Notes under the pieces: generated by a model
The model's database searches: none
What the model saw: only the letters and a program-made list of their open reading frames with translations
Told to the model about the DNA's origin: nothing
In this document: positions 1 through 64,000 of the stretch, in pieces
Position numbering within the stretch: position 1 is the first letter of the stretch
How the letters are laid out: each line of letters starts with the position of its first letter
Program-made: the position numbers and the translations under genes
Assembly: GCF_025790165.1 (NCBI RefSeq)
Contig: NZ_CP094970.1
Location: 4,650,001 to 4,714,000, forward strand
Length of the DNA: 64,000 nucleotides
Reading direction: 5' to 3'
Source: Solicola gregarius
GTDB lineage: Bacteria > Actinomycetota > Actinomycetes > Propionibacteriales > Nocardioidaceae

Positions 1-532
1 CTCGCTCAAGGACGACGACCGCGTCGTCGGTGCGCGACAGCTCGCGACCGGCGACGAGGAGCTGTGCTTCATCACCTCCGACGCGCAGCTGCTGCACTTC
101 AGCGCATCGCTCGTACGTCCCCAGGGCCGGTCCGGCGGGGGCGTCGCCGGGGTCAAGCTCGGCGGCGCCAAGGTCGTGTCCTTCACGGCGTTCGAGCCGG
201 GCGACGACTCGGTCGTCGCGACGGTTGCCGGCGCCCCCGACGCACTGCCGGGCACCGAATCCGGCAGCGTCAAGGTGACGCCGTTCGCCGAGTACCCGAG
301 CAAGGGTCGCGCAACCGGCGGCGTCCGCTGTCATCGATTCCTCAAGGGCGAGGGCGCGCTCCTCGTCGCCTGGGCGGGCCACGGTCCCGCGATGGCGGCC
401 GCTCGCAGCGGCTCGCCCGTCGACCTGCCGGCACCCGAGGGACGCCGCGACGGTTCGGGTGAGCCCGCCGCGCAGCCGATCGTCGCGATCTCGGGCCCGG
501 CGGCGGAGCTGACGCCCGCGAGCCCCGGGTGA
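1..532 (+). CDS. parC: DNA topoisomerase IV subunit A, C-terminal fragment
   Basis: The open frame enters from the left edge (first full codon at base 2) and ends at TGA 530-532, giving about 176 C-terminal residues of a protein that normally has about 800. The segment looks like the GyrA/ParC C-terminal beta-propeller: repeated short strands with acidic turns and a GRSGGGVAGVKL-type blade motif, ending in an Ala/Pro-rich tail. The catalytic tyrosine domain lies outside the window. A topoisomerase IV B-type subunit sits at 6157-8214 and sigA at 12696, the neighbourhood known for parC/parE in Streptomyces, so ParC is preferred over GyrA. The 5' end is missing because of the window edge, not because the gene is broken. 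Confidence 0.82.
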   Translation, partial: SLKDDDRVVGARQLATGDEELCFITSDAQLLHFSASLVRPQGRSGGGVAGVKLGGAKVVSFTAFEPGDDSVVATVAGAPDALPGTESGSVKVTPFAEYPSKGRATGGVRCHRFLKGEGALLVAWAGHGPAMAAARSGSPVDLPAPEGRRDGSGEPAAQPIVAISGPAAELTPASPG

Positions 533-581
533 AGGAACGCTCGGGCGTACGACGCTTTGCCCGACATGAGAGGCTGATCCC

Positions 582-1277
582 GTGCTGAGACGTACCTCTG
601 CGGTGTCGGCTGCGACCCTCGTGCTCGTGGCGATATCCGCCTGCGGCGGTGGCGACGACTCCGGCTCCGGCGGTGACCCGCAGGAGCGGCTCGAGGCCGC
701 ACGCAAGGTCATCGACGACGCCGAGAGCATCGAGCTGAGCCTCGAGACGTCCGATCTTCCGTCCGACGTCGAGGGCATCATCTCCGCCGAGGGCATCGGC
801 ACGCACGACCCCGCGTTCGACGGCACGGCGCAGGTTCGCGCGTTCGGCATCACCGGCGAGGTGCCGGTCGTCGCGGTCGACGGCGAGGTGTACTTCAAGC
901 TGCCGTTCAAGTCCGACTACGAGACGTTCGACGTGAGCAAGTACGACGCGCCCGATCCGGCCGACCTGCTCAGCACCGACGACGGGCTCACCTCGATGAT
1001 CACCTCGCTCGAGGACGTCGAGGCGGGTGAGACCGAGCTCGACGACGAGACGAAGGTGACGCCGATCGACGGCACGCTGACCGGCAAGTCGATCAGCACG
1101 CTGTTCCCGTCGGTCGACGACTCCTCGGTGTTCGACGTCAGCTTCCGCGTCGATGACGACGACGTCCTGCGTGACGCGACGATCAGCGGACCGTTCTACC
1201 CCGACGCCGACGACCTCACGTACACCATCGCGCTGACCGCGTCCGACGAGTCGGTCGACATCTCCGCGCCGTCGTGA
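582..1277 (+). CDS. LppX/LprA/LprG-family lipoprotein
   Basis: A 231-aa secreted lipoprotein. GTG 582 is chosen because GAGAGG lies just upstream and a signal peptide follows at once. The lipobox V-A-I-S-A-C ends at Cys21, then comes a Gly/Asp/Ser linker and a beta-rich domain typical of LppX_LprAFG. In mycobacteria LprG carries lipids or lipoglycans across the envelope and works with an MFS exporter (Rv1410c/P55). Here the stop overlaps the start of an MFS gene by 4 nt (GTGA), the same pairing, which strongly supports a joint function. Which lipid is bound cannot be read from the sequence. Maturation would need the Lgt encoded at 52847-53836. Confidence 0.85.
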   Translation: MLRRTSAVSAATLVLVAISACGGGDDSGSGGDPQERLEAARKVIDDAESIELSLETSDLPSDVEGIISAEGIGTHDPAFDGTAQVRAFGITGEVPVVAVDGEVYFKLPFKSDYETFDVSKYDAPDPADLLSTDDGLTSMITSLEDVEAGETELDDETKVTPIDGTLTGKSISTLFPSVDDSSVFDVSFRVDDDDVLRDATISGPFYPDADDLTYTIALTASDESVDISAPS

Positions 1278-3154
1278 GCGAGCACCCGAGCGATCGATTC
1301 TCAACTGTGAGCGAGGGAGCGGAGCGAGGCACGAGTGAGCACCCGAGCGAGCAATCCAGCACCGTGAGCCAGGGAGCGGAGCGCGACGAGGACCCCGCTG
1401 CCGTCGGGACGGGTGCCCGTGCGCTGCTCGCGGTGGCCGCCATCGCGGTTGCGTTCGCGGCGGCCGACACCTACGTCGTGGTGATGGCGCTGCCCGACAT
1501 GATGACCGGCGCCGGTCTGAGCGTCGAGGAGCTGCAGCGCGCGGCGCCGATCGTATCCGGCTTCCTCCTCGGGTACGTCGCGATCCTGCCGCTGATCGGG
1601 CGCATCGCCGACCTGCGCGGGCGTACTCCGGTGCTGATCGGGTCACTGGTGGTGTTCGCGGTCGGCTCGATCGTGACCGCGGCGGCGTACGACCTCGACA
1701 GCATGGTCGCGGGGCGGCTGACCCAGGGCATCGGTGGCGGCGGTCTCGTACCCGCGACCCTCGCCCTCGTCGCCGACCTCTGGCCCGCGGAGCGCCGCGG
1801 GCTGCCGCTCGGGATCGTCGGAGCCGTGCAGGAGCTGGGCAGCGTACTCGGTCCGCTGTACGGCGCCGTGGTGCTCGCGCTCGCTGACTGGCGGGCGATC
1901 TTCTGGTTGAACACGGCCGTGGGGCTCGTGCTGTGCGCGGCCGTCCTGACCCTGCGACGGGGCGCGCGCGAGCCGGCTGCGTCCGTGCGGCGTGGGATGC
2001 CCGACGTGATCGGCATCGTGCTGGCGCTTGCCGCGCTCGTCTGCATGGTGCTGCTGATGATGCGGCCCGACGAGCTGGTCACCGATCTCCGGTACGGGCC
2101 GGCGTTCTTCTCCGTCATCGGAGACTCGCCCTGGGGCACGCGCATCGCGTTCGGGTTCTACGCGCTCGTCGCGGCGTTCGTGCTGTGGGAGCTGGTGGCC
2201 CGGCGACCGCTCGTGTCGTTCCGTACGTGGGGTTCGATCGCTCGTCGTACGGACGTCTGGGGCGCTGTGCTGCTCGCACTGGCGCTCGGCGGCGTGATCG
2301 TGGCGTTCGCTTCGGCGGATCCGGAGCACTCGGCGATCTCCGACGCCGCGTGGTGGCTGCTTCCGTTGTCCGCGGTGTGTCTCGGGCTGTTCGCCTGGCG
2401 TCAGCGCCGTGCTCGGCATCCGCTCGTACCCGGTGCCGCGGTGTCGGCCACGGCGGCGTGGGGAGCGATCGTCGTCTCCTTCTTCACCGGCGCCGCGCTG
2501 ATCGCGGCGCTCGTCGACATCCCGTTCTTCGCGCGGCTCACGGCGTACCAGGACTCCCAGCTCGACGCCGCGCTGGTGCTGCTCCGCTTCCTGATCGCGC
2601 TGCCGATCGGGGCGGTGCTCGGCGGCTGGCTCACCCGGCGTACCAGCGCCGGAGTCCTCACCCTCGTGGCGATGCTCGTCGCCGCCGGTTCGTTCTGCTG
2701 GATGGCCACGTGGGGCCGCGACGCTCTCGACCACTGGTCGGTGAGTGTGCCGCTCGTCCTTGCGGGGCTGGGATTCGGCGCGGCGATCGCGCCGGTGAAC
2801 GCGGCTCTGCTCGCGAGCACTCGGTCGGATGTGCATGGCGTCGCGAGCGCCCTGCTGGTCGTGGCCAGGATGGTCGGCATGCTGGTCGGGATCTCCGCGC
2901 TGACAACAGTCGGGCTCCGCCGCTTCTACGCGGTCAGCGACGACATTCCGCCCGCGTCCCGACTCTGTCCCGACGGCGAGCCGAGCTGCGACGCGTACAA
3001 CAACAGACTCATCGATGCGGGACTCGCCCAGCTCGATGCGGTCTTCCTCGGTGCGGCCCTGTGCGCGGCCGTCGCGGGGGTCGCCGCGGCGTTCGTGTTC
3101 CGCGGCGCCGGTACGCGCGCGGTCTCGGTCGCCGAGGCGATCCGCACCCCCTGA
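1274..3154 (+). CDS. MFS exporter paired with the LprG-like lipoprotein (P55/Rv1410c type)
   Basis: A 626-aa polytopic membrane protein. The first membrane segment starts near residue 47, and the MFS motif-A-like G-R-I-A-D-L-R-G-R lies at residues 109-117, followed by many hydrophobic helices, as expected for a 14-helix drug:H+ antiporter-type exporter. Its GTG start overlaps the lipoprotein stop by 4 nt, so the two are probably co-translated. P55-type proteins are about 520 aa; the extra length includes a hydrophilic N-terminal tail of about 45 residues made of two near-identical 19-codon units (SEHPS...STVS.GAER). That tail may be a translated intergenic repeat, so the true start could be later, though no better start codon with a ribosome site is visible before helix 1. 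Lipid export is inferred from the pairing only. Confidence 0.85.
   Translation: MSEHPSDRFSTVSEGAERGTSEHPSEQSSTVSQGAERDEDPAAVGTGARALLAVAAIAVAFAAADTYVVVMALPDMMTGAGLSVEELQRAAPIVSGFLLGYVAILPLIGRIADLRGRTPVLIGSLVVFAVGSIVTAAAYDLDSMVAGRLTQGIGGGGLVPATLALVADLWPAERRGLPLGIVGAVQELGSVLGPLYGAVVLALADWRAIFWLNTAVGLVLCAAVLTLRRGAREPAASVRRGMPDVIGIVLALAALVCMVLLMMRPDELVTDLRYGPAFFSVIGDSPWGTRIAFGFYALVAAFVLWELVARRPLVSFRTWGSIARRTDVWGAVLLALALGGVIVAFASADPEHSAISDAAWWLLPLSAVCLGLFAWRQRRARHPLVPGAAVSATAAWGAIVVSFFTGAALIAALVDIPFFARLTAYQDSQLDAALVLLRFLIALPIGAVLGGWLTRRTSAGVLTLVAMLVAAGSFCWMATWGRDALDHWSVSVPLVLAGLGFGAAIAPVNAALLASTRSDVHGVASALLVVARMVGMLVGISALTTVGLRRFYAVSDDIPPASRLCPDGEPSCDAYNNRLIDAGLAQLDAVFLGAALCAAVAGVAAAFVFRGAGTRAVSVAEAIRTP
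1280..1388 (+). repeat. 57-bp imperfect tandem duplication in the MFS gene start
   Basis: Two copies begin at 1280 and 1337, a period of 57 bp (19 codons). Both contain GAGCACCCGAGCGA near their start and AGGGAGCGGAGCG near their end. The period keeps frame, so the duplication adds a repeated peptide rather than breaking the gene. Confidence 0.8.
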
Positions 3155-3157
3155 CCC

Positions 3158-3201
3158 GCCGAGTCGTCGACCCCGCACTGCCGAGTCGTCGATCCCGCAC
3201 C
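3158..3201 (+). repeat. 22-bp tandem repeat, two copies
   Basis: GCCGAGTCGTCGAcCCCGCACt at 3158-3179 is followed directly by GCCGAGTCGTCGAtCCCGCACc at 3180-3201, with two mismatches. It starts 3 nt after the MFS stop codon and lies in non-coding DNA. Confidence 0.8.
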
Positions 3202-3218
3202 GCCGAAAGCGCCGAGAA

Positions 3219-3249
3219 GCCTGGGGTGAACTCGTAGATCGCCCCAGGC
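3219..3249 (+). terminator. Hairpin, candidate terminator after the MFS gene
   Basis: GCCTGGGG (3219-3226) pairs with CCCCAGGC (3242-3249) across a 15-nt loop. No U-tract follows, as is common in high-G+C actinomycetes, so terminator function is inferred from its position downstream of the exporter gene. Confidence 0.45.
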
Positions 3250-3318
3250 GGCCGCCAGAGTTCTCGCACAGTCGCGTACGGCCTTGGGCCGGCGCGCTCG
3301 TGCGACCGACCGTCTCCG

Positions 3319-3467
3319 CGAGATGTGATCCGAATTCGCGACTCGTCGCGACTCCCCTCGTGGCCACTCCGCGGTTTCAGACCACATCTCGGACTTGCCT
3401 CGGTGACCGCCCCGTTCAGTACACGCTCGTACCTGACCCCGATCCTCCTCACCTTGGTGTTCTCGCC
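3319..3467 (-). repeat. Dispersed structured element, copy A
   Basis: Read on the minus strand, this 149-nt stretch matches 40964-41113 over most of its length, sharing GGCGAGAAC, GAGGATCGGGGTC and ACTGAACGG in the same order and at similar spacing. It ends in a hairpin whose 16-nt arms are 3376-3391 and 3319-3334. Indels between the two copies shift any reading frame, so it is not a protein gene. Compensatory base changes in the stem (see findings) suggest that the fold is maintained. Both copies sit between convergent genes. Confidence 0.8.
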
Positions 3468-3520
3468 ATGCATGCGTGCACGCTTGCGGGTTCTCGCCCG
3501 ACACACGCACTGTGCAGCGT

Positions 3521-3934
3521 TCAGATGAGCTGGAAGTACTCGACAACGACCTCGGTGCCGTCGCCGATCGTCCAGCCCGGGTCGCCGAGGAATGTACGCA
3601 CCTGCTCGCGATACTGGTCCCAGTACGCGAGGTGCGCAGCACGCCAGTCGGCGGCGGAACCGAACCCTTCGCCCTCAGCCCTGGCCACGTCGTCGGTGAC
3701 GTCCGCGAGCCGGAGTACGTCGACGCGCGTCGTCTCGACCGTGCCGAGCTGGTCGCGCGCGCTGTTGACCAGGCTGAACCGGTTCCCGACCCGTGGCAGC
3801 CACGCATTGTCCATGTCGTAGTAGACGCGCAGGGAGCTCGTCGCGGTCTTGCGCCCCGCGAGCACGGCCTCGACGAGCCGTTCGCGCATCGGCCCGGGTT
3901 CGCCGAGATCGAAGGGCGGGAGCGAATCAGTCAT
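3521..3934 (-). CDS. ASCH-domain protein
   Basis: A 137-aa protein that fits the small ASCH family, a PUA-like beta-barrel fold thought to bind RNA or nucleotides. Visible family signs are the Lys/Thr-containing G-R-K-T-A-T-S-S turn near residue 28, the R-F-S-L-V-N and E-T-T-R-V-D-V strands in the core, and the E-G-F-G-S..W segment before the C-terminus. The ATG at 3934 overlaps the stop of the upstream MocR gene by 4 nt (ATGA), so translation is probably coupled. No enzymatic role can be assigned, and the link with a PLP-dependent regulator is a matter of context only. Confidence 0.75.
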   Translation of the reverse strand: MTDSLPPFDLGEPGPMRERLVEAVLAGRKTATSSLRVYYDMDNAWLPRVGNRFSLVNSARDQLGTVETTRVDVLRLADVTDDVARAEGEGFGSAADWRAAHLAYWDQYREQVRTFLGDPGWTIGDGTEVVVEYFQLI

Positions 3935-5325
3935 CCGGACAGCGTACGTCGCAGGCTCGACTCGACCTGCCGGATCGCGAGTTGCAGCGCGTCGTCGGAC
4001 ACGTTGCCGTAGCCGATCACCAGGCCGGCGACATCCGTACGCCCGCGCGCCGACTCCGCTACCGTCGCCACCGATACTCCATTGCGGGCCGCGTCCGCGG
4101 CGACCGCTGCGGCGGTCTCGCCGTCGAGCAGCAGGGTGGTGTGGATGCCCGCACCGACGCCGCTGAGCCGGCCATACGGTGCCAGGGTCCGCTCGACGAG
4201 CCGGTCGCGCCGGGCGTACCGGCGGCGTGCGGCACGTACGAACCGGTCCCACTCGCCATCGCGTAGCAGCGACAGGATCGCCCGCTGGATCGGCCACGGC
4301 GGAAAGTCGTGCAGCACCTCACGAGCCTGCGCGAGCCGCTCGACGACGGCAGGCTCGGCGACCAGCCACCCCATGCGGACTCCCGCTCCGATCGTCTTCG
4401 ACACGGTGCCGAGGTAGACGACCCGTCGAGGGTCGAGATCGGCGAGGGTCGGCAGCGGCGCGACGTCGTACCGGAACTCGGAGTCGTAGTCGTCCTCGAT
4501 GACCAGCGCGTCCCGTGCACGCGCCCAGGCCAGCAGCTCGACACGTCGGTCGATGGGCATCAGAACCCCGAGCGGATACTGGTGCGACGGCGTCGCGTAC
4601 ACGGCGGCGACCGACTCCGGCGCGTCGGCGAGCGCCGCCGGGTCGAGGCCGAACGCGTCGACGGGCGCGTCCCAGACCGTCCATCCGCTCGCGACGGCCA
4701 CCTGCGCAGCGGCCCGGTACCCGGGATCCTCGACGGCGATCGCCGCACCGGACCCTCGCCGGCCGTGCAGCAGCAGCGTCAGGCCGTGCGTCGTACCGCT
4801 GGTGATCATCACCCGCTCCGCCGTACACGGGAGTCCCCTGGTACGCGTGACATGTGCCGCGACGGCCTCGCGTAGCTCGGGCAGACCACGCGGATCGGGA
4901 TAGCCGGCGGGCGGCGGCGCATGCGCCACCTCGCGCCAGGCGCGCCGCCACGCCGCGCTCGCGACACCGGGTGTCCACGGTTCGCCGGGACGCAGGTCGA
5001 CGACGGGCGCCTCGTCGGTCCGCGAGACCGTCGCCGTCCGGTCGGCGCGCACCTCCGGGACGTCGACCCGGCGGACGTACGTGCCCGCGCCCGTCCGCGA
5101 CTCCAGCCAGCCCTCGGCGACCAGCTGCTCGTACGCCGCGCTCGCCACCGCACGCGAGACGCCGACCGCGGTCGCGACCGCCCGGGTGCTGGGCAACCGC
5201 GCTCCGCCGCCGAGCACGCCATCGCGTACGCGGGTGCGGATCTGCTCGGCGAGCTGCGCGGGAAGCCGGAGGCTCGCGTCGCGGTCGACCCGCAACGCGA
5301 GCGCGTGCAGGCTCGATTGGCTCAT
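3931..5325 (-). CDS. MocR/PdxR-family regulator (GntR HTH plus aminotransferase-like domain)
   Basis: A 464-aa regulator. Residues about 18-86 form a GntR-type winged helix (RLPSTRAVATAVGVSR...YEQLVAEGW). Residues about 115-460 are a fold-type I aminotransferase-like domain with D-D-Y-D-S-E-F-R-Y at 278-286 and the PLP-binding lysine K310 in G-T-V-S-K-T-I-G-A-G. MocR proteins sense PLP or amino compounds and usually control a divergent gene. Here the divergent gene is a pyridoxamine-phosphate-oxidase-fold protein, 57 bp away. ATG 5325 is chosen over longer frames because it starts directly at the conserved N-terminus. The frame overlaps the ASCH gene by 4 nt. Confidence 0.88.
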   Translation of the reverse strand: MSQSSLHALALRVDRDASLRLPAQLAEQIRTRVRDGVLGGGARLPSTRAVATAVGVSRAVASAAYEQLVAEGWLESRTGAGTYVRRVDVPEVRADRTATVSRTDEAPVVDLRPGEPWTPGVASAAWRRAWREVAHAPPPAGYPDPRGLPELREAVAAHVTRTRGLPCTAERVMITSGTTHGLTLLLHGRRGSGAAIAVEDPGYRAAAQVAVASGWTVWDAPVDAFGLDPAALADAPESVAAVYATPSHQYPLGVLMPIDRRVELLAWARARDALVIEDDYDSEFRYDVAPLPTLADLDPRRVVYLGTVSKTIGAGVRMGWLVAEPAVVERLAQAREVLHDFPPWPIQRAILSLLRDGEWDRFVRAARRRYARRDRLVERTLAPYGRLSGVGAGIHTTLLLDGETAAAVAADAARNGVSVATVAESARGRTDVAGLVIGYGNVSDDALQLAIRQVESSLRRTLSG

Positions 5326-5382
5326 AGAACTCCACCAGGATTGGCTCGTGCCAACATACCAATCATTGTCGACAATCGACTC
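5326..5382. promoter_or_regulatory. Divergent promoter/operator region with ATTGG/CCAAT elements
   Basis: The 57-bp spacer between the MocR gene and the oxidase gene is AT-rich compared with its surroundings. It contains ATTGG...CCAA...CCAAT elements (about 5339-5363), one ATACCA, and the perfect 12-bp palindrome ATTGTCGACAAT at 5365-5376. MocR regulators are known to bind short repeated or inverted boxes in such spacers, so this is the likely autoregulatory site. Confidence 0.55.
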
Positions 5383-6063
5383 ATGACCGCGACTCTCTCC
5401 CCGACGGCGCGTACGCGCGTCATCCGCAGCCACGAGCGCGCGGAGTCCGAGCGCTCGGCCCTGTACGACGTACTCGACTCCGGGATGGTCGCCCATCTCG
5501 GGGTCGTCATCGACGCAGCTCCGCGAGTACTGCCGACCGTGTTCGCGTACGACCCCGACGGTCCGGATCTCGATGGCACGCTGTACTTCCACGGCTCGGT
5601 GGCATCACGCAGTCTCGTCGACGCCCCCGACCAGACCGTCTGCCTGACGATCACGCTCGTCGACGGGCTGGTGCTCGCACGGTCGGGCTTCCACCACTCG
5701 GTCAACTACCGCAGCGCCGTCGTCCTCGGCAATCCCCGGCCGGTCGACGAGCCGGCCGAGCGCGACCGCGCGCTCGACCTGATCATCGACCACCTCGTGC
5801 CCGGTCGGGCCGAAACCCTCAGGCCGCCGACCCGCAAGGATCTCGCCGCGACGACCGTGCTCGCCGTCTCGCTGCACGAGGCGTCGGTCAAGGCACGTGC
5901 GGGTGGCGCCAACGACGAGGCGTTCGACGTCGAGGCCGGCGACACCTGGGCGGGGATCGTCCCCCTGACCGTCGTACCCGGCGCCCCGATCACGAACCCC
6001 GACTGCCCGCCCGAGCTCGAGGTGCCGCAGCACGTACGAGCGCTGGTCCGGAAACGGGACTGA
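5383..6063 (+). CDS. Pyridoxamine 5'-phosphate oxidase-fold protein
   Basis: A 226-aa protein with the split beta-barrel fold of the PNPOx-like flavin/heme-binding family. Visible features are the N-terminal S-E-R-S-A-L-Y-D-V-L helix, the L-Y-F-H-G-S-V-A-S-R strand that usually contacts the flavin phosphate, T-L-V-D-G-L-V-L-A-R, and Y-R-S-A-V-V-L-G. It resembles the NimA/HugZ-like group of this superfamily rather than true PdxH. ATG 5383 follows the operator region and is divergent from the MocR regulator, which probably controls it. The cofactor (FMN or F420) and substrate are not readable. Confidence 0.8.
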   Translation: MTATLSPTARTRVIRSHERAESERSALYDVLDSGMVAHLGVVIDAAPRVLPTVFAYDPDGPDLDGTLYFHGSVASRSLVDAPDQTVCLTITLVDGLVLARSGFHHSVNYRSAVVLGNPRPVDEPAERDRALDLIIDHLVPGRAETLRPPTRKDLAATTVLAVSLHEASVKARAGGANDEAFDVEAGDTWAGIVPLTVVPGAPITNPDCPPELEVPQHVRALVRKRD

Positions 6064-6081
6064 CCCGGGCCCAATGCCCGG

Positions 6082-6139
6082 TGAGCCGCACGTTTGTGCC
6101 GTTCCGGACCGTTCCGGCACGGCCGAAACGTGCGGCTCA
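6082..6139. terminator. Bidirectional terminator between convergent genes
   Basis: TGAGCCGCACGTTT (6082-6095) pairs perfectly with AAACGTGCGGCTCA (6126-6139). An inner GTGCCG/CGGCAC helix (6096-6101 with 6115-6120) extends the stem. It lies exactly between the end of the oxidase gene (+) and the end of parE (-). Confidence 0.8.
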
Positions 6140-6156
6140 GCGCGGCCCGGCGCGGC

Positions 6157-8214
<2,058 letters not shown>

Positions 8215-8465
8215 GGGAGTACTCCTGTGCGGGTCTGGACTGCGAACCCGAATCTACCCCCCTGCACCGACGGGGTCGCCCGACACGCGGGATCGGCGAT
8301 ACGGCTTCGGTTCCTGCCGTCCACACGTCACACTTGGGGCGTGGAGAACTCGGCTGGTGCCCGCATCCGACGCGACGGTGCTCACACCGCGGACATGGTG
8401 GGAACACCGACACATGGTTGGATGTTGGTACAGGTAACGCCGATCGAGACGAGAAGAGGTCAGAC

Positions 8466-8696
8466 GTGACGACTGCTGTAGCCACCGGTGCTGCCCTCAG
8501 CGCAGCCGACCGATGCGACCGTTGCGGAGCACAGGCGTACGTACGCGCCGAGCTCGGCAACGGCGGCGAGCTGTTGTTCTGCGCGCACCACGCACGCGAG
8601 CACGACGAGCAACTCCGCAAGATCGCCGTCTCGATCCACGATGAGACGGGACGTCTTGCCGAAGTCCCGGAAGTAGCCCCCGACGACGAACGCTGA
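8466..8696 (+). CDS. DUF7455-type small protein with Cys/His cluster
   Basis: A 76-aa protein. Its core has C-D-R-C-G near residue 17 and F-C-A-H-H about 22 residues later, a possible zinc site. Small proteins of this type are commonly found beside sigA and parE in actinomycetes, as here, and have no established function. GTG 8466 is chosen because GAGAAGAGG lies just upstream and the protein begins at the usual Thr/Ala-rich leader. It is divergent from parE across a 251-bp spacer that must hold both promoters; I see no convincing -10/-35 pair there. A strong hairpin terminator follows the stop. Confidence 0.75.
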   Translation: MTTAVATGAALSAADRCDRCGAQAYVRAELGNGGELLFCAHHAREHDEQLRKIAVSIHDETGRLAEVPEVAPDDER

Positions 8697-8711
8697 CCGA
8701 CCAACCCGACG

Positions 8712-8739
8712 GGACCCCGGACGCACGCGTCCGGGGTCC
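8712..8739 (+). terminator. GC-rich hairpin terminator
   Basis: GGACCCCGGACGC (8712-8724) and GCGTCCGGGGTCC (8727-8739) form an almost uninterrupted stem, 15 nt after the DUF7455 gene and 11 nt before the DUF456 gene. Confidence 0.75.
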
Positions 8740-8750
8740 TGACGTATGCA

Positions 8751-9227
8751 ATGACGACCGAGATCCTCGTCGCGCTCGCGATCCTCGTCGGCCTGGTCGG
8801 CATCGTCGTCCCGATCATGCCCGGCAGCCTGCTCGTGCTCGGTGCGATCGCGGTCTGGGCGTTCACGACCGCCACGGCGACCGGCTACGTCGTGCTCGGC
8901 ACCGCTGCGGCCCTGATCGGCCTTGCCACGTTGGTGAAGTACGTCTGGCCGCACCGACGCCTTCGGGCGGCGGCGGTACCTACGCGGTCGATCATCCAGG
9001 GCGGCATCGCGGGAATCGTCGGCTTCTTCGTGATTCCCCTCGTCGGTCTGCCGATCGGGTTCGTCACCGGCACGTATCTCGCGGAGCACGTACGCACCCG
9101 CGATCGCCGTGCCGCATGGCGGGCCACCGTCGCGGCGACGAAGGCGGTCGGCCTGTCGCTGCTCGTGGAGCTCACGGGTGCACTCCTCGCGGCGGGCGTG
9201 TGGGTGGTCGCCGTCACCCGGATGTAG
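8751..9227 (+). CDS. DUF456 membrane protein
   Basis: A 158-aa integral membrane protein with about four hydrophobic segments and the DUF456 signature P-I-M-P-G-S-L-L-V near residue 22. Its Gly-rich repeats (G-G-I-A-G-I-V-G-F-F near residue 83 and G-L-P-I-G-F-V-T-G-T-Y) give a small glycine-zipper-like region seen in this family. Function is unknown. ATG 8751 immediately follows the upstream terminator, so the gene probably has its own promoter. Its last 14 nt overlap the end of the convergent HEAT-repeat gene. Confidence 0.8.
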   Translation: MTTEILVALAILVGLVGIVVPIMPGSLLVLGAIAVWAFTTATATGYVVLGTAAALIGLATLVKYVWPHRRLRAAAVPTRSIIQGGIAGIVGFFVIPLVGLPIGFVTGTYLAEHVRTRDRRAAWRATVAATKAVGLSLLVELTGALLAAGVWVVAVTRM

Positions 9228-9804
9228 GGCCGACGACCTTCCGGCGCAGCTCGCGTACGGCGGCGCTTCGCGCGACGCCCACGGCACGGTCGTCCGCCCC
9301 GAGCGACGCGAGCGCGTCCAGATGACGCGCGCCTCCGACCGACGCGCTCGCGCGGATCGCCGCCACCTGCACCCGCGGCTCCCCGTCGCCGATGAGCGCG
9401 ACCAGCGCCGGCGCCGCGTCGCGGATGCCATGGCGCAGCACGATCTTGGCGGCCGACTCGCGTACTCGCCAGTGCGGATCCGCCAGCGCGGCCACGACGC
9501 CGTCCGCGGCGTACGGCAGCCAGGCGTGGCCGAGTCCTCGTACGCCCCACGTGCGCGGCCAGTAGTCCTGCCCGCGCGACACGAGCTCGCCGCGGTCGAG
9601 CTTGCCCCGCGCCGCCGCACCTCCGAGGTACGTCAGCGGCATCGCGAGAAGGTCGTAGTCGTCGTGACCCTCGATCAACGCCAGGCAGGTGTCGATCACG
9701 GTGTGGATGCCGTAGTCGTCGACCGCCTCCGCCACGAGCACTTCGGGGCGCGCGTACAGATCGCGGGGCTCGGGTCGCACAAGACCAGCGTAGACACGGA
9801 GCAC
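9214..9804 (-). CDS. HEAT-repeat-like protein
   Basis: A 196-aa soluble protein. The C-terminal half has two or more helical repeats of HEAT type (D-P-H-W-R-V-R-E-S-A-A-K-I-V-L-R; G-D-G-E-P-R-V-Q-V-A-A-I-R-A-S), usually a protein-binding surface. The N-terminal half (R-P-E-V-L-V-A-E-A-V-D-D-Y-G; W-P-R-T-W-G-V-R-G-L-G) is typical of an uncharacterised actinobacterial family. The GTG at 9804 is the first start in frame; a slightly later start is possible. It converges on, and overlaps by 14 nt, the DUF456 gene, and is divergent from the cupin gene. Confidence 0.65.
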   Translation of the reverse strand: MLRVYAGLVRPEPRDLYARPEVLVAEAVDDYGIHTVIDTCLALIEGHDDYDLLAMPLTYLGGAAARGKLDRGELVSRGQDYWPRTWGVRGLGHAWLPYAADGVVAALADPHWRVRESAAKIVLRHGIRDAAPALVALIGDGEPRVQVAAIRASASVGGARHLDALASLGADDRAVGVARSAAVRELRRKVVGPTSG

Positions 9805-9884
9805 GCCCGACCACTGGGCGCACTCCGTCGCAATGACCTACGTTGGAAGGGAGCAGACCCATCGGGCGCCGGCAGGGAGTGCAC

Positions 9885-10232
9885 ATGACCACAGACGTCG
9901 AAGCCACGGCGAATCTCCACGAGACCTTGCGCGAGCTGCGTACGACGGCACAGGGAGCGCACAGTGGCCGTGCGGCACACAAGCTGACCGGTGGGCCCGA
10001 CTCGCATCTGACCCAGACCGTCATCGCCATGACGGCAGGCACGACACTGGCCGAGCACGAGAATCCCGGCGAGGCGACGCTGCTCGTACTCGAGGGCGCG
10101 GTGCGACTTGAGGCGGGAGACGAGTCCTGGGAGGGCCGCAACGGAGACCTGCTCTCCGTTCCGGACGCGCGACACAGCCTCGATGCGCTGCTCGACTCGG
10201 CCGTCCTCCTGACTGCGGTCAAGCGCGTCTGA
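9885..10232 (+). CDS. Single-domain cupin protein
   Basis: A 115-aa cupin. The barrel motifs are partly recognisable: the usual first metal motif is reduced to L-A-E-H-E-N-P-G-E-A-T-L-L-V-L-E-G, and motif 2 is G-D-L-L-S-V-P-D-A-R-H-S. Many small cupins of this kind act as sensors or sugar/metal-binding proteins, and no substrate can be named. AGGGAG lies 7 nt before ATG 9885. The MerR-clamp fusion starts 46 nt downstream on the same strand, so the two may form one transcription unit. Confidence 0.75.
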   Translation: MTTDVEATANLHETLRELRTTAQGAHSGRAAHKLTGGPDSHLTQTVIAMTAGTTLAEHENPGEATLLVLEGAVRLEAGDESWEGRNGDLLSVPDARHSLDALLDSAVLLTAVKRV

Positions 10233-10278
10233 CCCGGCCCTTGACCTTCGAGCGGCTGGAAACCACAGACTCAGCCAG

Positions 10279-11349
10279 GTGACCGAACCACTTCTGACGA
10301 TCAGCGCATTCGCGCGCGCCGTCGACCTCGCGCCCGGCACGCTCCGTTACTACGACGAGGCCGAGCTGCTGGCACCGACCGAGGTCGACGCGAACACCGG
10401 ATACCGCTACTACACTCCCGAGCTCGAGCGGCGCGCCCACATGATCCGGCGGATGCGCGATGTCGGCGTGCCGATCGAGACCATGCGATCGGTACTCGAC
10501 GGTCCGGTCGACGACGCTGCCCACCTCCTGCAGGGGTTCGCGGAACGCGCGAACGAGTCCGCGCAACGCGCCCAGAGCGCCGTTGCCGATGTGATCGCGA
10601 GCCTGCGGGCCGAATCGGCCACGGCCAAGCCGGTCTCGGTGCTGGCGGATGCCGCGGAGCTCGCCGCCGCGCTGAGACGCGTCGTACCCGCGGCGAGCGG
10701 CGAGCCGGACTCACCGCTCGGCGTGGTCGCGTTGGATATCCATGACGACACCCTTTCGGTCGTCGCCACCGACCGCTACTGGCTGGCGTGCTGGGACGTC
10801 CCGCTCGCGGATCACGACGGCGACCCGCGCCGCTTCGTCGTCGCCCGCTCCCGGGTCGCCGACGTCGCGACCTGGCTGGCGCGCCGCGAGGTCGTACGAC
10901 TGACGGAGGCAGACGGCCGGCTGCGGCTCACCGACGAAGGCGGCGGCTCGTCGGACGTCGGCCTCGAGGTCGACCGATTCCCGGCGTATCGGCTGATCGT
11001 CGACGGGGTCGCCGCCCACGGCGGCCGCGCAACTCTCGACCGGTCCTCGCTGCTCGCGGCGCTGGCCCCTGCCGAGTCCACGGCACTCGTCGTACGCGTC
11101 GGCACCGACCGGGTCACGGTTCAGCCACACGGCAGCGCCGAGGGCGTACGCCTCGAGGCGACGACGTCCGGTGCGCCCGTCGAGCTGGGCTTCTCCCCCA
11201 CGCTGCTCGGCACGGCGCTGAACGCGATGGTCGGAACGGACGTCACGCTGGCGTACGACGCGGCCGACCGAGCGGTACGGCTCGGTTCGGCGGAACAGCG
11301 CCGGTTCCTCGCGCTCGTGATGCCGATGAAGCTGGAGCCGACGGCGTGA
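10279..11349 (+). CDS. MerR-type regulator fused to a DnaN-like sliding-clamp module
   Basis: A 356-aa protein with an unusual architecture. Residues 5-75 are a MerR winged helix (L-T-I-S-A-F-A-R-A...T-L-R-Y-Y-D-E-A-E-L-L, then G-Y-R-Y-Y). Residues 80-115 form the helical linker that normally dimerises MerR proteins. Residues about 124-352 resemble the last two domains of the DNA polymerase III beta clamp: V-V-A-T-D-R-Y-W-L-A (161-170), R-F-P-A-Y-R-L-I (233-240), L-G-F-S-P-T-L-L (303-310) and the terminal F-L-A-L-V-M-P-M-K-L (343-352), which in DnaN lines the partner-binding pocket. The stop overlaps the next MFS gene by 4 nt, so that transporter is the obvious target. The GTG start lacks a strong ribosome site. 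Confidence 0.8.
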   Translation: MTEPLLTISAFARAVDLAPGTLRYYDEAELLAPTEVDANTGYRYYTPELERRAHMIRRMRDVGVPIETMRSVLDGPVDDAAHLLQGFAERANESAQRAQSAVADVIASLRAESATAKPVSVLADAAELAAALRRVVPAASGEPDSPLGVVALDIHDDTLSVVATDRYWLACWDVPLADHDGDPRRFVVARSRVADVATWLARREVVRLTEADGRLRLTDEGGGSSDVGLEVDRFPAYRLIVDGVAAHGGRATLDRSSLLAALAPAESTALVVRVGTDRVTVQPHGSAEGVRLEATTSGAPVELGFSPTLLGTALNAMVGTDVTLAYDAADRAVRLGSAEQRRFLALVMPMKLEPTA

Positions 11350-12587
11350 CCGCGAGTACGGAGCCGGCCGGCAGAACGCGGCCGGTGCTCACCCGCGGGT
11401 TCGCGGCATGGCTGTCCGCGAGTACGTTGGCCGCCGCCGGCGACGGGATCCTCTACTTCGCGATCGGCTGGACGGCGACGGGGATCGGCAGCGGATTCGC
11501 CGGTCTCGCAATGACCTTGGTCGTGCTGCCGCGTACGTTGTTGTTGCTCGTCGGCGGCGCGGCCGGTGACCGCTGGGGCTTACGCCGGACCATGATCGGC
11601 TGCGACCTCGTCCTCGCCGGTGTGCTCGCCGGGTATCTCGCCGCGGACCGGACCTCCGCCTCGACGGCCCTGCTCCTCGCGACGCTCGCGGTCGCGATCG
11701 GCACCACCAGCGCGTTCCGGATGCCCGCTGCCGGGGCGTTTCCGCGGCTGTTCGCCGACGACGACACGCTCGCCCGCACGATGTCGGTGACGAGCAGCCT
11801 GCTGCAGATCGCCCGGCTGGTCGGCCCGCCCCTCGGTGGACTCGTCGTCGCCGCCGCCGGCATGTCCGGCGCCGTCGGATGGAACCTCGCCGGATGCCTG
11901 ATCATCCTCGTCGTCCTCGCGTCGGTGCGACCTCCGAACGAGCGGCGCGACGACGTACCGGACCAGGGCTCGACGTACGACCGGGTTCGAGCCGCCCTCG
12001 CCGCCGCACGACGCCTGCCGGGCGTCGTCGCGATACTCGCCGCGATCGGGCTCTTCGCCGCCGGGGTGATCCCGATGCTCAGCCTGTGCGTACCCCTTGC
12101 GGCGCGCGAGCGGGGCTGGAGCGCGGGTGCGACGGGCGTCGTCGAGACGTGCTGGATCGTCGGTACGTTGAGCATCACCGTGCTGGTCGCCCGGTTCGGA
12201 ACCCGGACGAAGGCATTCGGTCCGCTCGTCGGCGGACCCTTGCTCACAGCGGCCGGGGTGTTGACCGTCGCGTTCGCAGAGAGCCTCGCCGCGGCGTACG
12301 CCGGGGCGGTCGTGATGGGTCTCGGAACTGCCGTCTTCACGACGCATGCGATGCCGCTGTACGTACTACGCACCCCGAAGGGAATGCTCGCGCGGTTCCA
12401 GGCGCTCAGTGGGCTGGTGCAGGTCGCGCCGATGGTGGTGACCAACAATGCCCTCGGTGCGATCGCGAGCGGTGGTCACGCCACCCGGTCGATGGTGCTG
12501 GTCGCCGTCGGCACGCTGCTGGCCGCCGCGGTCGTGACGGCGAACCCGGCGTTGCGCTCGGCACGCCTCGACGGCGGCGCCGGATAA
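11346..12587 (+). CDS. MFS transporter coupled to the MerR-clamp regulator
   Basis: A 413-aa, 12-helix major facilitator. The loop 2-3 motif G-G-A-A-G-D-R-W-G-L-R-R matches MFS motif A, and the helices resemble MFS exporters of the enterobactin-exporter/macrolide-efflux (MFS_3) type. GTG 11346 overlaps the regulator stop (GTGA), implying tight co-expression with the MerR fusion. MerR proteins next to efflux pumps usually activate them on drug binding, so an exporter of a toxic compound is likely but not proven. A strong hairpin follows at 12618-12664. Confidence 0.8.
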   Translation: MTASTEPAGRTRPVLTRGFAAWLSASTLAAAGDGILYFAIGWTATGIGSGFAGLAMTLVVLPRTLLLLVGGAAGDRWGLRRTMIGCDLVLAGVLAGYLAADRTSASTALLLATLAVAIGTTSAFRMPAAGAFPRLFADDDTLARTMSVTSSLLQIARLVGPPLGGLVVAAAGMSGAVGWNLAGCLIILVVLASVRPPNERRDDVPDQGSTYDRVRAALAAARRLPGVVAILAAIGLFAAGVIPMLSLCVPLAARERGWSAGATGVVETCWIVGTLSITVLVARFGTRTKAFGPLVGGPLLTAAGVLTVAFAESLAAAYAGAVVMGLGTAVFTTHAMPLYVLRTPKGMLARFQALSGLVQVAPMVVTNNALGAIASGGHATRSMVLVAVGTLLAAAVVTANPALRSARLDGGAG

Positions 12588-12617
12588 CCTCGGGCACGGA
12601 TCGTCGTTGAACCGGGT

Positions 12618-12664
12618 AGACCCGCCCGGTGGCGGCGACTCGACACGCGACACCGGGCGGGTCT
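12618..12664. terminator. Bidirectional terminator between MFS gene and sigA
   Basis: AGACCCGCCCGGTG (12618-12631) pairs perfectly with CACCGGGCGGGTCT (12651-12664) across a 19-nt loop. It serves the convergent MFS (+) and sigA (-) genes. Confidence 0.8.
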
Positions 12665-12695
12665 GACCAGTCCGGGCCGTAGAAACTGCGCAGGC

Positions 12696-14153
12696 TCAGT
12701 CGAGGTAGTCGCGCAGCACCTGTGAGCGCGACGGGTGGCGCAACTTGCTCATCGTCTTCGACTCGATCTGGCGGATCCGCTCGCGCGTGACGCCGTAGAC
12801 CTTACCGATCTCGTCGAGGGTCTTGGGCTGGCCATCGGTCAGACCGAAGCGCATCGAGACGACGCCCGCCTCGCGTTCGCTGAGCGTGTCGAGTACCGCG
12901 TGCAGCTGCTCCTGCAGCAGCGTGAACGACACGGCGTCGGCCGGCACGATCGCCTCGGAGTCCTCGATCAGGTCGCCGAACTCGGAATCGCCGTCCTCGC
13001 CGAGCGGGGTGTGCAGGCTGATCGGCTCGCGGCCGTACTTCTGTACCTCGACGACCTTCTCGGGGGTCATGTCGAGCTCGACGGCGAGTTCCTCGGGGGT
13101 GGGCTCGCGACCGAGGTCCTGCAGCATCTGGCGCTGCACCCGGGCGAGCTTGTTGATGACCTCGACCATGTGCACCGGGATACGGATGGTGCGCGCCTGG
13201 TCGGCCATCGCGCGGGTGATCGCCTGCCGGATCCACCAGGTGGCGTACGTCGAGAACTTGTAGCCCTTGGTGTAATCGAACTTCTCGACCGCGCGGATCA
13301 GACCGAGGTTGCCCTCCTGGATCAGATCGAGGAACAGCATGCCGCGACCGGTGTAACGCTTCGCGAGCGAGACGACGAGCCGCAGGTTCGCCTCCAGCAG
13401 GTGGTTCTTCGCGCGCTTGCCGTCGACGGTGATCCACTCGAGCTCTTCGGTCAGCTTCGCCGAGATCTTGTCGCCCGAGGCGAGCTTCTCCTCGCTGAAC
13501 AGACCCGCCTCGATCCGCTTGGCGAGCTCGACCTCCTGCGCCGCGTTGAGCAGGGATACCTTGCCGATCTGCTTCAGGTAGTCCTTGACCGGGTCGGCGG
13601 TCGCGCCGGCGACCGTGACCTGCTGCTCCGGCTCGTCTGTGTCATCGGTCGTGGAGAGCGTGAAGCCCTGCTTCTCGTCCTCCTTGAGCGTCGGGTCGTT
13701 GGCGAGGTCCTTCTCGAACTCCTCGTCGGGGATGTCGGCCAGCACCTTCTTGCCCGACTTGTCGACCTTCGTGACGGCCTCGGCCGTCGTCGTCGCCTTG
13801 CCCGCCGTCTTCTTGGCAGCGGCCTTCTTCGCCGTCGGCTTCGCGGCCTTCTTGGCTGCGGGCTTCTTCTTCGCGGCCTTCTTGGTCGACGCGGTGACGG
13901 TCGCCCGGCTGCTCGCGGCGGCGGCAACGCGCTTGGGCGAGTCGGACCCCGTGACCTCTACCGTGATGCCGGAGTCGGCGAGCAGACGTAGCAGCGCCTT
14001 GTGGTGGGAGGGCGATATCGACGCCGCTGCGACCGTGGCGCGTACGTCGTCCGCGCTGACGCGACCCGTGGACTTGCCCGTCTCGATCAGATCGGTCACT
14101 GCCGGGGAGTTGAGCAGAACGTGTTGCATGGTGCTAGCCGTGCTGGCGGACAC
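12696..14153 (-). CDS. sigA: Primary RNA polymerase sigma factor (SigA/HrdB)
   Basis: A 485-aa primary sigma-70. After a short N-terminal region comes a Lys/Ala/Pro-rich, histone-H1-like stretch ([10 protein letters not shown] repeats), typical of actinobacterial SigA. Then follow region 1.2 ([11 protein letters not shown]), region 2 ([16 protein letters not shown], with the promoter-melting aromatics), region 3 and the region 4.2 helix-turn-helix ([20 protein letters not shown]). GTG 14153 is chosen over an upstream TTG because GAGAGG lies 6 nt before it. It is the housekeeping factor that should read most promoters in this window. Confidence 0.97.
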
Positions 14154-14279
14154 AAAAGACCTCTCGACTACGGAATGATGGCGCGGCAAACCACCCTCCG
14201 GTCAACCGCAGCACACCAAGTCTGCCACGCCTTCGGCGCAGAATCACGGCGACCCTGCGCGCGCGGCGCGGGGAGTGCT

Positions 14280-14684
14280 CTACTTCTCGGCCTTGACCGC
14301 CAGCACAGGGCATGGCGAGTCGAGGAGTACGCGCTGCGCATTGCTCCCGAGGATCAGTTTCCCGACCGGCGAGCGCCGGCGTAGGCCGATGACGATGAAG
14401 TCGGCGTTCAGGTCTTCGGCGACCTTGATCAGGTCGTCGGCGGGATCCATGCCGCGTACCAGCTGGCGGATCTCGTGGTCGACGCCGGCATCCTGCAGCT
14501 TGTCGCGCACCTCCTGCAACTGCTGTTCGGTCTCGAGTGCGTCGTCGCGGTCGAAGTCGCGACCGCCCCGGTGGGAGTTGACGACAACGAGCCGGGCGTT
14601 ACGCAGGACCGCCTCCTCGGCGGCTCGGTCGAGCGCGGCTCTGCCTTCCTGCTTAGGGACGTAGCCCACCACGATCGTGCTCAT
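14280..14684 (-). CDS. Universal stress protein (UspA family)
   Basis: A 134-aa single Usp domain. It begins M-S-T-I-V-V-G-Y-V and ends with the nucleotide-loop region V-G-K-L-I-L-G-S-N-A-Q-R-V-L followed by C-P-V-L-A-V-K, the standard ATP-binding Usp C-terminus. A strong AGGAGG precedes ATG 14684. It lies upstream of sigA on the same strand, with 126 nt between them. Usp proteins respond to starvation, hypoxia or stress; the exact signal is unknown. Confidence 0.88.
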   Translation of the reverse strand: MSTIVVGYVPKQEGRAALDRAAEEAVLRNARLVVVNSHRGGRDFDRDDALETEQQLQEVRDKLQDAGVDHEIRQLVRGMDPADDLIKVAEDLNADFIVIGLRRRSPVGKLILGSNAQRVLLDSPCPVLAVKAEK

Positions 14685-14834
14685 GACTGGCACCCTCCTG
14701 TCGTCGCGTTCGAAACCGCCATCGGCGATGGTCGCCATGAGGCTATCCGATATGAGTCCCGGCGGCGACGGGTCCGAGTGGCTCGGTTGTGGACAACGGC
14801 GCCGATCGCCTGCCACCACGGCATCCTGACAGAC

Positions 14835-15323
14835 ATGAGACGCATCAAGCCGGAGCTCGACGGCGTCGACGCCGACCGCGCCGACGCGTTCGCGCGGTGG
14901 CGCATCCTCGGCCTGCGCGGCACCTGCCACGGTCGCGGGTTCAAACCGCGCCTCGGCCTCGTCACGATCGCCGACGTCAACGGCGCCCGTCATCTGCCCG
15001 AGGATGTCGCCTGGTGGGAGCCGCCACGACCCGTCGTCGGCCCGCGCGTCGTCTCGCTGCGACTCGTCGACGCCGGCCTCGCGACCGAGATCGCGGCACG
15101 GCTGCTGAACGAGGCCGGCGGCGAGCCGGTCGTCGCCGTGTGGACCCGACTGGGTGCCAACGACGAGACCGACAGCGACGTGTGCTGGTGGTCCGCCCTA
15201 CGTCAGGGAGCTGCGATCGCCGAGGTGGCGATCCCTCCGATGCTGGTGATCACGCGTTCCGGCTGGAGGTGCGTGCCGCACGGATCGAGCCGCACCTGGC
15301 GACGGCTGCGGCCGACCGCGTAG
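14835..15323 (+). CDS. Hypothetical protein, family not recognised
   Basis: A 162-aa soluble protein, divergent from the Usp gene. It has no signal peptide or membrane segment. Its composition and third-position G+C agree with real coding sequence, and it begins at ATG 14835 shortly after a hydrophilic leader. Notable features are several tryptophans (W-W-E-P-P-R-P near residue 60; C-W-W-S-A-L-R near 127) and an R-G-T-C-H-G-R-G-F-K-P-R-L-G-L-V-T stretch. I do not recognise a domain. The C-terminus (S-S-R-T-W-R-R-L-R-P-T-A) is basic. Confidence 0.6.
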   Translation: MRRIKPELDGVDADRADAFARWRILGLRGTCHGRGFKPRLGLVTIADVNGARHLPEDVAWWEPPRPVVGPRVVSLRLVDAGLATEIAARLLNEAGGEPVVAVWTRLGANDETDSDVCWWSALRQGAAIAEVAIPPMLVITRSGWRCVPHGSSRTWRRLRPTA

Positions 15324-15409
15324 GCCGTGTCTGCTTGTCCGGTGTCGACCAGCGAGCGGGTCTCCGCGCCCGATCCGGCAAGGCGCAGGAGCGAAAATGG
15401 AGCCGACCC

Positions 15410-16885
15410 TCACAACGACCAGGCGTGCACCGGCTCGTTGCTGTGCATCCGCTCCTCGTACGCGAGCACGACCGCCCGCAGCGCGTCGAGCCGGCTGCGC
15501 CGCGCATCGTCGTACGCCTTGCGGAACGCCGCGATCTGCCACGTCGAACCGTTGCGGCCCGTGAGACACCGTTGTTCGATGACGCCGAGCAGCCGGTCGC
15601 GCTCCCGCGCACCGACGCCGAACGACTCGAGCCCTTCGTACGCGAGCGGCAGCAGCCGACGCAGGACGAGCTCCGTCGCCGGCACGGCGCCGAGCCCGGG
15701 CCAGAACAGCTGCGCGTCGATGCCGTGCCGGGCGGCGGTGTGGAAGTTCTCCTCGGCGGCGCTGAACGACATCTGCGACCACAGTGGCCGTTCGTCGCCG
15801 ACCAGCGCTCTCGTGACGCCGAAGTAGAACGCCGCGTTGGCCATCGTGTCGACGATCGTCGGCCCCGCCGGGAGCACGCGGTTCTCGACGCGTACGTGCG
15901 GCCGGTCCGCGACGACGTCGTACACCGGGCGGTTCCAGCGGTAGATCGTGCCGTTGTGCAGTCGCAGCTCCGCAAGCGACGGGGTGTCGCCCCGCTCGAA
16001 CACCTCGACCGGATCCTCGTCCTCGAGAATCGGCAGCAACGCCGGGAAGTAGCGGACGTTCTCCTCGAACAGGTCGAAGATCGAGTTGATCCACCGCTCG
16101 CCGAACCACACGCGGGAGCGAACGCCCTGCGTCTTGAGCTCTTCGCTGCGGGTGTCCGTCGCCTGCTCGAACAGCGCGATCCGCGTCTCGTGCCATAGCT
16201 GCTTGCCGAGCAGGAACGGCGAGTTCGCACCCAAGGCGAGTTGCACCCCCGCGACCGCCTGCGAGGCGTTCCAGTACGGCGCGTAGTCGTCCGGACTGAC
16301 CTGCAGATGCAGCTGCGTACTCGTGCACGCCGCCTCGGGGACGATCGTGTCCGCGGTCGTCTGCAGCCGGTCGGCACCGTCGATCGTGATCGAGATGTCC
16401 TCGCCACGAGCGGCAAGGATCTGGTCGGACAGCAGCTCGTACCGCGGGTTCGGCGACAACGACTCGGCGGTCATGTGGCCGTGCTCCAGCGTCGGCAGGA
16501 TGCCGATGACGAGCAGGTGTGCCCCGACACCCGAAGCCTTGCGCGCCGCCTCGTTGAGGTCGTCGCGGATCCCGCTCTCGAACGCCTCCAGGCCACCGTC
16601 GTCGAGCCGTCGGGGTGGCACATTGATCTCGATGTTGAACTGGCCGAGCTCGGTCTGGAAGTCGTCGTCGGCGATCGCCTCGAGCGCCTCGACATTCTTC
16701 AGCGCAGGTGAGCCCTGCTCGTCGATGAGGTTCAGCTCGATCTCGATACCCGACATCGGTCGGTCGACGTCGAACCGCGACGCACTGAGCATGCGGGCGA
16801 ACACGTCCAGGCAGCGACGTACCTTCGCCCGGTATCGAGTGCGGTCCTCGCGACTGAACGTACGCTGGTCGACTTCCTGGCCCAT
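15410..16885 (-). CDS. Glutamate-cysteine ligase family protein (GCS2 type)
   Basis: A 491-aa member of the GCS2/carboxylate-amine ligase group. Glutamine-synthetase-like active-site strands are visible: G-I-E-I-E-L-N-L near residue 46, Q-F-N-I-E-I-N-V-P-P near 102, T-S-T-Q-L-H-L-Q-V-S, and R-V-E-N-R-V-L-P-A-G-P-T. These ATP-grasp-like ligases join an amino compound to the gamma-carboxyl of glutamate. In actinomycetes related enzymes make gamma-glutamylcysteine (for example in ergothioneine synthesis) or unknown amides. No mycothiol or ergothioneine gene is adjacent, so the true substrate is open. ATG 16885 begins M-G-Q-E-V, a conserved start in this subfamily. Confidence 0.82.
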   Translation of the reverse strand: MGQEVDQRTFSREDRTRYRAKVRRCLDVFARMLSASRFDVDRPMSGIEIELNLIDEQGSPALKNVEALEAIADDDFQTELGQFNIEINVPPRRLDDGGLEAFESGIRDDLNEAARKASGVGAHLLVIGILPTLEHGHMTAESLSPNPRYELLSDQILAARGEDISITIDGADRLQTTADTIVPEAACTSTQLHLQVSPDDYAPYWNASQAVAGVQLALGANSPFLLGKQLWHETRIALFEQATDTRSEELKTQGVRSRVWFGERWINSIFDLFEENVRYFPALLPILEDEDPVEVFERGDTPSLAELRLHNGTIYRWNRPVYDVVADRPHVRVENRVLPAGPTIVDTMANAAFYFGVTRALVGDERPLWSQMSFSAAEENFHTAARHGIDAQLFWPGLGAVPATELVLRRLLPLAYEGLESFGVGARERDRLLGVIEQRCLTGRNGSTWQIAAFRKAYDDARRSRLDALRAVVLAYEERMHSNEPVHAWSL

Positions 16886-16934
16886 GGCGGCTCCCGTGCA
16901 ACTGGTGCGCCCGAGTCTGCCATCCCCGAGCGCG

Positions 16935-18098
16935 TCATGCGGATTGTTGCTCGGCCTCGGGTGGAAACTGCGAGCGGATCATCGCCGGGTCGAACGGCCG
17001 CCACGCGCTCGGCGGCACGCAGCGCTCGAGCATGTCCGTGAGCAAGGTGCCCATCGAATAGGCCGGTTCGACCTCGCTGACGCGGTCGAGCGCACAGCGG
17101 GCCTGCGTGCCGTTCCCGGACAGCCAGCACGCGAACGCCGCGAGACACAGGGGCGCCGGCTCGAAGGGCGAGACCGCCCGCTGCGCGACGCCCGTCCACA
17201 GTTGCCGATGGTGCTCGGCGTTGTCGCGGTCGATGTACGACCACGCGAGGTCGCGTACGGGCAGGAGCAGCGTCCAGATGGTGAGCCGAGCGGCATCCTC
17301 GTCACTCAGCGAACCGGCGCGCTCGCCGTCGAGCTCCGACAGCAGGTCGGTCACGTACGCAGCACCCGCGCGCAGCAGGTCCGGATGCCGGCCGAGCCGG
17401 CCGTGGTCCCACGACTGCTCGTCCTCCACGTCGAGGCCCCCGGCGGCGAGGACCTCGGTCACCATCCGCTCGGTCACGGCCTCCATCTCGACGCGCCGGG
17501 CACCCGCGACACCATGGAACCGCTGCTCGACGGCGGACCGGTCGGGAAGCACCTCGAGCCCGTTGAAGACGGCGTCCGCAAGCGTCGACGACGACTCGAT
17601 GTCGTACGGCGTGCCGTCCGACGGGCAGCATTCCTCACGGTCGCAGTCGTACGACCAGTAGCGCGCCCCGTCGCAGCGCACCGCCTCACGTACGTCGATG
17701 TCGTGCTGCGACAGCTTCCGGCGCAGTTCGGCCACGAGCGCGTCGGCGGACAACCGGTCGACTCCGCGTACGTCGCTGCTCGGCTCGGGCTCGGTGTAGG
17801 CGACGAGGAGGACGCCGTCGGGTTGCTGCGCGACCAGCGGCGGCAGCAGCTGGGCAGCGCACTCGTCGGCGTACTCGGGCGCCGGCAGGTCGGCACGTAG
17901 ATGGAACACGAATCGCTTGCCCTGCAGCGCGATCGCGACCAGCGACCGCCGTGGGTGGAACCCGAGCGCCGCCGGCACACAGCCGAGGAGGTCGGGGATC
18001 GAGGTGGCTCGCAGGACCGGTCGGTCTACCGGACGACCGGACCGCGACGTACTGAGTTTGCGCGCCGTGGCGCGTCTTGATCGACTGCTCACACTCAC
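16935..18098 (-). CDS. DUF4192 family protein
   Basis: A 387-aa soluble protein. The family pattern is clear: L-L-G-C-V-P-A-A-L-G-F-H-P-R-R-S-L-V near the N-terminus, then a Rossmann-like half with L-L-V-A-Y-T-E, a Cys-rich C-D-R-E-E-C-C-P segment before the T-P-Y-D-I-E-S-S motif, and a helical C-terminus with A-A-F-A-C-W-L-S-G-N-G-T-Q-A-R. It is widespread in actinomycetes and of unknown role. Two in-frame GTG codons (18098, 18092) are possible starts. It is divergent from dinB with 93 bp between them, which should hold both promoters. Confidence 0.82.
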   Translation of the reverse strand: MSVSSRSRRATARKLSTSRSGRPVDRPVLRATSIPDLLGCVPAALGFHPRRSLVAIALQGKRFVFHLRADLPAPEYADECAAQLLPPLVAQQPDGVLLVAYTEPEPSSDVRGVDRLSADALVAELRRKLSQHDIDVREAVRCDGARYWSYDCDREECCPSDGTPYDIESSSTLADAVFNGLEVLPDRSAVEQRFHGVAGARRVEMEAVTERMVTEVLAAGGLDVEDEQSWDHGRLGRHPDLLRAGAAYVTDLLSELDGERAGSLSDEDAARLTIWTLLLPVRDLAWSYIDRDNAEHHRQLWTGVAQRAVSPFEPAPLCLAAFACWLSGNGTQARCALDRVSEVEPAYSMGTLLTDMLERCVPPSAWRPFDPAMIRSQFPPEAEQQSA

Positions 18099-18191
18099 AA
18101 GATGCCGCCGCGCGGCGAAACGTGTCGGAGTTATCCACAGGGCCGGCCCGTCACGGCGCCGATGTCGGTACCGACTGCGACGATGGGCGTC

Positions 18192-19532
18192 ATGCGCTCC
18201 GAGCCGACCGTGCTGCATCTCGACCTCGATGCATTCTTCGCTTCGGTCGAGCAGCGCGACAAGCCGTCTCTGCGTGGCAAGCCGGTCATTGTCGGCGGCA
18301 TCGGCCCGCGTGGGGTCGTTTCGACGGCGTCGTACGAGGCGCGCACGTTCGGCGTGCATTCCGCGATGTCGACCGCGCAAGCGCGGGCCTTGTGCCCACA
18401 CGCCGCCTTCCTCAACGGCCGGTTCGGAGCGTACCGCGCGACGAGCCGACGGGTGATGCGCGTGCTGCGCGACCTCTCGCCGATCGTCGAGCCGCTGTCC
18501 CTCGACGAGGCGTTCGTCGACCTCACCGCGAGCGCGCTGGACGACTTCTCCCCCACCGCGCTCGAGACCGCGATGCGCGATCTGAAGGCGTCGGTCCACG
18601 AAGCGAGCGGCGGCATCGCCGGCTCGGCCGGTGTCGCGACCTCGAAGCTGATCGCCAAGATCGCGAGCGACCTCGACAAGCCCGACGGCCTTCGCATCGT
18701 CGGCGCCGGCACCGAGCGCGACCTGATCCGGCCGATGCAGGTCACGGTGATCCCGGGAGTCGGTCCGGCGACGAGTGAACGCCTTCGGCGTGCCGGCATC
18801 CACACCGTCGCCGATGCCGAGCGAGTGACCGAGGCCGAGCTCGTCCGCCTGCTCGGCAACGCGCACGGCCACTCGCTACACAAGCTCGTCCGTGCCGACG
18901 ACGACCGCCCGGTCGAGTCACAGCGGGAGACGAAGTCGGTCAGCGTCGAAGACACCTTCGACACCGACCTCGTCGACGCGACGTTGCTGCGCTCGATCGT
19001 CGCGAGGCACGCGGCTCATGTGTGCGAGCGACTGCGTGCCGCGCGCCTGTCCGGACGCACGGTCACCGTCAAGATTCGGCTGTACGACTTCACCACCCAC
19101 AGCCGCTCCGCAACCCTTCCCGCACCGACCGACGACGCCCGCGTCGTCTCCCGGCTCGCCCGCCAACTCGTCGACGACGTCGACACCGGTGCAGGTGTCC
19201 GCCTGCTCGGCGTCGCAGTTTCCGGTCTCGCCGACTGGATCCAGGAAGACCTGTTCGGCGACGACGAGGAGCCCGACGAGCCGCCCAGCGGGCCCCTCCC
19301 GGCCGTGCACCAGCGCGCGCGCTACGTACCCGGCGGCGACGTCGTCCATCGGACGTACGGGCCGGGTTGGGTGTGGGGAGCCGGGCTCGGCCGGGTCACC
19401 GTTCGGTTCGAGACCGCGGCAACGCCGCCCGGCCCGGTCCGCACCTTCGGCATCGACGATCCCGACCTCGAACCCGCCCGCCCCGAAGACGACGATGGCG
19501 ACGCAGACGACCCGGCTACCGTGTCCGCATGA
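18192..19532 (+). CDS. dinB: DNA polymerase IV (Y-family)
   Basis: A 446-aa translesion polymerase. Catalytic acids appear in H-L-D-L-D-A-F-F-A-S-V-E-Q and L-S-L-D-E-A-F-V-D-L, followed by the thumb helix-hairpin-helix (V-I-P-G-V-G-P-A-T-S-E-R-L) and the little finger. A clamp-binding motif Q-E-D-L-F lies at residues 351-355. Beyond it is a C-terminal extension of about 90 residues (R-Y-V-P-G-G-D-V-V-H-R-T-Y-G-P-G-W), known from actinobacterial DinB. ATG 18183 is an alternative start three codons earlier. The gene overlaps the oligopeptidase gene by 4 nt (ATGA). No SOS box was recognised in the upstream spacer. Confidence 0.93.
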   Translation: MRSEPTVLHLDLDAFFASVEQRDKPSLRGKPVIVGGIGPRGVVSTASYEARTFGVHSAMSTAQARALCPHAAFLNGRFGAYRATSRRVMRVLRDLSPIVEPLSLDEAFVDLTASALDDFSPTALETAMRDLKASVHEASGGIAGSAGVATSKLIAKIASDLDKPDGLRIVGAGTERDLIRPMQVTVIPGVGPATSERLRRAGIHTVADAERVTEAELVRLLGNAHGHSLHKLVRADDDRPVESQRETKSVSVEDTFDTDLVDATLLRSIVARHAAHVCERLRAARLSGRTVTVKIRLYDFTTHSRSATLPAPTDDARVVSRLARQLVDDVDTGAGVRLLGVAVSGLADWIQEDLFGDDEEPDEPPSGPLPAVHQRARYVPGGDVVHRTYGPGWVWGAGLGRVTVRFETAATPPGPVRTFGIDDPDLEPARPEDDDGDADDPATVSA

Positions 19533-21649
19533 CGACCGAGCAGAGCCCTCCCGTCGCGCGCCGCATACCCCAAGAGCGCACGCATCACGGTGACACCGTT
19601 GTCGACGAGTACGAATGGCTGCGCGCCAAGGACGATCCCGAGACGATCGCGTACCTCGAGGCCGAGAACTCCTACACCGAAAGGCAGACCGAGCACCTCG
19701 CCGGGCTGCGCGAGTCGATCTTCACCGAGATCAAGGACCGCACCCAGGAGACCGACCTGTCGGTCCCGACGCGCCGAGGGTCGTGGTGGTACTACACGCG
19801 CACGGTCGAGGGCCGACAGTACGGCCTGCACTGTCGACGTCGCGTCGACGACCCCGACGACTGGACCCCGCCCGAGCTCGACGCGCACGAAGACGTCGAC
19901 GGCGAACAGGTTCTCCTCGACGGCAACGCCGAGGCCGAGGGGCACGACTTCTTCGCCCTCGGTGCCTTTTCCGTCAGCCGCGACGGCAACCTGCTCGCGT
20001 ACGCGACCGACACGACCGGCGATGAGCGGTTCACCATCCGGGTCAAGGACCTCCGCACGGGCGAGCTGCTCGCCGACACGATTCCCAACGCGCACTACGG
20101 TGCGACGTGGTCGCTGCAGGGCACCCACCTGTTCTACACGACCGTCGACGACGCCTGGCGTCCCGACAAGGTGTGGCGGCACCGCATCGGTGCCCCCACC
20201 GACGACGACGTCGTGGTCCTGCACGAGCCCGACGACCGCTACTGGGTCGGCGTCGGGTCAACCCGCAGCGAGCGGTATCTGGTGATCGCCCTCGGGTCGA
20301 AGGTCACCAGTGAGTACCACGTCATCGACGCAGCCGAGCCCGAGCAGGAGCCACGGGTCGTACTCCCCCGGCGCGAAGGCGTCGAGTACTCCGTCGACCA
20401 CGTCGTGGTCGACGGCTCCGACCGGTTCCTCATCCTGCACAACGACGGCGCCGAGAACTTCGAGCTCGTCGAGACACCGGCCGATGCGACCGACCCGTCG
20501 AACTGGCGCACGCTGCTCCCCCACGACCCCGCCGTGCGCCTCGAGAGCTCCGACGCGTTCGCCGACCGCATCGTGGTCGGCTACCGACGCGATGCGCTCA
20601 CCCGGCTCGGAGTCATCGAGATCGGCGCCGGAGGGTATGCGCCGATTCACGAGATCGAGTTCGACGAGACGCTGTTCGCCTGCGACACGGCGGGCAATCC
20701 CGAATGGACCCAACCGTTCGTCCGGATCGTCTACACGTCGTTCGTTACCCCGATGACGGTGTACGACTACGCGCCCGACTCCGGCTCACTGGTCGTACGC
20801 AAGCGACAGCCCGTGCTCGGCGGCTACGACCCTGCCGACTACGAGCAGCATCGCGCGTGGGCGATCGCCGACGACGGCGAGCGGATCCCGATCTCGGTGG
20901 TGGTTCGCAAGGGCACTCCGCACGACGGGTCCGCACCATTCCTGCTCTACGGCTACGGCGCGTACGAGGCCAGCTCCGATCCCGGCTTCAGCATCGCGAG
21001 GCTCTCGCTGCTCGACCGCGGCATGGGCTACGCGGTCGCGCACGTACGCGGGGGTGGCGAGATGGGCCGGCACTGGTACGAGAACGGCCGACTGTTGACG
21101 AAGCGCAACACGTTCACCGACTTCGTCGCGGCGGCCCGACAGCTGGTCGCCGACGGGTGGACGTCTCACGACCGCCTCGTCGCCGAGGGCGCCAGCGCCG
21201 GTGGGCTGCTGATGGGTGCGGTCGCCAACATCGCGCCGGAGGCGTTCGCCGGCGTGCTCACCGAGGTGCCGTTCGTCGACGCGCTGACCTCGATCCTCGA
21301 CCCGTCGCTGCCGCTCACGGTGATCGAGTGGGACGAGTGGGGCAACCCGCTGCGCGACTCCGACGTGTACGCGTACATGAAGGCGTACTCCCCGTACGAG
21401 AACGTCACGGCGCAGGCGTACCCGCCGATCCTCGCGACCACCAGCCTGCACGACACCCGGGTCCTGTACGTCGAGCCGGCGAAGTGGGTAGCACGGCTGC
21501 GCGCGGTCACCGACGGCGCCGCAGACGTGCTGCTGAAGACGGAGATGAGCGCCGGGCACGGCGGCGTGAGCGGCAGGTACGAGTCGTGGAGAGAGCGCGC
21601 GTACGAGCTGGCCTGGGCACTCGACAAGGCCGGCCTGGCCAGCAGCTAG
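19529..21649 (+). CDS. Prolyl oligopeptidase family serine protease (oligopeptidase B type)
   Basis: A 706-aa S9A peptidase. The N-terminus (R-R-I-P-Q-E-R-T-H-H-G...D-E-Y-E-W-L-R) is that of protease II. A seven-bladed propeller follows, then the alpha/beta-hydrolase domain with the triad Ser556 (G-A-S-A-G-G), Asp642 (L-H-D-T-R-V) and His677 (A-G-H-G-G). These enzymes cut short peptides after basic residues in the cytoplasm. There is no signal peptide. The start overlaps dinB by 4 nt, an odd functional pairing that probably reflects only transcriptional read-through. Confidence 0.92.
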   Translation: MTTEQSPPVARRIPQERTHHGDTVVDEYEWLRAKDDPETIAYLEAENSYTERQTEHLAGLRESIFTEIKDRTQETDLSVPTRRGSWWYYTRTVEGRQYGLHCRRRVDDPDDWTPPELDAHEDVDGEQVLLDGNAEAEGHDFFALGAFSVSRDGNLLAYATDTTGDERFTIRVKDLRTGELLADTIPNAHYGATWSLQGTHLFYTTVDDAWRPDKVWRHRIGAPTDDDVVVLHEPDDRYWVGVGSTRSERYLVIALGSKVTSEYHVIDAAEPEQEPRVVLPRREGVEYSVDHVVVDGSDRFLILHNDGAENFELVETPADATDPSNWRTLLPHDPAVRLESSDAFADRIVVGYRRDALTRLGVIEIGAGGYAPIHEIEFDETLFACDTAGNPEWTQPFVRIVYTSFVTPMTVYDYAPDSGSLVVRKRQPVLGGYDPADYEQHRAWAIADDGERIPISVVVRKGTPHDGSAPFLLYGYGAYEASSDPGFSIARLSLLDRGMGYAVAHVRGGGEMGRHWYENGRLLTKRNTFTDFVAAARQLVADGWTSHDRLVAEGASAGGLLMGAVANIAPEAFAGVLTEVPFVDALTSILDPSLPLTVIEWDEWGNPLRDSDVYAYMKAYSPYENVTAQAYPPILATTSLHDTRVLYVEPAKWVARLRAVTDGAADVLLKTEMSAGHGGVSGRYESWRERAYELAWALDKAGLASS

Positions 21650-21726
21650 GAGACGATTCCGCCAAATCGTTCACACGAGCCCGCGGCGCGGCTTACGCTG
21701 CGGGCACACGATCGAGGGAGATCTCT

Positions 21727-22911
21727 GTGCCCGTACGTACTCGCATGTTCGCGCCCGTCGCGCTCGCCGCCGCCGGCCTCGTCCTCGCCTCGCTCACGGC
21801 GGCCGGGGCCCAGGCACCGCAGGGCGACCCCGACCAGCCCACCATGGCCGAGCTGGCCCGCTCGAGGTATGCCACCAAGGTCAAGGTCATGACCCGGAAC
21901 GTGTTCCTCGGCGCCGACCTCGGGCCCGGCCTCGCCGCGCCCGACATCGACCGGCTCATCCGCGGCGCCGGCGAGATCCTGAACCAGGTGGACGCGAACA
22001 GGTTCGGAAAGCGGGCCGACGCGCTTGCACACGAGATCTCGCACACCAAGCCCGACCTGATCGGGCTCCAGGAGGTCGCCAAGTGGCGTACGGCACCGTG
22101 CGGCTCACCGTACTTCCCGCCGCAGGCCAAGCACGTGCGTTACGACTTCCTGAAGATGCTGCTGGCCAGGCTCAACGCCGACGGCCGTACGTACCGACTG
22201 GTGCGCGCGCAGAACCAGTTCGACTTCGAGGTCCCGGCGAACACGACCGGCGATCCCGCGCAGAACCACTGCGACACCAACGGCCGTCTCACGATGCGCG
22301 ACGTCATCCTGGCGCGCACCGACGGGCGTCCCATCAAGGTGCGTCACCGGCAGGGCGGCACGTTCAAGCACCTGCTCAAGGTGCGGCCGGGCGGCCTGAT
22401 CGACTTCCCGGTCAAGCGCGGCTGGCTGAGCGTCGACGCGAAGGTCGGCAAGAGCCCGTGGTTCCGGTTCGTCGACACGCACCTCGAGTCGTTCGACGAC
22501 GAGTCGAAGCATCCCAGCATTCGCGCGCGCCAGGCCCGCGAACTGGTGAAGAAGTCCGGCCCGATCGGCTCCAGCAAGCTCCCCGCCGTGCTCGTCGGTG
22601 ACCTGAACTCCGATGTACCCACCGAGGTCAAGCCCGGCGACGGGCAGGCGTTCCAGGCGCTCCTCGACGCCAAGATGCACTCGCGGTCGGTACGCAAGCC
22701 GCGGTCGTGCTGTCTGCATCTCGACCTACTCGGCCCGGACGCCGACCGCGACGACACGTCCCAACGCGACCATGTCGTGGACCACATCATGACCGACTCC
22801 CCCCAGCGGATCCTGCGGTTCCGCGGCAAGGTGACCGGTCTGAAGCCGTACCACGGCTGGTGGGGCTCCGACCACGCCGGTGTCGTGTCCACACTGCTGC
22901 TGATGAAATGA
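21727..22911 (+). CDS. Secreted endonuclease/exonuclease/phosphatase-fold hydrolase
   Basis: A 394-aa exported protein. GTG 21727 has GGGAGA a few bases upstream and opens into a signal peptide with an A-G-A-Q-A-type cleavage site near residue 29. The EEP fold is marked by M-T-R-N-V-F-L-G-A-D-L-G, L-Q-E-V (Glu), D-T-H-L-E, V-G-D-L-N-S-D and the final S-D-H-A-G-V histidine motif. The family includes secreted nucleases and sphingomyelinase-like phosphodiesterases; the substrate is not readable. Four cysteines suggest disulfides. It has its own short upstream spacer and is followed by the sigB promoter. Confidence 0.85.
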   Translation: MPVRTRMFAPVALAAAGLVLASLTAAGAQAPQGDPDQPTMAELARSRYATKVKVMTRNVFLGADLGPGLAAPDIDRLIRGAGEILNQVDANRFGKRADALAHEISHTKPDLIGLQEVAKWRTAPCGSPYFPPQAKHVRYDFLKMLLARLNADGRTYRLVRAQNQFDFEVPANTTGDPAQNHCDTNGRLTMRDVILARTDGRPIKVRHRQGGTFKHLLKVRPGGLIDFPVKRGWLSVDAKVGKSPWFRFVDTHLESFDDESKHPSIRARQARELVKKSGPIGSSKLPAVLVGDLNSDVPTEVKPGDGQAFQALLDAKMHSRSVRKPRSCCLHLDLLGPDADRDDTSQRDHVVDHIMTDSPQRILRFRGKVTGLKPYHGWWGSDHAGVVSTLLLMK

Positions 22912-23004
22912 CACCCGTGTGATCCTGAGAATCCTCTACCAAAGGTAAGAAAGGGCTGAGAGCCGCAACTTCGGCGAATTCTCATTCGTCTGGCCTGTAT
23001 CGGC

Positions 23005-23030
23005 GGAATCATCGCCGGCCGCACAGCGTT
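23005..23030 (+). promoter_or_regulatory. SigH/SigR-type promoter for sigB
   Basis: GGAAT at 23005-23009 and GTT at 23028-23030 are separated by 18 nt, the arrangement known for actinobacterial SigH/SigR (oxidative/thiol-stress ECF) promoters. The expected transcription start is near 23036-23038, exactly where the leader hairpin begins. Confidence 0.6.
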
Positions 23031-23036
23031 GGAAAT

Positions 23037-23063
23037 GGTGTCGATACCGGGGGTATTGACACC
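23037..23063 (+). promoter_or_regulatory. 12-bp hairpin at the 5' end of the sigB leader
   Basis: GGTGTCGATACC (23037-23048) pairs with GGTATTGACACC (23052-23063) across a GGG loop, 11 Watson-Crick pairs plus one G-U. It lies upstream of the ribosome site AAGGAG (23071-23076). It could protect the mRNA 5' end, or act as an operator on DNA. Confidence 0.6.
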
Positions 23064-23085
23064 GAAGACGAAGGAGATGGTCTCA

Positions 23086-24066
23086 GTGGCTACGACGACC
23101 GCAACGAAGGCGTCCAAGACAACCGTACGTCGGCCGCGCGAGTCCGCCGAAGGACGCGACAGCGTCGGCATGTATCTCGATGAGATCTCGCGGACGCCGC
23201 TCTTGGACGCGGCTCGCGAGGTCGAGCTCGCCAAGGCGATCGAGGCGGGCTTGTTCGCTCGGCACCTGCTCGACGAGGGCAAGGTCGGCCGGGCGAAGGG
23301 TGGCGCCCCGAAGCGCGCGAGCGCCGAGGAGCTGGAGTGGCTCGTCGAGGAGGGCGAGCGCGCCATCCAGGAGTTCATCTCCGCGAACCTCCGGCTCGTC
23401 GTCTCGATCGCGCGCAAGTACGGCCGCGCCCAGATGCCGCTCCTCGACCTGGTGCAGGAGGGCAACACCGGCCTGATCCGCGCCGTGGAGAAGTTCGACT
23501 ACGTCAAGGGCTTCAAGTTCTCCACCTATGCGACCTGGTGGGTACGCCAGGCGATCACCCGCGGCATCGCACAGCAGGCCCGCGTCGTACGCCTGCCCGT
23601 GCACGTCGTCGAGGAGCTGAACCAGGTCGGCGCCGCTCGCCGCAACCTCGAGCGCCAGTTGGGCCGTGAGCCCGAGCCCGACGAGATCGCCGGCGAGCTC
23701 GACATGGACCTTCATCGCGTCCTCGACCTGATCGCATGGGGCCGCGACCACGTGAGCCTCGACACCCCGGTCGACGAGGACGGCGACACCTCACTCGGCG
23801 ACCTCGTCGCTCGCGAGACGCTGCCCGGCCCCGACATCACGGTGCTCGACGTCGAGTCGCGCGACCGGCTCTCGGGTCTGGTCGACAAGCTCGGCGAACG
23901 CGAGGCCGACATCATCCGCGCCCGCTACGGCCTGCTCGACGGCCGCCAGCACAAGCTCGCCGACATCGGCCGCCGGCATGGCATCTCCGCCGAGCGCGTA
24001 CGTCAGCTCGAGCGCGAGGCGATCGCGCGGCTGCGTACGATCGCCGATCCCGATCTCGCCGCCTGA
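23086..24066 (+). CDS. sigB: Principal-like sigma factor (SigB/group 2)
   Basis: A 326-aa sigma-70 without the long N-terminal region of SigA. Region 1.2 (D-S-V-G-M-Y-L-D-E-I-S-R-T-P-L-L), region 2 ([16 protein letters not shown]) and region 4 (H-K-L-A-D-I-G-R-R-H-G-I-S-A-E-R-V-R-Q-L-E) are complete. GTG 23086 is chosen because AAGGAG lies 9 nt before it; an upstream ATG (23077) touches the ribosome site and is unlikely. Group 2 sigma factors direct stationary-phase and stress transcription, in keeping with the SigH/SigR-type promoter upstream. A nested hairpin terminator follows. Confidence 0.93.
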   Translation: MATTTATKASKTTVRRPRESAEGRDSVGMYLDEISRTPLLDAAREVELAKAIEAGLFARHLLDEGKVGRAKGGAPKRASAEELEWLVEEGERAIQEFISANLRLVVSIARKYGRAQMPLLDLVQEGNTGLIRAVEKFDYVKGFKFSTYATWWVRQAITRGIAQQARVVRLPVHVVEELNQVGAARRNLERQLGREPEPDEIAGELDMDLHRVLDLIAWGRDHVSLDTPVDEDGDTSLGDLVARETLPGPDITVLDVESRDRLSGLVDKLGEREADIIRARYGLLDGRQHKLADIGRRHGISAERVRQLEREAIARLRTIADPDLAA

Positions 24067-24083
24067 CGCCAGCCCCGCTGGGC

Positions 24084-24130
24084 CGCACGTACTGGTGGGA
24101 CACGCCCGCGTGTCGCCTCCAGAGCGTGCG
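24084..24130. terminator. Nested hairpin between convergent sigB and coaE
   Basis: The inner helix is GACACGC (24099-24105) with GCGTGTC (24108-24114). The outer helix is CGCACG (24084-24089) with CGTGCG (24125-24130). It sits in the 66-bp gap between the two stop codons. Confidence 0.6.
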
Positions 24131-24132
24131 TC

Positions 24133-24729
24133 TCAGCGGGCGGGGCGGGCGAGTGAGCGCCAGAGCTCGTCGACCCGCTTCTCCAGATCTGCCAACGAAC
24201 CGGTGTTGTCGACCACGATGTCGGCGACACCGGTTCGTTGTGTCCGACCGGCCTGCGCCGCGATGCGCGCTCGGGCCTCTTCCTCCGACATGCCGCGCCG
24301 CTCGCGCAGCCGATCGATCTGGACGTCGGTCGAGACGTCCACCACGACGAGTACGTCGAACGCACCCTGCTGACCGGTCTCGACCAGCAGCGGGACGTCG
24401 TGTACGACGATCGCGTCGGATCCGGCCGCCGCGGCGATCTCGGCCGCGCGTGCGCGTACGCGCGGATGGATGATCGCCTCGAGCCGTGCCCGGGCCCCCG
24501 GATCGGCGAACACCCGCTCGCCGAGCGCCGCGCGGTCGAGGTCGCCCGCCTCCGTGAGCACCGACTCGCCGAACTCACCGACGACCGCGGCGAGCCCACC
24601 CGTACCGCGCGCGACAACCTCGCGGGCGAGTACGTCCGCGTCGATCACCACGGCGCCACGCTCGGCCAGCATCCGGCTGACCTCGCTCTTGCCGGATCCG
24701 ATCCCGCCGGTCAGCCCCACCTGAGTCAT
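24133..24729 (-). CDS. coaE: Dephospho-CoA kinase
   Basis: A 198-aa kinase for the last step of coenzyme A synthesis, phosphorylating the 3'-hydroxyl of dephospho-CoA. The P-loop G-L-T-G-G-I-G-S-G-K-S is at residues 5-15. The substrate helix I-D-A-D-V-L-A-R-E-V, the H-P-R-V-R motif, H-D-V-P-L-L-V-E-T and the basic lid (R-L-R-E-R-R-G-M-S-E-E-E-A) follow in the usual order. Some actinobacterial CoaE proteins carry a second domain (UPF0157); this one does not. It is divergent from the SDR gene. Confidence 0.95.
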   Translation of the reverse strand: MTQVGLTGGIGSGKSEVSRMLAERGAVVIDADVLAREVVARGTGGLAAVVGEFGESVLTEAGDLDRAALGERVFADPGARARLEAIIHPRVRARAAEIAAAAGSDAIVVHDVPLLVETGQQGAFDVLVVVDVSTDVQIDRLRERRGMSEEEARARIAAQAGRTQRTGVADIVVDNTGSLADLEKRVDELWRSLARPAR

Positions 24730-24799
24730 GCCGGGCAGTCTGCCAGCCGTGCACCGCGACGGCATAAGGTGTCCTCTGCCGTCTACGCGAAGGACCTCA

Positions 24800-25558
24800 A
24801 TGCACCTGCAGAACACCGCCGCGATCGTCACGGGAGCGGCCTCCGGGCTCGGCGCCGCCACCGCACAGGCACTGCGCGAGCGGGGCGCCACCGTGTACGG
24901 CTTCGACCTCCCGAGCGCGGTCGATGAGGCGACGCCCGTCGACGGCGTGACGCTCGTCCCCACCGACGTGACCGAGCCCGACCAGGTGCAGTCGGCCGTC
25001 GCGACCGCGGCCGCCGACGAGCGCCCGCTGCGTACGGTCGTCAACTGTGCCGGCATCGGCCCGTCGATGCGCATCCTCGGACGCAAGGGGCCGCACGATC
25101 TCGCGGTCTACCGCAAGGTCGTCGAGGTCAACCTGATCGGCACCTTCAACGTCCTCACCCTCGCCGCCGAGGCGGTCGTCGCGACGGAGCCGGACCACAA
25201 CGGCCAGCGCGGCGTCGCCGTCAACACCGCGTCGATCGCGGCGTACGACGGGCAGATCGGCCAGGCGGCGTACGCGTCGTCGAAGGGCGGCGTCGTCGGC
25301 CTGACGCTTCCCGCGGCCCGTGATCTCGCGTCGGTCGGCATCCGGGTCTGCACGATCGCGCCCGGCATCGTCGACACACCGATGCTGGCGACGGTCAGCG
25401 ACGAGTTCCGCGCCGGGCTCGCCGCCGGCGTGCCGTTCCCACAGCGTCTCGCCGACGCAGGCGAGTACGCGCGGCTCGTCACCATGATCGTCGAGCACGA
25501 CTACCTCAACGGCGAGACCATCCGGATGGACGGCGCGCTTCGCATGGCGCCACGCTGA
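24800..25558 (+). CDS. Short-chain dehydrogenase/reductase (HSD10-like)
   Basis: A 252-aa SDR. The NAD-binding turn T-G-A-A-S-G-L-G is at residues 11-18. D-V-T-E-P and N-C-A-G-I-G follow, and the catalytic set is Ser in T-A-S-I-A and the Y-A-S-S-K motif. The acidic residue after strand 2 (G-F-D-L-P) favours NAD. The pattern resembles 3-hydroxyacyl-CoA dehydrogenase type 2 (HSD17B10-like), so a role in fatty-acid or branched-chain acyl-CoA oxidation is plausible. No other beta-oxidation genes are near. ArfB begins 12 nt downstream. Confidence 0.88.
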
Positions 25559-25570
25559 GTCGCTGCGCCC

Positions 25571-26008
25571 ATGCCCGACACACCGGACCGCGACCTCGAG
25601 ATCGACGACTCCCTCGTCGTTCCGGCTGCCGAGCTGCGCTGGCGGTTCTCGCGTTCGTCCGGACCCGGAGGTCAGCACGTGAACACGACCGACACCCGGG
25701 TCGAGCTCTCGTGGGACGTCGCGGCGTCGGGCGTGCTGGACGAGCGACGGCGCACGCTGCTGCTCGAGCGGCTCGGCTCACATCTGGCGGGAGGCGTCCT
25801 TACCGTCGCCGCATCCGAGTTCCGCTCGCAGCTGCGCAACCGCGAAGAGGCGCGTACGAAGCTTGCCTCGCTCGTCCGCGGGGCCATGCGAGCGCGGCGT
25901 AAGCGGCGGCCGACGAAGCCGACCCGCGGATCCCAGCGCCGACGGCTCGACGACAAGCGCCAGCGTGGCGAGACCAAGCAGCTGCGCCGCCGCCCCGACG
26001 ACAGGTAG
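25571..26008 (+). CDS. arfB: Alternative ribosome-rescue peptidyl-tRNA hydrolase
   Basis: A 145-aa release-factor-like hydrolase. The G-G-Q catalytic motif is at residues 33-35 in S-S-G-P-G-G-Q-H-V-N. The C-terminal tail is rich in Lys/Arg (R-K-R-R-P-T-K-P-T-R; R-R-R-L-D-D-K-R-Q-R), matching the part of ArfB/YaeJ that enters the empty mRNA channel of stalled ribosomes. It lacks the stop-codon-recognition domains of RF1/RF2. It lies 12 nt after the SDR gene and converges on the GlxA-type regulator. Confidence 0.93.
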   Translation: MPDTPDRDLEIDDSLVVPAAELRWRFSRSSGPGGQHVNTTDTRVELSWDVAASGVLDERRRTLLLERLGSHLAGGVLTVAASEFRSQLRNREEARTKLASLVRGAMRARRKRRPTKPTRGSQRRRLDDKRQRGETKQLRRRPDDR

Positions 26009-26020
26009 TCGCGAGACCCG

Positions 26021-26998
26021 TCAGCTCGCCTCGACGCAGCCGAAGGTGCGACGGTAGTCGGCCGGCGTCGTGCCGCGCACTGCCGAGAAGTGGTGCCGCA
26101 GGGTCGCGGCGTTGCCGAACCCGGCCCGGCCGGCGATCTCGTCGATGCCGAGCAGGGTGTCCTCGAGCAGCTGCTCGGCGAGGGCCAGGCGTTGGTGGGT
26201 CACCCACTGGTGCGGCGTCGTGCCGGTCTCGTCGCGGAACCGCCGGGCGAACGTCCGCGGCGACATCAGCGCCCGCCGCGCGAGCACGTCGACCGCGAGG
26301 TCCTCCTCCAGGTGCGCACGCGCCCACTCCAGCAGCGGCTGCAGCGTGTCGGCGTCCTGCTCGACGATCGGCGTACGCACGAACTGCGCCTGGCCGCCGT
26401 CGCGCTGCGGCGGTACGACGATGCGCCGGGCGAACGCGCCGGCCACCTTCGCGCCGAACTCCATCCGGACGAGGTGCAGGCAGGCGTCGATGCCCGCCGC
26501 GCACCCGGCGCCGGTGAAGACTCGATCGTCGTCGACGTACAGCACGTCGGCGTCGACCTTCGCATCCGGGAAGGCCGCGGCGAGGCGGTCGGCGTGCCGC
26601 CAGTGCGTGGCGCAGCGCCGGCCGTCGAGCATCCCGGCCGCGCCGAGAACGAACGCACCCGTGCAGTGCGTCAGGATCGTCGCCCCGCGCGCGTGGGCGT
26701 CTCGGATGGCGTCGAGCACCGACTGCGGCACCTGGTCGGGTTGCGTGGTCGGGCAGACCGCCACCAGGTCGGCCTCGGCGACCCGCTCGAGACCGTGCTC
26801 GACGAACAGGTCGAACCCGTTCGAGCCGCGGATGCGGCCGGCCTGCGGCCCGCAGACCGCGAAGTCGAAGGCCGGCGCGCCGTCCTCGGGGTGCTCCTCC
26901 TCGCCCCAGACCTCGCAGAACAGGCCCAGCCCGAACGGCTCGACGCCGTCGGTCACGATGGTCGCCACGTTTCGGATCATGGTGAACGAGCCTGCCAT
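26021..26998 (-). CDS. GlxA-family regulator (DJ-1/PfpI domain plus AraC HTH)
   Basis: A 325-aa regulator. Residues about 7-185 form a class I glutamine-amidotransferase-like DJ-1/PfpI domain with the nucleophile-elbow cysteine in L-T-H-C-T-G-A-F-V-L-G. Residues about 225-320 are a double AraC helix-turn-helix (D-V-L-A-R-R-A-L-M-S-P-R-T-F-A-R-R-F; I-D-E-I-A-G-R-A-G-F-G-N-A-A-T-L). Such regulators often control metabolism of amines or amidated compounds. ATG 26980 is an alternative start. The divergent spacer contains repeated TGGCAG boxes that are probable binding sites, and the divergent gene encodes a 50-aa membrane peptide. Confidence 0.88.
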   Translation of the reverse strand: MAGSFTMIRNVATIVTDGVEPFGLGLFCEVWGEEEHPEDGAPAFDFAVCGPQAGRIRGSNGFDLFVEHGLERVAEADLVAVCPTTQPDQVPQSVLDAIRDAHARGATILTHCTGAFVLGAAGMLDGRRCATHWRHADRLAAAFPDAKVDADVLYVDDDRVFTGAGCAAGIDACLHLVRMEFGAKVAGAFARRIVVPPQRDGGQAQFVRTPIVEQDADTLQPLLEWARAHLEEDLAVDVLARRALMSPRTFARRFRDETGTTPHQWVTHQRLALAEQLLEDTLLGIDEIAGRAGFGNAATLRHHFSAVRGTTPADYRRTFGCVEAS

Positions 26999-27003
26999 CG
27001 AAC

Positions 27004-27078
27004 TGGCAGAATATCAACCATGGATGGCAAGCCTGCCACTCGTGGCAGCATATCTATCTAGGCAGAATTACTGCCATG
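27004..27078. promoter_or_regulatory. Repeated TGGCAG operator boxes between the GlxA-type gene and the 50-aa gene
   Basis: TGGCAGAATATC (27004-27015) and TGGCAGCATATC (27043-27054) are direct repeats 39 bp apart; AGGCAGAATTAC (27060-27071) is a third, weaker copy. An inverted pair TGGCA-AGCC-TGCCA lies at 27025-27038. The start codon of the small downstream gene sits inside a final TGCCATG (27072-27078), so a protein bound here would block both initiation regions. Confidence 0.65.
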
Positions 27079-27228
27079 AACACCGTGATCCTCATCGTCC
27101 TCGCCATCGCCGCCGTCTATGCCATCGCCTGGACCACCCGCCGTTTCGCCCAGCTGATCTCCGGCGACGGGTACGGCCACCGCCCGGCCCCGCGCAGCAC
27201 CTTCGACCAGAGCGTGCTCCGTCGTTGA
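27076..27228 (+). CDS. 50-aa single-span membrane peptide
   Basis: A short gene of 50 codons, ATG 27076 to TGA 27226-27228. The N-terminus is a clear membrane helix (V-I-L-I-V-L-A-I-A-A-V-Y-A-I-A-W), followed by a basic stop-transfer (T-T-R-R-F) and a cytoplasmic tail ending D-Q-S-V-L-R-R. The absence of stops, the hydrophobic/charged pattern and the position directly behind the operator boxes argue for a real gene. The ribosome site is weak. It is divergent from the GlxA-type regulator and is a likely target of it. Function is unknown. Confidence 0.6.
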   Translation: MNTVILIVLAIAAVYAIAWTTRRFAQLISGDGYGHRPAPRSTFDQSVLRR

Positions 27229-27235
27229 CCTTCGT

Positions 27236-29155
27236 TCACCGGCCGAGGCCGTGGGTCACCACGTCCGACGCCGGCACGAAGGTCTGGCGGTGCCCCGTCC
27301 ACACCAGGTAGTACTTCCGCTTGCCGGAGACCACCGTGCGGTCATCGGGTAGCGAGCCGTCGAAGCTCATCGCGTAGTAGTAGTCGGTCGCCACCTTCGG
27401 GTTCGCGATCACGTACTCCTGGCCCTGGCGGAGCACGTACTCGATCGGCTGCACCTCCTGGTACGGGATCGTGTCGGGGTACGCCGAGCGCTCGGGGTAC
27501 GCCCTCCCGTACGTGCGGGCGTACGCGCGCCCCTCCTTGACCGTTACGGTCGGCGCCGCGACCCGGGAGACCGCCGGATCGGCCGCGGGGTTGTGCAGCC
27601 AGACCAGGTTGCCCGCCCACGAGACCTGCAGCCAGTCGCCGTCGACCTTGTTCACGACCAGCTGCGTGCCGGCCGCCGCCCGCGCACCGATGTCGTTGGC
27701 GACCGTCGACGACTCGTTCGCACCCGGGTTCCATCCCGCGTCGCGCGCCAATGGAGCATCGCCGGAATGCGCCTGGCGCAGGTAGACGAAGTTGGTGCCG
27801 GCATCGGGATCGCACGGACCCGAGCCCGGCGACTGCTCCTCGCAGTCGGTGACCTCGTTGGTGTTGCCGTCGAAGCCCGGCCGGACCGTCACGGTGTCGC
27901 CCGGCTCGATCGCCGCCGAGCGCTGGTTCGCCCGCTCGCCGCCGATCGGCGCACCGAGCAGGTCGAAGTAGTGCTCCCAGTCCCAGTACGGTCCCGGATC
28001 CCAGTGCATCGACTCCGTCGCCCCGGGGATGGTGCCGGGCACCGTGTCGTGGCCGAGGATGTGCCCGCGATCGCGCGGGATGTCGTACTTGCGGGTCAGG
28101 TAGCGCACCAGCTGGGCGGACTGACGGTACAGCGCCTCGGTGTACCAGGAGCCGTTACCCGCCTTGCCCTCGTGCTCGATGCCGATCGAATGCGCGTTGA
28201 TGTACCAGTTGCCCGCCTGCCAGCCGACGTCCTTGGGCTTGAGGTGCTGCGCGATGTGCCCGTCGCTCGAACGGATCGTGTAGTTCCACGACGTCCCGCT
28301 CGAGGTGTCCTGCACGATGTCAACACTCTGGTCGTACGTCGCCTCCGTGTCGTGGATGACGATGTACGAAAGCTTCGGCGCCTTCGGCCGGTGCGCCTTG
28401 TCGTGGGCTCCGTAGTTCGACGACCCGGGATCGGTCTCACCGTCGGCCAGCTCGTACGGCGCCGGGATCCACTCGCAGCCGAGCGCGTCGGGGCAGTCGA
28501 CCTTCGCCTTCGCCTCGCGCCGAGGCGAAGGCAGGCGTACGCCGGGATGCGCCCGGACGCCGACCCGCTCGCCGTCGTTCGTGGTCCGCCGCGCGCCGTC
28601 GCGCAGCGTCGCGTACACCTGTCGGGCGAACTCCGAGGTGCCGTCCGAGCCGTACCGCTCGACGGCCGACGACCAGGATGCGAGCCCGGCGCCATCGTCG
28701 GGGGCATACGACGCGAGCACGGCCGCCGCGCCACAGATGTTCGCGTTCGGATCCGAGGTGAGCCGCGACTCCGACAACCCGGTCAGCTCGGCGGCGCGCT
28801 GCAGGGTGCCGTCGGTGACCGACGTACCACGCGCCTCGTCTCCGCGCGCGTCCCATCCCCGCGCAGCGGAGTCGACGAGGTGCATCGGACCGAAGCCACC
28901 GGCAACGCTCGGCGAGGTGCCGTGGTCATCCCAGCGGCTCTCGAGGTACGAGACCGCCAGCAGCAGGTCCTGCGGAACGCCGGACGCCGCGCCGGCACGC
29001 TCGAACGCCTGCTGGCGGTCGGGCGCGGAAAGCGTCGAGACGCAGTCGATTCGGGAGTCGGGAATGGATCGTTCGGTGGTGGCGACGGCCGAGGCGGCCG
29101 AGGCGGCCAACGCGACACATCCGACGGCGACGGTGATGCGGGACGGGATTCGCAT
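27236..29155 (-). CDS. Secreted cell-wall hydrolase: lysozyme-like domain plus N-acetylmuramoyl-L-alanine amidase
   Basis: A 639-aa exported enzyme. A signal peptide (cleavage near residue 25) is followed by a transglycosylase-like helical domain (A-S-G-V-P-Q-D-L-L-L-A-V-S-Y-L-E-S-R-W with the catalytic-type Glu, then G-G-F-G-P-M-H-L) over residues about 45-185. A type 2 amidase domain covers residues about 255-400: Y-I-V-I-H-D-T-E-A, W-N-Y-T-I, I-G-I-E-H-E-G and G-H-I-L-G-H-D-T-V, with the zinc ligands. The last 230 residues are beta-rich, SH3-like repeats for wall binding. It would cut peptidoglycan at both glycan and peptide linkages. Its stop lies 7 nt beyond the end of the 50-aa gene. 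Confidence 0.82.
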   Translation of the reverse strand: MRIPSRITVAVGCVALAASAASAVATTERSIPDSRIDCVSTLSAPDRQQAFERAGAASGVPQDLLLAVSYLESRWDDHGTSPSVAGGFGPMHLVDSAARGWDARGDEARGTSVTDGTLQRAAELTGLSESRLTSDPNANICGAAAVLASYAPDDGAGLASWSSAVERYGSDGTSEFARQVYATLRDGARRTTNDGERVGVRAHPGVRLPSPRREAKAKVDCPDALGCEWIPAPYELADGETDPGSSNYGAHDKAHRPKAPKLSYIVIHDTEATYDQSVDIVQDTSSGTSWNYTIRSSDGHIAQHLKPKDVGWQAGNWYINAHSIGIEHEGKAGNGSWYTEALYRQSAQLVRYLTRKYDIPRDRGHILGHDTVPGTIPGATESMHWDPGPYWDWEHYFDLLGAPIGGERANQRSAAIEPGDTVTVRPGFDGNTNEVTDCEEQSPGSGPCDPDAGTNFVYLRQAHSGDAPLARDAGWNPGANESSTVANDIGARAAAGTQLVVNKVDGDWLQVSWAGNLVWLHNPAADPAVSRVAAPTVTVKEGRAYARTYGRAYPERSAYPDTIPYQEVQPIEYVLRQGQEYVIANPKVATDYYYAMSFDGSLPDDRTVVSGKRKYYLVWTGHRQTFVPASDVVTHGLGR

Positions 29156-29266
29156 GATGCTCCTTTACAGGTGACACCACGCTGTTTATCCCCTCGGGGG
29201 GTCACTCAAACGCGATTGGTCGGCGAAGTTCCGCCGAGGTCGACCCAGGGCACCGGGTATGACAGC

Positions 29267-29300
29267 GGGCCGGTGTCCGCCCGAAGACGGACACCGGCCC
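29267..29300 (-). terminator. Terminator after rpsA
   Basis: GGGCCGGTGTCCG (29267-29279) and CGGACACCGGCCC (29288-29300) form a perfect 13-bp stem with an 8-nt loop, 21 nt beyond the rpsA stop. Confidence 0.8.
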
Positions 29301-29320
29301 GGTGTCTGGTCGGCGCTGGG

Positions 29321-30857
29321 TCAGCCGCCGGTGAGCTTCTCACGAAGCGCCTGCAGCGCCTCGTCGGAGGCGAGCGCACCCTCGCTCGGCGACGACGGCG
29401 CCGGCGAGGACGAACGCGACGACGAGGACGAGGACGAGGAGGACGACGACGAGGACCGCTGCTGCGGCTCTGCCGAGTCACCTGAGGAGTACGAACCCGC
29501 GTCGCCGGCCTCGAGGTCGGCCTTCGCGGCATCCTCGACCTGGCGCTTGTGGGCCTCCCAGCGCGCGTGCGCCTGGGCGTACTGCTCCTCCCAGACCGCG
29601 CGCTGCTCGTCGTAACCCTCGAGCCACTCACCCGTCTCCGGGTCGAAGCCCTCCGGGTAGATGTAGTTGCCCTCGTCGTCGTACGACGAGGTCATGCCGT
29701 ACAGCGTCGGGTCGAACTCCTCATCGGAGGTCAGCGCCTGCTCGTTCGCCTGTTTGAGCGACAGCGAGATGCGGCGACGCTTCGAGGTCGATGTCGATGA
29801 TCTTGACCATCGCGTCGTCGCCGACCTGCACGACCTGCTCGGGGATCTCGACATGGCGCTCGGCGAGCTCGGAGATGTGCACCAGGCCCTCGATGCCCTC
29901 CTCGACGCGCACGAACGCACCGAACGGGACGAGCTTGGTGACCTTGCCCGGCACGATCTGGCCGATCTGGTGGGTCCGGGCGAAGTGCTGCCACGGATCC
30001 TCCTGGGTCGCCTTCAGCGACAGCGAGACCCGCTCGCGGTCGAGGTCGACATCGAGCACCTCGACGGTGACCTCGTCGCCGACCTGGACGACCTCGCTCG
30101 GGTGGTCGATGTGCTTCCACGACAGCTCGGAGACGTGCACCAGGCCGTCGACGCCGCCGAGATCGACGAACGCACCGAAGTTGACGATCGACGAGACGAC
30201 GCCCTTGCGGACCTGCCCCTTCTGCAGCTGGGTGAGGAAGTTCTGGCGAACCTCCGACTGGGTCTGCTCGAGCCACGCGCGACGCGACAGGACGACGTTG
30301 TTGCGGTTCTTGTCGAGCTCGATGATCTTCGCCTCGAGCTCCTGGCCGACGTACGGCTGGAGGTCGCGGACGCGGCGCATCTCGACCAGCGACGCGGGCA
30401 GGAAGCCGCGCAGGCCGATGTCGAGGATCAGGCCGCCCTTGACCACCTCGATGACGGTGCCGGAGACGACGCCGTCCTCGTCCTTGATCTTCTCGATCGT
30501 GCCCCAGGCACGCTCGTACTGAGCGCGCTTCTTGGACAGGATGAGCCGGCCCTCCTTGTCCTCCTTCTGGAGAACAAGGGCCTCGACCTCATCGCCCACC
30601 GAGACAACCTCTTGCGGGTCGACGTCGTGCTTGATCGACAGCTCGCGGGAGGGGATGACACCTTCGGTCTTGTAACCGATGTCGAGCAGGACTTCGTCCC
30701 GGTCGACCTTGACGATGGTGCCTTCGACGATGTCGCCGTCGTTGAAGTACTTGATGGTCTTGTCAATGGCCGCGAGGAGTTCTTCCTCGGATCCGATGTC
30801 ATTGACGGCGACCTGCGGAGTGGAAGGCGCCGGGGGTGCCTCGATGCTGCTCGTCAT
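29321..30857 (-). CDS. rpsA: 30S ribosomal protein S1, carrying a one-base frameshift
   Basis: S1 binds mRNA on the small ribosomal subunit. Four S1 RNA-binding repeats are visible (G-D-I-V-E-G-T-I-V-K-V near residue 40, then G-V-V-S-G-T-V-I-E-V, V-R-K-G-V-V-S-S-I-V-N-F-G-A-F-V and V-P-G-K-V-T-K-L-V-P-F-G-A-F-V). The frame from ATG 30857 runs through I-I-D-I-D-L-E and then loses homology. The expected continuation R-R-R-I-S-L-S-L-K-Q-A-N-E is in the next frame, so one extra base lies at about 29780/29781. The second part ends in an acidic Y-P-E-G-F-D-P-E-T-G region, then a run of serines and stop 29321-29323. The gene is essential, so a sequence error or very recent mutation is more likely than decay. 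Confidence 0.88.
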
Positions 30858-31004
30858 GTGGTGGTGAGCTCCGATGGGTGGATGTAGGTAGTTCCGACGC
30901 GCAGGCAGACCTTTTATCGCGAAATGCCGAGGGGTATGTTGCCCGACAGGGCGCGAGCAGCGCCTGCTCCGTCCGAGGCCATGCAGACTGACTACGCGGC
31001 GTCA

Positions 31005-31034
31005 AGACTACGCGGTCGCGCTCTGATGGGTCAA
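31005..31034 (-). promoter_or_regulatory. Candidate rpsA promoter
   Basis: On the minus strand TTGACC (31034-31029) and TAGTCT (31010-31005) are spaced 18 nt, a fair SigA-type -35/-10 pair about 150 nt upstream of the rpsA start. This implies a long leader for S1 mRNA. Confidence 0.5.
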
Positions 31035-31046
31035 CGCGGGTCGCCG

Positions 31047-32363
31047 CTAGCGCTGCGGGGCGAGAAATGCCGCCAATGACGCGGCATACGTGGGTACGTC
31101 GGCCGCCGCCATCAGCTCGCGCGCGGAGTGCATCGCCAGTTGTGCCGCACCGACGTCGACGGTCGACAGCCCCGTACGCGACGCCGTGATCGGCCCGATG
31201 GTCGAGCCGCACGGCAGGTCGGCGCGGTGCACGTAGCGCTGCATCGACACGCCGGCCTGGTCGCACGCCAGCGCGTACGCAGCCGCGCCCGCCGCGTCCG
31301 AGGCGTAGCGGAGGTTCTGGTTGACCTTGAGGACCGGCCCGCCACCCACCTCGATGCGGTGCTCGGGCTCGTGCCGGTCGGCGTAGTTCGGGTGGGTCGC
31401 ATGCGCCATATCGCCCGATGCGCACACCGAACCCGCCACCGCGCGCAGGAACTCGTTGCGCGCACCGCCCGCCGCGAGAACGATCCGCTCCAGCGTCGTG
31501 GCGAGCAGGTCGGAGTGCGCACCGCGGTCGGACATGCTGCCGACCTCTTCGTGGTCGAACAGCGCGAGCACCGGCACCGTGTCGCGCGCGGGGCTCGCAG
31601 CGGCGCTCAGCAGTGCGTGTAGCCCCGCGAAACAGGTGCATTGGTTATCGAGTCGCGCGGCGCTGACGAGGTCGCCATCGCGCCCGACAAGACTGCTCGG
31701 TGCGACGTCGTGTGCCATCAGCTCCCAGCCGAGCACGTCGCTCTCCGCCACCCCGAGCTCGGCAGCGACGAACGCGCGTACCGAGGAAGCGGACGTGCCG
31801 ACTCCCCACACCGCGTCGACATGACGCTGCGGGTCGAGCTCGACCCCCTTGCGGTCGCTCGCGAGATGGATCGCGAGCTGCGGTACGCGCAGGATCGGTC
31901 GCCCGACGTTCAGCAACACTTCGTCGGAAGTTCGTCCGTCGCGGACGCTGACGCGCCCCGACAGCCCCAGATCACGGTCGAGCCACGAGTTCAGCCAGGC
32001 ACCGCCGTACGGCTCGAGCCCGACGAGCTGCCAACCGGCGCGCGACAGGTCGGGGTGCTGCTTGACCCGGAGGTTCGGGCTGTCGGTGTGTCCGCCGACG
32101 ACCCGAAACGGCGAGGCCGGGCCGTCGGCCGACTCCGTGCTCCAGGCGACGAGCGAACCGCCACGTACGACGTAGTAGCGCCCGGGCGTCGACGGCCAAG
32201 TGTCTCGCTCTGCCAGCCGGGTGAAGCCGTCGGCGTCCAACGTCGACGCGACGGTCGCGCAGACATGGAACGGCGACGGCGATGCGTCGACGAAACGGCA
32301 CAACTGCGAGGCGCTCGCGCGCGAGGCGAGGTCGTCCGGCACGTTCTTCGTTTGCGCTGCCAT
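31047..32363 (-). CDS. apeB: M18 family aminopeptidase
   Basis: A 438-aa di-zinc aminopeptidase of the aspartyl-aminopeptidase family, which removes N-terminal residues, often acidic ones, in the cytoplasm. Metal and catalytic motifs appear in order: [27 protein letters not shown], and the late [10 protein letters not shown]. Length is normal for the family (about 430). ATG 32363 is chosen since the family's first conserved block ([10 protein letters not shown]) starts some 25 residues later; no good ribosome site is visible. It lies 120 nt after polA on the same strand. Confidence 0.92.
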
Positions 32364-32483
32364 ATGGCGTGCATGGTATCCGCAACGTTGTGTCGCGAAA
32401 CCTCCACCCGCCCACGTCATCGACGAGACGGCGACAGCCGACTGCTCGGGCACCCGGAGTCGTGGACGACTGACGATTCGTGG

Positions 32484-35162
32484 TCAGTGGGCGGCGTCCT
32501 GCCAGGTGCGCCCGAAGCCGACCGAGACATCGAGCGGGACCGCCAGGTCGGCGGCCGACGCCATCTGCTCGCGGACGAGCGCCTCGACCCGCTCATGCTC
32601 GCCGGCGGCGACCTCGAGCACGAGCTCGTCGTGGACCTGCAGCAGCATCCGTGACGTCAGGTCGGACTCCGCGAGCGCCCCGTGTACGCCGAGCATGGCA
32701 ACCTTGATGATGTCGGCCGCCGAGCCCTGGATCGGTGCGTTGAGGGCCATCCGCTCCGCCATCTCGCGGCGCTGCCGGTTGTCGCTGGTGAGGTCCGGTA
32801 GGTAGCGTCGCCGGCCGAGGATGGTCTCGGTGAACCCGGTCTGGCGTGCCTCGTCGACGACACCGTGCAGGTAGTCGCGTACGCCGCCGAAGCGCACGAA
32901 GTACTCCTCCATCAGGCCCTGCGCCTCGCCGGTCTCGATGCCGAGCTGCTGACTCAGGCCGTAGGCCGAGAGCCCGTACGCGAGCCCGTAGTTCATCGCC
33001 TTGATCCGGCTGCGCATATGGGGGGTGATCTCGTCGGCATCGACCGCGAAGACCCGCGATGCCATCGCCGTGTGGAAGTCTTCGCCGGAGTTGAACGCCG
33101 CGATCAGGCCGGCGTCCTCCGAGACGTGCGCCATGATCCGCATCTCGATCTGGCTGTAGTCGGCGGTCAGCAGGTCGTCGTAGCCGGGACCGACACAGAA
33201 CGCGCCACGGATCCGCCGGCCGGACTCGGTGCGGATCGGGATGTTCTGCAGGTTCGGGTCGGTCGAGCTCAGTCGGCCCGTCGCCGCGATCGTCTGGTTG
33301 TACGTCGTGTGGATCCGGCTGTCGCTGGCCACGGTCTTGCGGAGGCCTTCGACGGTCTGGCGTAGTCGGCTGACGTCGCGATGTGTCAGCAGGTGCGAGA
33401 GGAACGGGTGCTCGGTCTTCTCGAACAACGACTGCAATGCGTCGGCGTCGGTGGTGTAACCGGTCTTCGTACGCTTGGTCTTCGGCATGCCGAGCTCGTC
33501 GAACAGCACCACCTGCAGCTGCTTCGGCGAGCCGAGGTTGATCTGCTTGCCGATCACCGCGTACGCCTCGTCGGCCGCGTCGCGTACCCGCGTGGCGAAC
33601 TGCGACTCGAGCTGCTCGAGGTCGGCGTCGTCGACGGCGATGCCCGTGCGCTCCATCTCGGCCAGCACGCTGAGCAGCGGCAGCTCGAGGTCGCGGAGCA
33701 GCTCGGCGGCGCCGTGCCGCTCGAGATCGGTGTCGAGCTCGGCCGCGAGCTCGAGCGTCGCCCGCGCACGTACCATCGCCGCGTCCGCGCCGGCCTGCTC
33801 GCCGGTGTCGAGCGTCAGCTGGCCGGCGTCCGCGGAGTCATCGGCCAGCTCGCGGCGCAGGTAGCGCAGGGTCAGGTCGGCGAGGTCGTACGAACGCTGG
33901 TCGGGCTTGACGAGGTACGCGGCGAGCGCGGTGTCGTGCTCGACGCCACGCAGCTCGATGCCGCGAGCCCGCAGCGCGAGCATCGGACCCTTGGCGTCGT
34001 GCAGCGCCTTCGACACGTCCGCGTCGCCCAGCCAGCCCGCGAGAGCGCGCTCGTCGTCCGGGCCGAGCTCGGCGAGGTCGACCCAGGCCGCCGGCCCCTT
34101 CGCGGTCGCGATCGCGACCGACCGCACGTCGCCCGCTCCAGCGCCCCAGACGCCGTCGACGTGGAGTCCGGCCCGCGCGCCGTCGCGGGCGTGGGCGTCG
34201 AGCCACTCGCCCAGCGCACCCGCCACCGGGATCGTCGCGTCGATGTCGAAGCCCTCGTCGGAGACCGGCTCGTCGGACGACAGCGTCGCGAACAGCCGGT
34301 CGCGCAGCACCCGGAACTCCAGGCCGTCGAACACCTCGTGGATGGCGTCGCGATCCCACGTCTTCAGCGCGAGTTCGTCCGGGCCGAGCGGCAGGTCGAG
34401 GTCGCGTACGAGCGCGTTGATGCGGCGGTTGCGGATGACGTCGGAGAGGTGTTCGCGCAGCGACTCCCCCGCCTTGCCCGGCACCTGGTCGACGTCGCGC
34501 ACGATGCCGTCGAGCCCGTCGAACTTCGCCAGCCACTTGGCGGCCGTCTTCGGACCGACACCGGGTACGCCCGGCAGGTTGTCGCTGGTCTCACCGACCA
34601 GCGCCGCGACCTCGGGGTACCGCTCCGGTGCGACTCCGTACTTCTCCTGCACCGCCTCCGGCGTCATCCGCGCCAGGTCGGAGACACCCTTGCGGGGGTA
34701 GAGCACGGTGGTGTGGTCGGTGACGAGCTGCAGGGCATCGCGGTCGCCGGTGCAGATCAGCACGTCAAAGCCGGCCGCCTCCGCCTGTGTCGCGAGCGTG
34801 CCGATGATGTCGTCGGCCTCGTAGCCCTCCCGCTCCAGGCTGGAGATCGCGAGCGCGTCGAGGACCTCCTTGACGAGCGAGACCTGACCCTTGAACTCCG
34901 GCGGCGACGCCGAGCGGTTGCCTTTGTACTCGGCGTACTCCTCCAGCCGGAACGTCTTGCGGGAGACGTCGAACGCGACCGCGACGTGGGTCGGCTCCTC
35001 GTCGCGCAGCACGTTGATGAGCATCGACGTGAACCCGTACACGGCGTTGGTCGGCTGGCCCGTGGTGGTCGAGAAGTTCTCGACCGGGAGCGCGAAGAAC
35101 GCGCGGTACGCGATCGAGTGGCCGTCGATGAGCAGGAGGCGGTTGGCTGCAGCGGTGTCCAC
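32484..35162 (-). CDS. polA: DNA polymerase I
   Basis: An 892-aa repair and Okazaki-fragment polymerase. The N-terminal 5'-nuclease is intact (L-L-I-D-G-H-S-I-A-Y-R, E-A-D-D-I-I-G-T-L-A, C-T-G-D-R-D, G-V-P-G-V-G-P-K-T-A). The middle 3'-5' exonuclease-like domain lacks the DEDD metal residues, so proofreading is probably absent, as in other actinomycetes. The polymerase domain has motif A (D-Y-S-Q-I-E-M-R), motif B (R-S-R-I-K-A-M-N-Y-G-L-A-Y-G) and motif C (Q-V-H-D-E-L). GTG 35162 is the only start near the conserved N-terminus. Confidence 0.97.
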   Translation of the reverse strand: MDTAAANRLLLIDGHSIAYRAFFALPVENFSTTTGQPTNAVYGFTSMLINVLRDEEPTHVAVAFDVSRKTFRLEEYAEYKGNRSASPPEFKGQVSLVKEVLDALAISSLEREGYEADDIIGTLATQAEAAGFDVLICTGDRDALQLVTDHTTVLYPRKGVSDLARMTPEAVQEKYGVAPERYPEVAALVGETSDNLPGVPGVGPKTAAKWLAKFDGLDGIVRDVDQVPGKAGESLREHLSDVIRNRRINALVRDLDLPLGPDELALKTWDRDAIHEVFDGLEFRVLRDRLFATLSSDEPVSDEGFDIDATIPVAGALGEWLDAHARDGARAGLHVDGVWGAGAGDVRSVAIATAKGPAAWVDLAELGPDDERALAGWLGDADVSKALHDAKGPMLALRARGIELRGVEHDTALAAYLVKPDQRSYDLADLTLRYLRRELADDSADAGQLTLDTGEQAGADAAMVRARATLELAAELDTDLERHGAAELLRDLELPLLSVLAEMERTGIAVDDADLEQLESQFATRVRDAADEAYAVIGKQINLGSPKQLQVVLFDELGMPKTKRTKTGYTTDADALQSLFEKTEHPFLSHLLTHRDVSRLRQTVEGLRKTVASDSRIHTTYNQTIAATGRLSSTDPNLQNIPIRTESGRRIRGAFCVGPGYDDLLTADYSQIEMRIMAHVSEDAGLIAAFNSGEDFHTAMASRVFAVDADEITPHMRSRIKAMNYGLAYGLSAYGLSQQLGIETGEAQGLMEEYFVRFGGVRDYLHGVVDEARQTGFTETILGRRRYLPDLTSDNRQRREMAERMALNAPIQGSAADIIKVAMLGVHGALAESDLTSRMLLQVHDELVLEVAAGEHERVEALVREQMASAADLAVPLDVSVGFGRTWQDAAH

Positions 35163-35218
35163 CCGGCGAGCCTAACGGCGCGGTCCGACAACCCGCACGG
35201 GTGTCGGGCAGTGCCGGG

Positions 35219-35827
35219 TCAGACCGACGAGCCCGGCCGGACGTGCGACTGCCGGCGGCGCATCGTGCGCCGCAAGGCGATCAGCCGGCCGGTGAACCTC
35301 GAGCTCGTCGCGATGCCCGCGAACCTCGACCCGAGCGCGCTGACCTGCGCCGCGCGTACGACCGCGACCTGACCGAAGCCGATGCGATTCAGGAATCGGT
35401 TGGCGTCTCGGGAGTCGGCGGGCGAGACGGCCATCATCACCTCGCAGTTGACGTCCTCGGCCCAACGTACGCCCGCGGAGATCAGACTCGACGCGATCAG
35501 CCGGCGGCGGTGACGGGGTGCGACATGGAGGTCGGTGACGACGATGACCTTCTCGGTCTGGATCAGCGACAACAGCTGCCGGCGGAATGCGATCGCACCG
35601 ACGACGTCGCCGTCGCGGACGGCGACGAGGATCTTGCGGTCGGGATCGGAGAGCTGCTCGCTCAACGCGTCGGCGGCCTCGGCCACCATCGGCTTGCGGT
35701 GGATTCCCGACGCCGTCTCACTGTCGTACGACTCGATGTCGACGGCGTTGCACTGGTCCCATACCTCGATCAGGGCGGCGGCGTCCTCGATCTCGGCGTC
35801 TCGCACCACGATGGATACTCGCGACAA
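35219..35827 (-). CDS. GNAT-type N-acetyltransferase
   Basis: A 202-aa protein whose core fits a GNAT acetyltransferase: I-L-V-A-V-R-D-G-D-V-V-G-A-I-A-F on strands 2-4, V-T-D-L-H-V-A-P-R-H-R-R-R-L-I-A-S-S for the acetyl-CoA phosphate loop, and A-N-R-F-L-N-R-I-G-F-G for the last helix. The substrate is unknown. TTG 35827 is preferred to ATG 35842 because AGGAG then lies 7 nt upstream of it; with the ATG that sequence would be inside the gene. The C-terminus is basic (R-R-T-M-R-R-R-Q-S-H-V). It lies 56 nt upstream of the polA start and is divergent from the DUF554 gene. Confidence 0.75.
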   Translation of the reverse strand: MSRVSIVVRDAEIEDAAALIEVWDQCNAVDIESYDSETASGIHRKPMVAEAADALSEQLSDPDRKILVAVRDGDVVGAIAFRRQLLSLIQTEKVIVVTDLHVAPRHRRRLIASSLISAGVRWAEDVNCEVMMAVSPADSRDANRFLNRIGFGQVAVVRAAQVSALGSRFAGIATSSRFTGRLIALRRTMRRRQSHVRPGSSV

Positions 35828-35935
35828 CCTGACGCTCCTCATCTAGGTACCGGACGTTCACGGACCCCGCGGCTGACAGACTACGCCGGAGCAGGTCCAA
35901 CGTCACCCGCAGGTCCACAGGAGTGAGGAACGCAC

Positions 35936-36682
35936 TTGTTCAGGGGCGAAGGAACCGTCATCAACGTCGTCGCGGTGCTGATCGGCTCGGGTATCGGGGT
36001 CGCGGTCGGGCACCGGCTGCCGCAGCGTACGCGCAACGCGGTGACCGATGCTCTCGGCCTGGTGACGCTGCTGATCGCCGCGTTGGCCGCGATGGCGGTC
36101 ACCGACTCGGCATTCACGTCGGAGGTCGGACCGGACGCACCCGTGCTGATCGTGCTGGGGTCGCTGCTGATCGGCGGAATCGCCGGGTCGCTGGCGGGCA
36201 TCGAGCTGCGGTTGGAGGCGTTCGGCGGGTGGCTGCAGAGTCGGCTCAGCCGACGAGAGACGTCGGAGGAACGCGTCCGGTTCATCGAGGGGTTCGTCTC
36301 CGCGTCGCTGGTGTTCTGCGTCGGGCCGCTCACGGTGCTCGGTTCGCTCAACGACGGTCTCGGCAACGGTTCGGACCAGCTCGTGCTGAAGTCCGTGCTC
36401 GACGGCTTCGCAGCGATCGCGTTCGCCGCCTCCCTCGGCATCGGAGTGATGGCCTCGGCCATCGCGGTGCTCGCCGTGCAGGGCTCGCTCACGGTGGTCG
36501 GGCTCGCGCTCGGCTCGTTCCTTCCCGACGCTCATCTTGCTGCGTTGACGGCCACCGGAGGGCTGCTGCTGGCAGGGGTCGGCATCCGGCTGCTGCAGCT
36601 CAAGGCGCTCCCTGTGGCCGACCTGCTCCCAGCCCTGATCGTCGCCCCGATCTTGACCGAAATCGTCGTCCTCATCCGTTAG
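35936..36682 (+). CDS. DUF554 membrane protein
   Basis: A 248-aa integral membrane protein with about seven hydrophobic helices. Family markers are the G-T-V-I-N-V-V-A-V-L-I-G-S-G-I-G start, R-F-I-E-G-F-V-S-A-S-L-V-F-C-V-G-P-L-T-V-L-G-S, and the conserved D-G-L within S-L-N-D-G-L-G-N. Members are possible small-molecule transporters; no substrate is established. It uses a TTG start (35936) with GAGGAA a few bases upstream. It is divergent from the GNAT gene. Confidence 0.85.
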   Translation: MFRGEGTVINVVAVLIGSGIGVAVGHRLPQRTRNAVTDALGLVTLLIAALAAMAVTDSAFTSEVGPDAPVLIVLGSLLIGGIAGSLAGIELRLEAFGGWLQSRLSRRETSEERVRFIEGFVSASLVFCVGPLTVLGSLNDGLGNGSDQLVLKSVLDGFAAIAFAASLGIGVMASAIAVLAVQGSLTVVGLALGSFLPDAHLAALTATGGLLLAGVGIRLLQLKALPVADLLPALIVAPILTEIVVLIR

Positions 36683-36783
36683 ACCGGACTCTGCCGCCGT
36701 TGTGCAACGGTTACAACACGATCATCCGATCGGCATCTCCCGCTCCGGTCGACCCGCTATGCTCCCGCAGAGTCCATGAGACG

Positions 36784-36806
36784 GGGAGGGTGCTCTGTAC
36801 CCTCCC
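36784..36806 (+). promoter_or_regulatory. Hairpin in the livH leader
   Basis: GGGAGGGT (36784-36791) pairs with ACCCTCCC (36799-36806) across a 7-nt loop, 45 nt before the livH start. There is no U-run, and position rather than homology suggests a leader element. A loose GTTGT...ACAAC dyad (36699-36717) lies further upstream. Confidence 0.4.
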
Positions 36807-36851
36807 TGTTGCATGAACTGGCCGTTACCGACCACCCGACAGGAGCCTGAT

Positions 36852-38186
36852 GTGCGACTGCGCGTAGCAGCTGTCCTCGCACTCCTCATGGGAGCATTCC
36901 TCTTCACCTGGGGTTCGGCGGCGCAGGCCGCGCCCGGAGAGCAAGCCCCATCCGCCAGCACCCCGTTCGCCGCCGACAAGGACAAGGACAAGGGCCCGGT
37001 CACCGTCATCTCGGGTGTTCTGCAGAACACCGCCGAAGGCAACGAAGCGGTGCCGGGAGTGACGATCCGGGTCACGACGTCCGAGGGTGACACGCTCGAG
37101 ACGGAGAGCGACGAGAGCGGGCGATACCAGCTCAAGGTGCCCGCCACGGGCGAGACCAAGATCGAGCTCGTCACGGACACTCTCCCCGAGGGAGTCCAGC
37201 TCCGCGAAGGCATCCAGAACCCACTCACGGTGACGCTCGACTCAGGTCGACCGTCGCTCTCGACGGTGTTCGCGGTCGGGCCGGACAACCGTGCGGTCGA
37301 GTCCTGGTACGACCGCGTGCCGCAGACGATCTGGGACGGCGCGTACTTCGGCATCGTGCTCGCGCTCGGCGCGCTCGGCCTGTCGATGGTCTTCGGCACC
37401 ACCGGCCTGACGAACTTCTCCCACGGCGAGCTCGTCACGTTCGGCGCGATCATGACCTACGTCTTCAACGTCGCGATCGGCTGGCCCATCTGGGTCGCCG
37501 GACTCCTCGCGATGATCTGTGCGGCGGCGTTCGGCTATCTCCAGGACACGCTGTTCTGGCGAAGACTCAGGCACAGGGGCACCGGGCTGATCGCGATGAT
37601 GATCGTCTCGATCGGCCTGCAGTTCCTGCTGCGCAACGCGTACCAGTACGGCACCGGCGGGCAGACCCTGAACTACGACGACTACATGACGCCGGACGCG
37701 AGCCACGCGCTCGGTGTCGACTACACCACCCGTGACCTGATCATCATCGCGATCGCCGTCGTGCTGCTGCTGTCGGTGACGATCGCGCTGCAGAAGACCC
37801 GGATCGGTCGGGCGACCCGCGCGGTGGCCGACAATCCCGCACTCGCCGCGTCCTCGGGTATCAACGTCGACCGGGTGATCACCGTCGTCTGGACGGTCGG
37901 CACCATGCTCGCGGGCGCCTGCGGTGTGATGCTCGGCTTCACCCAGTCGGTGAAGTTCGACCTCGGTGCTCAGGTGCTGCTGGTGATGTTCGCCGCGATC
38001 ACGGTCGGAGGACTCGGATCGGTCTGGGGCGCCATCATCGGCTCGGTTGTCGTCGGCATCCTGATCGAGATGTCGACGCTCATCATTCCCGCAGAGCTGA
38101 AGATCGCGACCGCACTGTTCGTCCTCATCGTCGTTCTGATGGTCCGGCCGCAAGGTCTGCTGGGCCGCAAGGAACGCGTGGGATGA
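36852..38186 (+). CDS. livH: Branched-chain amino-acid ABC permease LivH with secreted N-terminal domain
   Basis: A 444-aa protein in three parts. Residues 1-27 are a signal peptide (A-V-L-A-L-L-M-G-A-F-L-F-T-W...A-A-Q-A). Residues about 49-142 are a beta-sandwich like the carboxypeptidase regulatory/CarboxypepD_reg fold (V-P-G-V-T-I-R-V-T-T; D-E-S-G-R-Y-Q-L-K-V-P). Residues about 160-444 are a normal LivH permease (L-S-M-V-F-G-T-T-G-L-T-N-F-S-H-G-E; the G-G-L-G-S-V-W-G-A-I-I-G-S loop). LivH alone is about 290-310 aa. GTG 36852 follows AGGAG by 6 nt. It is the first gene of livHMGF and would import Leu/Ile/Val or related amino acids with livJ. Confidence 0.9.
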   Translation: MRLRVAAVLALLMGAFLFTWGSAAQAAPGEQAPSASTPFAADKDKDKGPVTVISGVLQNTAEGNEAVPGVTIRVTTSEGDTLETESDESGRYQLKVPATGETKIELVTDTLPEGVQLREGIQNPLTVTLDSGRPSLSTVFAVGPDNRAVESWYDRVPQTIWDGAYFGIVLALGALGLSMVFGTTGLTNFSHGELVTFGAIMTYVFNVAIGWPIWVAGLLAMICAAAFGYLQDTLFWRRLRHRGTGLIAMMIVSIGLQFLLRNAYQYGTGGQTLNYDDYMTPDASHALGVDYTTRDLIIIAIAVVLLLSVTIALQKTRIGRATRAVADNPALAASSGINVDRVITVVWTVGTMLAGACGVMLGFTQSVKFDLGAQVLLVMFAAITVGGLGSVWGAIIGSVVVGILIEMSTLIIPAELKIATALFVLIVVLMVRPQGLLGRKERVG

Positions 38187-38205
38187 TCGGGAGAGGGAGA
38201 AACTG

Positions 38206-39183
38206 ATGGACTGGTCAATTCTCGAGAACGCCCTCCAGGCGGCGGTCGGTACCTCGGCGATCTACTTCTGCCTCGCCGCCATCGGCCTCAACGTGCAGTT
38301 CGGCTACACCGGGCTGATCAACTTCGGTCAGGCCGGATTCCTGGCGCTCGGCGCGTACGGCCTCGCCGTCTCGGTCGCGTCCTGGGGCCTTCCGTTCTTC
38401 GTCGGGATCGGGTTGGGACTCGTGCTCAGTGCCGTACTGGCCCTGCTGCTCGGTATCCCGACTCTGCGCCTACGGGCCGACTACCTCGCCATCGCGACGA
38501 TCGCCGCGGCGGAGGTACTGCGCCTCGTGCTCGGCGGCACCTGGAAGGACACGCTGGGCGGGCGCACCGGCATCAACGACTTCACCGAAGCCTTCTACAA
38601 CGCGAACCCCTACTCCGGCTCGATCCTGGGGTTCCGCTCCGACGAGTTCTGGGTGATGACGGTCGGCTGGGTCGTGGTCGCGCTGTCCAGCGTGTTCGTC
38701 TGGCTGCTCGTCCGTTCGCCGTGGGGCCGGGTGCTCAAGGCGATTCGTGAGGACGAGGAGGCCGCTCGCAGCCTCGGTAAGAACGTGTATGCGTACAAGA
38801 TGCAGGCGCTCGTCCTGGGAGGCATGATCGGCTGCCTCGGCGGGTTCGCCATCGCGATCGCGCAAGACGCGGTGCAGCCGAACAGCTTCAACCTCGACAT
38901 GACGTTCATCGTGTTCACGATGCTGATCCTCGGCGGCGCGGCCCGGGTGATCGGCCCGGTGTTCGGGGCGATCGTGTTCTGGGGCCTGCTGTCCTTGGTC
39001 GACGGGGTCCTCTCGAAGCTGACAAGCGGCAGCGACCCGACGATGCCGACCTGGTTGATGGACGGGCAGCAGGTCGGCCCTGTCCGGTTCATGCTGGTCG
39101 GGCTTGTGCTGATGCTGCTGATGATCTACCGCCCGCAGGGAGTCTTCGGAGACCGGAAGGAGATTGCGCTCGATGCCCGCTGA
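38206..39183 (+). CDS. livM: Branched-chain amino-acid ABC permease LivM
   Basis: A 325-aa polytopic permease, the partner of LivH. It shows the family order: an N-terminal helix pair with L-N-V-Q-F-G-Y-T-G-L-I-N-F-G-Q-A-G-F, then P-T-L-R-L-R-A-D-Y-L-A-I-A-T, the cytoplasmic coupling loop W-G-R-V-L-K-A-I-R-E-D-E-E-A-A-R-S-L-G, and a C-terminal G-G-A-A-R-V-I-G-P-V-F-G-A. ATG 38206 follows livH by 19 nt. Its last 11 nt overlap the start of livG. Confidence 0.95.
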   Translation: MDWSILENALQAAVGTSAIYFCLAAIGLNVQFGYTGLINFGQAGFLALGAYGLAVSVASWGLPFFVGIGLGLVLSAVLALLLGIPTLRLRADYLAIATIAAAEVLRLVLGGTWKDTLGGRTGINDFTEAFYNANPYSGSILGFRSDEFWVMTVGWVVVALSSVFVWLLVRSPWGRVLKAIREDEEAARSLGKNVYAYKMQALVLGGMIGCLGGFAIAIAQDAVQPNSFNLDMTFIVFTMLILGGAARVIGPVFGAIVFWGLLSLVDGVLSKLTSGSDPTMPTWLMDGQQVGPVRFMLVGLVLMLLMIYRPQGVFGDRKEIALDAR

Positions 39184-40072
39184 CGCAACGGCCCCAGAGC
39201 CGACACAGAACGCGACCGATCCCAATGAGCCGATCCTGGTGGCCGACAACGTCGTACGCCGGTTCGGCGGCCTGACCGCGGTCGACGTCGACCATGTCGA
39301 GGTCCCGCGCGGCAAGATCACCGCGCTGATCGGACCGAACGGCGCCGGCAAGACGACGTTCTTCAACCTGCTCACCGGCTTCGACCAACCCGACACCGGC
39401 TCGTGGACGTACAACGGTCACGACCTCGCCGGCGTGCCGGCGTACAAGGTGGCGCGGCGCGGCATGGTGCGTACGTTCCAGCTGACGAAGGTGCTCGCGA
39501 AGCTGTCGGTGATCGAGAACATGCGGCTGGCCGCCACCGACCAGCGCGGCGAGCGGTTCTGGTCCGCGCCGTGGGCGGCACTCTGGCGAAGCCAGGAGCG
39601 TGAGGTCACCGAGCGGGCGTACGCGCTGCTCGAGCGGTTCAAGCTCAAGGAGAAGGCCGACGACTTCGCCGGGTCGCTTTCGGGCGGCCAACGCAAGCTG
39701 CTCGAGGTCGCGCGCGCGCTGATGGTCGACCCGGAGCTCGTGATGCTCGACGAGCCGATGGCCGGTGTCAACCCGGCGCTCAAGCAGTCGCTGCTCGGAC
39801 ACGTCAAGTCCCTGCGCGAAGACGGTATGACGGTGCTGTTCGTCGAGCACGACATGGACATGGTCCGCGATATCTCCGACCACGTGATCGTGATGGCTCA
39901 GGGCCGCATCGTCTCCGAGGGCACCCCGGACGACGTGATGAGTGACCCGAAGGTCATCGACGCCTACCTCGGCGAACATCACGACACCGATATCACCGAA
40001 GAGCGCGAGGCGGCCGAGCTCGCCGAGAAGATCGCCGAAGCCGGCGGCAAGTCCGAGCATCTGGAGGGATGA
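39173..40072 (+). CDS. livG: Branched-chain amino-acid ABC ATPase LivG
   Basis: A 299-aa ATPase. Walker A G-P-N-G-A-G-K-T-T, signature L-S-G-G-Q, Walker B V-M-L-D-E-P and the switch histidine (V-E-H-D-M-D-M) are all canonical. The long insert after Q-loop T-F-Q-L-T-K is typical of LivG. ATG 39173 has AAGGAG 10 nt upstream; the TTG at 39164 would be too close to it. The start lies inside livM, and the stop overlaps livF by 4 nt (ATGA). Confidence 0.95.
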   Translation: MPADATAPEPTQNATDPNEPILVADNVVRRFGGLTAVDVDHVEVPRGKITALIGPNGAGKTTFFNLLTGFDQPDTGSWTYNGHDLAGVPAYKVARRGMVRTFQLTKVLAKLSVIENMRLAATDQRGERFWSAPWAALWRSQEREVTERAYALLERFKLKEKADDFAGSLSGGQRKLLEVARALMVDPELVMLDEPMAGVNPALKQSLLGHVKSLREDGMTVLFVEHDMDMVRDISDHVIVMAQGRIVSEGTPDDVMSDPKVIDAYLGEHHDTDITEEREAAELAEKIAEAGGKSEHLEG

Positions 40073-40884
40073 GCATGAGCGACAGTGAAGCCGCGGTCGA
40101 CTCGCCCGACCTGGGCGAGGCCGCGCAGAAGGAGCGCGACGCGCACCTCGCCGCCGCAGACGGCGCCATCCTGCGTGCGGATGACCTGATCGCCGGCTAC
40201 CTGCCCGGCGTCAACATCTTGAACCACACCGACCTGTACTGCCAGGAAGGCGAGCTCGTCGGCATCATCGGGCCGAACGGCGCGGGCAAGTCGACGCTGC
40301 TCAAGGCGCTGTTCGGATTGGTCACCATCCACTCCGGCACGGTGACGCTTCGCGGCAAGGAGATCACGAACGAGCGCGCCGATACGCTTGTGAGCAAGGG
40401 CATCGGCTTCGTACCGCAGACCGAGAACGTCTTCCCGAGCCTGTCGATCGAGGAGAACCTGCAGATGGGCTGCTATCAGGCCCCTGCGAAGTTCGGCGAG
40501 CGGCTCGAGGTGGTCGGAGACATCTTCCCGGCGCTGATCGACCGCAAGACACAGCGCGCCGGCTCGCTGTCCGGCGGCGAGCGGCAGATGGTGGCGATGG
40601 GCCGGGCGTTGATGATGGACCCGTCCGTCCTCCTGCTCGACGAGCCGTCCGCGGGCCTCTCCCCCGTCCTGCAGGACGAGGTGTTCGTACAGACCCGCGC
40701 GATCAACCGGGCCGGGGTCTCGGTGGTCATGGTCGAGCAGAACGCCCGCCGCTGCCTGCAGATCTGCGACCGTGGGTACGTCCTCGACCAGGGCCGCAAC
40801 GCGTACACCGCCCCAGGTCGCGAGCTGATGAACGACCCGAAGGTGATCGAGCTCTACCTCGGAACGCTCGCCAAGGCCGACTGA
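40069..40884 (+). CDS. livF: Branched-chain amino-acid ABC ATPase LivF
   Basis: A 271-aa ATPase and the second nucleotide-binding subunit with LivG. It has G-P-N-G-A-G-K-S-T, L-S-G-G-E, V-L-L-L-D-E-P-S-A-G-L and the V-E-Q-N-A-R-R switch segment, where LivF normally has Gln instead of His. The start overlaps livG by 4 nt. The final codons and the stop lie inside a 29-bp exact tandem duplication, so an identical C-terminal-coding segment is repeated just downstream. Confidence 0.95.
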   Translation: MSMSDSEAAVDSPDLGEAAQKERDAHLAAADGAILRADDLIAGYLPGVNILNHTDLYCQEGELVGIIGPNGAGKSTLLKALFGLVTIHSGTVTLRGKEITNERADTLVSKGIGFVPQTENVFPSLSIEENLQMGCYQAPAKFGERLEVVGDIFPALIDRKTQRAGSLSGGERQMVAMGRALMMDPSVLLLDEPSAGLSPVLQDEVFVQTRAINRAGVSVVMVEQNARRCLQICDRGYVLDQGRNAYTAPGRELMNDPKVIELYLGTLAKAD

Positions 40885-40921
40885 GGTCTCGTACGCTCGC
40901 CAAGGCCGACTGAGGTCTCGT
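40864..40921 (+). repeat. 29-bp exact tandem duplication over the livF stop
   Basis: The 29 bp from 40864 to 40892, containing the last livF codons and TGA, are repeated exactly at 40893-40921. The second copy is not translated as part of livF. Confidence 0.9.
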
Positions 40922-40963
40922 ACGCCCGCGCATCGGCCATGGCGCCGCCCGGAAACGCAGCCG

Positions 40964-41113
40964 GGCGAGAACGCAAGGGTGAACGAGGATCGGGGTCCAC
41001 GTACGAACGCGCACTGAACGGACCGGATGCCGCATCAACCCGAGATCTGGGCTGAAACGGCGGAGCCGCCGCTCTGTCAGTCGTCACGACCCGTCGTTTC
41101 GGCCCAGATCTCG
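40964..41113 (+). repeat. Dispersed structured element, copy B
   Basis: A 150-nt element matching 3319-3467 on the opposite strand. The conserved left part has GGCGAGAAC, GAGGATCGGGGTC, GTACGAACG-like and ACTGAACGG blocks. The right part is a hairpin with arms 41041-41063 and 41091-41113, about 23 bp with two G-U pairs. Stem differences from copy A are compensated on both arms. No open frame is shared by the copies. Confidence 0.82.
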
Positions 41114-41170
41114 TAGAACGGCCACGCCGACGCGAGCGGCTGCCGTAAGAGAAGCTCCGCCACACAACGA

Positions 41171-41200
41171 GGCCCCGGAACGCTTCCGCGTTCCGGGGCC
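41171..41200. terminator. Strong terminator hairpin between livF and livJ
   Basis: GGCCCCGGAACGC (41171-41183) pairs perfectly with GCGTTCCGGGGCC (41188-41200) over a TTCC loop. It can serve both convergent genes. Confidence 0.85.
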
Positions 41201-41223
41201 CGATTGCTTACTGCGGCTACGGC

Positions 41224-42570
41224 CTACTTGTTCGGGCCGATGCCCGCCGTCTCCATCTCCGGGATGATCTTCTTCGCCTCGTCGAACGAGATCAGCACGA
41301 TCGCGTCCGGATCGGCCGATGCGATCTCGTCGACCTCGGCGGAGAAGTTCGGCGACTCCGGCGAGTACAGCACGTTCGCCACGACCTCGCCGCCCTGCTC
41401 GGTGAAGTACTTCTCCACATTCTCGGCGAGCGCCTCACCGTACGCCTCCTGGCGGGCCATGATCGCGACGTTGGTGAAGCCGTCCTTGCCGAGCTGGTCG
41501 GCCATCACCCGGCCCTGCAGCACGTCCGACGGAGCCGTACGGAAGTACAGACCCTTGTCGTCCTTGGTGTCGAACGCCGTCGAGGTGTTCGCCGGCGAGA
41601 TCTGCAGGACACCCGCGTTGGTGATCTGCTTGAGCACCGCGAGCGACACGTCCGACGACGCGGCCCCGACGATGACGTCGACATTCGCCGACAGCAGCTT
41701 GTTCGCCTGCTCCGGCGCGATGTTCGGCGTACCGTCGCCGGAGTCGGCCTCGGTGATCGTGGCGTCCTTGCCGAGCACGCCGCCGGCCTTGTTGATGTCC
41801 TCGATCGCGAGCTTGACGCCGGCGGTCTCGGGCGGCTCCAGGAACGCGAGGTCGCCGGTCTGCGGCAGCAGCGTGCCGACCTTGAACTGACCGTCGCTCT
41901 TACCCGTGCCCTCGATCTGCTGGCCGGCGCTCGGAGCGGGGTTCTCGGTCACCTCTCCGGTGACGTAGTCGATGTTGTGGAAGGTGTTGTCCTCGCCGTA
42001 CTCGAAGATGCCGATCGTCGCGGCGGAGGGGCTACCCGTGTCGTTGAAGTTGATCGGGCTGCTCACACCTTCGTAGTCGACGTCCTTGCCACCGCTGAGC
42101 AGATCGGCGCACTCCTTGAACTCGGTGCACTTCGTTCCGGGGGGTGCCGAAACGCCCTGCATCTCCTTCGCGATGGCCTTCGGATCGTCGGTGTCGGCCG
42201 CGATCGCCGACAGTGCGGTGACCACCGTCGCGTCGTACGACTCGGGACCGTACGTGAAGCTGTCGAGCTTGCTGTCGATCGACAGCAAGCGCTTGCGGAA
42301 GTCGTCGCCCAGCTCGGCGCCGGGGTACGTCGCCTTCACGCCCTTGAGCGTGCCGGGATCGAAGTCCTTGCTGTAGTCGGCGGTGTTGCCGTCGACGAAG
42401 TAGACCTGCTTGTTGCTCGTGGTCTGACCGGCCGCTGCGGCGCCGCTGTCGTCGCTGCCGCTGCTGTCGTCACTGCCGCCGTCGTCGTCGTCGCCACCGC
42501 AAGCGGCGAGTACTAGCGCGGTCGCCGCGGCTACCGCCGCGAGCCGGACCGCCGTTGAGGGGCGTCTCAT
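41224..42570 (-). CDS. livJ: Branched-chain amino-acid-binding lipoprotein LivJ, circularly permuted
   Basis: A 448-aa lipoprotein (lipobox V-L-A-A-C, Cys24, then an Asp/Gly/Ser linker). The blocks of the type I periplasmic binding protein are present but swapped. Residues about 54-210 begin K-Q-V-Y-F-V-D-G-N and end I-D-Y-V-T-G-E-V, which is the usual C-terminal part. Residues about 224-448 begin G-Q-F-K-V-G-T-L-L-P-Q-T-G, the usual mature N-terminus, and end E-T-A-G-I-G-P-N-K, the segment that normally runs straight into the Y-F-V-D-G-N block. No block is lost or repeated, so the fold could be kept with new termini. It converges on livHMGF and should serve that transporter. Confidence 0.88.
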   Translation of the reverse strand: MRRPSTAVRLAAVAAATALVLAACGGDDDDGGSDDSSGSDDSGAAAAGQTTSNKQVYFVDGNTADYSKDFDPGTLKGVKATYPGAELGDDFRKRLLSIDSKLDSFTYGPESYDATVVTALSAIAADTDDPKAIAKEMQGVSAPPGTKCTEFKECADLLSGGKDVDYEGVSSPINFNDTGSPSAATIGIFEYGEDNTFHNIDYVTGEVTENPAPSAGQQIEGTGKSDGQFKVGTLLPQTGDLAFLEPPETAGVKLAIEDINKAGGVLGKDATITEADSGDGTPNIAPEQANKLLSANVDVIVGAASSDVSLAVLKQITNAGVLQISPANTSTAFDTKDDKGLYFRTAPSDVLQGRVMADQLGKDGFTNVAIMARQEAYGEALAENVEKYFTEQGGEVVANVLYSPESPNFSAEVDEIASADPDAIVLISFDEAKKIIPEMETAGIGPNK

Positions 42571-42729
42571 GGATCCTCCGGGTTGTTCGTCTCAGACGCG
42601 CACTCCGCGCACACCTGGGCGCACGGCTCGCGACCGTTTCAGTGCCTAGAAACTAGCGCGTATTTGTCACACACATGCATCGGTTACGCAATCGACGTTC
42701 GATGTTGCGAAGTTGTGACCTCGCGGCCG

Positions 42730-43368
42730 TCAATCCGCGCGGCCGTCGCCGTCGTCCGCCCCGTCCGCGATGCCCGGTCCATGGTCGACGACGCCCGCTG
42801 CGACCGCCTTCATGGACAACCGTAGGTCCATCGCGGTCTTCTGGATCCAGCGGAACGCGTCCGGCTCGCTCAGCGAGAGCGTCTCCTGGAGTACGCCCTT
42901 GGCGCGGTCGACGAGCTTGCGGGTCTCGAGCCGTTCGGTCAGGTCGTCGACCTCGTTCTCCAGCTCGATCAGCTCGACGTACCGGCTGACGGCCATCTCG
43001 ATCGCGGGCACGAGGTCGGTCTTGCTGAACGGCTTGACGAGGTACGCCATCGCGCCCGCGTCACGCGCCCGATCCACCAGCTCACGCTGACTGAATGCGG
43101 TCAGCATGACCACCGGAGCGATTCGTTGCGTCGCGATGCGCTCGGCCGCAGCAATCCCGTCGAGCTTCGGCATCTTGATGTCCATGACGACGAGATCCGG
43201 CCGGAACTCCTCGGTCAGCCGGACGGCCTGTTCGCCGTCGGACGCCTGCCCGACGACCTCGTAACCCTCCTCCGAGAGCATCTCCGCGAGGTCGAGTCGG
43301 ATCAGCGCTTCGTCCTCCGCGATGACGACGCGACGGCTCGGGGTCGTGGGCGAGGCTGGTGTTGGCAC
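42730..43368 (-). CDS. pdtaR: ANTAR-domain response regulator (PdtaR-like)
   Basis: A 212-aa regulator. The receiver domain has the acidic pair E-D-E near residue 18, phospho-acceptor Asp63 in V-V-M-D-I-K-M-P, the conserved Thr/Ala of M-L-T-A-F-S and Lys in L-V-K-P-F. The C-terminal ANTAR domain (residues about 140-195; L-E-T-R-K-L-V-D-R-A-K-G-V-L-Q..L-S-E-P-D-A-F-R-W-I-Q) binds tandem-hairpin RNA and blocks terminators after phosphorylation. The partner histidine kinase (PdtaS) is not in the window. I found no dual-hexaloop target in the leaders here. The GTG start at 43368 sits just before the tRNA-Leu. Confidence 0.9.
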   Translation of the reverse strand: MPTPASPTTPSRRVVIAEDEALIRLDLAEMLSEEGYEVVGQASDGEQAVRLTEEFRPDLVVMDIKMPKLDGIAAAERIATQRIAPVVMLTAFSQRELVDRARDAGAMAYLVKPFSKTDLVPAIEMAVSRYVELIELENEVDDLTERLETRKLVDRAKGVLQETLSLSEPDAFRWIQKTAMDLRLSMKAVAAGVVDHGPGIADGADDGDGRAD

Positions 43369-43414
43369 GTGAGAAGGTTATCCCGCGCCGCTGGTGCGTA
43401 CGCAGGTGGCGCGA

Positions 43415-43498
43415 GCCGGGTTGGCGGAATAGGCAGACGCGATGGTCTCAAACACCATTGTCCGAAAGGACGTGCGGGTTCAAGTCCCGCACCCGGCA
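43415..43498 (+). tRNA. tRNA-Leu (CAA anticodon)
   Basis: The 84-nt sequence folds as a class II tRNA. The acceptor stem GCCGGGT (43415-43421) pairs with ACCCGGC (43491-43497), with discriminator A43498. The anticodon loop CTCAAAC gives anticodon CAA, which reads TTG leucine codons. A long variable arm (GTCCGAAAGGAC) and a T-arm with GGTTCAAGTCC follow. The 3' CCA is not encoded; the following bases are CA-TT. Confidence 0.95.
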
Positions 43499-43501
43499 CA
43501 T

Positions 43502-44023
43502 TCACATGGTGGGCAGCTTGCCGCCGCGGGCGAGCGGGGCGTTGCAGATGGTCGGCGACATGACCTCCGCCGGGCTCCCCCAGCCTGCGCACTGGTAGTC
43601 GGAGTGGCCGTACCAGTCGTGGCCGAACTCGTGCGCCGCGAGTAGCGCGTCGTCGTTCACACCGCCCATGTACAACGCGATCCGCTGACCCTGACCCCAG
43701 TTGCAGCCGACGATGTTGCCGCCACCCCCGCAGTCGGTGATGTAGCTGTTCCGGCACTCGACGGGCGTACCCCCGCCCTCGGTGAGCCCGTTCCAGGCGG
43801 CGGCACCCTGCCTGATCGCCGCGGCGTACGGCTCGCAGGACGCCTCGAGGTAGTAGCTGCGGTCGTTCGGGGTGTCCCAGCCGGCGGCCGGCGCAACCGC
43901 GACGGTGTCGGGAGTGACATCGTGTACGGCCGGTGCAGCACCGGCCTGGGTGACCGTGCCTGCGAACGCCGCGGCGACACCTGCGGCGACGATTCCGAAC
44001 CTTGTGAAGACGTGCTTGATCAT
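43502..44023 (-). CDS. Small secreted zinc metalloprotease (snapalysin-like)
   Basis: A 173-aa exported protein. A signal peptide ends near A-G-A-A at residue 30, and AAGGAG lies 8 nt before ATG 44023. The zinc motif is H-E-F-G-H at residues 131-135 in L-L-A-A-H-E-F-G-H-D-W-Y-G-H-S-D, followed by a probable Met-turn E-V-M-S-P at residues 153-157. It resembles M7 snapalysin and related small metzincins, but the spacing to the third ligand is one residue longer than the usual HExxHxxGxxD. Six cysteines suggest disulfides. Its stop lies only 3 nt from the 3' end of tRNA-Leu. Confidence 0.7.
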   Translation of the reverse strand: MIKHVFTRFGIVAAGVAAAFAGTVTQAGAAPAVHDVTPDTVAVAPAAGWDTPNDRSYYLEASCEPYAAAIRQGAAAWNGLTEGGGTPVECRNSYITDCGGGGNIVGCNWGQGQRIALYMGGVNDDALLAAHEFGHDWYGHSDYQCAGWGSPAEVMSPTICNAPLARGGKLPTM

Positions 44024-44122
44024 GCCGATCTCCTTCGTCCGAGGGACGGCCGGGGTCTCCGGCGATCCCGCCATACCTGGCGGAACCTCACCTACCCAGG
44101 ACGAGCGAAATCATGCGCCGCA

Positions 44123-45580
44123 CTACTCGATCGACTCGTCGCCGCGGTACGCGGGAGCGATCTCGTTGATCGCATCACCCATCCGATGGATGCGCAGCGC
44201 ATTCGTCGAGCCCGGGATGCCGGGCGGGCTGCCCGCCACGATGACGACCTGCTCGCCCTCGACGCAGTGCCCGCTCTCCAGCAGGCTGCGATCGACCTGG
44301 CGCACCATCATGTCCGTGTGCTCGACGCGGCGGGCCCAGAACGACTCGACGCCCCAGCTCAACGCCAGCTGCTCGCGTACGACCGGGTCCGTCGTGAACG
44401 CGATCACCGGCACCCGGGAGCGGTAACGCGTGGCGCGCCGCGCGGAGTCGCCGGACGTCGTGAACGCGACCAGGTACTTCGCGTCGACGGCCTCGGCCAC
44501 TTCGGCCGCAGCCTTGCAGATCACGCCGCCGCGGGTACGCGGCTTCCAGTCGATCGCGGCCATCTGCGAGAGACCGTGGTCCTCGGTCGACCCCACGATC
44601 CGCGCCATCGTCTCAACTGTCTCGACCGGATACTGTCCGACACTGGTCTCGCCCGACAGCATCACCGCGTCCGCGCCGTCGAGGACGGCGTTCGCGACGT
44701 CGGAGGTCTCTGCGCGGGTCGGACGCGGCGACGAGATCATCGACTCCAGCATCTGGGTCGCCACGATGACCGGCTTGGCATGCGTACGCGCGCGCTCGAT
44801 GATCTTCTTCTGCACGAGTGGCACGAACTCGAGCGGCAGCTCGACGCCCAGATCACCGCGCGCGACCATGAAGCCGTCGAAGACGTCGACGATCTCCTCG
44901 AGGTTCTCGACCGCCTGCGGCTTCTCGATCTTGGCGATGACGGGCCGCAGCACGTCCTCGTCGCGCATGATCCGGCGTACGTCCTCGGCGTCGGCGGCGT
45001 TGCGTACGAACGACAGCGCGACGAAGTCGACACCGGTGCGCAGGGCCCACCGCAGGTCGTCGACGTCCTTGTCGGACATCGCCGGCACGCTGACCTGTAC
45101 GCCGGGCAGGTTGATGCCCTTGTGGTCACTGACGGTGCCGCCGACCTCGACCTCGGTCTCGACCTCGCTGTCGGTCACCTTGGTTGCGCGCAGGCGTACC
45201 TGCCCGTCGTCGATCAGGATCTCGTCGCCGACCTTCACGTCGCCCGGGAGGCCCTTGTAGGTGGTCGAACACGTACTGCCGCCGCCCTCGATGTCTGCGA
45301 CCGAGATCGTGAAGGGGTCACCTGTGTTGAGTGTCTGCGGCCCGTCGGCGAAAGTGCCGAGGCGAATCTTCGGTCCCTGCAGGTCGGCGACGATCGCAAT
45401 CGCCTTGCCGAGCTCCTTGCCGGCGGCCCGCACGTGCTCGTACGAGCTCGCGTGGTCATCGTGGGTGCCGTGGCTCAGGTTGAGTCGCGCGACGTCCATA
45501 CCTGCCCGCGCAAGGGCGAGTATGTCGTCGTACGAACTGGTTGCGGGACCGAGAGTGCAGACGATCTTTGCTCTACGCAC
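44123..45580 (-). CDS. pyk: Pyruvate kinase
   Basis: A 485-aa glycolytic enzyme converting phosphoenolpyruvate plus ADP to pyruvate plus ATP. Standard motifs are present: A-K-I-V-C-T-L-G-P-A-T, N-L-S-H-G-T-H-D, the substrate/metal loop V-I-A-K-I-E-K-P-Q-A-V-E-N, M-V-A-R-G-D-L-G-V-E, and Q-M-L-E-S-M. The C-terminal regulatory domain is complete. The GTG start (45580) is the first in the conserved region. It follows gltD on the same strand with 80 nt between them, which could hold a separate promoter. Confidence 0.97.
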   Translation of the reverse strand: MRRAKIVCTLGPATSSYDDILALARAGMDVARLNLSHGTHDDHASSYEHVRAAGKELGKAIAIVADLQGPKIRLGTFADGPQTLNTGDPFTISVADIEGGGSTCSTTYKGLPGDVKVGDEILIDDGQVRLRATKVTDSEVETEVEVGGTVSDHKGINLPGVQVSVPAMSDKDVDDLRWALRTGVDFVALSFVRNAADAEDVRRIMRDEDVLRPVIAKIEKPQAVENLEEIVDVFDGFMVARGDLGVELPLEFVPLVQKKIIERARTHAKPVIVATQMLESMISSPRPTRAETSDVANAVLDGADAVMLSGETSVGQYPVETVETMARIVGSTEDHGLSQMAAIDWKPRTRGGVICKAAAEVAEAVDAKYLVAFTTSGDSARRATRYRSRVPVIAFTTDPVVREQLALSWGVESFWARRVEHTDMMVRQVDRSLLESGHCVEGEQVVIVAGSPPGIPGSTNALRIHRMGDAINEIAPAYRGDESIE

Positions 45581-45660
45581 GGCTCCACCCTAGGGGTTAC
45601 CCACCCGTCAACGAAATTGTTCGACGCAAAAACAAACCAGAAATCTCGGCGGGCCCTCCG

Positions 45661-47124
45661 TCACACGGCGAGCGGCCGCGCGGTCGGCGGGATCGGAGCG
45701 GGTAGTCCACTCGTGCCACCGAGGTACGCGTCGACTCCTGCGGCGCACGAACGCCCCTCCGCCAACGCCCAGACGATGAGCGACTGACCCCGCCCGGCGT
45801 CGCCGGCCACGAAGACGCCATCGACACTCGTCATGTACGTCTTGTCGCGTGCGACGTTGCCGCGCTCGTCCAGATCGACACCGAGCTGCTCCACGAGCCC
45901 TTCGCGCTCCGGACCCGTGAAGCCCATCGCGAACAGGACCAGCTGCGCCGGGATGTCCCGCTCGGTGCCGTCGACCTCGGTCATCGCGCCGTCGACGAAC
46001 TCCACCTCGACGATGCGCAGTCCGCGTACGCTCCCGCCGTCGCCCAAGAACTCCTTGGTGGACACGGAGTACGTGCGCTCGCCGCCCTCCTCGTGCGCCG
46101 ACGCGACGCGATAGATCATCGGGTACGTCGGCCACGGCTGGTTGTCGGGCCGTTCGTCGGTCGGGCGCGGCATGATCTCCAGCTGGGTGATCGACCGCGC
46201 GCCCTGGCGGATCGCGGTGCCGAGGCAGTCGGCGCCCGTGTCGCCGCCGCCGATGATGACGACGTCCTTGCCGGCGGCGGTGATCTGGTCGGCCACCTCC
46301 TCGCCGAGCGAGACACGGTTCGACTGCGGCAGGTACTCCATCGCCTGGTGGATGCCGGCCAGCTCACGGCCGGGTACGGGCAGATCCCTGCGTACGGTCG
46401 AGCCGACCGCGAGTACGACGGCGTCGTACCGCTCACGTACGGCCGCACCGGACAGGTCGTCGCCCACCGCGACGTTGGAACGGAAGACCGTGCCCTCGCG
46501 CCGCATCTGCTCGATCCGCCGATCGACCTGTACCTTCTCCATCTTGAACTCAGGGATGCCGTACCGCAGCAGGCCGCCCGGCTTGTCGTCGCGCTCGTAC
46601 ACCGCGACCGTGTGTCCCGCGCGGGTGAGCTGCTGGGCCGCGGCGAGACCGGCCGGACCGGACCCGATGACCGCGACGGTCTTGCCGGTCAGCCACTCCG
46701 GCGGCTCCGGACGTACGAGGCCCCGCTCCCACGCCTTGTCGATGATCGAGACCTCGACGTTCTTGATCGTCACCGCGTCGCGGTTGATAGCGACGACGCA
46801 GGCCGTCTCGCACGGCGCCGGGCAGAGCCGACCGGTGAACTCCGGGAAGTTGTTCGTCGCGTGCAGGCGCTCGATCGCGCCCTCCCAGTCGTCGCGCCAC
46901 ACCAGGTCGTTCCACTCGGGGATGAGGTTGCCGAGCGGGCAACCGCTGTGGCAGAACGGGATCCCGCAGTCCATGCAGCGGCCCGCCTGCTCGGTGATGA
47001 TCGGCAGCAGCGCCCGACCCGCGCCCCCCGGGTAGACCTCCTGCCAGTCGCCCGTGCGCTCCTCGATCGGCCGACGCTCCGCCACCTCGCGCGGCGTACG
47101 CATGAATGCCTTCGGGTCAGCCAT
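45661..47124 (-). CDS. gltD: Glutamate synthase small subunit
   Basis: A 487-aa FAD/NADPH-binding subunit that passes electrons to GltB for making glutamate from glutamine and 2-oxoglutarate. Residues 50-66 hold the iron-sulfur cysteines [14 protein letters not shown], with a second set in [13 protein letters not shown] binding is shown by [13 protein letters not shown] and NADPH binding by [10 protein letters not shown]. The ATG at 47124 overlaps the end of gltB by 8 nt, so the subunits are translationally coupled. Confidence 0.97.
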
Positions 47125-50100
47125 TGATCGCCGCCTCCATCATCTTCGCCGTCGTGTCGACCTCACTCAGACCACCTTGCCTGGCGGCGTCCTGGGCCTC
47201 GAGAACCTTGCGGTACGTGACCGGGATGATCCGGGTGAACCGGGTCAGATTCGCGTCCCAGTCGGCCAGCAACGCCTCGGCCACCGTGGAGCCCGTCTCC
47301 TCGTGATGGCGCTGGACGAGGTCACGCAGCTCGTCCGCCTCCTCGCTGCGCAACGGGCTCAGCTCGACGAGCTCGTGGTTCACCTGGCGCTCGTCGAGGT
47401 CGAGCACGTACGCCGAACCGCCGCTCATCCCGGCCGCGACGTTGCGTCCGGTCGTGCCGAGTACGACCGCGATGCCACCCGTCATGTACTCGCAGCTGTG
47501 ATCACCGACTCCCTCGACGACCGCGGTCGCTCCCGAGTTGCGGACGCAGAACCGCTCGCCGACCCGGCCCCGGATGAACATCTCGCCCGCAGTCGCTCCG
47601 TAGCCGATCACGTTGCCGGCGATGATCTGCTCGGCGGCATCGAAGGTCGCCGCGCGGTCGGGGCGTACGACGATCCGACCACCCGAGAGTCCCTTGCCCA
47701 GATAGTCGTTGGTGTCTCCTTCGAGCCGCAGCGTGATGCCGCGCGGCACGTACGCGCCGAACGACTGCCCGGCCGACCCGGTGAACGTCACGTCGATCGT
47801 GTCGTCGCCGAGGCCATCGCCTCGGTAGCGCTTGGTGACCTCGTGCCCCAGCATCGTGCCGACGGTGCGGTTGACGTTGCGGATCGGGATCTGCGCCCGC
47901 ACGGGCTCGCCGTGCTCGAGCGCGTCGTACGACAACGCGATCAGCTCGTTGTCGAGTGCCCGCTCGAGCCCGTGGTCCTGTCCGCGCGTACGCCGCAGCG
48001 CCGCGCCCTCGGGCAGGTCGGGCTTGTGCAGGATCGGCGAGAGGTCGAGCCCGCTTGCCTTCCAGTGGTCGACGGCTCGACGTACGTCGAGCGTCTCGAC
48101 CTGACCGATCGCCTCGTCGAGCGAGCGGAACCCGAGCTCGGCGAGCAGCTCGCGTACCTCTTGAGCGATGTACTCGAAGAACGTGACGACGAACTCCGCC
48201 TTGCCGCTGTACTGCTCCCGCAGCTCGCGGTTCTGCGTGGCGACGCCGACGGGGCAGGTGTCGAGGTGGCAGACCCGCATCATGATACAGCCGCTGACCA
48301 CGAGCGGCGCGGTCGCGAAGCCGAACTCCTCCGCGCCGAGCAGTGCAGCGACGACGACGTCACGACCGGTCTTCAGCTGACCGTCGCACTGCACCACGAT
48401 GCGATCGCGAAGACCGTTCAGCAGCAGGGTCTGCTGGGTCTCGGCGAGGCCGAGCTCCCACGGCCCGCCGGCGTGTTTGAGCGACGTCAGGGGCGACGCG
48501 CCCGTGCCGCCGTCGTGTCCGGAGATGAGCACGACATCCGCGTGGGCCTTGGACACGCCTGCCGCGACAGTGCCGACGCCGGTCTCCGATACCAGCTTCA
48601 CATGGACGCGGGCCTGCGGGTTCGCGTTCTTCAGGTCGTGGATGAGCTGCTTGATGTCTTCGATCGAGTAGATGTCGTGGTGCGGCGGCGGCGAGATCAG
48701 CCCCACCCCGGGCGTCGAGTGTCGCGTCTTCGCGATCCAGGGGTAGACCTTGTGCCCGGGCAGCTGACCGCCCTCCCCCGGCTTCGCACCCTGCGCGATC
48801 TTGATCTGCAGGTCGTCGGCGTTCGTGAGGTACTCCGACGTGACGCCGAATCGGCCGGACGCCACCTGTTTGATCGCGCTGCGACGAACGGGGTCGTACA
48901 GCCGGTCGGAGTCCTCACCGCCCTCGCCCGTGTTGGACTTCGCGCCGAGCCGGTTCATCGCGACCGCCAACGTCTCGTGCGCCTCCTGGCTGATCGAGCC
49001 GTACGACATCGCGCCCGTCGAGAAGCGCTTGACGATGTCACTCACCGGCTCGACCTCGTCGACCGACACCGGCTCGCGTACTCCGTCGCGGAAGCGCAAC
49101 AGCCCGCGCAGCGTCATCAGCCGTTCGGACTGGTCGTCGACCAGCTTCGTGTACTGCTTGAAGATGTCGTACCGCCCCGTACGCGTGGAGTGTTGCAGGC
49201 GAAACACCGAATCGGGGTCGAAGAGGTGCGGCGCGCCGTCGCGCCGCCACTGGTACTCGCCGCCGATCTCCAGCTGCCGCCGGATGAGCGGGATGCCGTC
49301 GGTCGGGTACGCCTGCGCGTGCCGGGCACACACCTCGTCGGCGATCACGTCGAGCTCGACGCCGCCGAGTCGAGACGTCGTACCGGTGAAGTACTCGTCG
49401 ATGACGTCCTGCGACAGGCCGATCGCCTCGAAGATCTGCGCACCGGTGTACGACGCGACCGTCGAGACGCCCATCTTGCTCATCACCTTGAGCACACCCT
49501 TGCCGAGCGCACGTACGAGGTTGCGTACTGCCTGCTCGGGTTCGATGTCGGTGAGCCAGACGCCCGAGCGAGCGAGGTCCTCCGCGCTCTCCATGGCGAG
49601 GTACGGGTTGACGGCGGAGGCCCCGTACCCGATCAGCAGAGCGACGTGGTGCACCTCGCGTACGTCTCCCGCCTCGACGACCAGCGCCGCCTGCGTACGG
49701 GTCTTCTCGCGTACGAGGTGGTGGTGCACGGCGCCCGTCAGCAGCAGCGACGGGATCGGTGCGAGCTCCGTCGTGGCATGCCGGTCGGACAGGACGATGA
49801 TGCGTGCACCGTCCGCGATCGCCTCCGACACCTCGCGGCGGATCTCGTCGAGCCGCTCCTCGAGAGCGTCGCCGTCGCCGGCAACCCGGTAGAGCCCTTG
49901 CACGACGTGCGTCTGGAAACCGGGGAGATCGCCGTCACGGTTGATGTGGATGATCTTGGCGAGCTCGTCGTTGTCGATCACGGGGAACGGCAGCTGCACC
50001 ATCCGACACGAGGCGGCGCCGGGGTCGACGAGGTTCCGCTCAGGGCCGATCAGCCCCGCGAGCGACGTGACCATCTCCTCGCGGATCGCGTCGAGCGGCG

Positions 50101-51646
50101 GGTTGGTGACCTGAGCGAACTGCTGGCTGAAGTAGTCGAACAGCTGCCGCGGCTTGTCGGAGAGCGCGGCGATCGGGCTGTCCGTGCCCATCGACCCGAT
50201 CGGCTCGGCGGCGTTCTGTGCCATCGGCGCGACCAGGACGCGCAGCTCCTCCTCCGTATAGCCGAACAACTGCTGGCGCCGCTTGACCGACGCGTGCGTG
50301 TGCACGATGTGCTCACGCTCGGGGAGGTTCTCGAAGCGGATCAGCCCGGAGTACAGCCATTCGTCGTACGGGTTCGCGGTGGCCAGGTCGCCCTTGATCT
50401 CGTCGTCGTCGACGATGCGGTGCTCCTGCAGGTCGGCGAGGAACATCCGGCCGGGCTCGAGGCGGCCCTTTCGTACGATCTTAGACGGATCGACGTCGAG
50501 GACACCGGTCTCGGATGCGAGCACGACCAGCCCGTCGTCGGTCACCCAGAAGCGCCCGGGACGCAACCCGTTGCGGTCGAGGACCGCGCCGATCTGGTTG
50601 CCGTCGGTGAAGACGACGCAGGCCGGACCGTCCCATGGCTCCATGACCGCCGAGTGGAACTCGTAGAACGCGCGCCGCCGAGGATCCATGTCCGGCTGGT
50701 TCTCCCACGCCTCCGGGATCATCATCATGACCGCGTGCGGAAGGCTCCGGCCGCCGAGATGCAGCAGCTCGAGCACCTCGTCGAACGACGCCGAATCACT
50801 GGCGTCGTCACTGCAGATCGGGTACAGGCGGTTGAGGTCGCCCGGGATCAGATCGCTCTCCAGCAGCGCCTCCCGCGCGCGCATCCAGTTGCGGTTGCCG
50901 CGTGCGGTGTTGATCTCGCCGTTGTGCGCGATGAACCGGAACGGATGCGCGAGCGGCCAGCTCGGGAACGTGTTCGTCGAGAAGCGGCTGTGCACGACCG
51001 CGAGCGCGGACGCGATGCGCTCATCGAGCAGGTCGGGATAGAACGCGTGGAGCTGTTCTGTCGTCAGCATTCCCTTGTACGTAAGGGTGCGCGCGGACAG
51101 CGACGGGAAATACACGCCGGCCTCATGCTCGGCGCGGCGACGCAGGCAGAACGCCTGCCGGTCGAGCGCGATGCCCGTGATCCGACCCGCCGCACCCGTG
51201 ACGAACAGTTGCGAAATGGTCGGCATGCAGCCGAGGGCCGTCGCACCGAGGATGCCCGGCTCGGTCGGCACGTCTCTCCAGCCGACGACTCGCAGCGACT
51301 CCTCGGAGGCGATCTCCTCGACCGCGGCCCGCGCCTTCGCCGCGTCATCCGCATCGGCCGGCAGGAACGCCAACCCGACCGCGTACGCACCTCGCGGCGG
51401 AAGATCGAAGTCGACCACCGATCGGAGGAACTCGTGGGGAACCTGCAGCAGGATGCCGGCACCATCGCCGGAGTCCGGCTCTGCCCCGGACGCGCCGCGG
51501 TGGTCCAGATTGCGCAATGCCGTGAGGGCCTTGTCGACGATGTCGTAGCTCGCATCGCCGGAAAGCGACGCAACGAACGCGACACCGCACGCATCGTGCT
51601 CGTGCGCGCCGTCGTACAACCCCTGGGCGGGAGGGAATGCATGCAT
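47117..51646 (-). CDS. gltB: Glutamate synthase large subunit
   Basis: About 1,509 aa, normal for the NADPH-dependent enzyme. A short propeptide is followed by D-A-C-G-V-A-F, whose Cys becomes the N-terminal nucleophile of the glutamine amidotransferase domain. The FMN synthase domain and the [3Fe-4S] cysteines ([15 protein letters not shown]) are present, then the C-terminal beta-helix with its G-x-x-G-x-x-x-G repeats. Two in-frame ATG codons exist; 51646 is chosen because AGGAG lies 8 nt before it, whereas 51652 would be too close. The long open frame on the opposite strand is a shadow of the codon bias. Confidence 0.97.
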
Positions 51647-51652
51647 GAGCAT

Positions 51653-52013
51653 CGCTCCTGTCGTCTGGCATCGAGATGGGGTGAGATGCCCGCCATCGTG
51701 GTGATGGGACGACGTTGGCCCAAGTCCATCCAGATTACATGACGTGCCCGGCGGAGCGCCAAATCGAGGGGTGGCTTCGGTTGCTTGTCGGCTTACCCGA
51801 CCCTTCGCCTCCCGCCTTCACCGCTTCCCGTCTGCGTCGGTGCCGACGCCCGGGGCTGCGACGAAGGAATCTGCCTTTGGCCGCACCGTCTGAGCCAAAG
51901 GCAGATTCCTTCGTCCACTCTGACGAAATCCGCGCAACCAAACATCGTCCGCCGTCTCCGGCACATATGCGTTCGTCTCGACGGAGTCAGCGGCGCCGGG
52001 CCCAGCCCTGCAC
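51653..52013. other. Gene-free gap upstream of gltB with a perfect hairpin
   Basis: These 361 nt contain no convincing gene on either strand. They hold the gltB promoter region: a weak TAATCT (51737-51732) with TTGGCG (51762-51757) is 19 nt apart on the minus strand. They also hold a perfect 22-bp inverted repeat at 51860-51915. The rest is ordinary high-G+C spacer. Confidence 0.7.
51860..51915. repeat. Perfect 22-bp inverted repeat with 12-nt loop
   Basis: GACGAAGGAATCTGCCTTTGGC (51860-51881) and GCCAAAGGCAGATTCCTTCGTC (51894-51915) are exact reverse complements. The stem is richer in A/T than its surroundings and has no U-run after it. It lies 98 nt from the VOC gene stop and over 200 nt from gltB. 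Confidence 0.9.
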
Positions 52014-52424
52014 TCACGCCACGAAGATGCAGAACGGATGACCCGCGAGGTCGGCGAGCACGTACAGCGGCTCGTCCGGGTCATCAGTCCGGTCCAGCAG
52101 CACCCGCGCACCGAGCGACTCCGCCCGCTCGCGGTGTCGCTCCAACTCCGCGACGCTCGACACCGTGAAGTCGACGTGGAGCTGCATCGGGACGTCGTGC
52201 TCCGGCCACGTCGTCTGCTCGACCCGATCGACCTGCTGGAACGCCAAGCTGCGCAAGCCGTCCGCGTCGATCAGCACGAGCCAGTCCGCGTCGTCGACGC
52301 CTCCGGCGGGAGGCTCGTCGCCGGACCGGTAATGCAGCCCCAAGAACAATCGGTAGAACTCGGCAAGGCCGCGTACGTCGGTGGTGTCCAAGACCGTGTG
52401 CAGAAGCTGCGGATACTCAGCCAT
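52014..52424 (-). CDS. VOC (glyoxalase/dioxygenase fold) protein
   Basis: A 136-aa vicinal-oxygen-chelate protein. The N-terminal H-T-V-L-D-T-T-D half and the C-terminal L-H-V-D-F-T-V-S-S half form the usual paired beta-alpha-beta-beta-beta modules. H and E residues at the usual metal positions are partly present (the D-V-P-M-Q-L-H-V-D strand). Such single-domain proteins include fosfomycin/bleomycin resistance and unknown enzymes; no substrate is evident. ATG 52424 is used because it starts exactly at the conserved first strand. Confidence 0.8.
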   Translation of the reverse strand: MAEYPQLLHTVLDTTDVRGLAEFYRLFLGLHYRSGDEPPAGGVDDADWLVLIDADGLRSLAFQQVDRVEQTTWPEHDVPMQLHVDFTVSSVAELERHRERAESLGARVLLDRTDDPDEPLYVLADLAGHPFCIFVA

Positions 52425-52456
52425 GTCGGCAGTATGACCGACGCCGCGGCCTCCGG

Positions 52457-52837
52457 TCACTCCCCCGGTGGGCCGCCGAGCTCCGCACCCATCGCACTCG
52501 CCAGCGCGATCAGCCCCGACATCGGGCGCACCATCACGACAAGCTCGTCGACGCGGCCCTGCTCATCGAGACGTACGAAGTCGCAGCCCTCGACGTCCCG
52601 GTCACCGACCCGCGCGGTGAAGACCAGCGCGTGCTCAGGTGACTCGGGTGCACCGATCTCACGTACGTAGCGGAAGTCGTCGAACACGCGGATCGCGGCA
52701 CGCAATACTGTCATGACCGCCTCGCGGCCCTGGTACGGGCGAAAGACCGCCGGGCTCCGGAACTCGACGTCATCGGAGAGCAACCCGGTCAGCGCGTCGA
52801 GGTCGCGTGCCTCGATCGCGACGCGGAACGGGTGCAT
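52457..52837 (-). CDS. NTF2-like/SnoaL-type protein
   Basis: A 126-aa cone-shaped NTF2-like fold protein. The signs are the initial helix A-R-D-L-D-A-L-T-G-L-L-S-D-D-V, the strand P-Y-Q-G-R-E-A-V, and L-V-F-T-A-R-V and C-D-F-V-R-L-D-E-Q-G-R-V. Members may be polyketide cyclases, steroid isomerases or binding proteins; nothing in the neighbourhood points to one of these. It begins 9 nt after lgt on the same strand, so it is probably in the trp-lgt transcription unit. Confidence 0.78.
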   Translation of the reverse strand: MHPFRVAIEARDLDALTGLLSDDVEFRSPAVFRPYQGREAVMTVLRAAIRVFDDFRYVREIGAPESPEHALVFTARVGDRDVEGCDFVRLDEQGRVDELVVMVRPMSGLIALASAMGAELGGPPGE

Positions 52838-52846
52838 CGGTCGCCG

Positions 52847-53836
52847 TCAGTCCTTCTCGGTCGAGCCGTCGTCGGAGGCGGCATCGTCGGCCGCATTCGC
52901 CGACACCGTGGATTCCTCCTCGGCGTCGTCGCTCGCCGCCACCGTGGATTCCCCCTCGGCGTCGACCTCGGCCGCAGACTCGGCGTCGTCGCGCCCGGCA
53001 GCCTCGGGGTCGTCCCATTCCTGGATGACCTCCTCGCGGCCGGGATGGCGGCGTCCCATCCAGACGAAGTACGCGAGCGCGAGACAGAACAGCACGATCG
53101 AGGTCCACACATTGAGCCGCAGCCCGAGGAAGTGATGCGCGTCGTCGATGCGCAGCGCCTCGATCCAGCCCCGGCCGGCGGTGTAGATCATCACGTACAA
53201 CGCCATGATCCGGCCGTAGCCGATCTGGTAGCGCTTCGCGATCCACAGCAGTACGAAGCCGCCGATCAGCACCCAGATCGACTCGTAGAGGTACGTCGGC
53301 TGGAACGTGTCGTACTGCTCGTATCCCGGCGGACGATGCTCCGGGTCGATCTCGAGGCCCCATGGCTTGTCCGTCGGCTTGCCGAACAGCTCCTGGTTGA
53401 ACCAGTTGCCCCAGCGCCCGATCGCCTGGCCGAACAGGATGCCCGGCGCCATCGTGTCGGCCATCGCGGCGAAGCTCGCCTTCGCCCGACGGCAGCCGAT
53501 GTACGCACCGACCGCGCCGAGCGCGATGGCGCCCCAGATGCCGAGGCCACCCTCCCAGATGTACAGCGCCTCGATCGGCCGCCCGTCACCGGAGAAGTAG
53601 AGCTCGGGGTTCGTGGCGACGTGGTAGAGCCGCGCACCGACGAGACCGAACGGGATCGCCCACACGGCCATGTCGCCGACCGTGCCGGGACGGCCACCGC
53701 GGGCGACCCAGCGGCGTTCGCCGAGCCAGATCGCGACGACGACGCCGGCGATGATGCACAGGGCGTACGCCCGGATGGGCAGGGGTCCGATCTCCCAGAC
53801 GGCGTCGGACGGACTCGGTATCGAGGCAACAGTCAT
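52847..53836 (-). CDS. lgt: Prolipoprotein diacylglyceryl transferase
   Basis: A 329-aa membrane enzyme that attaches diacylglycerol to the lipobox cysteine of lipoproteins. The signature R-W-G-N-W-F-N-Q-E-L-F-G is present, with about seven helices and the conserved R-R and Y-L-Y-E-S residues. The core is normal; the last 60 residues are an acidic, low-complexity cytoplasmic tail (E-S-T-V-A-A; E-S-T-V-S-A) coded by repeated Ala/Asp/Ser/Glu codons with a duplicated 24-bp unit near 52905 and 52950. It acts on the lipoproteins coded at 582 and 41224. It follows trpA by 11 nt, a known actinobacterial arrangement. Confidence 0.95.
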   Translation of the reverse strand: MTVASIPSPSDAVWEIGPLPIRAYALCIIAGVVVAIWLGERRWVARGGRPGTVGDMAVWAIPFGLVGARLYHVATNPELYFSGDGRPIEALYIWEGGLGIWGAIALGAVGAYIGCRRAKASFAAMADTMAPGILFGQAIGRWGNWFNQELFGKPTDKPWGLEIDPEHRPPGYEQYDTFQPTYLYESIWVLIGGFVLLWIAKRYQIGYGRIMALYVMIYTAGRGWIEALRIDDAHHFLGLRLNVWTSIVLFCLALAYFVWMGRRHPGREEVIQEWDDPEAAGRDDAESAAEVDAEGESTVAASDDAEEESTVSANAADDAASDDGSTEKD

Positions 53837-53847
53837 CGCGGGCCAGG

Positions 53848-54657
53848 CTATCCGGCGGTGGTACGCGCGCGCTCAACGCCCGTACGCAGGTCGGTCGCGA
53901 GCGCACGTACGGCAGCGATGCCGTCGTCGGCGGGTACGTCGAGCAGGCAGCGTACGAGCGCGGACCCGACGATCACCGCATCGCAGTATGCGCCGACCTC
54001 GGCGGCCTGATCGCCGTTGCTGACACCGAGCCCGACGCCGATCGGCTTGTCGGTCACCCCACGCAGCCGGCCGACGAGCTCGGGCGCCCGGCTGCTGGTC
54101 TGTGCGCGCGCCCCGGTGACACCCATGACCGAGGTCGCGTACACGAAGCCGCTCGCGGCCTTCGCAGTGAGCGCGAGGCGTTCGTCGGTCGACGACGGCG
54201 CGACCAGGAATACCTGCTCGAGACCGTGCTTCGCCGCGGCGTCGGTCCACGCGCCGGCCTCCTCCGGGATGAGGTCGGGCGTGATCAGCCCGGTGCCACC
54301 GACATCGGCGAGCGTCTCCGCGAACCGATCGACGCCATAGTGCTCGACGGGGTTCCAGTACGTCATCACGACCGTCGCGGCGCCGGTCGCGGCCGACGCG
54401 CGCACGACCTCGAACACGTCGCTCGTACGCACCCCACCCGCGAGCGCCTGCTGGGCCGCGACCTGGATGACGGGCCCGTCCATCACCGGATCGCTGTACG
54501 GGAAGCCGACCTCGACGATGTCGACACCGCACTCGACCATCGCCTCGATGGCCCGGATCGAGGTCGCCACGTCGGGGAATCCCGCCGGCAGGTAGCCGAC
54601 CAGGGCGGGCCGCCCCTCGTCGGCAAGCCGCGCGAACGTCTCGGCGAGCGAGGTCAC
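53848..54657 (-). CDS. trpA: Tryptophan synthase alpha chain
   Basis: A 269-aa TIM barrel that cleaves indoleglycerol phosphate to indole. The catalytic Glu ([17 protein letters not shown]) and the phosphate loops are present, including [13 protein letters not shown] and G-V-G-L-G-V-S-N. The GTG start overlaps trpB by 4 nt (GTGA), so alpha and beta chains are co-translated. Lgt follows 11 nt later. Confidence 0.96.
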
Positions 54658-55880
54658 GCGTCCTCCCCGGGAGCCTCGTCGAGCAGCCCGAAGTACTCGG
54701 CGGCCGTGTGTACGTCCTTGTCGCCGCGCCCGGACAGGTTGACCAGGATCGTCGCATCCGGACCGAGCGTGTCGGCGAGCCGCAGCGCACCGGCGACGGC
54801 GTGTGCCGACTCGATCGCAGGGATGATCCCCTCGGTCTTGCACAGCAGGTCGAACGCCGCCATCGCCTCGTCGTCGGTGACCGGTTCGTACGTCACCCGA
54901 CCGGTGTCGGCGAGGTACGCGTGCTCCGGGCCGACACCCGGGTAGTCGAGCCCGGCCGAGATCGAGTGCGACTCGATGGTCTGCCCGTCGTCGTCTTGCA
55001 GCAGGAACGAGCGCGTGCCGTGAAGTACGCCGACCTCGCCGGCCGTGATCGTCGCCGCGTGACGTCCCGTGTCGAACCCCTCGCCGCCGGCCTCGTAACC
55101 GACCATGCGCACCGCGTCGTCGTCGAGGAACCCGGCGAACAACCCGATCGCATTGGAGCCGCCCCCGACGCACGCGACGGCAGCGTCGGGGAGCGAGCCG
55201 GTCAGCTCCAGGCACTGCTCGCGTGCCTCGTCGCCGATGCCGCGTGCGAAGTCGCGCACCATCGCCGGGAACGGATGGGGACCCGCGGCCGTGCCGAAGA
55301 GGTAGCTGGTGTGCTCGACGTTGGTGACCCAGTCGCGTAGGGCCTCGTTGATCGCGTCCTTCAATGTCCGGCTTCCGGTCGAAACGGGCACCACCTCGGC
55401 ACCGAGCATCCGCATCCGGGCAACATTCAGCGCCTGGCGCTGGGTGTCGAGCTCGCCCATGTAGACGACGCATTCGAGGTCGAGGTACGCGCACGCGGTG
55501 GCCGATGCGACGCCGTGCTGGCCGGCCCCGGTCTCCGCGATCGCCCGCGGCTTGCCGATGCGTTTCGCCAACAGCGCCTGGCCGAGCACGTTGCGGATCT
55601 TGTGCGCACCGGTGTGGTCGAGGTCCTCGCGCTTGAGCAGGATCCGCGTCCCCGCCGCACGCGAGAGTCGCTTCGCGTCGTACAGCGGGCTCGGCACGTT
55701 CGCGTACGTCCGCAGCATGTCGTCGAACTCGGCGCGGAAGCCGTCGTCGGCCATCGCTTCGCGCCATGCCGTCTCCAGCTCGGCGAGCGGGGCCATCAGC
55801 GCCTCGGGCATGAACCGGCCGCCGAATCGGCCGAAATGGCCGACGTCATCGGGCAGGGTCGAGGGAGGTTGCGGTGTCAT
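54654..55880 (-). CDS. trpB: Tryptophan synthase beta chain
   Basis: A 408-aa PLP enzyme that joins indole and serine. The PLP lysine is in H-T-G-A-H-K-I-R-N, the catalytic E-T-G-A-G-Q-H-G loop follows, and the phosphate-binding G-G-G-S-N-A-I-G loop is complete. Length is typical. The stop overlaps trpA by 4 nt; trpC lies 45 nt upstream, in the same orientation. Confidence 0.97.
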
Positions 55881-55925
55881 CGGGTGTCCTCGGGTGGAGT
55901 TCTGGTGGTACGCGACGTGCGGCGA

Positions 55926-56732
55926 TCACCATCGATGGTGCAGCGCCGGATGCGCACCGGCGGCAACGAGGTCAGCGACCGACGAGCGCGGGTTGTTGTC
56001 GCGCACCAGGCTCTCGCCGACCAGCACGACGTCGGCGCCCTCGCGGGCGTACTCGATCACGTCGTGCGGGCCGCGTACCCCCGACTCGGCCACCCGGACG
56101 ACGCCCGCAGGCACCAGCGGGGCCAGCCGGGCGAACGTGTCGCGGTCGACCTCGAGCGTCTTCAGGTTGCGCGCGTTGACGCCGATCACCTTCGCGTCGG
56201 CGTCGAGGGCACGCTCCAGCTCCTCCTCGTCGTGCACCTCGACGAGAGGTGTCAGGCCGATCGACGCCGCGCGCTCGACGAGCGCGACGAGGGCGTTCTG
56301 GTCGAGCGCGGCGACGATCAGCAGCGCGAGGTCGGCGCCGAACGCGCGGGCCTCCCACAGCTGGTAGGAGGTGACGATGAAGTCCTTGCGAAGAACGGGT
56401 ACGTCGACCTTTGCGCGTACGGCGCGAAGATCGTCGAGCGTGCCTCCGAAGCGGCGCTGCTCCGTGAGCACGCTGATCGCCGCGGCGCCACCCGCCTCGT
56501 AGTCGGCAGCGAGCCCGGCGGGATCCTTGATCGGCGCGAGAGCGCCCTTGCTCGGGCTGGCCCGCTTGACCTCGGCAAGGATCGAGACACCCTCGCCACG
56601 AAAGAGGGGCAGCGGGTCGAGCGCGGGATCCTGTTTGTCGGCCGCCCGCTTGAGATCGTCGAGCGAGACCGAGGCCATGCGCTCGTCGAGGTCCTCGCGG
56701 ACGCCAGCGAGGATGTCACCGAGTACCGACAT
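55926..56732 (-). CDS. trpC: Indole-3-glycerol phosphate synthase
   Basis: A 268-aa TIM barrel of tryptophan synthesis. It keeps the catalytic Glu/Lys pattern: [25 protein letters not shown], and [12 protein letters not shown], with the phosphate loop V-A-E-S-G-V-R-G. The start ATG (56732) has GAGGT just upstream. It is the first gene of the trpCBA-lgt run here. No tryptophan-rich leader peptide or attenuator could be made out in the 202-nt spacer. Confidence 0.96.
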
Positions 56733-56934
56733 GACACCTCATTTCGACCGGACAGCGTACGGACCCCGATGGCACCAGCGTAGCGATGCAGCGACGCGGC
56801 GACCGAGGGGGTCACCCCCGGACCGCTCGGCGCCTTCGACACGATGTCCGCCTGCCGGGCGGATGGGCGGCGGGCTGACCCACGAGCCGGTAGCCTGCGA
56901 TGCGCCAATCGACAACTCGGAAGGTCTTCGTGAA

Positions 56935-57909
56935 ATGAGCAGTAGCCAGCCACCCCCTCCCGGCGGGCAGCCGCCCCAGGGCCCACCGCCCGGCCAGCCA
57001 CCGCAGGGTCCGCCACCGGGTGGCGGCTACCCACCGCCTCCGCCACCTCCTCCGGGTGGCGGCTACCCGCCGCAAGGCCCCCCGGGGGGGGGCTATCCGC
57101 CGCCCGGACCTCCCGGTGGCGGCTACCCGCCGCAAGGGCCGCCCGGAGGCGGCTACCCTCCGCAGGGCCCGCCGCCCGGTGGCGGCTATCCCGGCCAGGG
57201 TTACGGCGGGCCGCAGCGTTTCAGTATCGGAGAAGCGTTCAACTACGGCTGGGCGAAGTTCACCCAGAACGTCGGTACGATCATCCTCGCCGCGCTCGCG
57301 TGGCTGGCGATCCTGATTGCGTTCTACCTCGTCTGGGTCCTGCTCCTGAGCGCGATGGGCGTCGGCCTGTCGGCCAGCTTCGAGGTCGACTCCGACGGCA
57401 ACTCGTCGAGTAGCGGAGGCGGTTTCTTCGGCGTACTGCTCATCGGGGCGCTGATGTCGATCGTTCCGGTGATCATCTCCGGCGTCATGCAGGCCGGGAT
57501 CCTGCGTGGAGCCCTCCAGATCACCTATGGCCGCGAGTTCACTGTCGGGACGACGTTCAGCTTCAACAACGTCGGCCGGGTCATCGGCGCGGCCGTCGTC
57601 CTGGCGATCATGATCTCGATCGGCTACCTGCTGTGCTGGATCCCCGGCCTGATCGTCTTCTTCTTCACGCAGTTCACGATGTTCTTCATCGTGGACAAGG
57701 ACATGTCGATCACCGATGCGATCAAGTCGAGCGCATCGTTTGTGAACAAGAACCTCGGCACCCTGATCGGGTTCTACATCTGCAGCCTCATCGCGTACTT
57801 CGTCGGTGCGCTGCTCTGCGGCGTCGGTCTGCTGCTCGCGGTCCCGGTCGTGATCATCGCCCAGACGTACGCGTACCGCGTGCTGCAGGGCGAAGCCGTG
57901 GCGCCGTAA
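56935..57909 (+). CDS. Membrane protein with long Pro/Gly-rich N-terminal repeat tail
   Basis: A 324-aa protein. Residues about 6-95 are a low-complexity tail of tandem units close to P-P-G-G-G-Y-P-P-Q-G, encoded by GC-rich repeats that include a run of nine G. Residues 96-324 are a membrane domain of about five helices (A-A-L-A-W-L-A-I-L-I-A-F-Y; L-L-I-G-A-L-M-S-I-V-P-V-I-I-S-G; V-V-L-A-I-M-I-S-I-G-Y-L-L-C-W), comparable to DUF975/GDPD membrane-type proteins seen beside many actinobacterial loci. The role is unknown. It reads opposite to the his/trp genes on both sides. Confidence 0.7.
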   Translation: MSSSQPPPPGGQPPQGPPPGQPPQGPPPGGGYPPPPPPPPGGGYPPQGPPGGGYPPPGPPGGGYPPQGPPGGGYPPQGPPPGGGYPGQGYGGPQRFSIGEAFNYGWAKFTQNVGTIILAALAWLAILIAFYLVWVLLLSAMGVGLSASFEVDSDGNSSSSGGGFFGVLLIGALMSIVPVIISGVMQAGILRGALQITYGREFTVGTTFSFNNVGRVIGAAVVLAIMISIGYLLCWIPGLIVFFFTQFTMFFIVDKDMSITDAIKSSASFVNKNLGTLIGFYICSLIAYFVGALLCGVGLLLAVPVVIIAQTYAYRVLQGEAVAP

Positions 57910-57925
57910 CGAATCTGGAGGCACC

Positions 57926-58360
57926 ATGCCGGTTCGGCCAGGTTGGTACCGCGACCCGGTCGACGACTTCGAATGGCGCTGGTGGAGCGGCCGGGAGTGG
58001 ACGCACGACGTCCGCACCGGCCGCTTGACCACGACCAGCGCGCTCGAGCCGGGAACGATCCCGGAAGGGGAGTCGATCGTCTGGACCGACGGCCGCTACA
58101 CGATCACCACGCACACCGTGCACGTGAGCGAGGGCGGCCGTCCGGTCGTGCTCCCGTGGTGGTCGGTTGCCGCCGTGAACCAGAGTGTCTCGGCGCTCGA
58201 GTCGACCTCGGGCACCGGCACGATCGTGCTGCGGGTCGCGTACCCCGGCTACACCGACCGTGCCGAGTGGCGGATGAAGCGCGTCGCCGATCCCGACCGC
58301 GTACAGGCCCTCGCGTACACCTGGATGCGGCGACACCGGCTCGCCGCCGGCTACGGCTGA
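57926..58360 (+). CDS. DUF2510-domain protein with a possible PH-like half
   Basis: A 144-aa protein. The N-terminus P-G-W-Y-R-D-P..F-E-W-R-W-W-S-G-R-E-W-T is a DUF2510 motif, a short aromatic domain of unknown role. The remainder is a beta-rich domain of PH-like character (I-V-L-R-V-A-Y-P-G-Y-T-D-R-A-E-W) ending in a basic helix. It starts 16 nt after the Pro/Gly-rich gene and probably shares its transcript. It converges on the DUF2752 gene with 12 nt between stops. Confidence 0.7.
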   Translation: MPVRPGWYRDPVDDFEWRWWSGREWTHDVRTGRLTTTSALEPGTIPEGESIVWTDGRYTITTHTVHVSEGGRPVVLPWWSVAAVNQSVSALESTSGTGTIVLRVAYPGYTDRAEWRMKRVADPDRVQALAYTWMRRHRLAAGYG

Positions 58361-58372
58361 GCTGGTCCCGCC

Positions 58373-58795
58373 TCAGGGCGCGAGCGCCGCGCCGAACTCC
58401 ACATTGCGTACGACCGTGAACGCCGCCGCGACGGCGAGCACGGTCACCAGCCCGCGCGCGCCGATGTGGAGCGTACGCGCCGGGCGCCCGCGCCAGCGGA
58501 TCGAGGCCCAGTAGCCGAAGTAGCCGACTCCCGCCAGCACGAGCACGACCGCGAACACGTTCGCGGACAGCGCATCGCCGATGCGCAGCGCGAAGAGATC
58601 GTGCGTGGCACGCAGCCCGCCGCACAGCGGGCACCACCAGCCGGTCAGCGCGTGGAACGGGCACAGACCGTACGAGCCGCTCGCGTGCGGATCGCGGAGC
58701 TGCAGCAGGACAAGACTCGCGACGCCGACGCCACCGAGTGCGACCGCGGTGCGACGATCACGCCGCGTCGCGCTGTCGGAAGCCACGCCCGCCAC
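58373..58795 (-). CDS. DUF2752 membrane protein
   Basis: A 140-aa membrane protein. It contains the DUF2752 motif L-C-P-F-H-A-L-T-G-W-W-C-P-L-C-G-G-L-R-A with paired cysteines, followed by about three helices. In actinomycetes it sits in the his-trp gene cluster; the role is unknown. GTG 58795 is chosen; a second GTG (58786) is possible. The HGxxPAAW gene ends 8 nt upstream in the same direction. Confidence 0.85.
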   Translation of the reverse strand: MAGVASDSATRRDRRTAVALGGVGVASLVLLQLRDPHASGSYGLCPFHALTGWWCPLCGGLRATHDLFALRIGDALSANVFAVVLVLAGVGYFGYWASIRWRGRPARTLHIGARGLVTVLAVAAAFTVVRNVEFGAALAP

Positions 58796-58803
58796 GATAG
58801 GCG

Positions 58804-59004
58804 TCAGTGCGCGGACTCGGAGCCCATGCCGGCGGCGGACATGATCTTGCCGACGATGCCCGCGACCACCATCACGACGATCCCGATGCAGAAGATGACC
58901 GGGTTGAAGTCCGGGACGGTGCCAACGGACGACACCGTGAAGCCGACGAGGAACACGGCAACCGCCGTCCACGCCGCTGGAGAGGAACCATGTGCCCCGG
59001 CCAT
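58804..59004 (-). CDS. HGxxPAAW small membrane protein
   Basis: A 66-aa protein with the family motif H-G-S-S-P-A-A-W at residues 5-12, two transmembrane helices and a short polar tail ending G-S-E-S-A-H. It is characteristic of the actinobacterial tryptophan cluster; function is unknown. ATG 59004 opens the frame. The TrpMP gene ends 84 nt upstream. Confidence 0.92.
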   Translation of the reverse strand: MAGAHGSSPAAWTAVAVFLVGFTVSSVGTVPDFNPVIFCIGIVVMVVAGIVGKIMSAAGMGSESAH

Positions 59005-59088
59005 CTGACCAACCTCGTTCTGTGCGGTGACGAATCGATGCTCCGATTGTCTATGACGCCGGTGGGTCGGCGCGAGCCGGGGTTCGCA

Positions 59089-59715
59089 CTAGACCGTCGG
59101 GTCGTCGCCCTCGTCGAGCGCCTTCCACAGGTCGCCGACGTCACGGTCCTCCGCCGGCGTCGAGTCGGCGGCGCGTGCCGTGCGCGCCCCTGGCGCCTCG
59201 TACCGCTTGCCCATCCGCGGCCAGCGGGGTGCGTACGCGACCACCAGGCAGCCGACGGCGACTCCGACGAGCGATGCGACCACCGCCGCCCAGCGCCACA
59301 GGCTGTGGTCGGCGGCCGCGACCAGCGCATCCTCCTGCCCGGCGTCGCCGGTCATCGACGTCGACGCCGCCACCGCGTCGCGTACGGCATCGTCGATCGC
59401 CGCGTCCGCGAGCACACCCGCTACCAGCGCACCGGCCGCGGCGAGCGCGATCACGACACCGACCGCGCGACGTAACCAACCGCCGGCCGCGACGACCGCC
59501 ACCGAACCTGCCATCACCACGAACGACATCGCGCTCACGAGGGGCACGGCGGTCGAGCCGGTGACGTCGACGTCGTCGACCGTCATGCCCGGCGGCGCGA
59601 CCTCGACCGAGGCCCAGGTACGAGACGCGGCCCAGATCATCACACCGCCGGCGACGATGCCGACGACGACGACAATGCCGTACAGCCGGCGATCCGAGCT
59701 CTTCGGCTCGCTCAT
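59089..59715 (-). CDS. Trp-operon-associated membrane protein (TrpMP/TIGR02234 type)
   Basis: A 208-aa protein with four hydrophobic stretches ([50 protein letters not shown]) and a basic/acidic tail. It resembles the small membrane protein that usually follows trpE in actinobacterial trp loci. The ATG at 59715 overlaps the hisI stop by 4 nt (ATGA), so no room remains for trpE between them. Confidence 0.85.
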
Positions 59716-60062
59716 GACAGCTCCAGGAGCCCGTCGTCGAAGCAGGTCGCAGCACCCGTGTGGCATGCCGGACCGACCTGGTCGACCGTCACCAGCACGG
59801 TGTCGCCGTCGCAGTCGAGGCGCACCTCGCGAACGGTCTGGATGTTGCCCGAGGTCTCGCCCTTCACCCAGTACGCGCCGCGGCTGCGACTCCAGAACGT
59901 CGTACGCCGCGTGGCGAGCGTACGAGCGAGCGCGACGTCGTCCATCCAGCCCACCATCAGGACGGCGAGCGACGACGCGTCTTGTACGACGGCCGCGACG
60001 AGTCCACGGTCATCGCGCTTCAGCCGGGCGGCGACGCCGGCATCGAGCTCAGCGGTACTCAC
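59712..60062 (-). CDS. hisI: Phosphoribosyl-AMP cyclohydrolase
   Basis: A 116-aa enzyme opening the purine ring of PR-AMP in histidine synthesis. The zinc ligands are in [10 protein letters not shown] and [14 protein letters not shown]. It is a single-domain HisI without the HisE pyrophosphohydrolase. GTG 60062 overlaps the upstream ABC gene stop by 4 nt. The gene is translationally linked on both sides (ABC half upstream, TrpMP downstream). Confidence 0.95.
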
Positions 60063-61855
60063 GTATCCAGTCTCGCAGCCGACTCCAGATGACTCTGCGC
60101 GACCCAGCTCGCGTGCAGCCGCGTATAGACGCCCGACGCGGTGACGAGACTCGCGTGGTCGCCCTGCTCGACGATGCGGCCCGCGTCGAAGACGAGGATC
60201 CGGTCGGCGACCTCGGCCGTCGACAGCCGGTGCGCGATGGTGACCGACGTGCGTCCCGACAGCAGCCGCTCCAGGGCCCGGGTCGCCCGCATCTCGGTTT
60301 GCGGGTCGACCGCACTGGTCGCCTCGTCGAGCACCAGCAGGTCGGGGTCGGCGAGGTACGCACGGGTGAGCGCCACCAGCTGGCGCTCCCCCGACGACAG
60401 CGACTCACCGCGCTCACCGACCTCGCTGGCGAGCCCGTCGGGAAGCGTGTCGAGCCACCCGCGCAGCTCCAGCTTCTCGATCGCCTCGACCAGCTCCCCG
60501 TCGGTCGCGTCGCGCTTGCCGTACCGGAGGTTCGCGGCGAGCGTCGCGTCGAACAAGAAACCCTCCTGGGGCACCATCACGACCCGCCGGCGCAGCGAGT
60601 CGAACGAGATCGTGCGCAGGTCGTGGCCGCCGACGAGGATCGAGCCGGACGTCGGGTCCATCAGCCGGGTGAGCAGCTTCGCAAACGTCGTCTTGCCCGA
60701 ACCGGTCTCGCCGACCACGGCGATGCGCTCGCGTGCGTCGAGCGAGACGTCGACGTCGTGGAGGACGAGCGACCCGCCCGGATAGCCGAACTGGACGTCC
60801 CGGAACGTCGCGCCGAGCGACTCGTGCGGCAGCGTCGCACCGGACGGTCCGGGGTCGACGACGTCGGCCGGAGTCTCGACCAGGTCGATCACCCGCCGCC
60901 ACGAGGCGATCGCGTTCTGCGCCTCGGTGAGCACCTGGGTCGCGATCTGCACCGGCCCGACGAACAGCGAGACGAGGAACGCGAACGCGATGACGGTGCC
61001 CATCGACAGCTGGCCGGCAACCCCGAGGAGCACCCCGACGACGATCACGGACGCGTTGGCGAGCCCACCGGCGACGCCGGCGGCGGCGAACGTGACCGCG
61101 ACGAGTCGCTGAGCGCGTACGTTGGCGCGCAGGTTGGTGTCGATGCCCCCGTCGATGCGTTGCTGCGTACGCCGCTCGATGTTGTACGCCCGCACCACCG
61201 ACGCACCCACGACGGGCTCCGCGATCACCGCAAGCATCTCGCCGACGGTCTGGCGTACGTGGTCGTACGCCGCAGACAGCCTCGGTTGGAAGTAGCGCAG
61301 GCTCCACAGCAGCGGCAGGAAGCAGACCCACACGATGATGGTGAGCTGCCAGGAGTACCACGCCATGATCACCGTCGCGACCAGCATCTGGCCGACGCTG
61401 ACGACGATCATCATCCCGGTGAACTGCACGAACAACGACACCTGGTCGATGTCGGAGGTCACCCGGGAGACGAGCGACCCGCGACGCTCGGAGCTCTGCG
61501 TCAGCATCGACAGATCGTGTACGTGCCGGAACGCGGCGATCCGCAGCTGAGCGAGCCCCCGCTCGCTCGCCACGAACAGCCGCACCTTCGTCGCGTACGC
61601 ACAGGCACCCGTCAGGCCGACGATCACGGCGGCGCCCGCGACGTACGACCAGACCTCGGACCGGTCGACGCCGCTCTCGAACCCCCGGTCGACCATCACC
61701 TGGATGACGATCGGTACGACCGAGCTGCCCACCGTGCTCAGGGCCGCGAGCAGCAGGGTGACGCCGATGCCGTCACGAAGTGCCGGCGACAGCGCGACGC
61801 CCTTGCGGATGATCTGCCACGCGGTCAGGTCACGCGCGTCGATGCCGCTACTCAT
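60059..61855 (-). CDS. Half ABC exporter, consensus ATPase motors but altered signature
   Basis: A 598-aa fused transmembrane-NBD exporter. About six helices cover residues 25-300. The NBD has Walker A 382-389 (G-E-T-G-S-G-K-T), catalytic Glu511 in V-L-D-E-A-T-S, and switch His542 (I-A-H-R). The signature is L-S-S-G-E (486-490) instead of LSGGQ. Together with the next gene's defects this fits a heterodimer in which one ATP site is degenerate. The ATG lies within the partner's end (8-nt overlap) and the stop overlaps hisI by 4 nt. Lipids, peptides or drugs are possible substrates. Confidence 0.88.
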
Positions 61856-63644
61856 CCACCGGCTCCCCATCTCGTGCCTGGTCGTACGCATCGACCAGGT
61901 CGCGGTACGCCGCGTTGCGCAGCGACAGCTCGTCGTGGGTGCCGCGGTCGGCGATCCGGCCATCGGAGAGGAACACGACCTCGTCCGCGAGCCCGATCGT
62001 CGCCTTTCGGTACGCGACGACGAGAACGGTAGGGCCAAGATCGCCGGTCGTCTCACCGGCGAGGGAGTGCAGAATGCGCTGCTCGACCTCCGGGTCGACC
62101 GCGCTCGTCGCGTCGTCCATGACGAGCAGCCGCGGCCTGCGTACGAGCGCCCGGGCGAGAGCGAGCCGCTGGCGCTGGCCACCCGACAGCGTCGTACCGC
62201 GCTCGCCGAGCTGGCTGTCGAGACCGTCCGGAAGGGCGCGTACGAACGCGTCGGCCTGCGCGGTCTCGAGCGCGTGCCAGATCTCGTCGTCGGGTGTGTC
62301 CGCCCCGAGTGCGATGTTGTCGCGCACGGTGTCGTCGAAGATGAACGTCTGCTGGGGTACGAGCGCGATGGACGCGGCCAGCGAGGCATGGGTCAGGTCG
62401 CGCAGATCGATGCCGTTCAGCGCGATCGTCCCCTGCTGCGGGTCGATGAGCCGCGTGACCAGCGAGGCGAGGGTGCTCTTGCCCGCACCGGTCAGCCCCA
62501 CCAGCGCGACGACCCGGCTCGGCTCGACCTCGAGATCCAGGCCGCTGAGCACCTGTGGATGGGATCCGCCGTGCCCGAACCCGACCTCGTGGAGCGACAG
62601 CCGCGCCGGCGCGTTCGCGAGCGTCTCGTCGCCGTACGGCATCGACCCCTGCGCGTTCAGCACCGCGGTCACGCGATTCCACCCGACGACGCTGCGCGGC
62701 AGCTCGCCGAGGACCCACCCGAACGCGCGTACCGGAAAGCCGACAACGATGAAGAGGTACGCGACCTGGACCACGTCACCGGGTTCGGTCGCCCCGCTGA
62801 GCACTCGCTCGACACCGAGCACCACCACCAGCAGGACGCCGAGGTTGGGCAGCGCCTCGAGAACGGGGTCGAACACGCTCCGGACCCTGCCGGCAGCGAT
62901 ATTGGCGTCACGCAGGTCGTGTGCGGTCTTCGCGAAGCGGTCGGTCTCGTCCGCCTCGCGACCGAGCGCCTTGACCACGAGGGCGCCATCGAACGACTCG
63001 TGGGCGACGGCGCTCACGTCTGCCCGGAGCGCCTGGGCACGTGTGACGCGCGGCGAGAGCAACCGCTGGTAGCCGACGTTGATCAGGAAGAGCAGCGGGA
63101 AGATGACCAGGCCGACCAGGGTCAGGACCCAGTCCGCGAGCAGCATCACGACCACCGAGACGACCAGCATCGCGACGACGCCGAGGGCCATCGGCAACGG
63201 CATCATCACGGCCCAGGTGGCCTCGACGTCGGCATTGGCGTTCGACAACAGCTGGCCGGTCGGATGCCGTTGGTGCCAGCGCAGCGGTAACTCGAGGTAG
63301 CGCCGGGTCACCCGGCGCCGGTAGTCGGCCATCAGCCGGAAGTACACGAGACCGCCGATGAGGCGCCGCGCGACGATGCCGAGCCCACGTACGATCGCGA
63401 CGCTCACGAACATCAGCACGGCGACGGCCGCGGCACCGACCACGAGCTCGCCGTCTGCGAAGGACGGCCGGATCACGTGGTCGGTCGCCCAGCCGAGCAC
63501 CCACGCGTCGGCGACCGTGAGCGCACCGTAGACGACGCTGCCGAACAGCGCGAGCGAGAACATCGCGCGTTGTTCGCGCATGCCGGTGACGAGGACCTCG
63601 AGTCCTCGCCGCGTCGTGTCGGCACTCGCCGACGTCGTACTCAT
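61848..63644 (-). CDS. Half ABC exporter with degenerate Walker B and switch
   Basis: A 598-aa partner of the downstream half-transporter. Its NBD has Walker A 383-390 (G-L-T-G-A-G-K-S) and a canonical L-S-G-G-Q (486-490), but the catalytic Glu is Asp511 (V-M-D-D-A-T-S) and the switch His is Tyr545 (V-V-A-Y-R). The two subunits thus pair into one consensus and one degenerate site, as in TM287/288 and BmrCD. It begins 16 nt after hisF on the same strand, so it is embedded within the histidine gene train. ATG 63644 is the first start. Confidence 0.88.
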   Translation of the reverse strand: MSTTSASADTTRRGLEVLVTGMREQRAMFSLALFGSVVYGALTVADAWVLGWATDHVIRPSFADGELVVGAAAVAVLMFVSVAIVRGLGIVARRLIGGLVYFRLMADYRRRVTRRYLELPLRWHQRHPTGQLLSNANADVEATWAVMMPLPMALGVVAMLVVSVVVMLLADWVLTLVGLVIFPLLFLINVGYQRLLSPRVTRAQALRADVSAVAHESFDGALVVKALGREADETDRFAKTAHDLRDANIAAGRVRSVFDPVLEALPNLGVLLVVVLGVERVLSGATEPGDVVQVAYLFIVVGFPVRAFGWVLGELPRSVVGWNRVTAVLNAQGSMPYGDETLANAPARLSLHEVGFGHGGSHPQVLSGLDLEVEPSRVVALVGLTGAGKSTLASLVTRLIDPQQGTIALNGIDLRDLTHASLAASIALVPQQTFIFDDTVRDNIALGADTPDDEIWHALETAQADAFVRALPDGLDSQLGERGTTLSGGQRQRLALARALVRRPRLLVMDDATSAVDPEVEQRILHSLAGETTGDLGPTVLVVAYRKATIGLADEVVFLSDGRIADRGTHDELSLRNAAYRDLVDAYDQARDGEPVDE

Positions 63645-63660
63645 GGCTCCCCCTGTGAGC

Positions 63661-64000
63661 TCAACGAACCGGGTGACCGGCCTCGCGAAGGGCGGCCTTC
63701 ACGTCACCGATCGACAGGTCACCGAAGTGGAACACGCTCGCCGCGAGCACGGCGTCCGCCCCGGCCTCGACGGCCTCGACGAAATGCGCGACCTCGCCCG
63801 CTCCCCCGCTCGCGATCAGTGGCACGGGGGCGGCCGCGCGTACGGCGCGGATCATCTCGACATCGAAGCCGGACTTGGTGCCGTCGGCGTCCATCGAGTT
63901 CAGCAGGATCTCGCCGACGCCCAGCTCGACGGCGTCTCGTGCCCACGCAACCGCATCGAGACCGGCCGAGACCCTTCCGCCGCGCGTCGTGACCTCGAAT
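63661..64000 (-). CDS. hisF: Imidazole glycerol phosphate synthase subunit HisF, C-terminal fragment
   Basis: The frame runs to the right edge, so only about 112 C-terminal residues are seen. They match the last half of the HisF TIM barrel: [27 protein letters not shown], and [14 protein letters not shown]. The catalytic Asp of M-D-A-D-G-T is included. HisF makes imidazole-glycerol phosphate with ammonia from HisH. The rest of the gene lies beyond base 64000. Confidence 0.93.

Follow-up and report, generated by a model that had tools for sequence, protein, structure and literature searches.

Swapped block order in a LivJ-type binding lipoprotein of Solicola gregarius: a probable natural circular permutation that recurs in other lineages

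Introduction

Type I binding proteins, very common both in transport and as scaffolds for biosensors, are treated as having one chain order. In the stretch of Solicola gregarius DNA analysed here (64,000 nucleotides of contig NZ_CP094970.1, positions 4,650,001 to 4,714,000; hereafter the window), one gene seems to encode such a protein with its two halves exchanged, which raises the question of whether the exchange is real and, if so, how often it has happened and what it means for the importer. A preliminary description of the sequence had read the gene as a circularly permuted amino-acid-binding lipoprotein in which nothing is missing or doubled. Our analyses favor, with a probability of roughly 0.87, a natural circularly permuted LivJ-type (type I, Peripla_BP_6) binding lipoprotein that keeps the usual fold, feeds LivHMGF, has its lipid tether moved, is borne on a cassette and is recurrent, with binding, transport, ligand and the lobe carrying the tether being inferred.

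Results and discussion

Layout of the gene and its surroundings

The livJ-type protein is encoded together with livHMGF (36813-40884), and the features on which the argument rests are listed here with the evidence for each.

36813..38186, plus strand: livH-type permease gene with an N-terminal extension (Pfam BPD_transp_2)
38206..39183, plus strand: livM-type permease gene (Pfam BPD_transp_2)
39164..40072, plus strand: livG-type ATPase gene, start codon uncertain (Pfam ABC_tran, BCA_ABC_TP_C)
40069..40884, plus strand: livF-type ATPase gene, convergent with livJ (Pfam ABC_tran)
41224..42570, minus strand: permuted livJ-type gene (P0001), 448 aa (open reading frame, half-wise alignment, profile match)
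42499..42570, minus strand: signal peptide and lipobox, residues 1-24, ending LAAC (sequence; match to profile positions 1-49; C24 invariant)
42412..42498, minus strand: Asp/Gly/Ser-rich linker, residues 25-53 (pLDDT under 50 for residues 1-51)
41950..42411, minus strand: block C, the ordinary C-terminal part, now first, residues 54-207 (alignment, profile; predicted elements E55-59 to E197-206)
41887..41949, minus strand: new internal linker joining the ordinary C and N termini, residues 208-228 (linker comparison; mean pLDDT 86-91 in 10-residue blocks over 201-230)
41227..41886, minus strand: block N, the ordinary mature N-terminal part, now second, residues 229-448, ending GIGPNK (Pfam PF13458 at 229-446; alignment, profile)
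42730..43368, minus strand: response regulator with an ANTAR domain, a flank that does not track the livJ form (Pfam; tree)
44123..47124, minus strand: pyk and gltD-type genes, the yardstick of host history (Pfam; tree); the gltD name is one that we presume from general knowledge

As the frame reads, the chain runs from its ATG through the lipobox (LAAC24), a linker, KQVYFVDGN to YVTGEV, a further linker and FKVGTLLPQTG to GIGPNK and the stop, and the frame is open along its whole length. The lipobox, the Asp/Gly linker, the C-terminal block at residues 54-207, the N-terminal block from about residue 229 and the GIGPNK end all lie where the preliminary description had placed them.

Profile matches in swapped order

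We evaluated the order of the blocks with a profile of 41 ordinary-order relatives (A4) from which the window protein was excluded. The native protein matched this profile in three pieces, with positions 1-49 at residues 1-49, positions 267-427 at residues 47-207 (216 bits) and positions 40-273 at residues 215-448 (350 bits); rotated back, it gave a single match to positions 1-427 at 615 bits, and the best pieces from 16 block rotations in 25-residue steps, native order included, scored 283-573 bits. A reciprocal profile of permuted proteins (the window's own included) behaved the other way round, finding the native chain in one piece at 704 bits and the rotated chain in pieces of 380 and 251 bits. 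The proposed circular permutation is borne out by these matches, and both halves, when aligned separately, map to ordinary relatives in swapped order. The claim that nothing is missing or doubled survives in its first part, with all 427 profile positions covered, and needs correcting in its second, as the pieces overlap by 10 positions (40-49) at one seam and by 7 (267-273) at the other.

Pfam PF13458 (Peripla_BP_6) recognized the protein at 135.2 bits against a curated cut-off of 31.7, with the match covering only positions 2-217 of 343, at residues 229-446, such that the Pfam profile sees only part of permuted LivJ-type proteins; in the ordinary orthologue L016, positions 2-311 were matched at residues 49-355. 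Collinearity with ordinary family members would have overturned the permutation, and no collinear match over most of the profile was met, the matches staying in swapped pieces. Judged by these alignments, the protein at 41224-42570 is a PF13458 homologue and a permuted variant, not an ordinary member. Identity to 23 ordinary orthologues (L015-L037) was 55-68% in the N block and 46-67% in the C block. A phmmer search with block C alone returned 3 matches at E 0.11-0.85, none of them a binding protein. A Pfam match to DUF1871 at residues 100-156 (25.4 bits, cut-off 22) was taken as chance, and it is absent from L016, L221, L147 and L150 at E 0.001.

Distribution in other genomes

Surveying genomes at increasing taxonomic depth revealed that related genomes of the family, order and class share the permuted order, as had been expected of a genuine permutation. 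Within the Nocardioidaceae, a collinear permuted match (E up to 1e-85) occurred in 25 of 341 genomes including the window's own, one of these copies being cut by a contig end, and in 9 further genomes only the N half matched at this threshold, those examined having the ordinary order. Collinear permuted matches were present in at least 7 of 293 genomes at the order level, at least 11 of 394 at the class level (five families) and at least 7 of 346 at the phylum level (two with the first of the cut positions described below and five with the second). These last three counts are lower bounds and are not additive because the samples overlap and only the matches listed were counted. BLAST of the separate halves against the first 32 loci recovered 8 permuted (L001, L009-L014, L038) and 24 ordinary copies. 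Among loci from named records, block order was determined in only 2 of 80 (L038 permuted, L039 ordinary); L038 and L122 are identical in the block alignment and probably represent one strain.

Mis-joined repeats can in principle produce a block swap, so an assembly or sequencing artefact, with the two halves of an ordinary gene joined in the wrong order, had to be weighed; independent assemblies refute it, leaving it next to no credence. The host genome is one contig of 4.92 Mb, and the nearest permuted copy (G507, 92% identical), whose genome is also one contig, has the same order, as does the named record Marmoricola sp. Leaf446, whose copy is 63-64% identical to the window protein and has a block sequence equal to that of G343. 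Together with the 25 family genomes, permuted copies at 39-50% identity in other families and a frame open throughout speak against the artefact. G507 and many other assemblies show the permuted order, not the normal one that renewed sequencing might have exposed.

Predicted fold and purifying selection

AlphaFold on 33 permuted sequences gave the window LivJ a pLDDT of 86.8 and a pTM of 0.83, with 315 of its 448 residues reaching at least 90, and gave an ordinary orthologue used as control 89.3 and 0.85. Beyond the signal helix there are 26 elements, which after rotation agree with those of the control in kind and order (10 + 16 versus 16 + 10), and the tether (residues 1-51) is modelled as disordered. 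The preliminary description had anticipated a fold that closes, and the model is that of a complete type I binding protein whose new ends lie in the stretch joining a helix to the strand that follows it, with no end-to-end distance taken. A sequential aligner covered only residues 227-448 of the permuted model (220 residues aligned to 4n0q_B, Z 17.7, 2.8 A) and 48-420 of the control (336 residues aligned to 3td9, Z 40.4, 2.3 A); coverage of one part alone is what a permutation predicts. The structure searches give only Foldseek's best matches and exclude no family. Retention of the two-lobed type I fold is supported by prediction only, and AlphaFold may be able to rebuild a known fold from homologous halves in any order.

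The residues Y57, D60, G61 and N62 (the YxxDGN motif), C148, C154 and C24 are invariant in 33/33 permuted rows of alignment A3, which is without L122 (every alignment is without the truncated L135). The lipobox and the invariant C24 are our only grounds, at the level of sequence, for calling LivJ an exported lipoprotein, its processing being inferred. In the ordinary-relative profile, the same DG aligns with the DG of 4gnr and 3ipc, and we take this position to contact the ligand in LivJ-type proteins. dN/dS was 0.13-0.30 in five permuted pairs and 0.10-0.14 in three ordinary pairs, and permuted LivJ is under purifying selection. The genome does hold one further PF13458 protein outside the window (C1:2779818-2780894) that matches the whole profile in ordinary order, and this could allow the rearranged LivJ to be a decaying gene that no longer binds or transports, with the genome relying on the other protein. 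Such decay is very improbable given the dN/dS values, the conserved ligand-side motif and cysteines, the presence of the permuted form in several genera and its tight linkage to a permease lineage.

A second cut and repeated rearrangement

Beyond what the preliminary description had foreseen, the trait is recurrent, a second cut exists and the permuted form follows a permease lineage. In 34 untruncated proteins, the first cut places the end of the chain 1-4 residues past the N block. The second cut, found in five proteins from outside the window's class (L219-L223; families f58, f71 and f112), lies about 20 residues downstream, such that the chain ends 22-24 residues past the N block, the DGN motif therefore remains at the C-terminus, and the chain restarts with a LxGM/VKGT-like stretch after its linker. 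Both cuts fall in loops flanking one strand, E270-274 of the modelled ordinary orthologue, and the 39 untruncated permuted copies inspected show no third cut position. The linker across the old ends has 20-22 residues in 26 Nocardioidaceae copies and 21-29 in the remaining permuted copies, as counted from extrapolated ends of the profile, and the internal linkers differ between first-cut groups.

These groups are visible on a tree of the two blocks set in one order, where the 34 first-cut rows fall in three places, namely 25 rows inside the Nocardioidaceae ordinary proteins (group 1), six rows from families f28 and f37 (group 2) and three rows from f50 and f40 near ordinary f7 proteins (group 3); the alignment held 107 of 110 entries after removal of two duplicate loci and one truncated copy. 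A more careful tree of 66 of the 107 rows, with near copies and long ordinary branches chosen for removal, needs three changes for the first-cut form, with a bootstrap 5-95% range of 3-3 and one change in 0 of 200 bootstrap trees. A single clade of all permuted rows was rejected (p-AU 3e-47), as was joining groups 1 and 2 (p-AU 4.6e-5) or groups 2 and 3 (p-AU 1.8e-5), these pairings being defined after the tree was seen. With the second cut included, a quick tree (91 of 135 entries, near copies and long ordinary branches left out) requires six changes between ordinary and permuted, five of them forced by starred branches, with 4 changes (3 forced) for the first-cut form and 2, both forced, for the second. 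The permeases give a similar count: on a livH+livM tree of 78 loci there are six changes, four forced, including three for the first-cut form, all forced by starred branches, and 3 for the second-cut form, only 1 of them forced. This tree drew on 102 loci, 16 of which lack the permease genes in the fetched stretch, and retained 78 of the 86 with both (8 near copies out).

One ancient permutation, spread by transfer, would explain why the cut is nearly identical in all 34 untruncated first-cut copies; as the source of every one of them it is nonetheless improbable in view of the three places on the careful tree with its narrow bootstrap range, the rejected joins (those of group pairs being post hoc), the three forced first-cut changes among the permeases and the unlike internal linkers. 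The first-cut change accordingly involved at least three rearrangements. Gains and returns are not separable, such that three gains cannot be told from one gain and two returns because the trees are unrooted, and either way at least three rearrangements remain. The same change seems to have occurred independently elsewhere in the phylum, outside the host family.

Locus setting and cassette history

Fetched flanks revealed that permuted and ordinary livJ of the family share a usual setting, gltD-pyk-ANTAR regulator-livJ, convergent with livFGMH (ordinary L159 and L160; permuted L152-L154, L156-L158 and L166), with the ANTAR gene on the other side in L155 and the liv genes absent from the fetched stretch of the ordinary L161. 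Permuted copies L149-L151 (f37, f28 and f50) also adjoin livFGMH. In the f40 permuted copies L147 and L148, livFGMH is not adjacent, and no livH and livM were found in the 16 kb fetched. These two are also the most diverged permuted copies in A3, at 37% identity to the window protein.

Within the family, a single change on the livH+livM tree (SH-aLRT 100) sets the 17 permuted loci apart from the 18 ordinary ones, and the livF+livG tree makes the same split with 1 change at an SH-aLRT of only 86; the comparison, flanking genes included, leaves out L149, L150, L151, L161 and L165, and two of the 18 ordinary loci (L163 and L164) are outgroups from other families. The flanks behave differently. 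The gltD+pyk tree (34 loci; genes 1.6-4.6 kb from livJ in the window) has 9 label changes, six forced, against a shuffled mean of 11.7, a value as low being reached in 32 of 500 shuffles, and the livJ-form label is not wholly independent of the history of these genes. The adjacent ANTAR gene (34 loci) likewise has 9 changes, but starred branches force only 1, and DUF554 on the far side (20 rows) has 6 changes, 3 forced, no better than shuffled labels (mean about 6.9). The common history of livJ and livHMGF, unlike that of the flanks, points to exchange of the cassette at a fixed site, to co-adaptation, or to both. In the host family, the permuted form would be one lineage of the livJ-livFGMH cassette swapped between species at a fixed site.

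A working importer with its tether moved

Most likely, the window LivJ is a working binding protein whose lipid tether has shifted to the other lobe, with binding and transport inferred without experimental data on either or on expression. Past the lipid-anchored cysteine and the flexible linker, the chain would begin in the loop before the YFVDGN strand, pass through the ordinary C-terminal part, cross about 20 residues of new linker to the ordinary N-terminus and stop after the helix that ordinarily precedes that loop. The usual two-lobed protein would thereby form with fold and ligand site kept, and by inference it would bind a branched-chain or similar amino acid, this being the likeliest ligand, and pass it to the neighbouring LivHMGF. 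The tether, ordinarily on the first strand of lobe 1, would now sit on lobe 2, an assignment that we presume from general knowledge of the fold.

By inference again, the permuted form probably arose through tandem duplication, fusion and trimming to a chain with its start ahead of the DGN strand. The seam positions matched twice by the profile, few as they are, would fit such trimming and do not prove it, and no open reading frame of 250 aa or more with one block twice was found in the livJ loci surveyed, half-length genes being outside the scope. Loci L179 and L180 (f20) each contain two ordinary-order livJ genes in tandem, about 1 kb apart; they record a duplication there, not an intermediate, and are a possible starting point for a permutation.

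Whether the permutation matters to the cell is finely balanced, with slightly better than even support for selective neutrality, a reading that rests on cuts placed in loops, on a long and floppy tether and on a tie to the permeases that is only cassette linkage. Both cuts do sit in loops beside one strand, livJ and livHMGF do share their history as a block, and, with the tether modelled as long and disordered, the change may come close to neutrality, and this would help to explain recurrence. Against this, only two cut positions occur in 39 untruncated permuted copies, a restriction that constraint could explain as well as selection, and neutrality is not excluded. The strict association with one permease lineage in the family leaves room for co-adaptation that may have taken place. 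We regard as doubtful the further idea that permutation is a recurrent adaptive switch of amino-acid ABC importers, in which moving the tether between lobes alters presentation to the permease, and permuted and ordinary forms are non-interchangeable morphs with their own LivHM lineages, exchanged as five-gene cassettes at a fixed locus and having evolved three or more times at one cut and once or more at the second.

Relation to known permutants

Compared with LivJ/LivK-type proteins (PF13458; solved structures 4gnr, 3td9, 4n0q and 3ipc), the circularly permuted LivJ is homologous throughout, a lipoprotein encoded beside livHMGF and predicted to have the same elements, and differs in its swapped blocks, new termini and new linker between the old termini. 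Circular permutation as such is well known in nature. Saposin/swaposin and DNA methyltransferases (PMC3320104) and the cpRAS and YRG GTPases (PMC2430557) likewise have two homologous blocks swapped and, as far as the accessible parts of these sources go, are apparently not transporter binding proteins; for the GTPases, the available text describes two different permutations, as in LivJ-type proteins. Engineering has yielded permuted halves of the ribose-binding protein of Thermotoga maritima (PMC9815098), and, according to the portion of that source at hand, they share the type I fold and its tolerance of permutation but are single lobes produced in the laboratory and not an entire protein from nature. 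Searches of the open-access PubMed Central literature brought up no transporter binding protein that is permuted in nature, with subscription papers and preprints outside the scope. What makes the LivJ-type case stand out is its unusual degree of recurrence. Repeated permutation at two neighbouring sites, with ordinary controls at the same locus, amounts to a natural experiment on the origin of circular permutants, and it bears on the role of the tethered lobe in permease docking and on where scaffolds tolerate cuts.

Other features of the window

At 43502-44074 (minus strand), a 190-aa protein with a signal-like start has no Pfam match at E 0.001; its HEFGH stretch resembles, by eye, that of a zinc protease, and at E 1e-8 it is matched in none of the other flank-compared loci besides the near neighbour G507 (90%). 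LivH (36813-38186, plus strand) has a long N-terminal extension ahead of its permease domain, of which residues 66-119 show a weak carboxypeptidase-regulatory-like match (24.5 bits, under the Pfam cut-off of 32.3), and most LivH alignments, from permuted and ordinary loci alike, reach into this extension.
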